The notes under the pieces: model-generated
Databases searched by the model: none
What the model was told of the DNA's origin: nothing
The model's input: the letters and a program-made list of their open reading frames with translations, nothing else
Shown: positions 1-64,000 of the stretch, piece by piece
How positions within the stretch are numbered: the first letter of the stretch is position 1
Layout of the letters: every line of letters starts with the position of its first letter
Program-made: the position numbers and the translations under genes
Assembly (NCBI GenBank): GCA_004356105.1
Contig: SMYC01000152.1
Coordinates: 1-64,000, forward strand
DNA from: Acidobacteriota bacterium
GTDB taxonomy: Bacteria; Acidobacteriota; Vicinamibacteria; Marinacidobacterales; SMYC01
DNA length: 64,000 bases
Direction of reading: 5' to 3'

Positions 1-825
1 CGTCAAGTCGGAGAGCTCGTCCAGCGGCTCGAAGCCGAGAGCGCTGAGCTCGAGGCGCAGCAGGAGCGGCTCGCGAGCGATCGCCGCGCCGCCGCCGCCG
101 CGCGGGCGCGCATCGAAGCGGAAGAGGAAGAAGACCGACGCGGGCGCCGCGAACGCTTGACGAGCTTTCGCCGTGAGCTCGAGGAAGAGCTCGACAGCAC
201 GCGACGCGAGCTTCGTAAGCTCGTCGCTGAAGCGCGCCAAGCCAGCAAGGAGCAGAGCACACGCCTGAACGAGTTCGAGAAAACGCTCTCCGCTAAGCTC
301 GAATCGGCGGCAGCGCCGCTCATCTCGAAAGTCGAAGCCGAGACACCACCTCCCGAGACCACGGCATTGCCTGAAACAAAGGATGCGGAGCTCCAACCCG
401 GCATGCGAGTTCTAGTAGCCTCCTTCGGCATGGAGGGCGAGATCCTGCGACTCATCGGAAATGGACAAGCCGAAGTGAACGTCCGCGACAAGAAGCTCCG
501 GCTCCCAGTCGAAAAGCTCGAGCCCCTTCCCAGCCGGCCGGCGGCCCCGCGGCTCACGACGAGATCGGAATATGGGCTCGAGCTGAAAAAAACACCGAGC
601 GAGCTAAACTTGATTGGCTGCACGGTGGAAGACGCGCTCGATCGCGCGGACAAGTTCCTCGACGATGCGTTCTTGAGCGAGCACCGCGAGGTGCGCTTGA
701 TCCACGGCCACGGCACGGGACGGCTGAAAAGAGCACTTCGGGAATGGCTCACGGGACACCCGCAGGTCGCGAATCAGAAGAGCGAGAATCGTGGTGGGGT
801 TACCGTGGTCGAGCTCAAAGAATGA
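1..825 (+). CDS. mutS2: Endonuclease MutS2, C-terminal part (coiled coil, KOW-like and Smr domain); truncated by the window edge
   Basis: Frame 1 is open from base 1; C-terminus has Smr-type motif VRLIHGHGTGRLKRALREWL. Confidence 0.9.
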   Translation, partial: RQVGELVQRLEAESAELEAQQERLASDRRAAAAARARIEAEEEEDRRGRRERLTSFRRELEEELDSTRRELRKLVAEARQASKEQSTRLNEFEKTLSAKLESAAAPLISKVEAETPPPETTALPETKDAELQPGMRVLVASFGMEGEILRLIGNGQAEVNVRDKKLRLPVEKLEPLPSRPAAPRLTTRSEYGLELKKTPSELNLIGCTVEDALDRADKFLDDAFLSEHREVRLIHGHGTGRLKRALREWLTGHPQVANQKSENRGGVTVVELKE

Positions 826-841
826 CGGAGCTCAAAGACTG

Positions 842-2596
842 ATGGCCGGCATCCCGCAGGACTTCATCGAGCTCGTGCGCTCCTCCACCGACGTCGTCTC
901 CGTGGTCTCCGCTTACGTGCCGCTCAAGGCTTCGGGAAAAAGCTTCAAAGGGCTCTGCCCGTTCCACAACGAGAAGACCCCGTCGTTCCACGTCAACCCC
1001 GAGCGCCAGATTTTCCACTGCTTCGGGTGCAACGAAGGCGGCGATGCGTTCAAGTTCTTGATGCTCTACGACAAGTTGTCTTTCGTCGAAGCCGTCGAGC
1101 AGCTCGCGGGACGCGCGGGCTTGCAAGTACCGAAAACGTCCGAAAAAGCGCGACGAGAGAACCAGGACAGAAACAGCCTTCTCGAGATCCACGTGGAGGC
1201 CCAAAAATATTTTCAGACACAGCTCCGCGACACACAAGGTGGCGCCAAAGTCATGGCCTATCTCAGAAAGCGAGGGCTTCTAGACGACATCATCAAAGAT
1301 TACGGGCTTGGCTCCGTGCCCGATCAGTGGAGCGGCCTGCTCGACCACATGAAGCGCCGCGGGATACGTCCAGAGCACGTCGAGCGGGCGGGCTTCGCCA
1401 TCCCCCGCAAGGGCGGTGGCGGCTTCTACGACCGGTTTCGCGGGCGGCTCATGATCCCCATCGCCTCCGAGGTGGGGAAGATCGTGGCCTATGGCGGGCG
1501 GATCCTCCAAGAAGGCGAGCCAAAATATCTCAACTCGCCCGAGACTCCCGTTTACAACAAGAGCAACGTCCTCTACGGTTTCCATCGGGCCAAGGACGCG
1601 ATCCGCAAGGAAGGCTTCGCGATCCTCATGGAAGGCTACATGGATTGTCTCCAGGCCTATCAAGCTGGCGTGCGCCAAGCGGTGGCCTGTTGCGGCACGA
1701 GCTTAACGGCCGCCCACGCGCGTCTTTTGCGACGCCACACCGAAAAAGTCGTCGTCAATTTCGACCCCGACGACGCCGGCATGCGGGCTGCGCGGCGCAG
1801 CATCGACCTCCTGCTCGAGGAGAGCTTCGACGTCCGAGTGCTCGTACTCCCCGACGGTCAAGACCCCGACGACTTCATTCGGGCCCAAGGGGGCGAGCGA
1901 TATCGTGAGCTGGTCTCGGAAGCACCTTCTTTCATCACCTTCTTGATCGAAGATGCCTCAAAGCGCTACGATATGGGAGTCCCTAGAGGTAAGGCGGCGT
2001 TTCTGAACGATGTTTTGCCTGTTTTGGGAAAAATTCCGAACCGAGTGGAGCGCATTGGCTATGTAGGCCCCCTCGCGGAGTACGCTGGTATCGCGGACGG
2101 AACCGTCCTCGATGAGCTGAAGCGACACGTCGAGACGAGAGCCCACCGGTTCAAGCTTCCCGCTGTGGAAGCGCCAGCCGTCAAGCTGGCGGAGCGTGAG
2201 CTCATTCGATGGATTCTGTCGAGTCCGAATGATTCCGCCATCCTCGACGAGATCGAGGAGGAGGATCTGGAAGGGCTGAGGACGGCTCCTATTTTGCGAG
2301 CCATGAAGGAAGAAAATAGTTTGGGAACACTCAGCACCGAGAAGCTTTTGGATCGGCTTTCGCCCGACGCGCTCACAACCGAGCTGACGCGTATCCTGAG
2401 TGAGCCCTGTCCGCTAGGCCCGAGGCAAAGCGCTCGCGATTGCCTCAACGGGCTTCGCAAAGAGCGCTGGCAAAGGCAGCTGTCGCGCCTGCGAGCCAAG
2501 CAGGCCGAAGACGCGGACGACAACCATCTGCTTGCCGAGATCATTTCGCTGGCTCGGCGCATCGAAACATTGGGAAGGCTAGAGACGAGAGCATGA
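842..2596 (+). CDS. dnaG: DNA primase DnaG
   Basis: N-terminal zinc finger [25 protein letters not shown], Toprim region [25 protein letters not shown]; start moved from 791 to ATG 842. Confidence 0.95.
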
Positions 2597-4320
2597 CGGA
2601 GACCCGGGTCGGTAATCTGGCGATCGAAGAAAAGTACGACGAGGTCAAGTCCCTCATCGCCATCGGGAAGGAAAAAGGCTACCTCCTCTATGACGAGGTG
2701 AACGAGAACCTTCCCTCCGAGGTGAACTCGTCCGAAGAGCTCGACGAGCTGTTCGACGTCTTCGGCAATGCTGGGATCGATATCGTCGAGTCCGAAGAAA
2801 AATACAAGCAGATGCAGGCGGCCGGCCTCGCCGGGCTCGGAAAGCCGAGCCGTGACGTCGAGCTCGACCTCACGCCCGGAGCGCTCGAAAAAACGAACGA
2901 CCCCGTCCGCATGTATCTTCGCGAAATGGGCACCGTGCCCCTTCTCACACGCGAGGGCGAAGTCGTCATCGCCAAGCGCATCGAGCGCGGAAAAAACATG
3001 TCGGCGCGCGCCATCACCCGCACGTTCATCGTCTCGAAAGCCGTCACGGAGCTTCACGACCGCCTCAAAGAAGGCGAGATCAACCTCCGCGAGATCATCA
3101 TCGTCGTCGCGGAAGAGCTCACCGAAGCGAAGATCGAAAAACACCGCAAAAAGACTTTGAAGGTCATGACCAGTATCGAGGCGGCCTATAAACGTCACGG
3201 GACCTATTGCAAGCGTTTCGCGAAGCTCAAGAAGCGCTCGCCGAGCTACGTCAAAAGCAAGTGGAAGCTCGGGCGGCTCCGCATAGCACTAGCCAAAGAA
3301 GTGCGGCGGCTCGCCTTCACGGAACCGTTCCGCTCCCGTCTGCGCGAGCGCGTGCGCTCCGGCGTCGAGAAGAGCCAGAGCTTCGAGCGTCGCCTCAACC
3401 GATATGAGTCGAAGTTGAACGGCGTCAAAGGCCGCGGCAAAGCGAAGGACGAAGAGCGCAGCAAATTTCGCTCAGAGATCCGGAAAGTGCGCGTGGAGAT
3501 AAGGGCGCTCCAGGAAGAGTACGAAGCGAATCACGACGAGCTCAAGAGATCGCTCTACACCATTCGAGAGGGCGAAGCCCAGGCGCAGCAAGCGAAGACC
3601 GAGCTCGTCGAAGCCAATCTCCGCCTCGTGGTCTCCATCGCGAAGAAATACACGAATCGCGGACTGCAGTTTCTCGACCTCATCCAGGAAGGGAATATCG
3701 GGCTCATGAAAGCCGTGGATAAATTCGAGTATCGCCGCGGCTATAAATTCTCGACCTATGCCACATGGTGGATCCGGCAGGCAATCACGCGCGCCATCGC
3801 GGACCAGGCCCGCACCATCCGCATCCCGGTCCACATGATCGAGACGATCAACAAGCTCATCCGTACTTCACGAAGCCTCGTTCAGGAATATGGCCGCGAG
3901 CCGACTTCGGAAGAGATCGCGAAGCGCATGGACATCTCGGTCTCCAAAGTTCGCAAAGTGCTCAAGATCGCCCAGGAGCCCATCTCGCTCGAGACGCCCA
4001 TCGGCGAGGAAGAGGACAGCCATCTCGGCGATTTCATCGAAGATCGCGGGGTTGTCTCTCCGGCCGAGCAAGTCATCAACACCAACTTGAGAGAGATGAC
4101 CGAAGCCGTGTTGAAGACGCTCACGCCACGGGAAGAAAAAGTCATCAAGATGCGTTTCGGCGTCGGCGATGGCAGCGAGCACACGCTCGAAGAGGTGGGC
4201 CAGAGCTTCGCCGTCACCCGCGAGCGCATCAGGCAAATCGAGACCAAAGCGTTGCGCAAGCTCCGGCACCCTTCGAGGAGTCGGAAGCTCAAAGCGTTTC
4301 TCGAGGGTTCACGGATATAG
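2593..4320 (+). CDS. rpoD: RNA polymerase primary sigma factor RpoD
   Basis: Region 2 [32 protein letters not shown], region 4 [35 protein letters not shown] overlap with dnaG stop. Confidence 0.96.
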
Positions 4321-4338
4321 CCGATATAGATGAAAACA

Positions 4339-4414
4339 GGGCCCATAGCTCAGTGGTTAGAGCCACCGGCTCATAACCGGTTGGTCCTAGGTTCAAGTCC
4401 TAGTGGGCCCACCA
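4339..4414 (+). tRNA. tRNA with CAU anticodon (elongator Met or Ile2); 3' CCA encoded
   Basis: Acceptor GGGCCCA/TGGGCCC, D-arm GCTCAGTGGTTAGAGC, anticodon stem ACCGG-CTCATAA-CCGGT, T-arm CTAGG-TTCAAGT-CCTAG, then A-CCA. Confidence 0.93.
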
Positions 4415-4471
4415 AATGCCACCAAAGTGCCACCAAATGAATGTACCGGCACGACAAATAATAAGAGCGAA

Positions 4472-4520
4472 GAAGACGCCCCCCGGTCCAGCGCGGCCGG
4501 GGCAGGTTACGGCCGTCTTC
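4472..4520 (+). ncRNA. Candidate structured RNA segment of unknown family between the tRNA and a terminator
   Basis: Outer stem GAAGACG (4472-4478)/CGTCTTC (4514-4520); inner stem CCCCGG (4481-4486)/CCGGGG (4497-4502). Confidence 0.35.
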
Positions 4521-4523
4521 CCG

Positions 4524-4553
4524 AAAGGTGCCCACCGCGGCACCTTTTTTTTT
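4524..4553 (+). terminator. Rho-independent terminator
   Basis: AAGGTGCC-CACCGC-GGCACCTT followed by a T run. Confidence 0.85.
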
Positions 4554-4582
4554 GCCTATCCCTCGGTGAAAGAGGCCAATGA

Positions 4583-5308
4583 ATGAAAACTGAAATCACA
4601 AACCTTGTGAAGTTGCAGAAGCTCGACGACGTGATCCGAGCACTCGAATCCCGGCTCGCGGAGATCCCGAAAGAAGTCGAAACACTCGAAAGAGAGATTG
4701 CGACCGAGAAAGGGAACCTGAAGGCGGCTCTAGACGGCCTCGCGGAAGTGCAGAAAGACCAGCGGGCCGCGGAAGGCACGCTCTCGGTCGCCGAAGAGAA
4801 GCTCGGCAAGTATCAAGTCCAGCTCATGAGCGTGAAGTCGAACGACGAGTACAAAGCGATGCAGCGCCAAATCGAGGCCACCAAAGGCGAGATTAGCGAC
4901 CTCGAGACCAAGATCCTGCAAGGGCTCGATGCTGTCGATGAGCTCGAGGCGAAGCAGTCGACACGGGAGCAAGAGCTCGAAGAAGGACAAAAGAAAGTTG
5001 CGGGGATGGAAAAAGAGCTCGACGTCGAGAAGGCCAAGCTAGAGGCCGAGCTCGCGACGCGGAACGACGGGCGCAAGGTAGTTCTCGGCATTATCCCCGA
5101 AGCTACGCTTTCTGAATATCGGAACATCGCGAAGACGCGCGGCGGGGTTGCGATGGCCGCCGCGGTCGAGGAGCGCTGCCAAGTCTGTATGGTGCGGGTC
5201 CGACCACAAGTCTTTCACGAGCTCCGTATGTACAAGAAGTTCCATCAGTGTGGAAACTGCGGCCGCATTCTTTACTTCTTGGAGGAAGAGCAGGCGGCAG
5301 CTACTTGA
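4583..5308 (+). CDS. Coiled-coil protein with C4 zinc ribbon (zf-RING_7/DUF164 type)
   Basis: Long coiled coil then C-terminal CQVCMVRVRPQVFHELR..CGNCGRILYF. Confidence 0.85.
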   Translation: MKTEITNLVKLQKLDDVIRALESRLAEIPKEVETLEREIATEKGNLKAALDGLAEVQKDQRAAEGTLSVAEEKLGKYQVQLMSVKSNDEYKAMQRQIEATKGEISDLETKILQGLDAVDELEAKQSTREQELEEGQKKVAGMEKELDVEKAKLEAELATRNDGRKVVLGIIPEATLSEYRNIAKTRGGVAMAAAVEERCQVCMVRVRPQVFHELRMYKKFHQCGNCGRILYFLEEEQAAAT

Positions 5309-6035
5309 CGGCAATGACCCCCATGAGCCGGCCCACTCCCTTGCCTTCCCGCCGATAGGAATAGAACCGGTCGTTCTCGCACACCGTGCAGCGGCCGCTG
5401 TCGTAAATCTGCGCTTCCGGAATCCCGCATGCGACGAGCTGATCGCAATTATCCGTGATCAGATCCACATGGCGCCGTCCGCGTAATCCCTCCCGCAAGA
5501 TGCGCTTCAGCTCGCGGCCTGATGCGTGGAAGGCTTCCACGACCTCGTCCCCCACTTCGAAACAGCACGCGCGAATCGACGGGCCGATGGCAACGTGAAT
5601 TTTATCAGGGCGGCCACCAAGCGAGCTCACCGCCTCTACCGCCACACGCGCTAGAGTCCCCCGCCATCCAGCGTGGACGGCCGCGACCGCGTTCACGTCG
5701 GAAGCCCAAAAAAGCAGCGGGACGCAGTCCGCGCTGTGCACGATGAGGCCGAGGTCCCGCTCTTTGGTGGTGACACCGTCGCATTCAGGCACGGGTTCAT
5801 TCCCGTGGATGGTCCGAATGGAGCGGCCATGAACCTGTTTCATGTAAGCGAGGCGGGGAAGATTCAACGCTCGCGATAACTGCTCCCGATCGCGCTCACC
5901 CCGGTAGCGTGCGCCGAAGCCATGGGTGCGGCTGGTGAAGCCGTGCGGCACGCCCTCTCGGGTAAGGTGCTCGGACAGAAGAAGCAGGACACCGCAGCGA
6001 GTCGCGGAAACGAAGTTTTTCTGCTTCGTGCTCAC
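5301..6035 (-). CDS. pgeF: Multicopper polyphenol oxidase-fold protein / purine nucleoside phosphorylase YfiH family
   Basis: Motifs MKQVHG, ADCVPLLFW, AAVHAGWRGTLARV, AIGPSIRACCFEVG; GTG start. Confidence 0.9.
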   Translation of the reverse strand: MSTKQKNFVSATRCGVLLLLSEHLTREGVPHGFTSRTHGFGARYRGERDREQLSRALNLPRLAYMKQVHGRSIRTIHGNEPVPECDGVTTKERDLGLIVHSADCVPLLFWASDVNAVAAVHAGWRGTLARVAVEAVSSLGGRPDKIHVAIGPSIRACCFEVGDEVVEAFHASGRELKRILREGLRGRRHVDLITDNCDQLVACGIPEAQIYDSGRCTVCENDRFYSYRREGKGVGRLMGVIAVK

Positions 6036-6047
6036 TCGCTCTTCGCT

Positions 6048-6102
6048 CCCGCCTACGCCCTTCGGGCTTCGGCGGGTCCGACGAAGCCTTGGCGAAGTCG
6101 GA
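6048..6102. repeat. Double-hairpin REP/BIME-like intergenic repeat
   Basis: CCCGCCTACGCCCTTCGGGCTTCGGCGGG (6048-6076) then TCCGAC...GTCGGA (6077-6102); the first hairpin recurs at 52251-52279. Confidence 0.6.
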
Positions 6103-6134
6103 CGCTTCCCTCGCAGCAGGGTCTCATCAGCTTG

Positions 6135-7772
6135 CTAGGCGGGCGTGAGGGCCGCGGCCCGCGCTTTGTCGTACTGGCTTTCGAGAAGCTCGGGCTTCAT
6201 GCCGTTATCGATATATCCCCATGGAAGGCTCTCTCCGGGCGAGCGCTCGGAATAGATATAGGCGTCGAGATCGAGCCCCGCCTCCTTCATGGCGCGCTTC
6301 AGATCCGCTTCGCCGCGAGCTACACGGATCAGAACCGGCGCGACACGCTGGTCGCCGACGGATAGGAGCGCCTGCAGCGTCTCGAGGCGGGCGGATTTGA
6401 AATTGGCGTCGACGTTCGGCATGCGCGCGAATGCTTTTTTGAGCTTCTGCATCTTGCGCGCAAGCAAGGACGGCTTCTCCATCCCATGCCATTGAAACGG
6501 CGTCCCAGGCTTGGGGATGAAGGGGTTGACGCTCGGAATGAGGCGGCCGACGCGGCCGCGCTTACGGCCATGGGCTAACAGTTGCTCGCGAATACGGCCG
6601 ACGAGATCGATGATGCCGTCAATGTCTTCGTCGCGCTCGGTAGGAAGGCCGACCATCAAGTAGAGCTTCAAATTCTCGATCCCGCGGCTGAATATGAGCT
6701 CGGTTTTCTCGAGAATCTGTTCGTTGGTCACGCGCTTGTGAATCACGAAACGCAAGCGGTCGGTGCCGACTTCCGGAGCGACGGCGAGTGTCTTCTCACC
6801 GCTTCTCGAGATAGGGTCCAAAAGCTCGGCGCGCAAGTCCTCGAAGCGCAGCGACGAGACGCTAATGCGATAGCCCATCTCTCGTAGCCCTTCCATCAGC
6901 GGGACGATCTCTTTGTGCGCGCCCACCGCGGTGGAGACGAGACCAATCTGGTCGGTGTGCTGGCGAGCGCCGCGCGCGACGTCAAGGATTCGCTGGACTT
7001 CGAAAGAGCGCTTCGGCAGATAGTTGTAGCCTGCCCAGCAGAATCGGCAGAGCGTCGGGCAGCCGCGCGAAACCTCGACGAGAAACTTGTTGGACATCTC
7101 CGTCGACGGCGTGAGCACATAAGTGGCCGGCGGAGGAAAGTCCGCACGCTTTCCCATTTTCGCGCGCACGAGGGTCGAGGCCCGCCGCAGCGACGGGACG
7201 TAGAAGCCCTCTTCCTCGGCGAGGCGTTCGAGCTTCGCGGCACGATTGCTCGCGCTTCGAAGCACGTCGGTGAGCGTCGGCAAAAGAGCTTCGGCTTCCC
7301 CGATCGCGACAAGGTCGAGAAGCGGCGCCATGGGCTCGGGGTTCAAGAACGTAATGGGACCGCCAGCAAGCACGAGTGGATCGCGTTCGTCCCGCTCGGA
7401 TGCGAGCGCGGGAACCCCGGCGAGGTCCAAAATACGGACGAGGTTCAATTCGTCGGGCTCGAAGGTGATCGAAAACGCCAGGACGTCGAAGTCGCGCACG
7501 GGCGATTGCGTCTCGAGCGAAAGGAGCGGAGTCCGCGAGCGGCTATATTCCTCGAGCTCGTCCGCGTCGGGCAAGAAAACCCGCTCGCAAACGATATCGG
7601 GAATTTCGTTCCAGAACTTGTAGACCGCTTGGAAGCCGACATTCGACATCCCGACGTGATAGCGATTCGGGTAGGCGAGGGCTACGCGGAGCTTGCCGCC
7701 ATGCGGCTTGACGATGGTGCCGATCTCGGACGCCAAGCGCTTCTTGTGACGGCCGACAAGAAAGTGGTTCAT
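6135..7772 (-). CDS. B12-binding-domain radical SAM protein (TIGR03960-like)
   Basis: SRGCPTLCRFCWAGYNYLPKR radical SAM CxxxCxxC-type motif and N-terminal B12-binding-like region. Confidence 0.85.
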   Translation of the reverse strand: MNHFLVGRHKKRLASEIGTIVKPHGGKLRVALAYPNRYHVGMSNVGFQAVYKFWNEIPDIVCERVFLPDADELEEYSRSRTPLLSLETQSPVRDFDVLAFSITFEPDELNLVRILDLAGVPALASERDERDPLVLAGGPITFLNPEPMAPLLDLVAIGEAEALLPTLTDVLRSASNRAAKLERLAEEEGFYVPSLRRASTLVRAKMGKRADFPPPATYVLTPSTEMSNKFLVEVSRGCPTLCRFCWAGYNYLPKRSFEVQRILDVARGARQHTDQIGLVSTAVGAHKEIVPLMEGLREMGYRISVSSLRFEDLRAELLDPISRSGEKTLAVAPEVGTDRLRFVIHKRVTNEQILEKTELIFSRGIENLKLYLMVGLPTERDEDIDGIIDLVGRIREQLLAHGRKRGRVGRLIPSVNPFIPKPGTPFQWHGMEKPSLLARKMQKLKKAFARMPNVDANFKSARLETLQALLSVGDQRVAPVLIRVARGEADLKRAMKEAGLDLDAYIYSERSPGESLPWGYIDNGMKPELLESQYDKARAAALTPA

Positions 7773-7805
7773 GAACCTACCATTATATACACTCTTGAGG
7801 CAGTG

Positions 7806-9545
7806 TCAGTACCTCCAGCTCGTCAAATCCGCTCCGTCGGGCGCGCTCTTTTCCATTCTCTCGACCGCTATCGGGATGAACATCTGGTTGTAGCGGAGCC
7901 GGGACAGCGCGTTTGAGCGCGTTTGGTCTCCGTTCCAGCAATGCTCGGCGCGGTCGCCGTAATCGACGACGCCCCCATAAGGAGGATCGGTCGTTCCTTC
8001 GAGAAAATCTTCGATGAGATAGACGGCATTGTTGAGGTAGTAGTTGTCCATGTCGCCGACATAGATATGGATTTTGCCTTCGAGCTTCGGGCCGAGCGTC
8101 GCCCAGTCGCGCTGAAGGATGTGGGAAAGATCGTAGTTCTCGCGCCAATGTTGGGCGACTTCTTCGTCGATCTCTCCCGTCCGTTTGTCCCAAATACGCA
8201 TCGGATAGCCCTCGGGACCCACGGGAGAATAGACGGCCTCCCAAATATCCCACTGTTGTCCCGAACGGCTCTTCGTTCCGAGCACGAGCTCACGCCGGTT
8301 CATCTCTTCGAGCGTCGAGCTCATATGGCCGAGATAGTCCCGGTGGCCGGGGCGCGGGGTCTTTTTGAAGTCGCTGTCGAGGTAGTAGGCGTTCTTGTCT
8401 TCGTAGAGATCGACGACGGTGTAGGCGCGAAAGTCGATCGGGTCCGGACACGCCGCGAAACAGCCGTTATAGTCGTCCGGATAAAAAACTTGTACCGCGA
8501 GGGCTTCCCACCCACCGGTCGAGCCGCCATAGAGAAAGCGCGACCAGCCTTCGCCGATACCTCGAAATTGTTCCTCGATATGGGGAATCAGCTCGTGGGT
8601 GATGGCATCACCGTAAGGCCCCAGGTTGGCCGAATTCACCGCGTAGGAGTCGTCGTAATAGGGGTTCGCATGTTGAATTTGGATGATGAGGACCCGCGGG
8701 AAGTCGGGCCCGGTCCACTCTTTGTAGAACTGATGGGCTTGCTCCTGGACGATGCGGTTATAGCCCTCGAGGTCGAAGCGCGCGCTGTATTCGGGCTCCA
8801 AATCGGGATCGGGCGGCTCCTCACGAAACCCGCCAAAGTCATAGGGAAAATGCCCGTGAAAGACCATGATCGGGTAGCGCGCTTCCGGGTGCTCGTCGAA
8901 GCCCTCGGGGACGAGAACGTGCGCTCCGAGATGCATCGGCCGGCCCCAGAACTCGGTGAGGAGCTTGCTCTCGATACGCACATGTTTGATGTATTTCGTC
9001 GTGGGAGGATCGGGGATTTTGGGGATCGTCTCGTCCATGACGACACGGATCGTGCCTCCCTTTCTGGGATCGATCTCCACGTCGATAGGTTCGTTGAGCA
9101 AATTTCCGGGCGCGCGGTTCCACTGCTGGCCTTCGCCGCGATCCATTGGAAGCTTCACGACGTGCCCGTCGGCGCGAGTGAAAGTTTCGTATTTGTGAAG
9201 AAGCGCCTGGACGCGATAGCGGCCGGGCGGGATGTCGTCGATGCTGTCAATGGGCCAGCCGGAAACGCTACTGTCGAAGATCGCGTCTGTTCCGGGCGCG
9301 AGGCTGTCGACGTCGATGCCGAACGCGATCTGGGTCGCCGGCCCGTCGGCAATCTGGAAGCGCGGCTCGCGGCTCAGATCCTTCGAGATCATGAGCAGAA
9401 GCCGGCCGTCGAGCGGGGTGGCACTCGCCTCCGCGGTAAAGCTCACGGCGAAGCGAAGTTCCTGGGCGAGACCGGACAGAGGGATAAGAAGCACAAACGT
9501 GCACAAGAGCGAGCGAAGCGAGAGCCTGTTCATCGGGTACCTCAT
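7806..9545 (-). CDS. Secreted esterase, alpha/beta hydrolase (enterochelin-esterase/esterase-D-like)
   Basis: Signal peptide LSLRSLLCTFVLLIPLSGLAQ; nucleophile elbow RFLYGGSTGGWEAL; start may be 9533. Confidence 0.75.
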   Translation of the reverse strand: MRYPMNRLSLRSLLCTFVLLIPLSGLAQELRFAVSFTAEASATPLDGRLLLMISKDLSREPRFQIADGPATQIAFGIDVDSLAPGTDAIFDSSVSGWPIDSIDDIPPGRYRVQALLHKYETFTRADGHVVKLPMDRGEGQQWNRAPGNLLNEPIDVEIDPRKGGTIRVVMDETIPKIPDPPTTKYIKHVRIESKLLTEFWGRPMHLGAHVLVPEGFDEHPEARYPIMVFHGHFPYDFGGFREEPPDPDLEPEYSARFDLEGYNRIVQEQAHQFYKEWTGPDFPRVLIIQIQHANPYYDDSYAVNSANLGPYGDAITHELIPHIEEQFRGIGEGWSRFLYGGSTGGWEALAVQVFYPDDYNGCFAACPDPIDFRAYTVVDLYEDKNAYYLDSDFKKTPRPGHRDYLGHMSSTLEEMNRRELVLGTKSRSGQQWDIWEAVYSPVGPEGYPMRIWDKRTGEIDEEVAQHWRENYDLSHILQRDWATLGPKLEGKIHIYVGDMDNYYLNNAVYLIEDFLEGTTDPPYGGVVDYGDRAEHCWNGDQTRSNALSRLRYNQMFIPIAVERMEKSAPDGADLTSWRY

Positions 9546-9869
9546 CGTTACAACAAACCTATGAGGGCGATCTTACCGCATGGGCTCTTGTGGACGCAGG
9601 ATTCGCGCTAGCGCACAGCCTCCCGCGATTGGACGGCGTCGTCATTTTTTGCTTCATTGCAGGTATTTTCCCCACGGGCGGTCACGCCTTTGCGACATCT
9701 GCACAACCGTTTGTCCTCGCGGGACTTATTCGGTCATGAAGCTCTGGATCCATCCGGAGGGCCCGAGGTGTCGATAAATCCCCACAACTCGATAGGCCGC
9801 GGAACCAGGTCCATGTTCGTAATTATTGGATTCCACAACACTTAATCGCATCGATACGAGCGCCAAGAG

Positions 9870-9885
9870 TGGAATGGAGTTTGCT
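9870..9885 (+). promoter_or_regulatory. Sigma-54-type -24/-12 promoter candidate upstream of the pilin gene
   Basis: TGGAATGGAGTTTGCT: GG-N10-GC spacing and TTTGC -12 element. Confidence 0.4.
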
Positions 9886-9949
9886 TAAAGGATCTGGTGG
9901 TGTGCCTCAAAAAGAGGTCGCTCTTACGTCAATACATTGGGAGATCGTC

Positions 9950-10969
9950 ATGTCACCACTGCTCCGGTCCCGGTCAAACCAGGGATTCACGCTCATCGAG
10001 ATGCTCATCGCGATCGGTATCACCGTCGTGGTCATGGCCTCTGTGTTTCAGATACTCCACCGTGGACAGGAAAGCTTCCGGCGAGAGCCCGAAGTGGCGG
10101 AGATGACCGCAAACACTCGCGCGGGGCTCGATATGGTAAGCCGCGACTTGGCCAACGCGGGCCTTAGCTCGCCGCCGACGTTGAGCATCGCCTGGGCGGA
10201 TGGTGGGGGCAACACTCCGGATCAGGTGACGATCTTGTTTGCCGACCCGGACATTCCTCTTGCCGAGCCGGAATGTGCCGGAGGCGGCGGTGGGTGCGGA
10301 ACCATCAAGCAATCGTCGACTCTTTTCGTCGACCCGTCTTCCTTCAATCCTCCAGTCGCCGATCCCGAGGCCGTCTATGAAGATGGACAGATTCTGTTCG
10401 CCATTGAGACCGAGGACTGCAACGGAGACGGCCCGAGCATGATTCCCTTGACCCTGACAAGTGATCCCCAATTGGCGGGGGGCAAGCTCAGGATAAACCA
10501 TAACCCGAACGGGGCCTTCAACCCGCCGGGCGGTTTCAACGACCAGGTAGAAGAGGGCTGCTCCGTCATCGGCCTGTTTCACGTGATTCAGTTTCGCATC
10601 AACCCGCTTCCTCCTGCAGACAGCCCATCCCTCGAAAGGCGCGACCTCGGTCTGGGTGAGGATTGGACCCCAGTGGCCGCGAATATCGAGAACCTTCAGT
10701 TTCAATACAGTCAAGGAACCGCGCAGCTATTCGAAGACGTGCCCAGCCTCGTTTCCGACACCAACGACCCCAACACCTGGATAACCGGCGTTCGCATCTC
10801 GGTTTCCGGCAGAAGCGCGAGCACCAACTTGAGTGGCGGCACGACTGGGGTATTCGCCGCCGCTGATACGCATTTGAGAAAGACGTTCACCACCTCGGTG
10901 ATTCTTCGCAACCAGCTCGGACAGGCAGCGATGTGGGCGGCGGAGAACGACGTCGCGGGCTGGAACTAG
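9950..10969 (+). CDS. Type IV pilin-like protein with prepilin N-terminal methylation site (PilW-like)
   Basis: NQGFTLIEMLIAIGITVVVMASVFQILHRGQ prepilin motif; start moved from 9869 to ATG 9950. Confidence 0.85.
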   Translation: MSPLLRSRSNQGFTLIEMLIAIGITVVVMASVFQILHRGQESFRREPEVAEMTANTRAGLDMVSRDLANAGLSSPPTLSIAWADGGGNTPDQVTILFADPDIPLAEPECAGGGGGCGTIKQSSTLFVDPSSFNPPVADPEAVYEDGQILFAIETEDCNGDGPSMIPLTLTSDPQLAGGKLRINHNPNGAFNPPGGFNDQVEEGCSVIGLFHVIQFRINPLPPADSPSLERRDLGLGEDWTPVAANIENLQFQYSQGTAQLFEDVPSLVSDTNDPNTWITGVRISVSGRSASTNLSGGTTGVFAAADTHLRKTFTTSVILRNQLGQAAMWAAENDVAGWN

Positions 10970-11134
10970 CGCTCGCAACTCTCTGGCTCTTAGCGCATCT
11001 CGACTGCCAAGCACTGGTGTTACGCGCGCGATCACGATATGTTCACCGCGTATGCCCGTTCGATGACCGAAGCCGCGATCGGCCAGGGCCACCGCGCGGC
11101 TCGCGAAGTCCTCACGCTCGACTAGCAGACCTTT

Positions 11135-12760
11135 ATGATGATGAAACGTGTTGCTGTAATCGGCGGGCTAGCAGCGTGTCTGTCCTGCGGAAGCTCCGAG
11201 GAGCTCGACATCTTGATTCAGGGCGGCACCTTGATCGATGGCACCGGGACTCCCGGCCGGGTCGGTGATCTGGGCATCAAAGACGGCCTTATGGTCTTGG
11301 TCCAACCCGGAATCTCTATCGATGCAAAACAAATCATAGACGCGTCGGGTCTCGTCGTCGCTCCCGGCTTCGTCGATGTCCACAACCACACGGATGTTTT
11401 CATCGCGAACCGCGCCGCGCGCCTCAACGAAGGTTTCATCCGTCAAGGCGTTACCACCATCGTCGGAGGCCCCGACGGCGCCCACACCCCGAACCAAATA
11501 CGCGATCTCATCGCCGCCTTCGAAGATAACGGCGTCGGGACGAACGTCGCGTTTTACGTCGGTCATAACGGCGTGCGTCTTCAAGTCATGCAAGAGGACC
11601 AGCGGCGCGCGCCGACGGATGAAGAGCTCGCGGAGATGAAAGCGCTGGTAAGAGAAGGCATGGAGCTCGGCGCGCTCGGCTTGTCGACGGGCCTCATGTA
11701 CGAGCCCGGACTCTTCAGCAACACCGAGGAAGTGGTGGCGCTCGCGCTAGAAGTGAAAAGGTTCGCCGGCGTTTACGACTCGCATATCCGCAATCCCGTT
11801 CATGATTGGATTGCTTCGAACCAAGAAGCCATGACGATTGGGGAGCGCGCCGGCATCGGCGCCAAGCTTGGCCACATCAAAGAAGTTGGCCTTCACAATG
11901 CGGGGCTCGTCGACGAGATGATTGCGATCGTCGACGCGGCTCGCGCCGGCGGGCAAAACGTCGTTTCCGATCAGTACCCGTACGACGCCGCCGCTGGGCG
12001 GCTCACGCTTACCAGCATTCTCGTCTTCACGGGAGATCCGAGGCGCGACGCGGAGATGCGCGAGGACCCGGATTTCGACATCAAAGCCAAGCTCCGCGAC
12101 CCCGACGAGCGCGCCCAGTTGAAAGAAACGAGCGAGAACGGCGTCGATGGCGGCTTTGCCTGGATCAAAGCCATCGGCTATTCGAGCCTTCGCATCGTGA
12201 GCAGCGAAGATTTTCCCGAGCTCGTCGGAAAATATCTTTCCGAGCTGGCCGAGGAGCGCAACACAGGTGGCTTCGACGTGCTGGCGGATCTCCTCCTCGA
12301 AGCCGAGCATCCCGTCGAGGTCAAAGGCGGGATTCAAGAGGAAGCGGTGCAGAAGCTCCTGGTTCAACCTTGGAACATGATCGCGAGCGATGGCGGCTAT
12401 GCCGACAGCGCCACGACGGCGCAGGGACATCCACGATCGACAGGCACCTTCCCGCGTGTTCTCGGACACTACGTTCGCGAAAAGAAGCTCTTGAGCCTCC
12501 CGGAAGCCATCCGCAAAATGACATCCTTCCCAGCGGATTTCGTCGGCCTGCGGAGCCGGGGACGGCTCGCCGAGTCACTTCCGGCGGATATCACGATCTT
12601 CGATCCCGAAACGATTATCGACCGCTCGACCTATGAGGAGCCAAACTTGATGCCGAAAGGTGTGGTGCACGTTTTCGTGAATGGAGTCGCCGTGCTGCGG
12701 GATGGAGAGCTCACCGAAGAGGCGCCCGGCAAATTCCTTCCGCGAGAGATGAGACGTTAG
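11135..12760 (+). CDS. N-acyl-D-amino-acid deacylase / D-aminoacylase-like amidohydrolase, predicted lipoprotein
   Basis: Lipobox-like LAACLSCG; LIQGGTLIDGTGTPGRVGDLGIKDG, VVAPGFVDVHNHTD. Confidence 0.88.
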   Translation: MMMKRVAVIGGLAACLSCGSSEELDILIQGGTLIDGTGTPGRVGDLGIKDGLMVLVQPGISIDAKQIIDASGLVVAPGFVDVHNHTDVFIANRAARLNEGFIRQGVTTIVGGPDGAHTPNQIRDLIAAFEDNGVGTNVAFYVGHNGVRLQVMQEDQRRAPTDEELAEMKALVREGMELGALGLSTGLMYEPGLFSNTEEVVALALEVKRFAGVYDSHIRNPVHDWIASNQEAMTIGERAGIGAKLGHIKEVGLHNAGLVDEMIAIVDAARAGGQNVVSDQYPYDAAAGRLTLTSILVFTGDPRRDAEMREDPDFDIKAKLRDPDERAQLKETSENGVDGGFAWIKAIGYSSLRIVSSEDFPELVGKYLSELAEERNTGGFDVLADLLLEAEHPVEVKGGIQEEAVQKLLVQPWNMIASDGGYADSATTAQGHPRSTGTFPRVLGHYVREKKLLSLPEAIRKMTSFPADFVGLRSRGRLAESLPADITIFDPETIIDRSTYEEPNLMPKGVVHVFVNGVAVLRDGELTEEAPGKFLPREMRR

Positions 12761-12819
12761 TTATTGGGTCTGGTCTGTCATTTCTCAGTGCTCAGGCGCG
12801 GTATACTAAAACCATCCCT

Positions 12820-14583
12820 GTGTCACGCATCGCGATCGTCGTTTTCGCGGTGGCGGTGCTCGTCTCCGCCACCGAGGCCTTGTATTGGGCGCGGCTCGGT
12901 CTACCGGACGAGCGGCTCCCGCTCGTGCTGGCAACACTGACGGTGGCGTTGGTCGCCGCGCTCGCGGCGTCACTGGCCTCGTTTTTTCTAAGAAGCTCAC
13001 GGGCGATGGCTCTCGGCATCGCCATCGCGTGGACACCACTCGCGCTCGACTTACATGGGCGCTACGGAAAGCGCGGGCTTCTCGCAGCGCTCGTGCTGAC
13101 GACCGCGATGGCGGCGTTGACCGTGCTCACCGCCCGCAGCCGGCGAGGACTCGTGGCGCTAGGAAGCCTCACCGCGCTGAGCGTTCTCATGGCCATCACG
13201 CCAAAGCCATCGACGCCGCTGACGTCATCGACACTCGATGCACCCGACATCGTTCTGCTCGTCATGGATACCACCAGGCGCGATCGCCTGTCGGTCTACG
13301 GATACGACCAAGCAACCAGTCCTAATCTCGAAACCTTTGCCACCAAAGCCCAAGTCTACGAAGACGCTTGGTCCGTCGCTCCGTGGACGCCGCCGAGCCA
13401 CGCGTCGATGTTCACGGGCCTCTTGCCGGCGGAGCATGGCGTGGATGGGCAGATGGCGCCACCGTTTCCCACCGGCATCGCAACGCTCCCGAGCATCCTC
13501 TCCGACGCCGGCTATCGGACGGCAGGGTTTCCCGGCAATGCCAACTTGATGGCACCCGGCTGGGACCGCGGCTTCGACGTGTACTTGCCGGCGGATTTCG
13601 AGAAGAACCACTCGCTCATCCGCCTGCTCAACCGCGTGCTGCTTCTCGCGCGAGAGCCTTCCCACCACGCGCGCGGCGCACGTCTCTTCGCCCGAGCAAA
13701 GACATGGTGGACCTCCGAGACCGACGCTCCGCGCTTCGCTTTCATCAACCTCGTCGAGCCCCACACGCCCTATCTTCCACACGCGGAGCTCTACGATCGC
13801 TTCCTACCGGGAATCGACAGGGAAGAAGCGTTCGCCATCGCAGGGCGCAGGCTTCCGGATGGAAGCGCGGCGCCGCCCTGGACAGCGCGAGAAAAAGAAA
13901 TTGTCGGCAAGCTCTACGATGCCGAGATCGCGGGTATGGATCGGGAGATCGGGTGTTTCCTCGACTGGCTCGCCGCACGCGGTGAGCTCGACGATACCCT
14001 TTTCGTGATCACCGCCGATCATGGAGAAAGACTCGGAGAGCGCGGGCTGTTCGGACATGCGCTCGTGATGGATCCCTATCTGCTGCGCGTACCGCTACTC
14101 GTACGCTACCCGGCCCGCTTGGCGGCTGCGCCGATGAGAAAACGCGTCCGCCTCGACGGGCTTCCGGGCTACATTCTTTATGTGGCAGGGATTCGCGCCC
14201 CCGAGGCGATGGCCAAGAGGGCGCTCCATCTTCAGGACACGCGTTTCGCCATCGCGCAGCATCGACCGCCGGCCTCCTTGGTCGACGACATGCTCGACGC
14301 CGACCCGCGCTTCGACAGCGAGCGCTTTCGTGAGGACTGGTTCTGGGTCGCTTCGGATCGCTTCGCTCTCGAATGGCCTGCCGGCGAGGGAGCGGACGGG
14401 ATCCTTACCGACCTCGCCGCAGATCCAAACTTCTCGCAAGACGTCGGCGAAGACCACGCCGCCGCAGCCGCCGTACTACGAGCGGTCGCGCAAGGACTCC
14501 CGCGCTACGGCTCCACCGAGCGGCTCGATCCCGATCCGGAGCTGCTCGAGAAGCTGAAAGCGCTTGGGTATATTCATCGCTGA
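12820..14583 (+). CDS. Membrane-anchored sulfatase-family (alkaline phosphatase superfamily) protein with Thr in the nucleophile position
   Basis: N-terminal TM helices; DIVLLVMDTTRRDRLSVYGY, WTPPSHASMFTGLLPAEHGV, VITADHGERLGERGLFGHA; GTG start. Confidence 0.85.
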   Translation: MSRIAIVVFAVAVLVSATEALYWARLGLPDERLPLVLATLTVALVAALAASLASFFLRSSRAMALGIAIAWTPLALDLHGRYGKRGLLAALVLTTAMAALTVLTARSRRGLVALGSLTALSVLMAITPKPSTPLTSSTLDAPDIVLLVMDTTRRDRLSVYGYDQATSPNLETFATKAQVYEDAWSVAPWTPPSHASMFTGLLPAEHGVDGQMAPPFPTGIATLPSILSDAGYRTAGFPGNANLMAPGWDRGFDVYLPADFEKNHSLIRLLNRVLLLAREPSHHARGARLFARAKTWWTSETDAPRFAFINLVEPHTPYLPHAELYDRFLPGIDREEAFAIAGRRLPDGSAAPPWTAREKEIVGKLYDAEIAGMDREIGCFLDWLAARGELDDTLFVITADHGERLGERGLFGHALVMDPYLLRVPLLVRYPARLAAAPMRKRVRLDGLPGYILYVAGIRAPEAMAKRALHLQDTRFAIAQHRPPASLVDDMLDADPRFDSERFREDWFWVASDRFALEWPAGEGADGILTDLAADPNFSQDVGEDHAAAAAVLRAVAQGLPRYGSTERLDPDPELLEKLKALGYIHR

Positions 14584-14606
14584 TGCCATCTCACCCATGA
14601 GCGAAG

Positions 14607-14698
14607 ACGTTTCCGCGGAAACGTTTCCTGGCCGATTCTGTGGAAAACTGCCCAAAAGGCTGTGGAAATCCTGTGGAAAGCTTGACTCACGTGAGTCA
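14607..14698. promoter_or_regulatory. Palindrome/direct-repeat cluster: two parS-like palindromes flanking three CTGTGGAAA repeats
   Basis: ACGTTTCCGCGGAAACGT (14607-14624), CTGTGGAAA at 14638, 14660, 14671, TGACTCACGTGAGTCA (14683-14698). Confidence 0.55.
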
Positions 14699-14824
14699 GA
14701 CGCGGCCAACACTCTGGAGATGGAGGACTCTCCCGCCATCTCCTGATTGAACCTCGCGCTGGTCCCATCTAGAATTGCCAGCTGAGAGATCGAAGGTGTT
14801 AGCATCGGGCGGGTGGAGGTCACC

Positions 14825-14872
14825 ATGACAGAGGGCGCACGCGAGAGTCGTACCGAGTTGGCAATGCCGTGA
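14825..14872 (+). CDS. Candidate leader peptide MTEGARESRTELAMP translationally coupled to the UbiD gene
   Basis: GGAGGT RBS before ATG 14825; TGA stop overlaps the GTG start of the downstream CDS (GTGA). Confidence 0.35.
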   Translation: MTEGARESRTELAMP

Positions 14873-16257
14873 CCCAGGATCTCCGTCGCTTTCTCGAGAC
14901 CATCGAAGCGCGCCGTCCCGAGCTCGTTTTGCGCGTGAAGCGAGAAGTCAGCGCCAAGTGGGAGCTCTCGGCCGTCCAGAAGCGTCTCGAAGCCGACGGC
15001 AAGCTTCCCATCATCGTTTTCGAGAAGGTCGCCGGTTACTCGATGCCGGTCGTCGTGAACTTGTTCGCGAGCAAGGAACATCTCGCCATCGCGCTCGACA
15101 CGACAGCCGATCGAGTGGTGACCCGCTTCGCTGAAGCGCAGAAAAAGCGCGTCAGCATCCCGCCGCGCGAGGTCGCGTCCGGTCCCGTGAAGGACGTGAT
15201 CTTGACCGGCAAGGACGCGACGCTCGACGCCCTTCCCATCGTGACCCATTGCGAGAAAGACGCGGGGCCGTATTTGACCGCCGGCATGACCATCGTCCGG
15301 GACCCGGAAACCCGGGCGCTCAACGGGGGCATCTATCGCAATCTGCGCCTGACGAAGCAGTCGCTCACGATGAACATGGCGCCCCTTTGCCACGCTTCAA
15401 CTATCGTGCAAAAGGCGGAAGACGCGGGCGTCCATGTCGATGCCGCGATCGTTCTCGGACACCACCCGACGATGGGAATGGCTTCGCAGCAACGCGGCGA
15501 GCTCGGCGAGTTCGAGCTCGAGACGATGGGCGGGCTTCTCGGCGAGCCCGTGGAGGTCGTCCCCGCGGAGACGGTGGACGTGCTCGTCCCCGCCGATGCC
15601 GAGATTGTCATCGAAGGGCGCATCCGCACGGACCTCTGGCACGACGACGGCCCGTTCGGGGATTATTGGCTCTACTACGCGCCGTCCAAGCCCGCGCGCG
15701 TTTTCGAGCTCACCGCGATCACCCATCGCCGCGAGCCCATCTTCCACGACATTTTCCCCGTCGGCCCCGAGCACCTCGTGCTCTTCTCGCTCGGAATGGA
15801 AGGGGTTGTCCTTTCGAGGCTCAAAGAGCTCGTCCCGCAAGTCACCGCCATTAATGTCCCCGTCTCTGGCTCCGGGAATCTCGTCTACGTTCAAATTCGA
15901 AAGGAGATGGAGGGTCTCGGGGTGAACGCGGCGCTCGCCGCTCTCGGCGCCTATCGCTTCAAGTGTGCGATCGTCGTCGACGAAGACGTGAACATTTATG
16001 ACGACCAAAGAGTTCTCTGGGCGGTGATGACCCGGACGCAGGCGGACCAGTCTTTTTTCACCGTCCCCGGTTCCTATATCTCCAGAGTGGACCCGACCGG
16101 TTACCCGCCGTGGCATTCGGGAAAAGGCGGCGCGCCCATCTTGAGCACCCGCCTCGGCATCGACGCGACGAAGCCGCTCGACCCCGATTTTCCCGAGGTC
16201 GCCGAGCCGCCACGCGAGCTCTGGGCGGGCCTCGATCTGAACGACTACCTGAAGTAG
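14869..16257 (+). CDS. UbiD-family decarboxylase (prFMN-dependent type)
   Basis: ALNGGIYRNLRLTKQSLTMNM, DLWHDDGPFGDYWLYY, AIVVDEDVNIYD family motifs; GTG start. Confidence 0.92.
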   Translation: MTQDLRRFLETIEARRPELVLRVKREVSAKWELSAVQKRLEADGKLPIIVFEKVAGYSMPVVVNLFASKEHLAIALDTTADRVVTRFAEAQKKRVSIPPREVASGPVKDVILTGKDATLDALPIVTHCEKDAGPYLTAGMTIVRDPETRALNGGIYRNLRLTKQSLTMNMAPLCHASTIVQKAEDAGVHVDAAIVLGHHPTMGMASQQRGELGEFELETMGGLLGEPVEVVPAETVDVLVPADAEIVIEGRIRTDLWHDDGPFGDYWLYYAPSKPARVFELTAITHRREPIFHDIFPVGPEHLVLFSLGMEGVVLSRLKELVPQVTAINVPVSGSGNLVYVQIRKEMEGLGVNAALAALGAYRFKCAIVVDEDVNIYDDQRVLWAVMTRTQADQSFFTVPGSYISRVDPTGYPPWHSGKGGAPILSTRLGIDATKPLDPDFPEVAEPPRELWAGLDLNDYLK

Positions 16258-16402
16258 ACGGCGGTCTCGATCTCGCTTTCCGCGTGGATTAAGATGCCTA
16301 GCCATGCGAGCAAGACCCGAGCACGACATCCACCTCCACCCCGCCACCGAACGCCGCGAAACGTTCAGGGAAGGCTGCATCCGTTTCACGAGAAGCCACG
16401 TC

Positions 16403-17374
16403 ATGAGACGCACGGGCTTGGTGCTGCTTCTGATCGCCGCGAACGTCTTCGGCGCGCCGCAGAAAGCACCCAAGCCGGTGGTTTTCGTCACGAACTATGT
16501 CTTCTTGGGCCGGCACGCGCCGTTTTTCGTCGGCCTCGAAAAAGGTTTCTATCGCGATGCGGGCTTCGACATCCGCATCTTGCCGTCGACGGGGAGCGGC
16601 TTCGTGATCTCGGCGCTCGAAGGAGGTCAAGCCGATTACGGGATCGCGGAAGCCGCGCCGGTGGTGCAAGCGGTGGCGAAAGGGGCCAAGGTCAAAGCGT
16701 TCGGGGTCTTCATGGATAAGAGCACGAGTGGGCTCGCGTCTCTCGAACCCTACCCAACGCTGCAATCCGTCGCGGACCAACCGGTTGCCGCGGCCTTGAC
16801 CGACAGCGCGCGCGTCATCTTGCCCATCATCTTCGGCCTCGAAGGACTCGACCCGGCGACGCTCGACTGGGTCGCCGCCGATCCGAGCGTCTATTTTCCG
16901 CTTCTGTTGCAGGGAAGGGCGCGGCTCATCACCGCTTCGATCGACAGCGACGTCCCGACGCTCCGCTATCGCGCTCGAGGCAAGACCATCTATTTCTCCG
17001 CGTTCGCCGACTGGGGCTATGACGTGTACGGCTACTTTCTCGTGGCGCGCGCGGACCACATCGATGCCGCGCCCGATGAGGTGCGGGCGTTCGCCAAGGC
17101 CACCGCGAAGTCGGTCCGCTACGCTATCGACCATCCGGAGGAAGCCGCGCGCATTCTCGTCGCCCACAACCCAACGCTCGACCCCGAGCTCATGCTCGCA
17201 CATTGGCGGCAATCCATCGTCGCCATCGAGACCGCCTATGTCGCCGAGCACGGCTATGGCCACGCGACGCCCGATCGGCTGCAACGCAGTATCGATCTCG
17301 TGACGAAAGCTTTCGGGCTCGAAAAGGCGTTGACGCCAGACGATATCTTCGCCGACGGCTTCATGCCCCGCTAG
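16403..17374 (+). CDS. ABC transporter substrate-binding protein, NMT1/SsuA-like
   Basis: Signal peptide RRTGLVLLLIAANVFGAPQ; VTNYVFLGRHAPFFVGLEKGFYRDAGFDIRI; start moved from 16304. Confidence 0.85.
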   Translation: MRRTGLVLLLIAANVFGAPQKAPKPVVFVTNYVFLGRHAPFFVGLEKGFYRDAGFDIRILPSTGSGFVISALEGGQADYGIAEAAPVVQAVAKGAKVKAFGVFMDKSTSGLASLEPYPTLQSVADQPVAAALTDSARVILPIIFGLEGLDPATLDWVAADPSVYFPLLLQGRARLITASIDSDVPTLRYRARGKTIYFSAFADWGYDVYGYFLVARADHIDAAPDEVRAFAKATAKSVRYAIDHPEEAARILVAHNPTLDPELMLAHWRQSIVAIETAYVAEHGYGHATPDRLQRSIDLVTKAFGLEKALTPDDIFADGFMPR

Positions 17375-17466
17375 GGCTCCGTCAATAACTGGAAACCCCT
17401 CTCTCACTAGGACTAGGCCAGTCGGCGCAGCTTGATGCGTTGATGCGGTTTCGTTATGCTGTGCAT

Positions 17467-17730
17467 ATGAGAACCACGATTTCCCTGGAGGATCGTCTCG
17501 CGGATCAGGTTCGGCGCAGAGCGGAGGAGGAGGGCTTGAGCGTCAGTGCCTTCATTGCCAGGACGCTCGACGATGCTCTGAAGCAGACGGCTCCCCGGAC
17601 GTCCCCTCCCTTCCGGCTGGTCACGGTGAAGGGGGACGGGCTTCACCCCGAAATCGACCTCGATCGCCCGAGAGCCCTTGTCGCCGAGGACGATGAGGCG
17701 ATCTTTGCCAGGCAGCCGCCCAAGCGCTGA
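17467..17730 (+). CDS. VapB-type antitoxin, ribbon-helix-helix
   Basis: MRTTISLEDRLADQVRRRAEEEGLSVSAFIARTLDDAL; TGATG overlap with the following PIN toxin. Confidence 0.8.
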   Translation: MRTTISLEDRLADQVRRRAEEEGLSVSAFIARTLDDALKQTAPRTSPPFRLVTVKGDGLHPEIDLDRPRALVAEDDEAIFARQPPKR

Positions 17731-18170
17731 TGCTCCTTCCCGACGTGAATGTCTTGATCTACGCCCATCGGGAGGACTCGACTTCGGATCATCCACGGTA
17801 CGCGGAATGGCTGACCCAGCTCGCCACCGGGCCACAGCCGTTCGCCCTTTCTGTGCTCACACTTTCCGGACTCGTCAGAATCGTGACGAACCGACGCATC
17901 TTCAAGCGTCCCTCAACGCTGGACGAGGTGTTTGCCTTCACGACAGAGCTCATCCGACGACCCACTGCCCGGGTCGTCGCTCCAGGCCCCGACCATCTCT
18001 CGATCTTCGAGCAGCTCTGTCGGGAGTCGGATGCGGCCGGCAAACTGGTCGCCGACGCACAGCACGCCGCAGTGGCGATCGAGCACGGCTGTACGATGGT
18101 GACCACAGACTCCGACTTCGACCGCTTTCCCGGACTCCGTTGGCAGCATCCCCTCCGCCCCGCACCCTGA
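17730..18170 (+). CDS. VapC-type PIN-domain ribonuclease toxin
   Basis: LLPDVNVLIYAHREDS, acidic PIN residues, DAQHAAVAIEHGCTMVTTDSDFDRFPGLRW. Confidence 0.88.
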   Translation: MLLPDVNVLIYAHREDSTSDHPRYAEWLTQLATGPQPFALSVLTLSGLVRIVTNRRIFKRPSTLDEVFAFTTELIRRPTARVVAPGPDHLSIFEQLCRESDAAGKLVADAQHAAVAIEHGCTMVTTDSDFDRFPGLRWQHPLRPAP

Positions 18171-18181
18171 GCTATCTAACT

Positions 18182-18952
18182 CTAACGTTGCCGCGACGGC
18201 CGCCACTCGAGGAAAAGCTTCTCGAAGAGCATCACGGCACTCGTCCCCGCGGACGTGAAGAGCGTGATCGACAATAGGCTCGCGAAGACGAGCGGCGTGT
18301 CCAAGTTTGACTGCGCGCTCAATATCAGATAACCGACACCTCGATTGCCGCCGATGAACTCTCCGACGATCGAGCCCACGAGCGCGAGTGGGAAAGCGAC
18401 CTTCACGGCGTCGCTGAGATAAGGAACGGCGTTCATGAGCCGCACTTTCCAGAAGATGCGCAGCTCCGTCCCACCGAAGAGCCGTGCGAGGTCGAGGATA
18501 TCGGGCTGGATCTCAGAGAGCCCGGTCGCCGCGTTGACGAAGACCGGAAAGAGCGCGAGCAGAAAGGCGAGGAGGACCTTCGGCTCCGCGCCGAGGCCGA
18601 GCCACGTCACCAGAAGCGGGGCTATCGCGATCTTCGGGATGCCGTTGAACGCGGCGAAGAGCGGCAGGATGACGGATTGCAGGGGCTTGACGTAGGTCAC
18701 GACCAGGGCGAGCGCGACGCCCGCAACGAGCGCCATCACGAGCCCCGCGAGCGTCGTGGCGGCCGTCACCGCCAAGTGCTCCATTTGCACGGGGAGTGTC
18801 TGCCAGAACTTTTTAAAAATCACGGAGGGGGCCGGCAGGAGATATTCGGGCATCTCGGCCGCCAATACGCCGTACTCCCAGGCAAGCAGCGCGGCGAGAA
18901 CAACGGCGAGCGAAAGAGCGAGCTTCAAAGCGCCTCCCGAACGGCGGCGCAT
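18182..18952 (-). CDS. ABC transporter permease (SsuC/TauC-like)
   Basis: FNGIPKIAIAPLLVTWLGLGAEPK EAA-loop region and TM helices; start moved from 19132. Confidence 0.85.
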   Translation of the reverse strand: MRRRSGGALKLALSLAVVLAALLAWEYGVLAAEMPEYLLPAPSVIFKKFWQTLPVQMEHLAVTAATTLAGLVMALVAGVALALVVTYVKPLQSVILPLFAAFNGIPKIAIAPLLVTWLGLGAEPKVLLAFLLALFPVFVNAATGLSEIQPDILDLARLFGGTELRIFWKVRLMNAVPYLSDAVKVAFPLALVGSIVGEFIGGNRGVGYLILSAQSNLDTPLVFASLLSITLFTSAGTSAVMLFEKLFLEWRPSRQR

Positions 18953-19662
18953 AGCTCGACGAAGGCCGGATCCTTCAACGTTCCCACGTCCCGGGGCCGC
19001 GCCAGATCGACCGGGACCACGGCCTTGGCGCGTCCCGGCCGCGGCGTCATCACGATGACTTTGTCCGACAGGAGCACGGCCTCGGTGATGCTGTGGGTGA
19101 CGAAGAGCACGGTGTTCTTGGTCTCCGACCAAATGCGCTGCAGCTCGAAGCCCATCTTCTCACGCGTCATGACGTCGAGCGCCCCGAAAGGCTCGTCCAT
19201 CAGAAGAAGCGTAGGGTCGAGCAAGAGAGCGCGACAGATCGCGACGCGCTGCTGCATCCCACCGGAGAGCTCGTGCGGATAGTTGTGCTCGAAGCCGTCG
19301 AGTCCGGTGAGGACTATGAGCTCCTTGGCGCGTTCGCGAAAAGCACCGGGCCGCTTGCCGCGCATCTCCGCGGCGAAGAGCACGTTTGAGAGCGTTCGCC
19401 TCCACGGCAGGAGCACGGGCGCCTGAAACACCATGGCCGCGTTTCGGACCGGCCCATCGACCGTTTCGCCGGAAGCGCGGACCATCCCCGAGCTCGGGCG
19501 CTCGAGGCCCGCGACGATCCGCAAGGTCGTGGACTTGCCGCAGCCGCTCGGCCCGACGAGTGCAACAAACTCGTTCGCGTCGACTTCGAAGGACAGCCCG
19601 TCGATCGCGATCTGTCGCGCGAACGTTTTCTGCAAGGAGCGGACGCTGATGGCCGTCGGCAT
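18925..19662 (-). CDS. ABC transporter ATP-binding protein (SsuB/TauB-like)
   Basis: Walker A GPSGCGKSTT, signature LSGGMQQRVAICRAL, Walker B LLLMDEPFGALD. Confidence 0.93.
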   Translation of the reverse strand: MPTAISVRSLQKTFARQIAIDGLSFEVDANEFVALVGPSGCGKSTTLRIVAGLERPSSGMVRASGETVDGPVRNAAMVFQAPVLLPWRRTLSNVLFAAEMRGKRPGAFRERAKELIVLTGLDGFEHNYPHELSGGMQQRVAICRALLLDPTLLLMDEPFGALDVMTREKMGFELQRIWSETKNTVLFVTHSITEAVLLSDKVIVMTPRPGRAKAVVPVDLARPRDVGTLKDPAFVELCAAVREAL

Positions 19663-19688
19663 CGCGCGCGCCTCCCCTCAGCCTCGCC

Positions 19689-21668
19689 TTAGGCTCGCGA
19701 GGCGTAGTCGGTGCGGAGACGTCTTCGCATGACCTTGTTGGACGCGGTGCGAGGGACGGACTCGGTGATGACGACGTCGTGGATTTTGAAGAGGGGGTTC
19801 AAATGTTCGGCGATTCGCTTGGCCAGCTCGCTCTTCAAGTCGGCCGGCACGATCTCCTGCTCGACAACGACATAGAGCACGAGTCGATCCGCGCCCTCGC
19901 CGCCAGGCTGGACCGCGATGGCAGCGCTCTCATAGACGGACGGGTGGTCGTCGACGACGCGCTCGATCTCGAGCGAGCCTACCTTGATGCCACCGAGGTT
20001 CATCGTATCGTCGGCGCGGCCTTGCGCCTTGAAGCAGCCTTTCGCGAGGCGCGCGAGCTGGTCGCCGTGGCGGCGAAGCGCTTCGCCGGCCGGCCCGGAA
20101 GGACAGCCTTCGTAGTACACGGCGTGGTGATCTTTGTTCAAGAGCTCTTGGGACAGGCCTATGGATGGAGGGACGAGGAAACTCTCCCCGGTCTCGCCTT
20201 CGAGAACGACCTTTCCTTCGTCGTCGAGAACCAAGACCTCGATACCGAGCGCCGGGGTCGTGAACGTCGACGGTGAAGCGTTGTGCAGCACGGTACCGGC
20301 GAGATGGCCGCCGCCGATCTCGGTGCCGCCGAGATATTCGATGACGGGCACCCGGTAGTCGGCGCGACTCATGAGCCACAAATAGTCCTCGGTGTTGGAG
20401 GCTTCACCCGTCGAGGTAAACACACGGAGCTTTGGCCAATCACCCGGCGATACGCTCTCGCGCGCACGCCAGTTGCGCACCATCGCGGGCACGACACCGA
20501 GCATCGTAGCGCCGGCATCGCGCACGAATCGGGTGAACCCCTCTCCCGCGGGGGCGCCTTCGTAGAGTGCCATCGTCGCCCGGTTCAGGAGACTCGCGTA
20601 AATGAGCCACGGTCCCATCATCCATCCGATGTTCGTTGGCCAGCACAAAACGTCGCCGCTATGAACGTCCTGATGAAAATGCGCGTCCATCGCGCTCTTT
20701 ATGGGCGTGAGCTCGCTCCAAGGTATCGCTTTGGGGGTACCCGTGGTGCCCGATGAGAAGAGCACGTTCGTCACATGATCGGGGTCCGACAGAAAGCCAG
20801 GCGTCTCGGTCCGTTCGGATAGAAAATCGCTCCAAGCCAGATCGCGAGGCTCGAGCTTACCCGCCTCGACCTCAACCACGACGGCGAAGGGACGCGCTTC
20901 GAGCTGCTCGATAGCGGCCCGGACTTTGGGATAGAGCGCAATCTTGCGTCCGGCGCGCTCATAGCTCGCGACCGTCACGACGGCCCGGGCAGCGGCAATC
21001 TCCATTCGGCTCGCGAGCTCCTCGGACGAGAAACTATCCGCTATCGACACGACACGGCAACCGGACCTGACCGTTCCGAGATAGGCAACTACGCATTCGG
21101 GCGTCATCGGCATGTAGAGGGCGACGCTGTCGCCCGGCTCGAGCCCGTGCTCCGCCAGTCCGTTTGCAAACTGGTTCACACGCTCTTCGAGCTCATGGTA
21201 GCTCAGCCGTTCGACGGTTCCGTCCTCCTCGCGCCCGTAGAGGATCGCGGAAGTCTCTTCCGGAGCTTGGAAGCAACTTCGCGTGATCTCGAGCGTTGCG
21301 CCCGCAAACCAACGAGGATGCTCGGGGCCGTCCGAAAGGTCGAGGACCATGTCCGCGTTCTTCTCGAAGAGGATCCCGAGCCGGGCAACGACCCGCTCCC
21401 AAAACTCCCCGCGATGATCGAGGGTGTATCGATGGAGCGCCTTGTAATCATCGAGACCCAGCTCGGACGCAAAAGACGACAAGTTCGAACGCTCCTGGGT
21501 CGCCGCACTCGGCCACCATGCGGGAGGCGGCCCATCCTCGGTTGGCCAATCACGATAAGCGCTCTTGAACGTGTTCCAATGTTCCGAAAAAGGCAGGCTC
21601 TCACCGCCTTGGACGCGCTCGACGAAGCGCCTCCATCTTTGCTCGCCCGCTCGCGGTCGGTTATTCAT
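19689..21668 (-). CDS. Acyl/acetyl-CoA synthetase, AMP-forming (plant AAE17/18-like architecture)
   Basis: NVLFSSGTTGTPKAIPW, YLGGTEIGGG, GRADDTMNLGGIKV, SNKVMRRRLR. Confidence 0.88.
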   Translation of the reverse strand: MNNRPRAGEQRWRRFVERVQGGESLPFSEHWNTFKSAYRDWPTEDGPPPAWWPSAATQERSNLSSFASELGLDDYKALHRYTLDHRGEFWERVVARLGILFEKNADMVLDLSDGPEHPRWFAGATLEITRSCFQAPEETSAILYGREEDGTVERLSYHELEERVNQFANGLAEHGLEPGDSVALYMPMTPECVVAYLGTVRSGCRVVSIADSFSSEELASRMEIAAARAVVTVASYERAGRKIALYPKVRAAIEQLEARPFAVVVEVEAGKLEPRDLAWSDFLSERTETPGFLSDPDHVTNVLFSSGTTGTPKAIPWSELTPIKSAMDAHFHQDVHSGDVLCWPTNIGWMMGPWLIYASLLNRATMALYEGAPAGEGFTRFVRDAGATMLGVVPAMVRNWRARESVSPGDWPKLRVFTSTGEASNTEDYLWLMSRADYRVPVIEYLGGTEIGGGHLAGTVLHNASPSTFTTPALGIEVLVLDDEGKVVLEGETGESFLVPPSIGLSQELLNKDHHAVYYEGCPSGPAGEALRRHGDQLARLAKGCFKAQGRADDTMNLGGIKVGSLEIERVVDDHPSVYESAAIAVQPGGEGADRLVLYVVVEQEIVPADLKSELAKRIAEHLNPLFKIHDVVITESVPRTASNKVMRRRLRTDYASRA

Positions 21669-21785
21669 CTAAAAGACTTCGAGGAGGAGAAGCTCGGCCG
21701 AAAGAGACGGTCGGTCGGAAAGAAAGGGAGGGAGGATTCCCGACCGCCGCAACTGAGAGCCGATGGCTTAACCGCTGTTACCTGA

Positions 21786-22982
21786 TTAAGATTTCCCCCT
21801 TCTCAGAAAAGTCGGGACGTCGAGGTCTTCTCCGTCCACTGTTTCAACGGTGTCGAAATCGAGGTCGGCAGCGAGGTTTTGCGCACCTTTGCGATAGAAC
21901 TCCTCACTTCCAGCGGCGATTTTTTCCTTCGGCGGCTTGTAGTTTTGGATATCGACCGGCGTCACCGTCTGCCGCCGACGGCTACTTTCGTGACGGTTGA
22001 AGCCTGTCGCGATGACGGTGACCTTGATCTTGCCGGTCATCTTCGGATCGACAACAGCACCGAAGATGATGTTCGCATCGACGTCGGCCGCTTCGTAGAT
22101 TATCGAGGATGCGTCGTTCACTTCGAGAAGGCTCATATCTTCGCCTCCAGTAATGTTGATGATGACGCCCTTGGCGCCGTCGACCGAAGCGTCCTCGAGG
22201 AGCGGGCTGCTGATGGCCATCTTGGCGGCATCTTCCGCACGCTTCTCGCCTTCCGCGATACCCGTTCCCATCACGGCGTCGCCCATACCGCGCATGATGG
22301 TGCGCACATCGGCGAAGTCCAGATTGATGAGACCCGGCACCGTGATCAGATCGGAGATGCCTTGAACGGCTTGACGCAGCACATCGTCGGCCTTGCTGAA
22401 CGCGTCCGAGAGCGATGTCGTGCGCTCGACGGTCTGCAGCAAACGATCGTTCGGGATCGAGATGAGCGTATCCACCTGCTCCCGTAGCTCGCGTACGCCT
22501 TCTTCCGCTTGCTGCTGCCGGCGGCGCCCCTCGAAGGTGAAGGGCTTGGTGACAACGGCAACCGTGAGCGCCCCGAGCTCGCTCGCGAGAGAAGCGACGA
22601 TCGGGGCACCCCCCGTGCCCGTGCCCCCGCCGAGCCCGGCGGTGATGAACACCATGTCCGCGCCCTCAATGGCTTCGATAATTTTCTCGGTATCCTCGAG
22701 CGCGGCCTGCCGGCCGATCTCGGGATCCGCGCCGCAGCCGAGTCCTTTGGTGAGCTTCGCACCGAGCGTGATTTTGTCGGGCGCACGGCTCGCTGCAAGC
22801 GATTGCTGATCGGTGTTCGCCGCCAGAAACTCCACGCCTGCAATTCTTGATTCGATCATTCGATTGACGGCGTTGCTCCCGCCGCCTCCGACCCCGATGA
22901 CTTTGATGCGGGCTTTGGTCTCGGTACTGTCATCTAAAGACACCCGCGGAGCGGGGTTGTCTTCTTCGAAACGAATCCTCAT
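21786..22982 (-). CDS. ftsZ: Cell division protein FtsZ
   Basis: [32 protein letters not shown] tubulin signature. Confidence 0.97.
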
Positions 22983-23009
22983 GGTTCCCTCCCTTGCTCT
23001 GTCACTGCT

Positions 23010-24254
23010 TCAACCTCCTGAAATAGAAACGTTCACCAAACGGCGGAACCGTTCCCAAAATTTCCACCACGGACCCGAAGCGCTCGATGGGATCAGCTTG
23101 TTGCTCCGGATATGGTGGGCGTAGAGCACGAGCCCTACCGCGGTGGCGTAAGACGGATTGGCCACGACATCGACGAGGCCTCCGACACCGCTCGGCGTGC
23201 CGCAACGGATCGGCATGTCGAAAATACGATCGGCGACCTCGGGGAGCCCCTCGAGCGCCGCGCTCCCTCCCGTAAAAACGATCCCCGAGTTCAAGACACG
23301 CTCATAGCCCGCACGTTGGATTTCTTCGTAGACGAGGTGGCAAATCTCCTCGGCCCGCGGTTGGAGGATGTCAGAGAGAAGCTGCCGCCCGAGTATGCGT
23401 GCTTTGCGCCCGCCGACGCTGGGCACTTCGATCGTGTCCTCGTCCGAGACCATCGTGGCGAGACAGCACCCATATTTCTTCTTGATCTTCTCGGCCTCGG
23501 CGATCGGCGTCCTGAGACCCACGGCGACATCGTTCGTGAAGTGGTCGCCACCTATCGGGAGAACCGACGTGTGCCAAATCGTGCCTTTGTCGAAAATCGC
23601 GAGATCCGTCGTGCCGCCGCCGATGTCGACGAGCGCCACCCCTAGCTCCTTCTCATCCGGCGTCAATACGGCTTCGGCGGCCGCGAGCTGCTCGAGCACG
23701 GTCTCCGTCACCTCCATCCCGGCGCGGTTCACGCAGGTCACGATGTTCTGCGTCGCCGTCGTCCCGGACGTGATGATGTGGACGTTCGCCTCGAGACGCG
23801 ATCCCGTCATCCCCGTTGGATCATTGATACCGTCATGGCCGTCGACGACGAATTCCTGCGGGAGCACATGAACGATCTCGCGATCATTGGGAAGAGAGAT
23901 CGCTTTCGCGGCATCGATGGCACGAAAGACGTCTTCCCGCGTGATCTCTCGATTCTTGTTCGTTATAGCAACGACGGCTCGGCTGTTGAAGCCTTTGATG
24001 TGACTGCCCGCGAGGCCGACATGCGCGCGCTCGATCTCGACACCGGCCATGAGCTCGGCCTCGTCCACCACCCGCTTGATGGAATCCACTGTCTGCTCGA
24101 GGTTTATGACCATCCCTTTGCGCAGTCCTTTGGATCCGGTGGAGCCGATACCGATGATGTCGATGCGCCCCTCTTCTGTAACTTCGGCGACGATAGCCGT
24201 GACCTTCGTCGTGCCGATGTCGAGGCCTACGATGTATTTGTCTCGTTTGCTCAG
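23010..24254 (-). CDS. ftsA: Cell division protein FtsA, probable CTG (or ATT at 24257) initiation
   Basis: SKRDKYIVGLDIGTTKVTAIVAEV, LVDIGGGTTDLAIF, GIVFTGGSAALEGL; no in-frame ATG/GTG/TTG close to the conserved N-terminus. Confidence 0.93.
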   Translation of the reverse strand: MSKRDKYIVGLDIGTTKVTAIVAEVTEEGRIDIIGIGSTGSKGLRKGMVINLEQTVDSIKRVVDEAELMAGVEIERAHVGLAGSHIKGFNSRAVVAITNKNREITREDVFRAIDAAKAISLPNDREIVHVLPQEFVVDGHDGINDPTGMTGSRLEANVHIITSGTTATQNIVTCVNRAGMEVTETVLEQLAAAEAVLTPDEKELGVALVDIGGGTTDLAIFDKGTIWHTSVLPIGGDHFTNDVAVGLRTPIAEAEKIKKKYGCCLATMVSDEDTIEVPSVGGRKARILGRQLLSDILQPRAEEICHLVYEEIQRAGYERVLNSGIVFTGGSAALEGLPEVADRIFDMPIRCGTPSGVGGLVDVVANPSYATAVGLVLYAHHIRSNKLIPSSASGPWWKFWERFRRLVNVSISGG

Positions 24255-25129
24255 AATGACGCACCTCCGGGGACGAATGTGGCCGCGGTATAAATCCCGC
24301 GTCCGTTGAATCCTTTGGCTCCCGCGACGTCTCTCAGCCGCAGATAAATCCTTCCGTCGAATCTCAAATCGACAGCGTCGAGCGCGTTGTAGCGCTTCTG
24401 TAACCCGTCCAAGAGCGGGACGAGCCTCTCGAGGCGCTCGACCATCGTCGCGCTGTTCACGAGGAACGTGACCGCCGGCTCCCGAAGTCGAACGGTCACC
24501 GAGCGTTCGCCCTCGGAGACGTCGAGCTCCGAGACCAGAGCCGAAAGCGATTCCCGCTCCATGAGCGCCGCCGCCATTCGCCCTGCAAGTGCGGCCCGTG
24601 CGGGGACGACACCATCGACGTCCCGCAGACCGCGTATCAGCACGAGCTTTTCGATGTTGTAATGCGGCGCTAGCTCGTCGAGCATCGTACCGTCTGCAGC
24701 CAAGAGATAGAGCTCGCCCAAGACCGCGACCGCGACCGGTGAGCGCTCCGCGATCCGGAGCGTCAGCGTTCGCGGCAATACCCGCTCGATCTCGACTTCG
24801 CGCACCCAAGCAGAGCGAAGGAGTCTCTCTCGCACGACTTCGAGATCGAGCGTCAGAATATTGGCGCCTTCGGAGAGCTCGAGCAGCTCCAGGATCTCGC
24901 CATCCGAAAGCTGCTCGTTGCCTAGAACGAGCACACGGGCCACGGCGAGCTCGGGTGCCTGTCCCGCGATCGTCACCGTCCAGACGAAAGCGGCGGCGAG
25001 CCCGAGGAAAGCTGCGAGCAAAGCGAACCACCGGAGCACGAGACCGCGGAGCCGGCGCCCCGGGCGAACACGTTGCCTCCTGCCGCGGAGAAAGCGCTCG
25101 GGTGGGGACGGCGTCCTTTTCAGTTCCAC
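24251..25129 (-). CDS. ftsQ: Cell division protein FtsQ (POTRA)
   Basis: Short cytoplasmic tail, one TM helix, POTRA region (VLGNEQLSDGEILELLELSEGANIL); position in the dcw cluster. Confidence 0.88.
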   Translation of the reverse strand: MELKRTPSPPERFLRGRRQRVRPGRRLRGLVLRWFALLAAFLGLAAAFVWTVTIAGQAPELAVARVLVLGNEQLSDGEILELLELSEGANILTLDLEVVRERLLRSAWVREVEIERVLPRTLTLRIAERSPVAVAVLGELYLLAADGTMLDELAPHYNIEKLVLIRGLRDVDGVVPARAALAGRMAAALMERESLSALVSELDVSEGERSVTVRLREPAVTFLVNSATMVERLERLVPLLDGLQKRYNALDAVDLRFDGRIYLRLRDVAGAKGFNGRGIYTAATFVPGGASF

Positions 25130-26037
25130 GTCATGATCTCCGTCTCGAGCTCGACCGACAACTCTTTTCGTACGCGTGTTCTTACGATGTCGATGAGATC
25201 GAGAATCTCCGATGCCCGGGCCGCGCCGTCATGCACGATGAAGTTCGCATGCACCTCGGAGATGCGCGCTTCCCCGAGGCGGAATCCTTTGAGCCCGAGC
25301 TCGTCGAGGAGCTTTCCCGCCGAGGCGCCTTCCGGGTTCTTGAAAATGCATCCGGAGCTCTTGACACCGACGGGCTGCGTCTCCTTGCGGAAGCGCATAT
25401 GCTTATCCATGTCGGCGCGGACGGCCCGCGGCTCATCTTCGGCGAGCACGAGCCGCACATGCGCAACGATCAAGTCTCGGCCGAAGGAAGACGCGCGGTA
25501 GCGAAAATCGATCGCGTCCCCGGCGAGCGTCAAAGGTCCCCTGCTGAGCGAAACGGCGACTACCTCATGGACGAGGGGCCCAATCGAGAATTGGTAGGCC
25601 CCCGCATTCATCGTCAACACGCCGCCGAGAGAGCCTGGAATACCGACGCCGGCTTCGAGTCCACGCAAGCCTTTTGCGGTGGCTTTGCGCACGAGCGTCG
25701 GGAAGTGTACACCCGCCCCGGCTTGCACCAGGCCACCTTCCTCGAAGCGAATCTCGTCGAGCGCTCGCGTGTGCAACACGATGCCGCGGACCCCCGCGTC
25801 GCTCACGAGCACGTTGCTACCCGCGCCGAGAACGCGTACCGGCACGTCCTCCGCCCGCGCTAGGTCGAGGACCGCGCTCAACTCCTCCACCGTGCGGGGA
25901 CGAACCAATAGCTCGGCGGGCCCGCCGATCCGAATGGTCGTATAGCGCGCAAGCTTTTCTTCATGGAAGCAAGGGATCTCCCGTGCTTCGAGCTCACGCG
26001 CAATCCTGTTAGGCCCGCCCACGCACAACCTCCGCAA
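25120..26037 (-). CDS. murB: UDP-N-acetylenolpyruvoylglucosamine reductase MurB
   Basis: [40 protein letters not shown]. Confidence 0.94.
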
Positions 26038-27394
26038 GCTTGTCCGATACGGTCGTCACGCTTCCCGCTCCGAGCGTCAGGACGAGATCGCCTTCCTCGA
26101 GCGTGTCGCGGAGCGCCTCCGGCACATCGTCGATCTCGGAAACGAAGCGCACGTGCCGGTGGCCGTGCTCCTTGATCCCTTCAGCAAGTCGCTCCCCGCT
26201 CACTCCCGGCCGAGGCTCCTCGCCCGCCGGATAGATTTCCGTGACGACGAGCAAGTCCGCTTGATGAAAAGCTCGGCAAAACTCTTCGAAGAGAGCCTCG
26301 ACACGCGAAAAGCGGTGAGGCTGAAAGATGACCACGGTGCGCCGTGCGAAGGCGTCCTTTGCTGTCGCGAGCGTCGCGCGAATCTCCGTGGGGTGGTGCC
26401 CGTAATCATCGACAACGAGAATCCCCGCCGCGTCGGCCTTCACTTGAAAACGACGGTCCACGCCCGAAAAAGATTCGAGCCCGGAGCGGATTTGGTCGAG
26501 CTCGAGGCCGAGCTCGAGACCGACGCCGATCGCGGCCAGACTGTTCAAGACATTCATACGTCCCGGAATCTGCAGGCGCACCTCACCGACGGACTGCCCG
26601 GAGAGCTTCAGCTCGAAACGCGAGCGCGCGCCTTCGAGCCGGACGTCTTGTGCCGAGATATCGGCCTGTGAAGAAAATCCATAGGTCACGTGACGGCGGC
26701 GAATCCTCGGCAAAATGTCCTGCACCCGCTCCTCGTCGAGGCAGAGAATGGAGGCGCCGTAAAAAGGCACTTGGTTCACGAAGTCGACGAAGGCCGTTTC
26801 GAGATCGTCCATGTCTCGATAGGTTTCCATGTGCTCGTAATCGATCCCGGTGACGATGGCGAGAACGGGAGACAATTGCAGGAAGCTTCGGTCCGATTCG
26901 TCCGCCTCGACCACCATGAGATCGGAGCCCCCCAGCTTCGCGTTTCCGCCGAGCGCCGCGATGCGCCCGCCAATGACCATCGTGGGGTCGAGGCCGGCGC
27001 TGTCGAGAAGCACGGCCACCATCGACGTAGTCGTCGTCTTCCCGTGCGAGCCCGCGACCGCGATGCCGTATTTGAGTCGCATGAGCTCCGCGAGCATTTC
27101 GGCCCGAGGAATAATCGGGATTTGCAGCTTTGTTGCTTCCACCACTTCCGGGTTGTCGTCACGCACCGCGGAGGAAATGACGACTACATCCACATCTTGC
27201 ACGTGCTCGACACGGTGAGAGGCGCCCACTTTCGCTCCGAGCTTCGTGAGCCGCTCGGTCGACGGTGAGCTCTTCAGATCACTACCGCTCACGCTATAGC
27301 CGAGGTTCAGAAGCACTTCGGCGATACCGCTCATGCCTATTCCGCCGATGCCCACGAAGTGAACCCGCGTCTTTTTCGAGAAAAGAGCGCTCAC
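26009..27394 (-). CDS. murC: UDP-N-acetylmuramate--L-alanine ligase MurC
   Basis: [42 protein letters not shown]. Confidence 0.96.
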
Positions 27395-28491
27395 GACAGC
27401 GCTCCTTCAGAAAGCCCGACGAGCCGTTCGGCAACTCTCTCGGCGGCGTCCGGCCTCGCGAGCGCCCGCGCGGCCGCCGCCATCACGAGACGCTTTTCCG
27501 GAGCGCCCAAGAGACTCACGAGCTCCTGCGTCAGCCGTTCGGGCGTGAGCTCGCTCTGCAAAATGCTGCGCGCGGCGCCAGAACGCTCGAGTAAGCTCGC
27601 GTTCGCCTCTTGATGGCCGCCGGCGAGAGGCAGCGGCACGAGCAATGCAGGACGGCCGCAAGCCGCGAGCTCCGCGCAGGTCGTCGCACCCGCGCGCGAG
27701 ACCACGAGGTCGCTCGTCGCATAAGCTTCGTCCATCGCATCGATATAGGGAGTCACGTGCCCATTCACCGGAGAATCTTCATAGGCTCTTCGCACGCGCT
27801 CGAAATCGCTCGGTCCCGTCTGGTGCACAACGTGGAGCCGCTCGGAAACGCCCGCGAGAAGGGGCAAGCTGTCGGTCATGGCGCGATTCAATATCGAAGA
27901 GCCCTGGCTACCGCCAAAAAGCAGCACGCGCATGACAGGCCCTTGTGCTTCTTCTGTGAGCGGCGCGACGTCGACGATCTCCTGCCGCACTGGATTTCCG
28001 GTGACGACAGCCTTCGAGCCGAAGTGGCGGGACGTTTGCTTCCACGCGACGGCCGCTTCGTCAACGAACGGACCGAGCCACTTATTCGCGAGCCCGGGCT
28101 CGGCATTCGGCTCGAGGATCAACGTGGGTATCCCGCGAAGTGCCGCTGTCAAGAGTACGGTTCCCGAGACATAAGCGCCGAGACCCATGACGACGCTCGG
28201 TCGTAGCTTCTTCAATATCCGTCTCGCGTCGATCATTCCTTGCAAGAGGCCGAGAATCCCCTTTATCTTCTTCAAGCTCAACAGAGAGCCGCCCCTTAGC
28301 GGCTGTGCCCGCACATATTCGAGCGGGTATCCCGCCTTCGGTACGATCCGTGATTCGAGGCCTCGTTCGGTGCCGATGAACGTGACGCGGGCGCCTTCGA
28401 GCAAATCACAAAATCGCTCCGCGACCGCAAGGGCGGGATAGAGATGGCCACCGGTTCCTCCCGCCGCAACCACCAAATGCTCATCGCGCAT
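27391..28491 (-). CDS. murG: UDP-GlcNAc transferase MurG
   Basis: [36 protein letters not shown]. Confidence 0.95.
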
Positions 28492-29572
28492 GCTGAGACA
28501 CCGATAGGAGAAGCCCGACCGCGATCATGCTCGTTACGAGCGAGGTGCCGCCGGAGGAGATGAACGGAAGAGTAAGCCCGGTCGTCGGGAGCATGCCGAG
28601 CGTCACGCCTATGTTGATGAGCGCTTGCCCGACAAGAAGCATCGTGAGCCCGGTCGCGACGAGCGAGCCGAATCGATCCGTTGCACGGCTCGCGATAACG
28701 AGACCACGCCAGAGAAGCACGCAAAACGCGGCGACGACACCGAGCGCGCCGATGAGGCCGAGCTCTTCACCGATCACGGCGAAGATGAAATCCGAATGAG
28801 GCTCGGGAAGATAGAAGAGCTTCTGCTGGCTCCTCATGTAGCCCGCGCCGAAAAGTCCGCCAGAGCCCACCGCAATGAGTGATTGGATGATCTGAAAGCC
28901 TTTTCCGAGCGGATCGCGAAACGGGTCGAGAAAGATCAGAAGCCGCTCGCGCCGATAATCCTCGCTCAGCACGAGCCAGAAAAGCACGGGCCCCGATACG
29001 GCCGCGAGCCAGGCGAGTTTTTGAACGGGAACCCCGGCCGCGAAGAAAAGACACGCAGAGATGAAGACGAGAATAAAGGAGGTACTGTAATCGGGCTCGA
29101 TCAGCACGAGAAAAGCGAGAAAGCCCGTGGTCAAGAGTGAGGGCAACCAGCCGGAAACGAACTCGTTCAAGCGCTCGAAACGGCGGTCGAGTTCATAAGC
29201 GAGAGCGATAACGAGCGTGAGCTTCGCGAGCTCGGACGGTTGGAACGACAGAAGGCCGACGCGAATCCAGCGATGAGCGTTCTTGAGGGGCGGCGTGAAC
29301 AGCACCCCAACGAGAAGGACCACCACGGCCGCGAGCAGCCCATAGATAACGACTGGATGTTTGAGCGTGCGATAGTCGAACCGCGTCAGCGCGAGCATCA
29401 GAAGAAGCCCAACGCAAGCCCACATGGACTGCTTGACGAGAAAAAAGTGCGAGCTCCGATGCGCATCATGTGCTACGACCGCCGAAGCGCTGTAAAGCAT
29501 GACGAGCCCAAACGAAACGAGACAAACCGTCGCCACAAACAGCGTCCGATCCGGCGAAAGCTTCACCGCCAA
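28481..29572 (-). CDS. ftsW: SEDS-family peptidoglycan glycosyltransferase FtsW
   Basis: Multi-TM SEDS protein, MLPTTGLTLPFISSGGTSLV; start TTG 29572 or GTG 29566, not the 29740 ORF start. Confidence 0.92.
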   Translation of the reverse strand: MAVKLSPDRTLFVATVCLVSFGLVMLYSASAVVAHDAHRSSHFFLVKQSMWACVGLLLMLALTRFDYRTLKHPVVIYGLLAAVVVLLVGVLFTPPLKNAHRWIRVGLLSFQPSELAKLTLVIALAYELDRRFERLNEFVSGWLPSLLTTGFLAFLVLIEPDYSTSFILVFISACLFFAAGVPVQKLAWLAAVSGPVLFWLVLSEDYRRERLLIFLDPFRDPLGKGFQIIQSLIAVGSGGLFGAGYMRSQQKLFYLPEPHSDFIFAVIGEELGLIGALGVVAAFCVLLWRGLVIASRATDRFGSLVATGLTMLLVGQALINIGVTLGMLPTTGLTLPFISSGGTSLVTSMIAVGLLLSVSQHAR

Positions 29573-29586
29573 GGCAGTCCTCCGAG

Positions 29587-29610
29587 GGTAGCCGGTAGCC
29601 GATAGCCGGT
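29587..29610. repeat. Short dispersed repeat GTAGCCGGTAGCCGATAGCCGGTAGC type
   Basis: Imperfect tandem of GTAGCCGGTAGCCGAT; related reverse-complement copy near 57692-57714. Confidence 0.45.
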
Positions 29611-29630
29611 AGCGAAAGCGAGCGCCATGA

Positions 29631-31001
29631 CTAAGATTCCGCCTGCAACTGATGAACGATCTGGCGGAATCGCTCCCCGCGCTCCCGGTAATCCACAAAC
29701 ATGTCGAAGCTCGAGCCCGCAGGTGAGAGCAGCACGACATCCCCTTGCTCGGTTTGGCGGTGGGCGTCGCGCACCGCCGATTCCAAGTCCTGGCAGAGCT
29801 TTACCGTGGTCACCTCATCGAGCGCGTCTTTCACGAGCTCGCGACTCTCTCCGATGGCGAAAGCAAGCTTGACGCGTCGCGAAACGACGTCGCGCAGATC
29901 GCGGAAATCTCCGCCTTTGAACCGCCCACCAAGGATCAGCACGATCGGCCGGTCGAAGCTTTCGAGCGCGGCCCGTACCGCTTGGATGTTGGTCGCTTTG
30001 GAGTCGTTGTAAAAGCTGACACCACCCAGCTCGCCGACTTTTTCGAGCGCGTGCGCCAGTCCCTCAAATTGCTCGAGTGCGTCTTCGATGGCTTCGCCCG
30101 AGACGCCGAGAAGGGACGCGGCCGCCGAGGCGGCCATCGCGTTCGAGCGGTTATGCGCACCCGGCACTGTGAACTCTTCGAGCGAAGCAAGAGCGGTCGT
30201 CTCACCGTTCTCGTGCCGGACGATCCACGGCCCTTCTTTGTGCACGTGTGGGTAGAGATCACCGAGACAATCCAGGTCGAAATATAACTTCTTGGACTTT
30301 GCTTTTCGCGCCATATCAACCGTCACCGGATTTCCGCCGAAGACGACGGCCCAGTCGTCCTCGCGCTGATTCTCGAAAATGCGCGCTTTGGCCTTCACGT
30401 AATCTAAAAAGCTCGGATGCCAATCGAGATGGTCGGGACTTACGTCGAGCAGCACGGCAACGTCCGCCCGAAAATTGTCGATCGTCGCGAGTTGAAAGCT
30501 CGAGGCTTCGATGACGAAGACGGTCGCATCGGTAGCGCTCGCGAGCTCGGCGGTGAGAGGAGCGCCGATATTCCCCGCAAGCCTCACGTCTCGTCCAGCA
30601 GCCACAAACATCGCATGCAACAAGGTTGCGGTCGTGGACTTTCCTTTCGTGCCCGTGACCGCGACGATGGGTCCAGACACCTCCCGAAATCCAAGCTCGA
30701 GCTCTCCCCATATCGGGATCGATTGCCGCCGCGCTTCGACGAGAACCGCCAAATCCAATGGAATTCCAGGGCTCGTGACGACCAGGTCGACATGAGTTGC
30801 GAGCTCGGGAGGCTGCGCGCCGAGAACGAGCTGCACTCCGATCTTCTCGAGCGCAACCGCAGCCGAATCGAGCTCCTCGCGACGACGTCGATCGTTCGCC
30901 ACGATCGTGGCGCCTTGCGAGCTTAAAAAGGCGCAGGCGGCGAGACCGCTCCGGCCGAGCCCGATGACCAGGACCCGCCGATTTCGGTAGTCTTCGCGCA
31001 T
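29631..31001 (-). CDS. murD: UDP-N-acetylmuramoylalanine--D-glutamate ligase MurD
   Basis: VTGTKGKSTTATLLHAMF, DVSPDHLDWH, FYNDSKATN. Confidence 0.96.
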   Translation of the reverse strand: MREDYRNRRVLVIGLGRSGLAACAFLSSQGATIVANDRRRREELDSAAVALEKIGVQLVLGAQPPELATHVDLVVTSPGIPLDLAVLVEARRQSIPIWGELELGFREVSGPIVAVTGTKGKSTTATLLHAMFVAAGRDVRLAGNIGAPLTAELASATDATVFVIEASSFQLATIDNFRADVAVLLDVSPDHLDWHPSFLDYVKAKARIFENQREDDWAVVFGGNPVTVDMARKAKSKKLYFDLDCLGDLYPHVHKEGPWIVRHENGETTALASLEEFTVPGAHNRSNAMAASAAASLLGVSGEAIEDALEQFEGLAHALEKVGELGGVSFYNDSKATNIQAVRAALESFDRPIVLILGGRFKGGDFRDLRDVVSRRVKLAFAIGESRELVKDALDEVTTVKLCQDLESAVRDAHRQTEQGDVVLLSPAGSSFDMFVDYRERGERFRQIVHQLQAES

Positions 31002-31022
31002 GAGAGATCAACCTGTTCCTCC

Positions 31023-32108
31023 TCACCTCAGCTTCAACGTCGTCAAGCTCGCGAGAGCGAAAATGATTCCGAGAATCCAGAACCGGATGATGATCTTCGG
31101 CTCGCTCCAGCCGGCGAGCTCGAAGTGGTGATGAAGAGGCGCCATGCGAAACACGCGCTGGCCGGTGAGCTTGAACGAGGCGACTTGGATGATCACCGAG
31201 AGAGCTTCCATCACGAAGACCCCACCCACGAGCACGAGAAGAAGCTCTTGCTTGATGAGAAGCGCGACCGTGCCAATGGCGCTTCCAAGCGCCAGCGAGC
31301 CAACATCGCCCATGAACATCTGTGCGGGATAGCAGTTGAACCACAAAAACCCGAGGCTTGCGCCGACCATCGCGCCACCGAAGATGGTGAGCTCCCAGAT
31401 GCCCGGAATTTGGATCAAATCGAGATAGGCAGAAAACTGGGCGTGCCCGGTGACATAAGTGAGAACGGTAAAGGCGGCCGCGGCAATGAGCACCGTTCCG
31501 ATGGCGAGCCCGTCGAGGCCATCCGTCAGATTCACCGCGTTGCTGGAGCCGACGATGACGAGTATCGCGAAGGGAATGAATAGCCAGGACAGCTCGGGGC
31601 GCAGTTCTTTGAAGAAGGGAAAGAGAAGCGCCGTGCTGTAATCCCCTTGACGCGACATATTGAAGAGCACGAGCCCGATCACGAGAGCGCAACTGGTCTG
31701 CAGCAGAAGCTTGGTGCGCGCCGACAATCCTTTGGACTGCTTGCGCACGATTTTGAGATAGTCGTCCGAGAAACCGATGAGCCCGAAAGCGATCGTCGTT
31801 AGAAGCGCGATCCAAACGAACACGTTGGTCAAGTTCGCCCACAGAAGCGTCGGCACGACGATGGCGGTGAGAATGAGCGCGCCGCCCATGGTAGGGGTCC
31901 CCGCCTTGGAACGATGAGTCTCGGGGCCCTCTTGGCGAATGTGCTGGCCGATCTGGAACTGCCGGAGGCGCGCGATGAGCCACGGCCCGAGCAAGAAGGA
32001 GATCGCGAGCGCCGTCAAGGTCGCCGATGCCGTGCGGAACGTGACGTATCGAAAAACGTTGAAGAACGAGTAGTCGGTATATAGCGGGTAGAGGAGATGG
32101 TAGAGCAT
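31023..32108 (-). CDS. mraY: Phospho-N-acetylmuramoyl-pentapeptide transferase MraY
   Basis: [49 protein letters not shown]. Confidence 0.97.
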
Positions 32109-33496
32109 CAGCGCGTCTCCTCCATTTTTTTATGGACATTCTCGATGGCTTTTTCGAGGCCGATACCGCGCGAGGCCTTGAACAAGACGACGTCGTTCTC
32201 GCGCAGATGTGGCGCGAGCTCGCGGCCGACCGCGGCGGCGTCCGCATAAGCCAAAAGATTCGCGTCGGCCATCCCCGCCTCCCGCGCCGCGTCCACGATG
32301 ACGCCGCCAAGAGGACCCACACCCACGACGAGGCCGAGCCTCCTCGCGGCAATATCGCGACCGATCTCGCGATGAAACGTTTCCGCCCGCGGTCCGAGCT
32401 CCAGCATGTCGCCGACCACCGCGACACGGCGCCCCCCATCCTCCTCGGCCAACGCCGCGATGGCGCAGGCGAGCGCCTGTGGGCTCGAATTGTAGGTTTC
32501 GTCGATAACGAGCACGCCGGCCGGAAGCGACAGACGCTCTCCGCGATGGCGCGCGGGTGCGAGCGTTCTGAGCGCGGCCGCGGCACGATCGAGAGGGACG
32601 TCGAGAGCACGCGCCGCCGCTAGCCCGGCGAGCAAGTTGTAGATGTTGTGCCGTCCACGGAGCGACGACGCGACTTCGACGCTGCGCTCACCCTCTCGTG
32701 CGAGGAAGCGCAGTCCATCAGCGGTCGTTCGAATCTCGCGCGCTTCGAGATCCGCGGAGGCCTCGATGGCGAAGGAAAGCTTTACTCCAGCGAATTTTCG
32801 AGCCTGCTCGAGCACGAGCGGATCGTCCGCGTTGACGACGGCCACCGCGTCCTCCGCAAGGCCGACCAGAAGCTCGCCTTTGGCTTCCGCAATCGCTGCG
32901 ACCGACGGGAAGAACTCGAGATGAACGGCGCCCACATTCGTGAGCACTCCCACATCGGGCTCGGCGATCTCGGTGAGCCTCGCGATCTCTCCGGGCTCCG
33001 ACATCCCCATCTCGAGCACCGCGACGTCCTCGTCTCGTAGCTTCAGCAAAGAGAGCGGAAGCCCGAAGAGGTTGTTGAAGTTCCCCTCGGATTTGAGAAC
33101 GCTATGCGCGGCTCCGATGGCCGTGGCAGCCGCATCTTTCGTCGTGGTCTTGCCCATGCTGCCGGTAATGGCCACGACGCGCGCGCCAGAGCTTCGACGG
33201 ACGCCATGGGCAAGCTCTTGGAGAGCTTTCGACGTATCAGCGACGCGGACATAAAAGGCTCGCAACAGGTCATCTGGCGCTAGCGTCTCAGAGACGACGA
33301 CGCCTGCCGCACCGCGCTCGAGCGCGCTCGCGACGAATCGGTGGCCGTCATGATGGGGGCCGCGGATCGCGATGAATAGCTCGCCCGGCGAAACCGTGCG
33401 GCTATCGATGGAGACGCCTCCTATTTCCGCGTCGCCCACGCCCGAGAGGAGCTCGCCGCCGGTCAAGCGCGCGACCTCTTTCGCCGAAAGTTTCAC
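32108..33496 (-). CDS. murF: UDP-N-acetylmuramoyl-tripeptide--D-Ala-D-Ala ligase MurF
   Basis: [41 protein letters not shown]. Confidence 0.96.
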
Positions 33497-35046
33497 GATT
33501 CCGAGTCCTCATCGGGGGCGGAGACACCGTTCGCAATCTGTCGAACCACCTCGCGATCATCGAAAGATAACGCCTCGTCCTTGACGATCTGATAGGACTC
33601 GTGCCCCTTACCCGCGATCACGACCAAATCGCCGGCATGAGCGCCGGTCATCGCCAACTCGATGGCGCGGCGACGATCCGGCTCGACTTCCACATCGGCG
33701 CCCTTGGTGCCGAGCTGAATCTCGTCGATGATGGCGAGCGGGTCTTCGCCGCGCGGGTTGTCCGAGGTCAGAACCACGCGATCGGCGAGCCGGGTAGCCA
33801 CGTCGCCCATCAAAGGCCGTTTTGTGCGATCCCTCTCCCCCCCGCAACCGAAAACGACCGTGAGCTTCGCGGCGGTCAGAGGGCGTGCCGCTTCGAGAAG
33901 CTTGCGCAGAGCGTCATCGGTGTGGGCGTAGTCGACGACGACATCGAAGGGTTTTTGAACCGCCACCCTCTCGAATCGCCCGGGGGCTCCAATCACCTCG
34001 TTCAACGTCTCGAGCACGCGCGCGGTCTCGAAGCCGAGCGCGCGCACTGCCGCGAAAGCAGCCACGAGGTTCAACCCGTTATAGTGCCCAAGAAGAGGAC
34101 TTTGGATCGTGTGCGCCTCTTCGCCTTCGCTGAATTGCACCTCGATACCCGCAAGCGATGCTTCGATGTCTCGAATCGAGAGATCGGCCGTTTGCGAACG
34201 CCCGTAGGTCACGACTTCCATCGGAAGCTCCGCCGCTAAACGCTCGCCATAGGCGTCGTCGATACAAATCACGGCGGTCCCACCCGGGCGCAGATAGCGA
34301 TTGAAGAGCCGTCGCTTGGCCTCGAAGTAGTGCTCCATGTCACGATGAAAATCAAGGTGATCGCGAGACAAGTTTGTGAAGACCGCGACTTGAAACTCGG
34401 TACCTTCGAGACGCGAGAGTGCTAATCCATGAGACGAAACTTCGAGAGCCCCATGGTCACAACCTTTTCGAACCGCCTCTTCGAGGAACGCCTGAATCAC
34501 CGGAGCTTCGGGTGTCGTATGGCGCGTCGGCCAGCTACGTGCACCGATTTTCGCGACGACCGTCCCCCTCATTGTCGAGGGCGGCGATAGGCGCGAGAGG
34601 ATTCCGTCGACGAGATAGGCCGTTGTCGTTTTTCCGTTGGTTCCCGTAATGCCCACGAGGTTCATCCGGGCCGCTGGGTTACCGAACGCCTTGGCGGCGA
34701 GAATGCCGGCCGCCTGTCGCGCGTTCGGTGTCTGGATCCAGGTAACGTCGTCTCGCTCAGGCTTCTGCTCGCTCACTACCGCCACGGCGCCGCGCTCGAT
34801 CGCGTCGTCGAGATGAAGGTGCCCGTCGGTCGTCTCACCCCGAATCGCGACGAAGACGAAGCCTTCGAGAACATCCCGCGAGTCCGCCGTGACGCCTCTG
34901 ACCACCAGCTCCCTCGGACCTTTCACGGTCTGAAGAGGAATGAGGCGCAAAAGCTCCGCGAGCTCGACCTTGCTCTCCTGCCGCTTCTTGCCCACGGGAA
35001 AACTCCTTGAAGTCGTTTCGATTTCGATATCAGTCAGTGATTTCAT
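33493..35046 (-). CDS. murE: UDP-MurNAc-tripeptide synthetase MurE
   Basis: VGITGTNGKTTTAYLVDGIL, VFGCGGERDRTKRPLM, DNPRGEDP; start moved from 35253 to 35046. Confidence 0.95.
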   Translation of the reverse strand: MKSLTDIEIETTSRSFPVGKKRQESKVELAELLRLIPLQTVKGPRELVVRGVTADSRDVLEGFVFVAIRGETTDGHLHLDDAIERGAVAVVSEQKPERDDVTWIQTPNARQAAGILAAKAFGNPAARMNLVGITGTNGKTTTAYLVDGILSRLSPPSTMRGTVVAKIGARSWPTRHTTPEAPVIQAFLEEAVRKGCDHGALEVSSHGLALSRLEGTEFQVAVFTNLSRDHLDFHRDMEHYFEAKRRLFNRYLRPGGTAVICIDDAYGERLAAELPMEVVTYGRSQTADLSIRDIEASLAGIEVQFSEGEEAHTIQSPLLGHYNGLNLVAAFAAVRALGFETARVLETLNEVIGAPGRFERVAVQKPFDVVVDYAHTDDALRKLLEAARPLTAAKLTVVFGCGGERDRTKRPLMGDVATRLADRVVLTSDNPRGEDPLAIIDEIQLGTKGADVEVEPDRRRAIELAMTGAHAGDLVVIAGKGHESYQIVKDEALSFDDREVVRQIANGVSAPDEDSES

Positions 35047-37183
35047 TCCGTTGTACCGGACTACCTCTCCGCGCACTTCCTGCTCTTCCCAACCCCATTC
35101 GATCTCCGTCGTAAGAAAACGTCGCCACCGTGACCCCGTCCTCCCACTGAAGCCCAGGCATACCAGGCCCGACCGGAACCGGACTGAGAACGAGTCTCGC
35201 TCTCGTTCCGGGCTCGAGGGCATGTCCAGCCCGCGGGACCTGCTCGAGCACAAAGCCCTGGCCTAGGATCTCCGGCACAATGCCGCGCGCCACGAATCGC
35301 ACAAGACCGTCTCGCGCCGAAAGCCCGATGACATCCGGAGCGCCTCCCGCAGCGTCGCTCAGCGGATCCTTAGGCGTCCACGCCTCGAAAACCGTCTGCT
35401 GGCGAAGATTTCGCGCGTTCCTTGCGGGGCCTTGTGCGGTCCCTCCTAGAATAGGCCGCATTTGTGGCCAAACTTTGGCGATGCGGATGGGCGCTTCGTC
35501 ACTGGGTGGCACCGCGAGATATCGGAGCGCGCGACGCATGATCCGCGCGAAAACCCCCGCGGCCCTCGAGCCCGAGTGATCCCCTTCGGGCGAATCGAGG
35601 ATGACGAGCGCCGTCAACGCGGGCCTTCCCGCCGGAGCGAAACCGACGAAAGAAGCGATGTAGTCCGTCTTGGAATAGCCACCACGGACGGCCTTCTGAG
35701 CGGTTCCCGTTTTGCCCGCCACGACGTAGCTCGGAAGCTTGGCACGTTGCCCGGTGCCACGTTCCACCACGCCCACGAGCAAGTCGGTCAAACGGCGCGC
35801 GGTCTCCGTGTCGATGACCCGGCGAACCGGCTCGGGAGAAACGGGTGTTTCGAGACTGCCATCGGCGCCTCCGAGGCCGAGCAAGAGATGCGGACGCATC
35901 AAGTAGCCTCCGGCAGCGATCACGTTGGTAGCTGTGACCATCTGAAGCGGCGTCACTCCGATCTCTTGGCCGAAAGATATTGCCGCGAGCGTCACCGGCC
36001 CCCAAGTTTTCGACGGGCGAAGGATGCCACGGCTTTCAGCCGGAAGCTCGATGCCTGTCGTCTCTCCGAAACCAAAAGCCCGAATATACTTCTCGAAGCG
36101 TTCCTTGCCGAGACGTTGGCCGATCCGGATCATCCCCACATTCGAGGATTGCTCGACCACTTCCCTGAACGTCAAAACATCGAAAGCGTGCGAGTCCCTG
36201 ATGATGCTGCCGCCCACCCGAATCATCCCGCGGCCGCAATCAATGCGCTCGTCCTCGGTCGTGACGCCTTCTTGAAGCGCGGCCGCCGCGGCGACGAACT
36301 TGAATGTCGAGCCGGGCTCATAGACATCCGTAACCGCGCGATTTCTCCAATGTCCTTCGGGATAGTCTCCGTAACGATTAGGGTTGAAGCTAGGAAACGA
36401 CGCGATAGCAAGAAGCTCACCGGTCTCCGGGCGCATGATGATCGCGATACCGCTCTTCGAGTGGCTCTCGCGGATGGCTTGCTCGAGCTCCGATTCCGCG
36501 ATGTGTTGCAGGTTCTCGTCGATCGTGAGAAAGGCCGCGCGGCCCGGCCGTGGCTTGGCATCGACGCGGCTCGCCGCGCGCCGGTTGCGCGCATCCGTCC
36601 AGATGATGCGGCGTCCAGGCTCGCCGCGGATTTCGTCTTCGAGCGCATATTCGACGCCGCTCATCCCGGTATTGTCGAGGCCGACATATCCGAGAATGTG
36701 CGCGGCGAGGCTGCGCTTCGGATAGTAGCGCCGGCTCTCGTTGAGAAAGCCGATGCCCGCCAAGTTGAGGTCACGAATGCAGCGAACCACACGTGGCTTT
36801 GCCTTGCGCTCGAGCCACACGAAGCTCCTGTCACCCTCCAGGCGCGCGGAGATTCTCGACAGAGGAAGGGAGAGACAGGTCGAAAGCTGTAGCGAAGCGT
36901 CGGTGACGAGCGCACCCTTGAAAGCTTTCGGGACCGCGTAGACCGATTCCACCTCGACGCTGGTCGCGAGCTGGCGCCCGTTGCGATCGAGAATCGTGCC
37001 GCGTCGCGCCTCCAGTTTCAGGGTATGCTGGTGCTGAAGCACCGCGCGCTCTTGAAGCGTCTCGCGCATCGTCACCATCAGGTAGAACAAACGCCCGCCT
37101 ACCAAAACGACGCATATGGACGTCAAAAGGCCAAGGAACAAGAGCCTCATTTGGAACGGCGTGAGGGTGCGGTTCTCGTTCAT
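35030..37183 (-). CDS. ftsI: Penicillin-binding protein 3 / FtsI transpeptidase with C-terminal PASTA-like domain
   Basis: YEPGSTFKF active-site SxxK, SSNVGM SxN, KTGTAQKA; C-terminal PASTA-like sequence. Confidence 0.94.
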   Translation of the reverse strand: MNENRTLTPFQMRLLFLGLLTSICVVLVGGRLFYLMVTMRETLQERAVLQHQHTLKLEARRGTILDRNGRQLATSVEVESVYAVPKAFKGALVTDASLQLSTCLSLPLSRISARLEGDRSFVWLERKAKPRVVRCIRDLNLAGIGFLNESRRYYPKRSLAAHILGYVGLDNTGMSGVEYALEDEIRGEPGRRIIWTDARNRRAASRVDAKPRPGRAAFLTIDENLQHIAESELEQAIRESHSKSGIAIIMRPETGELLAIASFPSFNPNRYGDYPEGHWRNRAVTDVYEPGSTFKFVAAAAALQEGVTTEDERIDCGRGMIRVGGSIIRDSHAFDVLTFREVVEQSSNVGMIRIGQRLGKERFEKYIRAFGFGETTGIELPAESRGILRPSKTWGPVTLAAISFGQEIGVTPLQMVTATNVIAAGGYLMRPHLLLGLGGADGSLETPVSPEPVRRVIDTETARRLTDLLVGVVERGTGQRAKLPSYVVAGKTGTAQKAVRGGYSKTDYIASFVGFAPAGRPALTALVILDSPEGDHSGSRAAGVFARIMRRALRYLAVPPSDEAPIRIAKVWPQMRPILGGTAQGPARNARNLRQQTVFEAWTPKDPLSDAAGGAPDVIGLSARDGLVRFVARGIVPEILGQGFVLEQVPRAGHALEPGTRARLVLSPVPVGPGMPGLQWEDGVTVATFSYDGDRMGLGRAGSARRGSPVQRNEITD

Positions 37184-37190
37184 GGTTTCT

Positions 37191-37577
37191 TTACTCGGAC
37201 GCCCTCGGTAACGCCTCGAGCAATGGGCTGCTTTCGTGGGGCACCAGAATCGCCATATGCTCCCGATCGGGATAGACCATGCCGAGCTGCTCCCGAGCAA
37301 TGCCCTCGATCCGCGCCGGCGCCAGCTCCGTCGCACGCTGCAGCTCGAGATGGCGTGTTTCCTCGAGCAATTCCTCGCGTGTCTGTCTGAGTTCTTCCAT
37401 GCGATAGCCTATCCGGATCATCTCGAAGTGAGGCCATGCATAAGCAATGATGGCGGCCGTCAGGGCCAGCCCGGTGAGCGCAACCATAAAGAGCTCGCGA
37501 TGGCGTTTGCGATCGAGCTGGCGCACGAGCTGCTCGTTTCGCACCTCTTTGCTCATGCGAAATTCGACGCGCGTCAT
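37191..37577 (-). CDS. ftsL: Cell division protein FtsL-like (one TM plus coiled coil)
   Basis: Position between rsmH and ftsI, one TM, coiled coil, REQLGMVYPDREHMAIL tail. Confidence 0.8.
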   Translation of the reverse strand: MTRVEFRMSKEVRNEQLVRQLDRKRHRELFMVALTGLALTAAIIAYAWPHFEMIRIGYRMEELRQTREELLEETRHLELQRATELAPARIEGIAREQLGMVYPDREHMAILVPHESSPLLEALPRASE

Positions 37578-38461
37578 GAGACCCTCACGAGCGCACGGAG
37601 CTTGGCGCTCCTCGCGCGGGGATTGTCCGCTATCGCCTCGGCGTCCGGAACGACGGGTTTTCTCGTGAGCACGTCATAGCGGATATCGGCGGCCGACGAA
37701 CGGAACGCGTGTTTCACGGCGCGGTCCTCGAGCGAGTGATACGAGATCACGACCACGCGTCCGCCAGGCCGTAAGCGGCCGGGCGCTTGCTCCAAGAAGA
37801 GATCGAGCGCAGCCAGTTCTTGATTGACGGCGATACGAAGCGCTTGAAAAGTGCGGGTCGCGGGATCGATCCCCCGGCGCCTAGGACCGAGAACCGAGAC
37901 GACGGCGGCGCGGAGCTGTTTCGTTGTGTGGATGGGCCGCCTTTGCACGATGCGGCGCGCAATGGCTCGCGAGCGGCGCTCTTCACCATATTCGTAGAGG
38001 AGGTCCGCGAGCTGATCGTCGGGAAGCTGGTTGACGAGATCCGCGGCTGTAAGTCCATCATCGCTATCGAAGCGCATGTCGAGCGCGCCGTCGAGCGTGA
38101 AGGAAAACCCTCGATCTGGATCGCCGAGCTGATCGCTCGAAAGCCCCAAGTCAGCGATGATGCCATCGACTTCCTTGGTCCCGTGTTCGTCCAGATGCGC
38201 GCCCAGCTCCGCGAAGGAGCCCGAGATGAACCGCAAACGCCCGGCCTCCTCCGCGAGCTTCTTCGAGCTCCGATAGATCGCTGCCCGGTCGCGATCGAAG
38301 GCCAAGACCCGGCCGTTGGGGGCGCTCGCACGCAAGATGGCCTCGGTATGGCCACCGCCACCGAGCGTCGCATCGACATAGATGCCGCCGTCTCGTGGAT
38401 TGAGAAACCGGATGACCTCTCCGAGCAGAACAGGTCTATGTGTCGAGACGTCTCGTTCCAT
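37574..38461 (-). CDS. rsmH: 16S rRNA (cytosine1402-N4)-methyltransferase RsmH/MraW
   Basis: HRPVLLGEVIRFL, YVDATLGGGGHTEAIL, VISYHSLEDRAVKHAF; start could be 38518. Confidence 0.95.
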   Translation of the reverse strand: MERDVSTHRPVLLGEVIRFLNPRDGGIYVDATLGGGGHTEAILRASAPNGRVLAFDRDRAAIYRSSKKLAEEAGRLRFISGSFAELGAHLDEHGTKEVDGIIADLGLSSDQLGDPDRGFSFTLDGALDMRFDSDDGLTAADLVNQLPDDQLADLLYEYGEERRSRAIARRIVQRRPIHTTKQLRAAVVSVLGPRRRGIDPATRTFQALRIAVNQELAALDLFLEQAPGRLRPGGRVVVISYHSLEDRAVKHAFRSSAADIRYDVLTRKPVVPDAEAIADNPRARSAKLRALVRVS

Positions 38462-38539
38462 CACAGATTCGCTCTCGGATGCGAACCACGCGCCTACTGC
38501 CAGTTTCCCCACGGCCAAACCTTCTCTCTCTGTTCCATG

Positions 38540-38980
38540 TCAGATGTCGAACTCCGCCATGGCACGTTGATCGTCCTCACCGAACGGCTCACCGCGAATC
38601 TGCTCCGCCAGATAGTCGTGATTCCAAACCTCCAAGTGGTCCTGCATTCCCAGTACGTCGACACTTCCCTTCATCTGGGCGGATTCTCGAAGCTGCGCGG
38701 GGATGACGAGCCGGCCCTGTTTGTCGAGTGTGGTAGCCTGTCCAAAGAAATGAACACGTTTCAAGAGCTTCTGTTTCGTGGGGTGGAAATCGGGCATCCC
38801 GCAGAGCTTTCTCTCGAACTCGGCCCAGGACTCCATGGGGTAAATGCGAACGTTGTCGCCGCTCAAGCTGGTGACGAAAACGTCCAACCCAAAATTCGTC
38901 TCGATGAGCTGCAAGAAGCTCGTCGGAATTTTGAGTCGACCCTTTTCATCGACCCGAGCAGGATGATTACCCCGGAGCAA
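38540..38980 (-). CDS. mraZ: Transcriptional regulator/division protein MraZ, probable TTG start
   Basis: LRGNHPARVDEKGRLKIPTSF and second repeat TTLDKQGRLVIPAQLRE. Confidence 0.94.
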   Translation of the reverse strand: MLRGNHPARVDEKGRLKIPTSFLQLIETNFGLDVFVTSLSGDNVRIYPMESWAEFERKLCGMPDFHPTKQKLLKRVHFFGQATTLDKQGRLVIPAQLRESAQMKGSVDVLGMQDHLEVWNHDYLAEQIRGEPFGEDDQRAMAEFDI

Positions 38981-39045
38981 TGTAAAGACCTCCCCCCCGG
39001 CCCTCGTCGAAACTCCCACCGACCGGCCAGATTTGTTACTTCTCT

Positions 39046-39090
39046 GCCACTTTATTCCATTTTGATCCACTACGATCCTAAAATAGCCAC
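39046..39090 (-). promoter_or_regulatory. Array of five MraZ-box-like direct repeats with exact 10-bp periodicity
   Basis: Minus-strand RTGGM/TAGGA elements at 39050, 39060, 39070, 39080, 39090 (plus strand GCCAC, TCCAT, TCCAC, TCCTA, GCCAC). Confidence 0.75.
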
Positions 39091-39104
39091 CACCTTAATG
39101 TCAA
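39075..39104 (-). promoter_or_regulatory. Sigma-70-type promoter of the dcw operon
   Basis: -35 TTGACA (39104-39099), 18-bp spacer, -10 TAGGAT (39080-39075). Confidence 0.6.
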
Positions 39105-39218
39105 GAAGCATTTAAAGGGGTTCAGGTCCACCGAGACCCCTATATCTAGCGTAGTGTTTTCCCAACGTTTGGAGTCACGCAGACTCCGATCGTGTTGTAG
39201 TAAGATTCGTGAGGTTCC

Positions 39219-40277
39219 ATGAAAGCAGGCATCGTCGGCTTCGACGGAGTAGGAAAGCGCACACTCTTTGCGCTTCTTACCCAAGTCACGGGTGCGGCCA
39301 CGTCGCGCGTCGAGCAAATGGGCATGCTTCGCATCCCTGACGAAAGGCTCGAGGAGTTAACAAGGCTCCACGAGTCGAGGAAGACAACCGCAGCGACCAT
39401 CGAGTTCGTTCTCCTTCCGAGCCTCGTCAAAGGCCGCGCCGACAAGCTCGACGTGAGCAGCTTGCGCAATGTCGATGTGCTCGTCCATGTCGTGCGCGCT
39501 TTCGAAGAGCCTTCCGTGCCTCACCCCGAAGGCAGCGTCGACGCCGCACGCGACCTCGAGCTCATGGAGCTCGAGCTCACCCTCTCCGATCTCGCCGTGG
39601 TGGAAAAACGTTACGAGAAAATGAAAGCGGATACGAAGAAAGGCCGTCCGACAGATGCGCACGAGCTCAAAGCACTCGAGCAGGCCACGAAGGCGCTTTC
39701 CGACGGCCGGCCGCTACGCGCCGCACTCTCCGCCGAAGATCGCGACCGGCTTCGAGGCTACGCGCTCTTGACGGCGAAGCCCCTGCTCGCGGTCGTCAAT
39801 GTCGGCGAGGACGAAGCCAGCGGTTCCGCTCTCACCAAGAAGCTGGGTCTGACCGATTGGGCCGGTGCTCCAGGTTTCGCGCTGACCTACGTCTCGGCGC
39901 GCATCGAGAGCGAGATCGCGGAGCTCGGGCCCGAGGACGCCAAGACGTTTCGCGACGATCTAGGCCTCTCCAACGGGATGGCCGAGCGCGTCGTTCGAGC
40001 CGCTTTCGATCTGCTCGATGTCATCACCTTCTACACAGCGAGCGACATCGAATCACGAGCCTGGATTATTCCGCGCGATACAAAAGCGGCCAAGGCGGCA
40101 GGCACGATCCACAGTGATATGGAACGCGGCTACATTCGAGCCGAAGTGGTGCACTACGATGTTCTCGTCCGCGAAGGCTCTTGGAACGTGTGCCGCGACA
40201 AGGGTCTATTGCGCCTCGAAGGAAAAGAATATCCCATCGCCGAAGCGGATGTGGTGTACTTTCGCTTCAACGTTTGA
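39219..40277 (+). CDS. YchF/OLA1-like protein with degenerate P-loop and G3 motif and an intact C-terminal DUF933/TGS domain
   Basis: GFDGVGKRTLF P-loop, FVLLPSLVKG in place of FVDIAGLVKG, GTIHSDMERGYIRAEVVHYD C-terminus. Confidence 0.85.
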   Translation: MKAGIVGFDGVGKRTLFALLTQVTGAATSRVEQMGMLRIPDERLEELTRLHESRKTTAATIEFVLLPSLVKGRADKLDVSSLRNVDVLVHVVRAFEEPSVPHPEGSVDAARDLELMELELTLSDLAVVEKRYEKMKADTKKGRPTDAHELKALEQATKALSDGRPLRAALSAEDRDRLRGYALLTAKPLLAVVNVGEDEASGSALTKKLGLTDWAGAPGFALTYVSARIESEIAELGPEDAKTFRDDLGLSNGMAERVVRAAFDLLDVITFYTASDIESRAWIIPRDTKAAKAAGTIHSDMERGYIRAEVVHYDVLVREGSWNVCRDKGLLRLEGKEYPIAEADVVYFRFNV

Positions 40278-40291
40278 AGGCTGTTAAAAGC

Positions 40292-40429
40292 GATCAATAT
40301 TAAGAAAGCGTAACGCAAAGGCGCAAAGTCGCAAAGGCGCAAAGAAGAAAAAGAAGCTGAGAAGCAGAGAGAGTATCTTACGGTTTTTTTTCTTTGCTAC
40401 TTTGCGTTACGCTTTTCTTATTATTGATC
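40292..40429. repeat. Long inverted repeat (MITE-like or hairpin element) with purine-rich loop
   Basis: GATCAATATTAAGAAAGCGTAACGCAAAG (40292-40320) vs CTTTGCGTTACGCTTTTCTTATTATTGATC (40400-40429). Confidence 0.7.
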
Positions 40430-40467
40430 CTTGCGCCTTTTTCTTGTTTTGAGAGCGGACCTAGAGC

Positions 40468-41457
40468 ATGAAGCTGGTTGTTCAGATTCCTTGTTTGAAT
40501 GAGGCGGGGACGCTTCCGGAGACGCTTGCGGAGATTCCGCGGCATATCGACGGTATCGACGAGATTGAGATTCTGCTGCTCGATGATGGGTCGACGGACG
40601 GGTCGGCAGAGGTTGCGCGCCAGCACGGCGTGGATCATGTGGTGCGATCGACTCGGAGCCGGGGTCTTGCGGCGACGTTCAAGGCCGGGATCGATGCGGC
40701 GCTCGAGCTTGGGGCGGACATCGTCGTCAATACCGACGGGGACAACCAATATCCTGGTTCGGCCATCACGGCGCTGGTCGGGCCGATATTGCGCGGCGAG
40801 GCCGACATGGTGGTCGGCGACCGCCAAGTGGCGAGCGTCGAACATTTTTCCTTCACCAAGAAGAAGCTTCAGGCGCTCGGAAGCTGGGTCGTGCGGCAAG
40901 TCTCGGGGACCGACGTGCCCGACACGACGAGCGGCTTTCGCGCTTTTACACGCCAGACGGCGCAGCGTTTGAACCTCGTTTCCGACTACACCTATACGCT
41001 CGAGACGATCATCCAGGCGGGTAAAAAAAAGCTCGCTATCGCTTACGTTCCTATCGAAGCGCGCCAAACCCGGCCGAGCCGCCTCATTCGCTCGAACTGG
41101 GACTACGTGAAGCGATCGGCTTCGACCATTATCCGCATCTACGCGATGTTCGAGCCGCTCAAATTCTTCAGCTATGTCAGCGCGGCCTTCATCGTGCCCG
41201 GCATCGCTCTCGGGCTACGATATCTTTATTTTCGAGAAGTCCTCGGTGAGGGACAAGGCCACGTCCAGTCCGTAGTGCTCGCCGGCGTTCTCCTGATCCT
41301 CGGTTTCATGATCTTCCTCATCGGTCTCGTAGCGGATATCAACGCGTCGTCGAGACGGCTCCTCGAAGAAGTGCTCTATCGTCAGCGCGTGCTCGACGAC
41401 CGGCTAATTGCGGAGGCCAAGAACCGGGAACGAGAGCATCAGGAAACCCATCTATGA
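40468..41457 (+). CDS. Glycosyltransferase family 2 (DPM1/GtrB-like) with C-terminal TM helices
   Basis: VVQIPCLNEAGTLPETL, LLLDDGSTDGSAEVA, VVNTDGDNQYPGSAI. Confidence 0.88.
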   Translation: MKLVVQIPCLNEAGTLPETLAEIPRHIDGIDEIEILLLDDGSTDGSAEVARQHGVDHVVRSTRSRGLAATFKAGIDAALELGADIVVNTDGDNQYPGSAITALVGPILRGEADMVVGDRQVASVEHFSFTKKKLQALGSWVVRQVSGTDVPDTTSGFRAFTRQTAQRLNLVSDYTYTLETIIQAGKKKLAIAYVPIEARQTRPSRLIRSNWDYVKRSASTIIRIYAMFEPLKFFSYVSAAFIVPGIALGLRYLYFREVLGEGQGHVQSVVLAGVLLILGFMIFLIGLVADINASSRRLLEEVLYRQRVLDDRLIAEAKNREREHQETHL

Positions 41458-42326
41458 CGATCGTCGAGCGGACGAGTGTTCTCATCCCCGCCTTCGAAGA
41501 AGAAAGCGTCATCGCTAACGTCATCGCCGAGATCCAGAGCCTCGGCAACTGGAAAGAGATCGTCGTCGTCGATGACGGCTCCTCCGACCAGACCGCGGTG
41601 CGAGCCGAAAAGGCAGGTGCCAAAGTCGTACGCCACCCCTATAACAAAGGCAACGGCGCCGCGGTCAAGAGTGCTCTGCGCGCCGCCTGCGGGGAGTTCG
41701 TCCTGCTGATGGACGCGGACGGACAGCACCCGCCGAAAGAGATCGAAAAACTGATGGCGAAGCTTCCCGAATATGACCTCGCTGTCGGAGCGCGATCTTT
41801 CGGCGACCGGGCGACGCTTTCGAGAGGCCTCGGAAACGCCGCGCTCAACCGCTTCGCCACGATGCTCTCGGGCTTCAAGATTCAGGATCTGACTTCCGGT
41901 TTTCGCGCGGCGCGGCGCGATCGAATCCGCGAGTTCATCCACTTGTTCCCAAACGGCTTCAGCTATCCGGCTACGAGCACGCTCGCTTTCATCAAAGCCG
42001 GCTACAGCGTGTGCTTCGTCCCCATCGAAGGCAAGAAACGCGAGGGCAAGGAAAAGAGCAAGATGCGTCCCTCCCGTGAAGGCTGGCGTTTCGTCATGCT
42101 CATCCTGCGAATGATCACGCTCTTCAGCCCTCTCAGGATCTTTTTTCCCATAGCGCTCACGTTCTTCATCGTCGGCGCGGGCTACATGGTCTACACCATC
42201 ATCGACGAGATGCACGTCACCAATTCGTCGGTGCTTCTATTGACGGGCTCGGCGGTGCTGTTTCTGTTCGGCCTTCTCTCGGAGCAGATCGCGGCGCTTC
42301 GCTTCGAGAAGACCCATCGGGACTGA
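41454..42326 (+). CDS. Glycosyltransferase family 2 (DPM1/GtrB-like) with C-terminal TM helices
   Basis: VLIPAFEEESVIANVI, VVDDGSSDQTAVRAE, LLMDADGQHPPKEI; ATGA overlap with the upstream GT2 gene. Confidence 0.88.
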   Translation: MTIVERTSVLIPAFEEESVIANVIAEIQSLGNWKEIVVVDDGSSDQTAVRAEKAGAKVVRHPYNKGNGAAVKSALRAACGEFVLLMDADGQHPPKEIEKLMAKLPEYDLAVGARSFGDRATLSRGLGNAALNRFATMLSGFKIQDLTSGFRAARRDRIREFIHLFPNGFSYPATSTLAFIKAGYSVCFVPIEGKKREGKEKSKMRPSREGWRFVMLILRMITLFSPLRIFFPIALTFFIVGAGYMVYTIIDEMHVTNSSVLLLTGSAVLFLFGLLSEQIAALRFEKTHRD

Positions 42327-42449
42327 GATGGCCCACCGGCTTCTCCCACGTTCCTGAGACGGACTGTCCTCGCACTTGAAGCTCGAGCGCGCTAGAAGCC
42401 GAGCACCAGAAAGAGAAAGAACGGGGCTGACAGGTGCCACAGGCCGATT

Positions 42450-46906
<4,457 letters not shown>

Positions 46907-47040
46907 CGGGCCCGTTGCCTCCTATTTCCAACACTAAGGTAGAGAAAAGAACCCAAAGACGCAAGTAGAGAATGCTTACACCGACAAAATCACCGTTAAA
47001 AGAAGAGCAAGAGATCAATGTTGATCTCTTCGAAACGTTG

Positions 47041-47604
47041 CTAGGAGAAGAGAGCACGGAAGAGCATGAGCGAGCCTATCATCGCGAAGAACACGAGAAA
47101 GAGAAACAAGCTGATGCCGGCAAGGAGTGCTATGACGGCTGCGGCTCGTGGACGTGAGAGGGCGCCTACGCATTCGAGCGTGAGGCCGGCAATGACCGCG
47201 AGGTAGACGAGCGCAAAGAAACCTAGAAAAGGTCCGATGATCGGAACGGCTTGCACCCACTGGACCGGTGCGGCCAGCCCGAGCGGACGATAGAGAGCGA
47301 GAAAGCTCGCCGAGCCTCCGAAGAGTCGCGAGAGGATACTGAGAAGACCGACGAACACGAAAGACAACAACGTCACGAGGATCGGTCCGAAGATGAGCGT
47401 TTCGAAACTATAGCGGCCGGCACCGATCGCGAGCCCCGAAACGGCAAAGAAAATCAGTGCAGGGAGGAGCGCGTCTTCATCTTTGGAGACGACGCGAATG
47501 GCGTCGGTATCGAGCTGCAAGATTTGGATACTTTGCTGAAGATAGTTACCGAAATCCATGCGCTCGCCTTGCTCCGATTCGGACCGCGTCTGTTCAGCGA
47601 TCAT
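47041..47604 (-). CDS. Yip1-family integral membrane protein
   Basis: Five TM helices; [26 protein letters not shown]. Confidence 0.65.
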
Positions 47605-47995
47605 GAGCCTATTTCTTTCAAGACCGTCACCAGGTTCAGGAGGCCTACACTTACGCCGCCATCGACGAACAGTACTTGCCCCGTAATATAGCTCGCTTCG
47701 TCGCTGGCCAGGAAGAGCATCGCTTTTGCGATCTCATCGGGCTCGGCAATCCTGCCGAGCGGAATGCGCTGGAGGAGCTTGGACCGTACGTTGTCAGGGA
47801 TTCTAGCCACCATCCTTGTATTGGTGAACCCAGGCGCGACCGCGTTGACGCGAACACGTCTCGAGCGTAAGCCGAGAGGCTGCGAATGTCATTCAAGGCA
47901 ACTTTCGCGCCCTCTTCCGCAAATAACAGCGCGGCGGCGCGCCCGATGCCGGAAGCCGCACCCGTATTAAGGGCCGTTTTGCCCGCAAGACGCAT
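47601..47995 (-). pseudogene. Decayed short-chain dehydrogenase/reductase (FabG-like), large internal deletion plus frameshift
   Basis: N-terminal [33 protein letters not shown] joins, in another frame, [50 protein letters not shown]; middle including YxxxK is missing. Confidence 0.8.
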
Positions 47996-48195
47996 GTCCG
48001 AAATCGGCCTCCAAATTTTGGGAAGCCCTATCCTATCAGAAACGTAGGACTCGGCGGCTATGAAAGGTGCGTAAAAGATACACCAGACGCCGATTAGGTG
48101 TCTCTTATGCGATACACCTCCTGACCGCGAAGATGCGATAAGCTATTAAACCTTGTCGTAGCTACTATTTGCACGTGCACGGCAAGCTCGCCGCC

Positions 48196-48211
48196 TGGCA
48201 TGATAGTTGCT
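48196..48211 (+). promoter_or_regulatory. Sigma-54-type -24/-12 promoter upstream of lpxC
   Basis: TGGCATG-ATAG-TTGCT, close match to TGGCACG-N4-TTGCW. Confidence 0.65.
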
Positions 48212-48239
48212 TATAGGGACCCCGGAACGTCAGATACGA

Positions 48240-49193
48240 ATGCAAAAGCAAACAACCCTCAAAGAAATCACCAGCTGCGTCGGGATCGGCCTTCATTCTG
48301 GCCGAAGAGTCGAGCTCACGCTCAAGCCAGCACCCGCCGATAGCGGCATCGTCTTTCGACGCGTGGATTTGCCTGACATGCCTGACATGCCTGACATGGA
48401 TGACATGGCTGACATGCCCGATAGGGACATCCCTGCCACGATGGAGCATCTTTCCCATATCAATCATGCCACGTGCCTCGCGCGGGATAACGTGCGGATC
48501 GAGACCGTCGAGCACCTGCTAGCCGCGTTTCGCGCGCTTGGCGTCGACAACGTGATCGTAGAGCTCGACGGCGCCGAAGTACCCATCATGGACGGAAGCG
48601 CGGCGGCGTTCATTTATCTCATTCATGAGGCGGGCATTCGAAAACTCACGATGCCTCGTTCCGTCATCAAGCTCAAGAGTCCGATCTCCGTGACGGATGG
48701 AGGACGTTTTGTCGCAGCCTATCCTTCGGATAAGTTCAAGGTCAGCTACACGATCAACTTCGCGCACCCTCTTCTCCGGCACCAGGAATATTCGACGGAG
48801 ATCAACGAAACCAGCTTCATCGAAGAAATCGCTCCCGCACGGACTTTTGGATTTCTGAAGGACGTCGAGCTCATGCGGCAACGGGGCCTCGCCCTGGGTG
48901 GCTCGCTCGATAACGCCGTGGTTCTCGGTGAGACCGGTGTTCTGAACAATCCCTTGCGTTTCCCTGACGAGTTCGTACGTCACAAGATTCTCGATTTGCT
49001 CGGCGACCTCGTATTGCTCGGCAAACCGCTCCAGGCCCATGTCGTCGCGATGCGCGCCGGCCACGAGCTTCACACGAGACTCGTCAAGGCCATCCTAGAG
49101 ACACCGGATAGCTGGGAGCTCGTCACGGAGCCCACGCTAGCGCCGTTTGCCCCCAAAGTCGCCCAGCCGCTACTCGCCCGCACGTCCCGCTAA
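48240..49193 (+). CDS. lpxC: UDP-3-O-acyl-N-acetylglucosamine deacetylase LpxC
   Basis: TSCVGIGLHSGRRVEL, ETVEHLLAAFRALGVDN, HKILDLLGDLVLLG; start moved from 48207. Confidence 0.95.
   Translation: MQKQTTLKEITSCVGIGLHSGRRVELTLKPAPADSGIVFRRVDLPDMPDMPDMDDMADMPDRDIPATMEHLSHINHATCLARDNVRIETVEHLLAAFRALGVDNVIVELDGAEVPIMDGSAAAFIYLIHEAGIRKLTMPRSVIKLKSPISVTDGGRFVAAYPSDKFKVSYTINFAHPLLRHQEYSTEINETSFIEEIAPARTFGFLKDVELMRQRGLALGGSLDNAVVLGETGVLNNPLRFPDEFVRHKILDLLGDLVLLGKPLQAHVVAMRAGHELHTRLVKAILETPDSWELVTEPTLAPFAPKVAQPLLARTSR
48372..48416 (+). repeat. Coding minisatellite, five 9-bp units, in lpxC
   Basis: (CCTGACATG)x3-GATGACATG-GCTGACATG encoding PDMPDMPDMDDMADM. Confidence 0.95.
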
Positions 49194-49224
49194 CCCCGCC
49201 CTTGGTTCCGAAATTCCGGATTTT

Positions 49225-49251
49225 CCTCTGCGTCCTCTGGTCTCTGCGGTT
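49225..49251. repeat. Short dispersed repeat CCTCTGCGTCCTCTGGTCTCTGCGGTT
   Basis: Same motif family as ACCGCAGAGGCGCAGAGACT at 57009-57028 and CGCAAAGGCGCAAAG at ~40314-40344. Confidence 0.5.
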
Positions 49252-49319
49252 CAAAACGCTTTCAGGTTTACCTGGCGAGATCTAGATCTAGAAAATAGCC
49301 CCCCTAGTCAGGCAATGGA

Positions 49320-49520
49320 GCCGTAGCGCTCGCTGCCCGAAATGCAAAAAGCAAGGAGAGGTGGGGATAGGAGGAGAGGTGGGGATAAAAGACAGAACAG
49401 ATCTTTGCTTTATCCCCATATCCCCGTTTTTATCCCCACCTCCCCTTGCTTTTTGCGGCCTCGAAGTCAAAGAGTGGATCTCGAGGCCGCTCCGGTCTCT
49501 ACCAGTGAAGCCGTAGCGCT
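49320..49520 (+). repeat. Copy A of a ~200 bp G-rich inverted-repeat element carrying a dprA 3'-end fragment
   Basis: GCCGTAGCGCTCGCTGCCCGAAA, GGAGAGGTGGGGATAGGAGGAGAGGTGGGGATA, ATCCCCATATCCCCG core, followed by a dprA-tail-like segment (49454-49520). Confidence 0.9.
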
Positions 49521-49531
49521 GAGCTGGCAGA

Positions 49532-49957
49532 CTAGTGCCGCTCGGGCACTTCCACGAATGCTTTCACGCGTATCGTGTGCACGCGCGCCGGGTCGTTCGA
49601 CGCCACGGAAACGCTCTTTTCGATGACGCCCTTGTACTTCCGCGTCTCTAGCGTCACTTCGAGCGTCGTGGATTGGCCGGGGTTTAAAACACGTGTCTTC
49701 GCGATCGCGGCGGTGCAACCGCAGGAGGTGGAGATGCGACGAATCTCGAGAGGCTCGGTACCGACATTCGACACCGTGAATACGTGCAGCAATTCTTGAT
49801 TGGGTTTGACACCGCCAAAGTCGTGATCGCTCGGCTCGATCTCCATACGCGGGCCGCTCTTGTCGTTGTTACGTTGCGCCGCAGAAGTTATGGCCGTCGC
49901 TGTGGCCGCGACGAGTATCAGAATCCCGACGAGGTGCGGAGCTCGGTCGTGTTTCAT
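49532..49957 (-). CDS. DUF1573-domain secreted protein
   Basis: Signal peptide; EPSDHDFGGVKPNQELLHVFTVSNVGTEPLEIRRISTSCGCT. Confidence 0.85.
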   Translation of the reverse strand: MKHDRAPHLVGILILVAATATAITSAAQRNNDKSGPRMEIEPSDHDFGGVKPNQELLHVFTVSNVGTEPLEIRRISTSCGCTAAIAKTRVLNPGQSTTLEVTLETRKYKGVIEKSVSVASNDPARVHTIRVKAFVEVPERH

Positions 49958-50280
49958 AGCTTCGATTCGTTGTCCTCGCCCGCCTGACCACTCAGCTTTT
50001 TCATGTAAGCGCTCAGACGTTCATTCTCGTAAGTCACCGTATTCAAAAAGAGGCTTTCGATGAGGTACTGCTTGCGCGTATCTTCGTCCATGCCTTCCAC
50101 GATGTTCACGATCTCGCTCATCATGTCGTCGAACGTCGCTCTGAGCTCTCGTTTGAGCGTTACTTCGCGATAGAGCGACTCCAGTACAAAAAGAAGATCC
50201 CCGTCGAGAGGAATCTCCTGCCCCGTCAACATTTTGACTTTCTTCATCGCTTCCGCCCCGTGCCCGCTACCACGCTTCAA
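49954..50280 (-). CDS. Conserved hypothetical small helical protein
   Basis: ATGA-type overlaps with both neighbours on the same strand; start may be 50247. Confidence 0.6.
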   Translation of the reverse strand: MKRGSGHGAEAMKKVKMLTGQEIPLDGDLLFVLESLYREVTLKRELRATFDDMMSEIVNIVEGMDEDTRKQYLIESLFLNTVTYENERLSAYMKKLSGQAGEDNESKL

Positions 50281-50612
50281 AAACTCTCGAGGGCAGTTTT
50301 TTCGTCCCGGAAGATTTCTATGAAATTGTGAAGACCCGTCATGCTCACCATGGTCTCGACGCGCTCTTGAAGCCCCACGAGCTTGATCGTGCCGGAGCCC
50401 TCGGCGACGGAACGATAGATGTCCATCAGGCAGCCCACGGATGCGCTGTCAATATAGTTGACTTCGCTCAAGTCGATCACGATCTTCTTGGCTCCCGATT
50501 CGACGACCGCCGAGACCTCCGAGAAGAATGAGCTCAGCATGGCGTAGACGAGCCTCTCCTCTTTGACACGAACGATTTTGATGTCATCTTGAGTGTCGAT
50601 TCGAAGATTCAT
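50277..50612 (-). CDS. STAS-domain anti-sigma factor antagonist-like protein
   Basis: VIDLSEVNYIDSASVGCLMDIYRSV phospho-Ser-type STAS motif. Confidence 0.85.
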   Translation of the reverse strand: MNLRIDTQDDIKIVRVKEERLVYAMLSSFFSEVSAVVESGAKKIVIDLSEVNYIDSASVGCLMDIYRSVAEGSGTIKLVGLQERVETMVSMTGLHNFIEIFRDEKTALESF

Positions 50613-50618
50613 AATAAG

Positions 50619-51242
50619 TTACCCGTTGATTCCGTTCGCCCTTTTCGAACGGTTTCTCATCGCGACCAGAGCCCGGCCGAGCTCGAGTCGTCCACGATTG
50701 ATCCGGCTCTTCACTGTACCTTCCGGAAGCTCCAATTGTTCCACAATCTCTTGATAAGTCAGTTCTTTGATATCCCTCAGCATGACCGCCTCTCGCAGCT
50801 TGTCAGGCAGACCGGAAAGGGCCTTTAGGAGCATTTCTCGTTTGTCGCGGACCTCGACGGCGCGATAAGGGTCGAAACGCCCGGATGCCATCTCCTCGAG
50901 ATGAACCTCGTGCTGGACGAGGGACTCTCTTTCGCGGCGACCGCTGCGATAGTGGTCGATGCAGTGGTTGCGGCTGACGGAATAGAGCCACGTTCCGAAA
51001 TCGGCATTGGCATCGAACTTGTCCAGCGAGCGGAAGACCCGCAAGAATATTTCCTGGGTCAGATCCTGAGACTCCTCGTAGCGTCCCGTGAATTTATACG
51101 CAATTCCGAAGACGCGGCGGCGGAAACGCCGGACGACTTCCTCCCAGGCCTGCTCTTTGACACTTCCATTGCCGCGGCAGAGCTTTATGAGCTCCCGATC
51201 CTCGAGCTCGCTGACAGAAACAGACTCGCCGGTATCTGGCAA
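50619..51242 (-). CDS. ECF-family RNA polymerase sigma factor
   Basis: EESQDLTQEIFLRVFRSLDKF region 2, LTYQEIVEQLELPEGTVKSRINRGRLEL region 4. Confidence 0.92.
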   Translation of the reverse strand: MPDTGESVSVSELEDRELIKLCRGNGSVKEQAWEEVVRRFRRRVFGIAYKFTGRYEESQDLTQEIFLRVFRSLDKFDANADFGTWLYSVSRNHCIDHYRSGRRERESLVQHEVHLEEMASGRFDPYRAVEVRDKREMLLKALSGLPDKLREAVMLRDIKELTYQEIVEQLELPEGTVKSRINRGRLELGRALVAMRNRSKRANGING

Positions 51243-51294
51243 TGCGATATCCTTTTGGTGCGTACTATCTCTCTTCGTTTGGCCGAGCGTCCGA

Positions 51295-52128
51295 CTATTT
51301 CTTTGGGAGCTCAGGCCGCCGCGCAGCGACCCATGCGGTGTACCAGAAACATCCCGTATCGAGCGCGGCGCCCTCGAGAAGCTCCTCCAACAAAGGCTCG
51401 GCCCGAAGAAACATTCCCTCGTAATAGAAACGGTCGTAGCTCTTTACGCCTAATCGTGACAAATAATCGAAATAGAGTAGGTTGTCGACCCAGATATAGC
51501 TCTTGCGAGGTATCGAGATCGCATATTCCTCCGGATAGTCGAGATAAAGAGCGGACGGCGTGTGCACGTCGATCTTCCTCGCATAGACCTCGATCAGTCG
51601 TGAATCGAACCGCTCGCGCAATCCGTGCTGCCCTGTCGGCTCGCCATCGCCGTCTTTCGAGACATTGACCGGGACATACATGGCCCCGACATAGCGAGCG
51701 ATCTCGGCGGAATGTAGGACGGCGGCGTCATAATCCGAGCTCTTGAACGCCTCCGTGAGCGCGTGGTAGCTTTCGATCAAACGCCACGGCAAATCCCCGG
51801 ATTCCTCGAGCGCTTCCTCGCCGTATTTGCGAACCGCGAGCTTGCGGTCGACGGGGAGATCTGCAAACGGAAAAGGCTCCAGACGGTCCACTTCGAAGAG
51901 CAGCCGTGGAGGGAATATCGTCGGATCGGTCGCGGTCTCCAGGATAGAGTGTTCTCGATCCTTATAGAACTTCTTGAGGGGCTTGCCGAGGCTGTCAATG
52001 GCCTTCTCCAAAAAGAGCTTGACCCCCTCCTCGCTCCAAGGAAGCCCGATGTCAACACTACCGAGAACGAGCCAAACCGTCACCGTCAGCGCGAGTACAC
52101 GTGTTGTCATTACCACTCCTCGGTCCAA
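51295..52128 (-). CDS. Secreted protein resembling the zinc-dependent phospholipase C / S1-P1 nuclease fold, with apparent loss of metal ligands
   Basis: Signal peptide; AEIARYVGAMYVPVNVSKDGDGEPTGQHGLRERFDSRLIE resembles HYVGD..PLH..DG..TGQ.GIH.RFE. Confidence 0.5.
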   Translation of the reverse strand: MDRGVVMTTRVLALTVTVWLVLGSVDIGLPWSEEGVKLFLEKAIDSLGKPLKKFYKDREHSILETATDPTIFPPRLLFEVDRLEPFPFADLPVDRKLAVRKYGEEALEESGDLPWRLIESYHALTEAFKSSDYDAAVLHSAEIARYVGAMYVPVNVSKDGDGEPTGQHGLRERFDSRLIEVYARKIDVHTPSALYLDYPEEYAISIPRKSYIWVDNLLYFDYLSRLGVKSYDRFYYEGMFLRAEPLLEELLEGAALDTGCFWYTAWVAARRPELPKK

Positions 52129-52193
52129 AATCCGCTGCCAAGAGACCGCAGCAGCCCCTCCATTCTACCAGCTACCGTACCAGTACAAAACGC

Positions 52194-52279
52194 CCCCCTA
52201 ACAGGGGACTTGCCTCGCCCAAGCCCGAAGGGCGAAGTTAGGGGGCCTGCCCCGCCGAAGCCCGAACGGCGAAGGCGGG
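52194..52279. repeat. REP/BIME-like hairpin repeat overlapping the 3' end of comF
   Basis: CCCCCTAAC...GTTAGGGGG (52194-52245) and CCCGCCGAAGCCCGAACGGCGAAGGCGGG (52251-52279), 27/29 identical by eye to the reverse complement of 6048-6076. Confidence 0.65.
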
Positions 52280-53038
52280 AACCCGCGCGATCGTAAGAAC
52301 ATCCACGGCACCGGCACCGGCTCGAAGGAGCGCTCGAGCAGCACTGTTGGCCGTAGCGCCCGTGGTCAGAACATCATCGACCAATAGAAGTTTGCAACCG
52401 GCCATCTTTCGAGGAACGCGGCCGCGGTAAGCGCCTGACACATTGGACTTTCGCGCGGATGCGGAAAGCCCCGCCTGAGGTCGGTTGTCTTTCGTTTTCA
52501 CGAGCAGACGCGGGCGCATCGGAGCCCCGGCGATGGCCGCCACCGCGCGGGCCGCGATCGCCGCTTGATTGAATCCGCGCGCACGCCGCCGCCTCGAAGA
52601 AAGCGGCAGGGGGATGACGGCCGCGTAGTCCTCGAGCTCTCCCGCCCGACACCAACGCTCGGCGGCCAGTCTGCCGAAAAGCGTCCCGAGGCGCGCGCGC
52701 CCGCCGAATTTCAACGCAAGCAGAAGGCGCCGCACACGCTCATCGTAGAGGAGTCCGGCACGCGCCTTGCGGAAGACCCGCTCGCCTCCGCGACACGGCC
52801 CACATAGGCCGGGGGCTACGCTCGCCGCGTAGGGAAGACCACAGGATTCGCAAAACGGTGGCTCGATACGAGGCAGCCCCTCAGTGCAACGCTCGCAGAG
52901 CGGGCTCAAAAGCGGCCGCTGCAAAAGCTCGTGGCACAAGAGACACTGGGCTGGGAACGCGAAAGCGCCGAGCCCGTGAATACCGGCACACACGAGCCGC
53001 TCCAGCCGATCGTATGTAGCGGTCATTGTAGACACCAC
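52238..53038 (-). CDS. comF: ComF-family phosphoribosyltransferase / double zinc ribbon protein
   Basis: CLLCHELL..CERCTEGLPRIEPPFCESCG.. zinc ribbon, LLLVDDVLTTGATANSAARAL PRPP loop. Confidence 0.9.
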   Translation of the reverse strand: MVSTMTATYDRLERLVCAGIHGLGAFAFPAQCLLCHELLQRPLLSPLCERCTEGLPRIEPPFCESCGLPYAASVAPGLCGPCRGGERVFRKARAGLLYDERVRRLLLALKFGGRARLGTLFGRLAAERWCRAGELEDYAAVIPLPLSSRRRRARGFNQAAIAARAVAAIAGAPMRPRLLVKTKDNRPQAGLSASARKSNVSGAYRGRVPRKMAGCKLLLVDDVLTTGATANSAARALLRAGAGAVDVLTIARVPAFAVRASAGQAP

Positions 53039-53078
53039 GACAACTAACGCTCGCGCTCTTTCAACAACGTCGGTGGCC

Positions 53079-54440
53079 CTATGGAGTCGACCAGGTCGGT
53101 GAGGGTGCTATCACGGGCTCGGGCGTATCGACAGTTGGAAGATGCAGGCTCACCGTGCCCCAGCGCCCACAACGCGCGCAGCGCTCCGTCCATTCCGACG
53201 TGCGCCACGCGCAGCTTTCGCAGGCATAGTCCATCATCAGCCCTTCGACCTCGGCGACGAGCAACTTGGTCTTTTTGAGCGCGGCGGAGAGCTCGTTCTT
53301 GCTCTCCAGGATTCGAGCCATATAGAGATGGAACGTAGGCAGACCGCTCACGCGATCCTCGATCATCTGGAACTCCCGGAGCGCCTCGTCGAGCATGAAT
53401 AGCCGATAGTGAAGCTTTCCCAAACAGTAGCGGAGCGGCACCTCATTCTCGCTGAGAACGAGGGCCTGCTTCCACACACCTATCGCTTCTTCCGGCTCCT
53501 CGGCGCGCAAATAGAAATTTTGGAGCGAAGAGAGGAGCTCCGTCGAGCCCGTGAGCTCGTAGCCGCGCTGCCACGTGCCTATCGCTTCTTCCGTCTCGTC
53601 GTTCGCGGCGAGTGCCTCTCCCAAACGGATATAGGCGGGGACAAAGCTCTCATCCTCGGCCAGTATCAAACGAAAGCCGGCGATCGCCTCCTGAGATCGT
53701 CCGGCCGAAAGCTGCGCCACGCCAAGGCCGAGGCGAAGGCCTTTCGCCATGTCCCGCTCGAGCGCACGCTCTTCGTCCGAGACCATGTCCACGAGACGGC
53801 TCTGCAGCGCACTCGCCTCTTCCCACTTCTGATGTCCGACCAGGAGATCCCGGAGTTGTCGGTGCGCCGAGACCGTCGGCAACGGCCAGCCTTCGATAAT
53901 CTGCTCCAGGACGATCTTGGCACGCTCCTCGGCACCGGCGGCGAGATAGACATCCACGAGCGAGTAGAGCGCCACGAGATTATTCGGCGCCACGCGCGTA
54001 GAGCGCTCGAGCGTATCGGCAGCCTCCCGATAGCGCTTGAGCGCTCGAAGACTATCGCCTTTCTTGACAAGCGCGTGCTCGTGCTCGGGTTCGCGCTCGA
54101 GCACGGAATCGAAGCGCTGGAGCGCTTTTTCATGATGACCGTTGACCAAGGCGTCGAGCCCAGCCATGTAGAGCTCCTCGACGGCTTGATGGGCCTCGTC
54201 CACGCGACGCCGGCGGCGATCGCGAGCAAGACGCCGCACCCCTCCCGCGAGGTCGAAAAACAAAATGACCCCGGCACCGATCCCGAAAGCCGCGAGCATG
54301 ACCATCCAAAGCTCGAGCACGACCGGCCGGAAGAACGCGAACTGAACCGTCACATACGCCTCATTCAGGCGAATCGTCGAAACCGCGAACCAGACGAACG
54401 CAAAAACAACGAGCATCGTGAGAAGAGTCCGAGCCCGCAT
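53079..54440 (-). CDS. lapB: LapB/YciM-like TPR protein with C-terminal rubredoxin-type metal-binding domain
   Basis: N-terminal TM, tandem TPRs, C-terminal YACESCAWRTSEWTERCARCGRWGT. Confidence 0.82.
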   Translation of the reverse strand: MRARTLLTMLVVFAFVWFAVSTIRLNEAYVTVQFAFFRPVVLELWMVMLAAFGIGAGVILFFDLAGGVRRLARDRRRRRVDEAHQAVEELYMAGLDALVNGHHEKALQRFDSVLEREPEHEHALVKKGDSLRALKRYREAADTLERSTRVAPNNLVALYSLVDVYLAAGAEERAKIVLEQIIEGWPLPTVSAHRQLRDLLVGHQKWEEASALQSRLVDMVSDEERALERDMAKGLRLGLGVAQLSAGRSQEAIAGFRLILAEDESFVPAYIRLGEALAANDETEEAIGTWQRGYELTGSTELLSSLQNFYLRAEEPEEAIGVWKQALVLSENEVPLRYCLGKLHYRLFMLDEALREFQMIEDRVSGLPTFHLYMARILESKNELSAALKKTKLLVAEVEGLMMDYACESCAWRTSEWTERCARCGRWGTVSLHLPTVDTPEPVIAPSPTWSTP

Positions 54441-54518
54441 AACAAATGCTAGTCTACCTCCTGAAGCAGAAACCCGAAAGCCAAGGACAGAGCCCTGACT
54501 GCCGACTGCTGAATGATT

Positions 54519-55493
54519 TCAGTCGACCTCATACCTCTTGCGACGCTGCCAAAGCGACTTGCGACTGATCCCAAGAATCTCCGCGGCACGGGTCGTATTC
54601 CCGCCCACATCCCGCAGAACCCGCTCGATATAGCTCTTCTCGACCGCGGCAAGGGTAGGTCGCTTGTGAAGCGTGACACCCCACGTGACGGACGGGCTCT
54701 CGAGAACGTAGGCAGGGATATCGGCTCTCTCGAAAGTCTCACTTTTCGACAATATCGCGCCGTGCTCGACGACGCCCTTGAGCTCCCGTACGTTTCCGGG
54801 CCAAGCGTAAGTCGCGAATAGCTCGAGCGCATCTGGCGAAAATCGTCGCGGCGCGCGGCCTCGGCGCTCGACCTCTTTTTCGAGGAAGTGCTCCGCGAGA
54901 GGAACGATGTCGGCAGGTCGCTCCCGAAGAGGTGGAAGCCGAATCCAGAAAACACCGAGACGATGGAACAGGTCGCGGCGAAAAAGCTCGCGCGTAACAG
55001 CCTCCTCGAGATCGGCGCTCGCGGAAGCGATGAGGCGAGCCTCGAGCTCGACGGGCTCTGTCCCTCCGAGCCGTTCGAATCGACGCTCCTCGACCGCCCG
55101 CAAGAGCTTGGCCTGGTGGAGCGGAGAAAGCTCGCCAATCTGGTCCAGAAACAACGTGCCCTTGCCGGCAAGCTCGAACTTTCCGGCTTTTCGCTGAGCC
55201 GCGCCGGTGAACGCGCCACGCTCATAGCCAAAGAGCTCGCTCTCGAGCAAGCTCCCGGGAATGCTCGGAAGATCGACCGTGACCATGGGAAGCGCGGACC
55301 GCTCTCCCCACAAGTGCAGCGCATGCGCTGCGAGGTCTTTTCCGGTACCGCTCTCCCCGCTCAGAACCACATTGCTTGACGCTGTCGCGAGACGCTCGAG
55401 AAGCCGCACGATTTCCACCATCTGCGGATCGTGGGCGATAATCGTGGCCTCGAGACCAGCCTTAACAGGCTTCGCCCTCGGCGCCTTGGGCAT
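54519..55493 (-). CDS. Sigma-54-dependent activator (AAA+ and Fis HTH), no receiver domain
   Basis: GESGTGKDLAAHALH, ESELFGYERGAFTGA, GTLFLDQIGEL, NTTRAAEILGISRKSLWQRRKRY. Confidence 0.92.
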   Translation of the reverse strand: MPKAPRAKPVKAGLEATIIAHDPQMVEIVRLLERLATASSNVVLSGESGTGKDLAAHALHLWGERSALPMVTVDLPSIPGSLLESELFGYERGAFTGAAQRKAGKFELAGKGTLFLDQIGELSPLHQAKLLRAVEERRFERLGGTEPVELEARLIASASADLEEAVTRELFRRDLFHRLGVFWIRLPPLRERPADIVPLAEHFLEKEVERRGRAPRRFSPDALELFATYAWPGNVRELKGVVEHGAILSKSETFERADIPAYVLESPSVTWGVTLHKRPTLAAVEKSYIERVLRDVGGNTTRAAEILGISRKSLWQRRKRYEVD

Positions 55494-55497
55494 GAGG

Positions 55498-55866
55498 TCA
55501 GCTGGCGACAGCGATCTTTTGCGCGTCGCCCCAGAGGCGTTCGAGGTCGTAATATTCGCGGCTCATCGGCGTGAAAACGTGCACGACGAAATCCATATAG
55601 TCCATCAAGATCCATTCTCCACGCGGAAAGGACTCGACATGCGAGGGCCGCCGCTTCATCGATCGGAGCGACCTCTCCACCTCGTCAGCGATGGACTTGA
55701 TTTGGCGGTGGCTCGTGCCAGTGGCGATCAGAAAGAAATCGGTAAAGCTCGCCAACCCACGTAGATCGAGAACCAGTATATCGGCAGCTTTTTTCTCCTG
55801 CGCCGCGGAAACCGCGGCCTTTAGCTCAGGGTCCAGCGCATTCAAGGTCAACTTAGTCTCGGTCAA
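55498..55866 (-). CDS. rsfS: Ribosome silencing factor RsfS
   Basis: DFFLIATGTSHRQIKSIADEVE, GEWILMDYMDFVVHVFTPMSREYYDLERLW. Confidence 0.93.
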   Translation of the reverse strand: MTETKLTLNALDPELKAAVSAAQEKKAADILVLDLRGLASFTDFFLIATGTSHRQIKSIADEVERSLRSMKRRPSHVESFPRGEWILMDYMDFVVHVFTPMSREYYDLERLWGDAQKIAVAS

Positions 55867-55897
55867 ATTTGTCGAGCCTCTTTGAATTTAGACAATT

Positions 55898-57291
<1,394 letters not shown>

Positions 57292-57307
57292 TTCTTTTGC
57301 TACCCGA

Positions 57308-57619
57308 CTATCCTTCGATCGCCTCGACCTTCACCGCGGTAAACGACTGCCGGTGGCCGCGCATGCGCTGATACTGCTTACGGCGCTTTTTCTTGAAAAC
57401 GAGAATCTTCTTACCGCGCCCCTGCTCCATGACTTTGGCCGTCACTGAGGCGCCATCGACATAAGGCTTGCCGAGCGCAACCACGCCGTCGCGATTCACG
57501 AGCATGACTTTGTCGAAGCGAACGGTATCGCCAACTTTAGCTTCGAGCTTCTCGATTCTGAGCTGCTCACCGGGAATCACCTTTTGCTGCTTCCCGCCCG
57601 TCTCGATGATTGCGTACAC
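57308..57619 (-). CDS. rplU: 50S ribosomal protein L21
   Basis: [47 protein letters not shown]. Confidence 0.98.
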
Positions 57620-57657
57620 TTTTTAAGATCCTCCCAACCGCTTGCGCAGATCTAACC

Positions 57658-57686
57658 ATTCTAGTGACGGACGAGCCTAATGTCAA
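57658..57686 (-). promoter_or_regulatory. Sigma-70-type promoter of the rplU-rpmA operon
   Basis: TTGACA-N17-TAGAAT upstream of rplU. Confidence 0.8.
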
Positions 57687-57764
57687 CGCACGTGGCTATC
57701 AGCTACCCGCTACCCGGCCGCCCACACAGCATGCGTGGGCGCTACGTACTACTAATGCTGCGCC

Positions 57765-60700
57765 TCAGAAGTTAAATCCTATCCAGAAATCCGTTTTCCA
57801 GCCCTCTACGGTGGTCGCGAAGTCCGTGAGCTTTGACCAGTTGATGTTCATGGGCATCCCGAAAAAATTGAATGAGAGGCCGATTCCGTAAGAGGCCACA
57901 GCATCGCCGAGCCCAAATCCCTCGGAGATACAGGGAGCATTGCCGCCCGGGCCGCAACGGGCTCCGAGTGAGGAAAACCGACGCTCGCTCGAGAAGAGGT
58001 TGAATGTCTGGTCGATGAAGTGGGCGCCACCCATATCTACGAAGAAGATCCCGCGTAGCGGACCGAAAAAGCCTATCGGCGTAATCGCGGCGTCGATGAT
58101 TGGGAAGCGAAGCTCCGCATTGGCGAAAAAGCCCTTATTGCCGACAAAGGACTGGTAATTGTAGCCGCGCATATCACCGTTGCCGCCGAACCAGAACAAG
58201 TCCGGATTCTCGCCGTCACTCCAAAGACCCCGCATCCTGACGGCGAGCAAGCTTCCGCCGCCGATTTGAAAATATTTTCGCGCGTCGATGTCGATCGTCT
58301 GCCGCGAGAGAAACGGGCCGGACGGCGAAATGGACACACCCGCCGATATTGTGCTACCCGCGATGGGGCCAAAATTTCGAAACCGCGTCGTTTCTTGAAC
58401 GAAAGTCGCCGATACGGGTAAAGCCGTGCCGTTGGGGTAGCGTTGAGCGATTGCGTTCTGGAACTGAGCGAAGTCGCCGCCGCCGAAGCCGGTGCCGGAC
58501 GGATTGAGGAGCGGGTTCAGAACCGGGTCTTCGAACCGCGTGCGCTGGCGGATGATACCGGTGGATGCCTCCAAACGCCGGAAACGGCTCAGAGGATAGA
58601 CGGCCGAGATCGTAGCGCCGTATTGCCGGATGGTGGAAATAGAATCCTGCCGTGTAAAGACGTTGCTCCCAGCGAAACCGAAAGGATTCGCAAAGAAGAA
58701 GCTCGTTGTGTCGAAACCTCTGAACGAGTATTGAAGCCTTCCGGCCCGGTTGGTATAACTCCCGAGATAGCTCCGGAACTCGCGCACGGATAACGCGAAG
58801 AACGTGAAGTTTTGATCGCCGAGCACATCGGAGAAACTGATCCCCGTGCCGCCGAAAAAATCGCCACCGGATGTGACACCGACGTTAATCGGCGGCGCAC
58901 CATCGATGTAGAATTTCTCGAACGTTCCTTTCCGGCGCTTGTTCTCGGAAATGATCTGGTGGTTCACCGGCGGCACGAAATCGATCACGGGTCCTTCGGT
59001 GCGCACGATGAGGTCCGAGGAAATCTCTTTGACGGGCTCGTCCATCGGCAGCCTGTACAGGCCGTAATTCCCTTTGTAATAGCTCGTGAACAAGAGGACG
59101 TCTTCGTCCGAACGTGAATCGCCTTTGATGATAGCCGGTGAGAAATTGCCGCCCAGTACGTCGGTATATTGGATGATGTCGCCCGTTTCGACATCCATCG
59201 AACGGATGTTATATATGTCGTCGTCCTCGTTCGATGTGTAGAACATGACACGACCGTCGTCCGAGAAAACCGGCGAGGCGTCGTCATGGGTTCCAAATGT
59301 AATTTGCTCTTTCTTCGACGTATCGTTGAGATTGACACGGTAGATTTTGTCGTAGCCGCTGATGCGCCGGCTGTAATAGAGCCATTCGCCATCCGGCGTG
59401 ACCGTCGGAAATTTGTCGAAGAACTTGTCGTCGGTGACGTTATAGAACTCCTCCGTCTCCATGTCGACACGCCACACATCGCTAATGCCGTCTCGAAGCG
59501 CCGTGAAGTAGGTATATTTTCCTTTTGGCCCGACATGTGGGAAATAGGCTCTGTCGACCGGGACTCGAATGCGCTTCACAACTTTCTCTGTGAGCACGTC
59601 GACGACAATGAGCGCGCGCCGTTTCCCAAAGCGGCCGAAGAACACGATGTGATCTCCGTCCGGGGTCCAGGCGAGGTTGCGTCCGATGAGCGAGTCTTCG
59701 CCGATGAGGCCGACGATGTTCTCGAAAGCACCGGTATATCCCGGCGTCAAATTCTTGATGATTGAGCCATCCGCGGCCGAAAGAAGAATAATGTCGAACT
59801 CGCCCTCTTTGCGGTTGACGCTCATGACCGCGATGATCTCTTTCGAAGGAGACGGCGCAGCCGATAGCGCGGCGACGAAGTTCCCCTTGCGCGGGTCGGG
59901 CGACATGTCCAAGCTGTAATCGTCCGGGATTTCTTTGTCGCGGTAGGGCTTGTATTTGTCGACGAGCCAGCGCTTCCATTCGCGATAGAACTCTTCCGGC
60001 GTCAAGCGAAAGGCTTGCTGATAGACTTCCTCCCCGACGCCGCCGACGACGGCCCGACGCAAAGCAAAGATGAACTGTCGGACGCCCTCTTTGCCGAAGC
60101 GTTCTTCCATAAACGTGAAAACCGACGCTCCGAAACTATAGGCGGCGCGGGCAAATCCGACGTTCAGCGCCTCGAAGCTCGGGATTTGGTCCGTTACGGC
60201 CGCGTCGCGAATGACCATGAGGTCGAGCGGGTCCCACTCGCCCTCCATGTAGGTCGCCATCCCCTCGTCGATCCATACAGGAACAGAACGGCGGAGGAGC
60301 GAACGCGGGATGATGTCGAATTGGAAGATATGGGTCAGCTCGTGGATGAACAGTTCCTGGAGCTCGTCCGGAGGGTTGTCGATGGGGATCACCATCCGGT
60401 CGCGCGACGGCTCGGCGAAGGCACCTACACCCTCGGGGATTTCTATGGGGTACAAGTTCGTCTGAGCGAACTCGGAGAACGTCTTGTAGAGGATGAGCGG
60501 AATGGCGAATGAGATTTCGTGCTTGAGGTCATTCGAGACTTTCTCATAGGCGCTCTCGGCATAGCTGACGAGACGGCCGAGCTCCTGCTCGAACTCGGGA
60601 TAGTAATAGACCTCGAAATGGGGAGACCGATAGACTTCCCACCGATGCTTGTCGTACTTGACCTTGTTCTTGCCGTAAAACTGCGTAAAAGATTGGCCGA

Positions 60701-60797
60701 AGGCCACGACCGTGGACAAAAAAAGCGCAATGATAACGAGCGCCGCTCTTCCCATGATTCCGTTATAGCTTTTCCTCATCGGTTTCCCTCGTGTCAT
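57765..60797 (-). CDS. Gluzincin (peptidase MA-like)/TolB-type beta-propeller/BamA-like barrel fusion, secreted
   Basis: Signal peptide; HELTH..WIDEGMATYME; repeated PD40-type motifs (DGEWLYYSRR, SDDGRVMFYTSNEDD); C-terminal surface-antigen-like barrel; start could be 60779. Confidence 0.85.
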   Translation of the reverse strand: MTRGKPMRKSYNGIMGRAALVIIALFLSTVVAFGQSFTQFYGKNKVKYDKHRWEVYRSPHFEVYYYPEFEQELGRLVSYAESAYEKVSNDLKHEISFAIPLILYKTFSEFAQTNLYPIEIPEGVGAFAEPSRDRMVIPIDNPPDELQELFIHELTHIFQFDIIPRSLLRRSVPVWIDEGMATYMEGEWDPLDLMVIRDAAVTDQIPSFEALNVGFARAAYSFGASVFTFMEERFGKEGVRQFIFALRRAVVGGVGEEVYQQAFRLTPEEFYREWKRWLVDKYKPYRDKEIPDDYSLDMSPDPRKGNFVAALSAAPSPSKEIIAVMSVNRKEGEFDIILLSAADGSIIKNLTPGYTGAFENIVGLIGEDSLIGRNLAWTPDGDHIVFFGRFGKRRALIVVDVLTEKVVKRIRVPVDRAYFPHVGPKGKYTYFTALRDGISDVWRVDMETEEFYNVTDDKFFDKFPTVTPDGEWLYYSRRISGYDKIYRVNLNDTSKKEQITFGTHDDASPVFSDDGRVMFYTSNEDDDIYNIRSMDVETGDIIQYTDVLGGNFSPAIIKGDSRSDEDVLLFTSYYKGNYGLYRLPMDEPVKEISSDLIVRTEGPVIDFVPPVNHQIISENKRRKGTFEKFYIDGAPPINVGVTSGGDFFGGTGISFSDVLGDQNFTFFALSVREFRSYLGSYTNRAGRLQYSFRGFDTTSFFFANPFGFAGSNVFTRQDSISTIRQYGATISAVYPLSRFRRLEASTGIIRQRTRFEDPVLNPLLNPSGTGFGGGDFAQFQNAIAQRYPNGTALPVSATFVQETTRFRNFGPIAGSTISAGVSISPSGPFLSRQTIDIDARKYFQIGGGSLLAVRMRGLWSDGENPDLFWFGGNGDMRGYNYQSFVGNKGFFANAELRFPIIDAAITPIGFFGPLRGIFFVDMGGAHFIDQTFNLFSSERRFSSLGARCGPGGNAPCISEGFGLGDAVASYGIGLSFNFFGMPMNINWSKLTDFATTVEGWKTDFWIGFNF

Positions 60798-60958
60798 TCG
60801 ATGATGCGATCATTCCCGAAGCTATCGCTTCGTGTTGCCCGACGACGCAAAGCTCAGCGGCGAAAAAAGCCCGGCGCTCGTGAGGCGCGGTGTTCTTCCG
60901 TTGTGATCACAAATGTTTCGACCACCACGTCTTTTTATTATTCACGTTCAGGCAGCAT

Positions 60959-61789
60959 TCATTTCAAGAGAATCCTCGTGCCCCGAAACGTCTGAGGCGA
61001 AAGAATGCTCAAGAAATTTGGTAGAAGCCGATCCATCAGCTCGAAATAGGACGAGAGCGCCGAGGTCTGCTCGTCACGGCCGTAGATAACTTCTTCGGAG
61101 AAGCGCTCACGGTGAATGGTCCGTCCCGTCTCGCCATCGATAAAGTAGAACTCGGCGCTCAAAGTAAAGCCCGTCCGCTCCTGGAACTGCTGACTGCGCT
61201 GCAGCTGGGGCCGGTTGAACGCGTCACGCGTATAGCGATCGCGCCGGGTGAAGCCCGATCGAGACTCGGAGCCGAAACTCAGCTTTCCCGTTACGATGAG
61301 AGGGTTTTGATATTCCTCACCGAGCTGCATCCAATAATCCTCATCTTCGAGAAGCTTGTCCTGCTCGAGATCGATCCACTCTTGCTGAGAAATCTCCTCT
61401 TCACCATCCGCGCGTGCCTTCTCCTCGATCTCTGCGAACTCGATGAGAAGGCCGGCATCCTCGAGCGCCTCTTGCGAGAAGTCGCCGAGAGGCTCGACTT
61501 CCGCGTCGAGCACTTGGAGGTTGGAACGCATACGGAGCTGGTTCCGGAGCAGGCGCACCGTCTCGGAGTCGAGGTCGAGACGCTCGTTCGTCTGCGTCGT
61601 GAAGCTCGCGACGAGAATGCGGTTGAACCGCGAGATGTCGAGCTTGGCGTCGATGGGAACCTCGATGGGCACTTCGTAATACGAAGTGCAGGAAGCCACA
61701 AAAACACCCAGCAATAGGCTAAAGAAGAGCGGGGACCGACGCCGATCAGTTCCGGCGCGCCCGCCTGTCGGATCGCTTTTTTCTCTCAT
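60959..61789 (-). CDS. Predicted lipoprotein of unknown function
   Basis: FFSLLLGVFVASC lipobox; start moved from 61888. Confidence 0.7.
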   Translation of the reverse strand: MREKSDPTGGRAGTDRRRSPLFFSLLLGVFVASCTSYYEVPIEVPIDAKLDISRFNRILVASFTTQTNERLDLDSETVRLLRNQLRMRSNLQVLDAEVEPLGDFSQEALEDAGLLIEFAEIEEKARADGEEEISQQEWIDLEQDKLLEDEDYWMQLGEEYQNPLIVTGKLSFGSESRSGFTRRDRYTRDAFNRPQLQRSQQFQERTGFTLSAEFYFIDGETGRTIHRERFSEEVIYGRDEQTSALSSYFELMDRLLPNFLSILSPQTFRGTRILLK

Positions 61790-62129
61790 ACGCTTCTCTG
61801 AAGAGCTCATAGTTCTGGCGGATATATAAGTTAGCGGAATCGAGCTCGAGCGCCCTTTCGTATTCCTCGTTCGCTTCGTCGAACTCACCCGACTGCTCGA
61901 AAGCCACCGCTAAATTGTTCCGGGCGCTGGCGTTATCGGGGTTGAGCTCGATGGCCTTCTCCCAACGATAAGTCGCCTCCCGCCAAAGACCCCGTTGGGC
62001 GACGTCGATACCGAAAGCGACCTGGGCGCGGGATTGATCCTCGCGATCGTCCGCGAGAAGCGGGCAGGTAGCAAGCGCAAGGAGAATTAGGGTTGTGATG
62101 ACAGGCCAAACACGTAAGGACAAATCCAC
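61746..62129 (-). CDS. Secreted TPR-repeat protein
   Basis: Signal peptide; WREATYRWEKAIELNPDNASARNNLAVAFEQSGEFDEANEEYERALELDSAN. Confidence 0.82.
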   Translation of the reverse strand: MDLSLRVWPVITTLILLALATCPLLADDREDQSRAQVAFGIDVAQRGLWREATYRWEKAIELNPDNASARNNLAVAFEQSGEFDEANEEYERALELDSANLYIRQNYELFREAYERKKRSDRRARRN

Positions 62130-62333
62130 CTCTAACTTGCAGAGAATCGCGAGGTTCCATCACCCCGGTGATGGCGGCGGCTAGGCTTATGGTAGCCCAC
62201 CCCCAAACGCTTCGCAAGCAACTTTAGAAGTCGAGGGAGGGCCAGGAGCTCGTTTCTCGTCATTCTATTCAAGTGTCGGATCCGCATTCCCAAATCGCCA
62301 GACGGGTCCGATTGTCCGCCGGAGACACTATAA

Positions 62334-63419
62334 ATGTCTGTGAAACGCTCCACAACCGAACAAAACGAGCTCATTGCCGCGCTCGCGCTCGCGCGTATCG
62401 AGAGGACGCCCTGCCGGCATCGCGTGGAGCTCGTCCGCCGCGTCGGCTCATGCAAAAAAGCGCTCCACGAGCTCACTTCGCGCCCGGATTCGTTGCTCGA
62501 TCGCGCGCGGCGCGAGCTCGACGCGTTGCACGCCCAGGGTTTCGATGCGCTGGCGCTCACCGATGCGAGCTACCCGCGCCTGCTGAAGATGGCGCTGGAC
62601 CCTCCATTGGCTCTGACCGTCTGGGGTCAGCTCGAGCCGAGCGACGGGCTTTCGCTCTCAATCGTGGGCTCGCGCCGCGCGACCCGCTACGGGCTAGAGA
62701 TGGCAGGACGCCTCGCGGGCGAGCTCGCCTGGGCAGGTCTCACGATCGTGAGCGGGCTCGCACGCGGGATCGACGGCGCGGCACACCGAGGAGCTCTAGA
62801 GCAGCAAGGGAGGACCATCGCGATCCTCGGCTCCGGCTTGAAAAACATCTACCCGAGCGAGCACCGCCGCCTCGCCGAGCAAATCGCTGACAACGGTGCC
62901 GTCCTTTCTGAGTTCGCGACGGCCGAGCCCCCGCGCGCTCGAAACTTTCCGCGGCGCAATCGCATTCTTACAGGGATGACTCTGGGCACAATCGTCGTCG
63001 AAGCCGCGCTCAAGAGTGGGTCGCTCGTTTCCGCGCGACACGCTCTCGAACAAAATCGCGAAGTCTTCGCCGTGCCCGGCCCGGCCCGAGCCGAGAACAG
63101 CGCAGGCGTGCACGCCTTGATCCGCGACGGCGCGACGCTGGTGACGGAAGCTCGAGACGTCGTCGAAGAGCTGCGGCCGGAGATACGCGCGCTGCTTCGC
63201 GAAAGACGCCCCGGCGCCGCTTCAGCGCGGCCCGAGCTCGACGAGCACGAGCGCATGGTTTACACCGAGCTCAGCCGAGCGCAGAGCGCGGTGGATGTCG
63301 ACGCGCTGCTCGAGCGTGTCGACATGCCTACCGAGCGCGCTTTGTCCGTCTTGTGCGGCCTCGAAGTCAAAGGATGGATCTGGAGGCTCGGATCCGGCCT
63401 CTACCAGGTAAAGCCGTAG
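62334..63419 (+). CDS. dprA: DNA-processing protein DprA/Smf
   Basis: LSIVGSRRATRYG, IVSGLARGIDGAAHRGAL, ILGSGLKNIYPSEH, FPRRNRILTGMTLGTIVVEAALKSGSLVSAR. Confidence 0.95.
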   Translation: MSVKRSTTEQNELIAALALARIERTPCRHRVELVRRVGSCKKALHELTSRPDSLLDRARRELDALHAQGFDALALTDASYPRLLKMALDPPLALTVWGQLEPSDGLSLSIVGSRRATRYGLEMAGRLAGELAWAGLTIVSGLARGIDGAAHRGALEQQGRTIAILGSGLKNIYPSEHRRLAEQIADNGAVLSEFATAEPPRARNFPRRNRILTGMTLGTIVVEAALKSGSLVSARHALEQNREVFAVPGPARAENSAGVHALIRDGATLVTEARDVVEELRPEIRALLRERRPGAASARPELDEHERMVYTELSRAQSAVDVDALLERVDMPTERALSVLCGLEVKGWIWRLGSGLYQVKP

Positions 63420-63560
63420 CGCTCGCTGCCCGAAAACCCAAAAGAAAGGAGAGGTGGGGATAGGAGGGGAGGTGGGGATAAAAAAGACAGAACAGATCTT
63501 TGCCTTTATCCCCATATCCCCGTTCTTATCCCCACATCCCCTTGCTCTTTTTGTGCGGCC
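63354..63560 (+). repeat. Copy B of the ~200 bp G-rich inverted-repeat element, starting inside the dprA 3' end
   Basis: Same core as 49320-49453 (GGAGAGGTGGGGATAGGAGGGGAGGTGGGGATA ... TTTATCCCCATATCCCCG). Confidence 0.9.
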
Positions 63561-63619
63561 CCGCGGGGCCGAAACTGGCACGAGTTTGCGGATCTCAATT
63601 CTTTAGCTACACTATTCCC

Positions 63620-64000
63620 ATGGCGAAGTCACTCGTGATCGTGGAATCGCCCGCCAAGGCGAAGACCATCAACAAGTTTCTCGGACGCAATTACATCGTC
63701 CGAGCCTCCATGGGACATGTGCGCGACTTGCCGAAGAGCAAGCTCGGTGTGGATGTCGAGCACGGCTTCGTACCGGACTACGTCGTCATTCCCAAGAAGA
63801 AGAAGATCCTCTCGGAGCTCAAGATCGAGGCGCAGAAGGCCGACGCGATCTACCTCGCTCCAGATCCCGACCGCGAAGGCGAAGCGATCAGCTTCCACCT
63901 GGCCGAAGAGCTCAAAAGCAAGGACAGCAAGATTTACCGTATCCTCTTTAACGAGATCACGAAGAAAGCGATCCAAGAAGCCATCAAGAATCCGCGCCAG
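63620..64000 (+). CDS. topA: DNA topoisomerase I, N-terminal part (truncated by the window edge)
   Basis: MAKSLVIVESPAKAKTINKFLGRNYIVRASMGHVRDLP Toprim start, DPDREGEAISFHLAEEL. Confidence 0.97.
   Translation, partial: MAKSLVIVESPAKAKTINKFLGRNYIVRASMGHVRDLPKSKLGVDVEHGFVPDYVVIPKKKKILSELKIEAQKADAIYLAPDPDREGEAISFHLAEELKSKDSKIYRILFNEITKKAIQEAIKNPRQ

Follow-up and report, generated by a model that had tools for sequence, protein, structure and literature searches.

MraZ, which regulates the bacterial cell-division (dcw) gene cluster, has been studied in Escherichia coli, Burkholderia, corynebacteria, and mycoplasmas. The E. coli promoter Pmra is repressed by MraZ (Eraso 2014, as cited in PMC8475190 and PMC7761207), and in strain K-12 it reads TTGACA, TAAACT, and then GTGGG-N5-GTGGG-N5-GTGGG. 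In Burkholderia cenocepacia, MraZ bound a fragment with four repeats over the mapped transcription start in an EMSA (PMC7761207). The MraZ site of mollicutes has been given as (AAAGTGK N3)3 (Fisunov 2016, as quoted in PMC5282649). Newer MraZ structures are also present in the PDB (9qlr, 9qlg, and 9sx6). Here, we analyzed the mraZ promoter in a stretch of 64,000 nucleotides of DNA from an uncultured acidobacterium, the whole of which is referred to as the window. Its operator looks like a familiar type of switch that carries a minor extension specific to the family, and looks largely ordinary.

Promoter and box array upstream of mraZ

The minus strand from 39104 to 39046 reads TTGACA TTAAGGTG GTGGC TATTT TAGGA TCGTA GTGGA TCAAA ATGGA ATAAA GTGGC. 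The following features were located in and downstream of this segment.

39099..39104, minus strand: −35 hexamer TTGACA, from the sequence and the promoter scan; invariant in three family genomes
39086..39090, minus strand: candidate upstream MraZ box GTGGC in the −35/−10 spacer, family specific; in register, with 5/5 bases invariant in three family genomes
39075..39080, minus strand: −10 hexamer TAGGAT, from the promoter scan; its TAGGA was box 2 of the initial annotation, and it is a possible −10/box hybrid
39066..39070, minus strand: core MraZ box GTGGA, conserved across the class
39056..39060, minus strand: core MraZ box ATGGA, conserved across the class
39046..39050, minus strand: core MraZ box GTGGC, conserved across the class
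38989..38998, minus strand: ribosome-binding site GGGGGGGAGG, 8 bp before the mraZ start, from the sequence
38540..38980, minus strand: mraZ, start TTG 38980, 146 amino acids, PF02381
21786..38518, minus strand: remaining dcw cluster, with rsmH, ftsL, an ftsI-type penicillin-binding protein (PBP) gene, murE, murF, mraY, murD, ftsW, murG, murC, murB, ftsQ, ftsA, and ftsZ

Four RTGG boxes were found in an exact 10-bp register, beginning at 39090 (GTGGC), 39070 (GTGGA), 39060 (ATGGA), and 39050 (GTGGC), and all four are exact RTGGM boxes with the GTG/TGG core and 10-bp period of MraZ operators. The initial annotation had described five RTGGM-like pentamers here. Its coordinates and 10-bp register were correct when the sequence was read again, and four of its five pentamers fit RTGGM; TAGGA at 39080 does not match and belongs to the −10 hexamer. 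Its transcription of the sequence had kept the register and lost three bases, the true minus-strand order being TTGACATTAAG-GTG-GTGGC, followed by the pentamers and spacers given above. Because the missing GTG precedes the first box, the register is unchanged. The stricter pattern of five consecutive TGG-core boxes is absent from the array, where TAGGA lacks TGG, and had no match in the genome of the window.

The promoter scan gave TTGACA-18-TAGGAT as the sole sigma-70-like match in the region (10/12), in agreement with the −35 and −10 hexamers that had been reported as embedded in the array. Judged by its distance from this −10 (about 7 bp), the transcription start would fall near 39068, within the box at 39070.

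mraZ and the dcw cluster

The mraZ gene begins at TTG 38980 (MLRGNHPARVDEKGRLKIP). PF02381 matched its product in two stretches (69.7 bits; cut-off, 23), and alignment with E. coli MraZ revealed that D11xxxR15 and D86xxxR90 are retained, giving the two MraZ domains with one DxxxR motif each that mark the family. The protein scored 76.4 bits against NCBIfam TIGR00242, below the stricter cut-off of 98.35, indicating that it is a divergent family member. The GGGGAGG(T) at the ribosome-binding site was retained in two family relatives. The open frame would also permit a longer mraZ starting within the operator at GTG 39070 (window 38540-39070, minus strand, 176 amino acids). This start was rejected, because a stop breaks the frame in the family genome G003 and the MLRGN start after GGGGAGG is conserved.

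The dcw cluster is complete from mraZ to ftsZ (at 21786); rsmH, ftsL, and the PBP gene were named by NCBIfam and the other genes by eye from the open reading frames. Among named records, the RsmH nearest to that of the window came from an uncultured Acidobacteria metagenome-assembled genome (73% identity). In the opposite direction, a ychF-like gene begins at 39219. The boxes (39046-39090) are thus placed as in other MraZ operators, ahead of an mraZ start (38980) and a cluster reaching ftsZ.

Conservation of the array across the class

We compared the array with 45 mraZ promoters from the window's class of Acidobacteriota, all outside its order; in family f3 (13 genomes), where mraZ occurs as a tandem pair, the site counted was the one belonging to the second gene. 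Every one of the 45 promoters showed TTGAC, a −10, and then phased boxes, and 43 of them had three boxes. The class consensus was GTGGA-N5-GTGGA-N5-GTGGA, with TGG invariant or nearly so at all three positions. A TANNNT hexamer started exactly 10 bp ahead of the first box in 38/45 promoters, and −10 sequences unlike any box (TACTA, TACGA, and TAGAC) occupied the same in-phase position in other families. Since the −10 is in phase with the array even where it is not box-like, the general layout is enough to explain the phase of TAGGA.

Alignment of the upstream regions of relatives, a check proposed with the initial annotation, showed that the 10-bp register was kept in all three family genomes, in addition to the three boxes in 43 of the 45 other promoters. 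The register is therefore conserved, and the absence of conservation that would have spoken against an operator did not occur. The family register, the three boxes past the −10 throughout the class, and the layout of E. coli K-12 support the proposal that the mraZ/dcw promoter carries an operator of the MraZ type.

Two further proposals did not hold. A lineage-specific half-site was ruled out by the class logo, in which GTGGA is the consensus, and by the sequences of E. coli, whose GTGGG shares the TGG core, and of Desulfatitalea, whose boxes are GTGGA, GTGGA, and TTGGG. Three or four boxes were found before mraZ at named loci of Desulfatitalea, a Thermoanaerobaculia metagenome-assembled genome, a gp7 acidobacterium, and Hydrocarboniphaga. 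Uniqueness of the five-box count was likewise ruled out, by strict five-box arrays in 24 of the 297 Acidobacteriota genomes sampled, all of them in another family of the phylum (f34; L125-L148). These arrays carry GTGG every 10 bp five times, 102 to 107 bp before the conserved MraZ N terminus and downstream of a TAGACT-like −10. Thus, neither the half-site nor the box number is new.

Family-specific extension of the array

Three genomes of the window's family were usable; a further one, G002 (L052; RsmH 73% identical), was left out with its mraZ cut at a contig end. GTGGC in the spacer (5/5 bases) and TAGGAT (6/6) were invariant across the three genomes. Divergence was seen in the four bases preceding the first core box (0/4 invariant) and in the flanks, with 2/31 invariant positions in the 31 bp downstream and 10/60 in the 60 bp upstream. 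Outside the order, NTGG occurred at the position of the upstream GTGGC in a single one of the 45 class promoters, and none had GG in the −10. Among 60 genomes, the full layout with the upstream box was found in the three family genomes only, once in each and at mraZ.

These results establish the extra in-phase box between −35 and −10 as a true family trait, and the spacer box with the GG-bearing −10 as a modest family variant of the standard operator. The initial annotation had placed two copies within the core promoter. The spacer GTGGC stands as a good box at the family level; TAGGA is the −10 itself and is at best a putative box. Judged from three genomes, the GG may have been kept for use as a box. 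The stretch that separates GTGGC from TAGGA is conserved in the family as well (TATYT, 4/5; the core-box spacers gave 1/5 and 2/5), a warning that the GTGGC-TAGGAT block may have another use.

Other mraZ arrangements in the Acidobacteriota

Three other families differed in their arrangement of mraZ and its boxes. Family f3 of the same class (L006-L018) has two tandem mraZ genes, both matching PF02381 (e.g., L009:1282-1734 and L009:1861-2298). A separate array, with GTG cores at 10-bp intervals (GTGTGGAAAAGTGGAAGAAAGTGTGGAA), belongs to the first gene (FKGTYRHRIDPKGRLPVP...); the promoter and GTGGA array of the second (LRGNHPARVDDKGRLKIP...) are of the class type. Such paralogs with two adjacent operator types could reveal how box specificity diverges, and they may merit more attention than the operator of the window. 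In family f7 of the same class (L003-L005), a single locus gave four MraZ domain matches, corresponding to two mraZ genes, and the middle box of the class-type promoter is imperfect (GTGGA, TTGGC, GTGG).

Family f2 belongs to the window's order (L035-L044 except L040); in it, three boxes in phase stand some 130 bp ahead of the MraZ N terminus. No TTGACA-17-TANNNT promoter was found ahead of these boxes, and some members have TAGGA in register after the array. The promoter must therefore be arranged differently in this family; its boxes may be located within the promoter or upstream of it, and the sign of control could differ.

Proposed regulation and alternative readings

We are confident in reading the array as an MraZ operator of the standard type, lying over the beginning of an intact cluster that runs from mraZ to ftsZ; its most likely function is autorepression. 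RNA polymerase would use TTGACA-N18-TAGGAT and initiate near 39068. MraZ, presumably a ring-shaped oligomer whose subunits each carry two DxxxR motifs, would read the TGG-core boxes, spaced one helical turn apart along the same face of the DNA. The three core boxes would span about +1 to +25, and the fourth, family-specific box would add a contact in the promoter spacer. MraZ bound over the start site and the −10 would lower transcription of mraZ and of the genes that follow, as its steric cover of about +1 to +25, and probably of the spacer box too, would exclude polymerase. If the cluster is cotranscribed, MraZ would thereby set the levels of the division and wall genes as well as its own. 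Repression at this promoter is suggested by the position of the boxes and by analogy with E. coli. The sign of regulation could differ, given the f2 boxes with no TTGACA-type promoter in front and the description of MraZ as an activator in mycoplasmas (PMC7761207). Activation at the window's promoter is nevertheless improbable, because boxes on and after the start and in the spacer occupy the place where polymerase is expected to be blocked, as in E. coli and B. cenocepacia. Chance repeats without function would fit one observation, that the bare three-box RTGG pattern had as many matches genome-wide (5) as its reversed control (5). No excess of this pattern over the control pointed to a wider three-box regulon in the window's genome. 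Because the RTGG pattern is not rare genome-wide, the weight lies on its position at mraZ and on conservation, not on the pattern alone. Within the 64-kb window, three consecutive RTGGM boxes were expected 0.01 times and found once, and 5,000 dinucleotide shuffles of the 238-bp intergenic region gave three NTGG boxes in register in 16 cases and four of five in 1. With the same site ahead of mraZ across the class, a chance origin is ruled out by conservation, and the probability left to it is close to nil.

The other alternatives accept an MraZ operator and differ in its extent. All five pentamers, TAGGA included, could form one five-box operator, the reading put forward in the initial annotation, in which the array extends upstream through the promoter in the window's family and the −10 doubles as a box. 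MraZ and the sigma factor would then compete for the same bases, and the GG in the −10 would be kept for this double use. The invariance of GTGGC and TAGGAT amid diverged flanks and diverged bases after TAGGAT is consistent with such an operator, as are a GG that no other class promoter has, though it makes a poorer −10, and the strict five-box MraZ arrays of family f34. However, TAGGA lacks the TGG that hardly varies at any core box of the class, its phase follows from the general layout (TACTA, TACGA, or TAGAC stand in the same place elsewhere), and the invariance comes from only three related genomes. We consider this extension possible and doubtful, and the same applies to TAGGA as a box that MraZ itself reads. 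The conserved 16-bp block GTGGCTATYTTAGGAT might instead be a promoter element or the site of another factor, with MraZ using the three core boxes alone. This would account for the conserved bases between GTGGC and TAGGA, unlike those between core boxes, but GTGGC matches the box exactly and keeps the precise register of the core array, an outcome that would be rare for five conserved bases at random phase, and the related family f2 opens its own array with GTGGC-TATTT. We therefore regard such an element as rather unlikely and retain the four-box operator, with three core boxes and one family-specific box in the spacer.

Comparison with known MraZ operators

These results suggest that the architecture by which MraZ controls the division cluster is the same in a class of Acidobacteriota that has received little study. 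They also suggest that the number of boxes (three, four, or five) and their placement, downstream of the promoter or reaching into it, vary by family. This natural series could be used to test how many boxes are needed per MraZ ring and how placement relates to the strength of control.

Within the phylum, the f34 arrays share the GTGG boxes, the 10-bp period, and the location before mraZ with the array of the window, and differ in that their strict RTGG boxes number five and lie entirely downstream of the −10 (TAGACT). The mollicute site shares the 10-bp period and the GTG core, whereas its flanking bases are different and MraZ acts there, as described, as an activator. PmraBc of B. cenocepacia likewise has phased repeats over the start (7 nucleotides with a 3-nucleotide spacer, period 10), where MraZ binding has been demonstrated (PMC7761207), but their number is four and all are downstream of the −10. 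E. coli K-12 Pmra has the same TTGACA promoter with three TGG-core boxes at a 10-bp period, just past the −10 and before mraZ. It differs in its GTGGG boxes, compared with GTGGA/C in the window, in a distance of 7 bp from the −10 to the first box, compared with 4 bp, and in having no box in the −35/−10 spacer, where the window's family carries its additional GTGGC.
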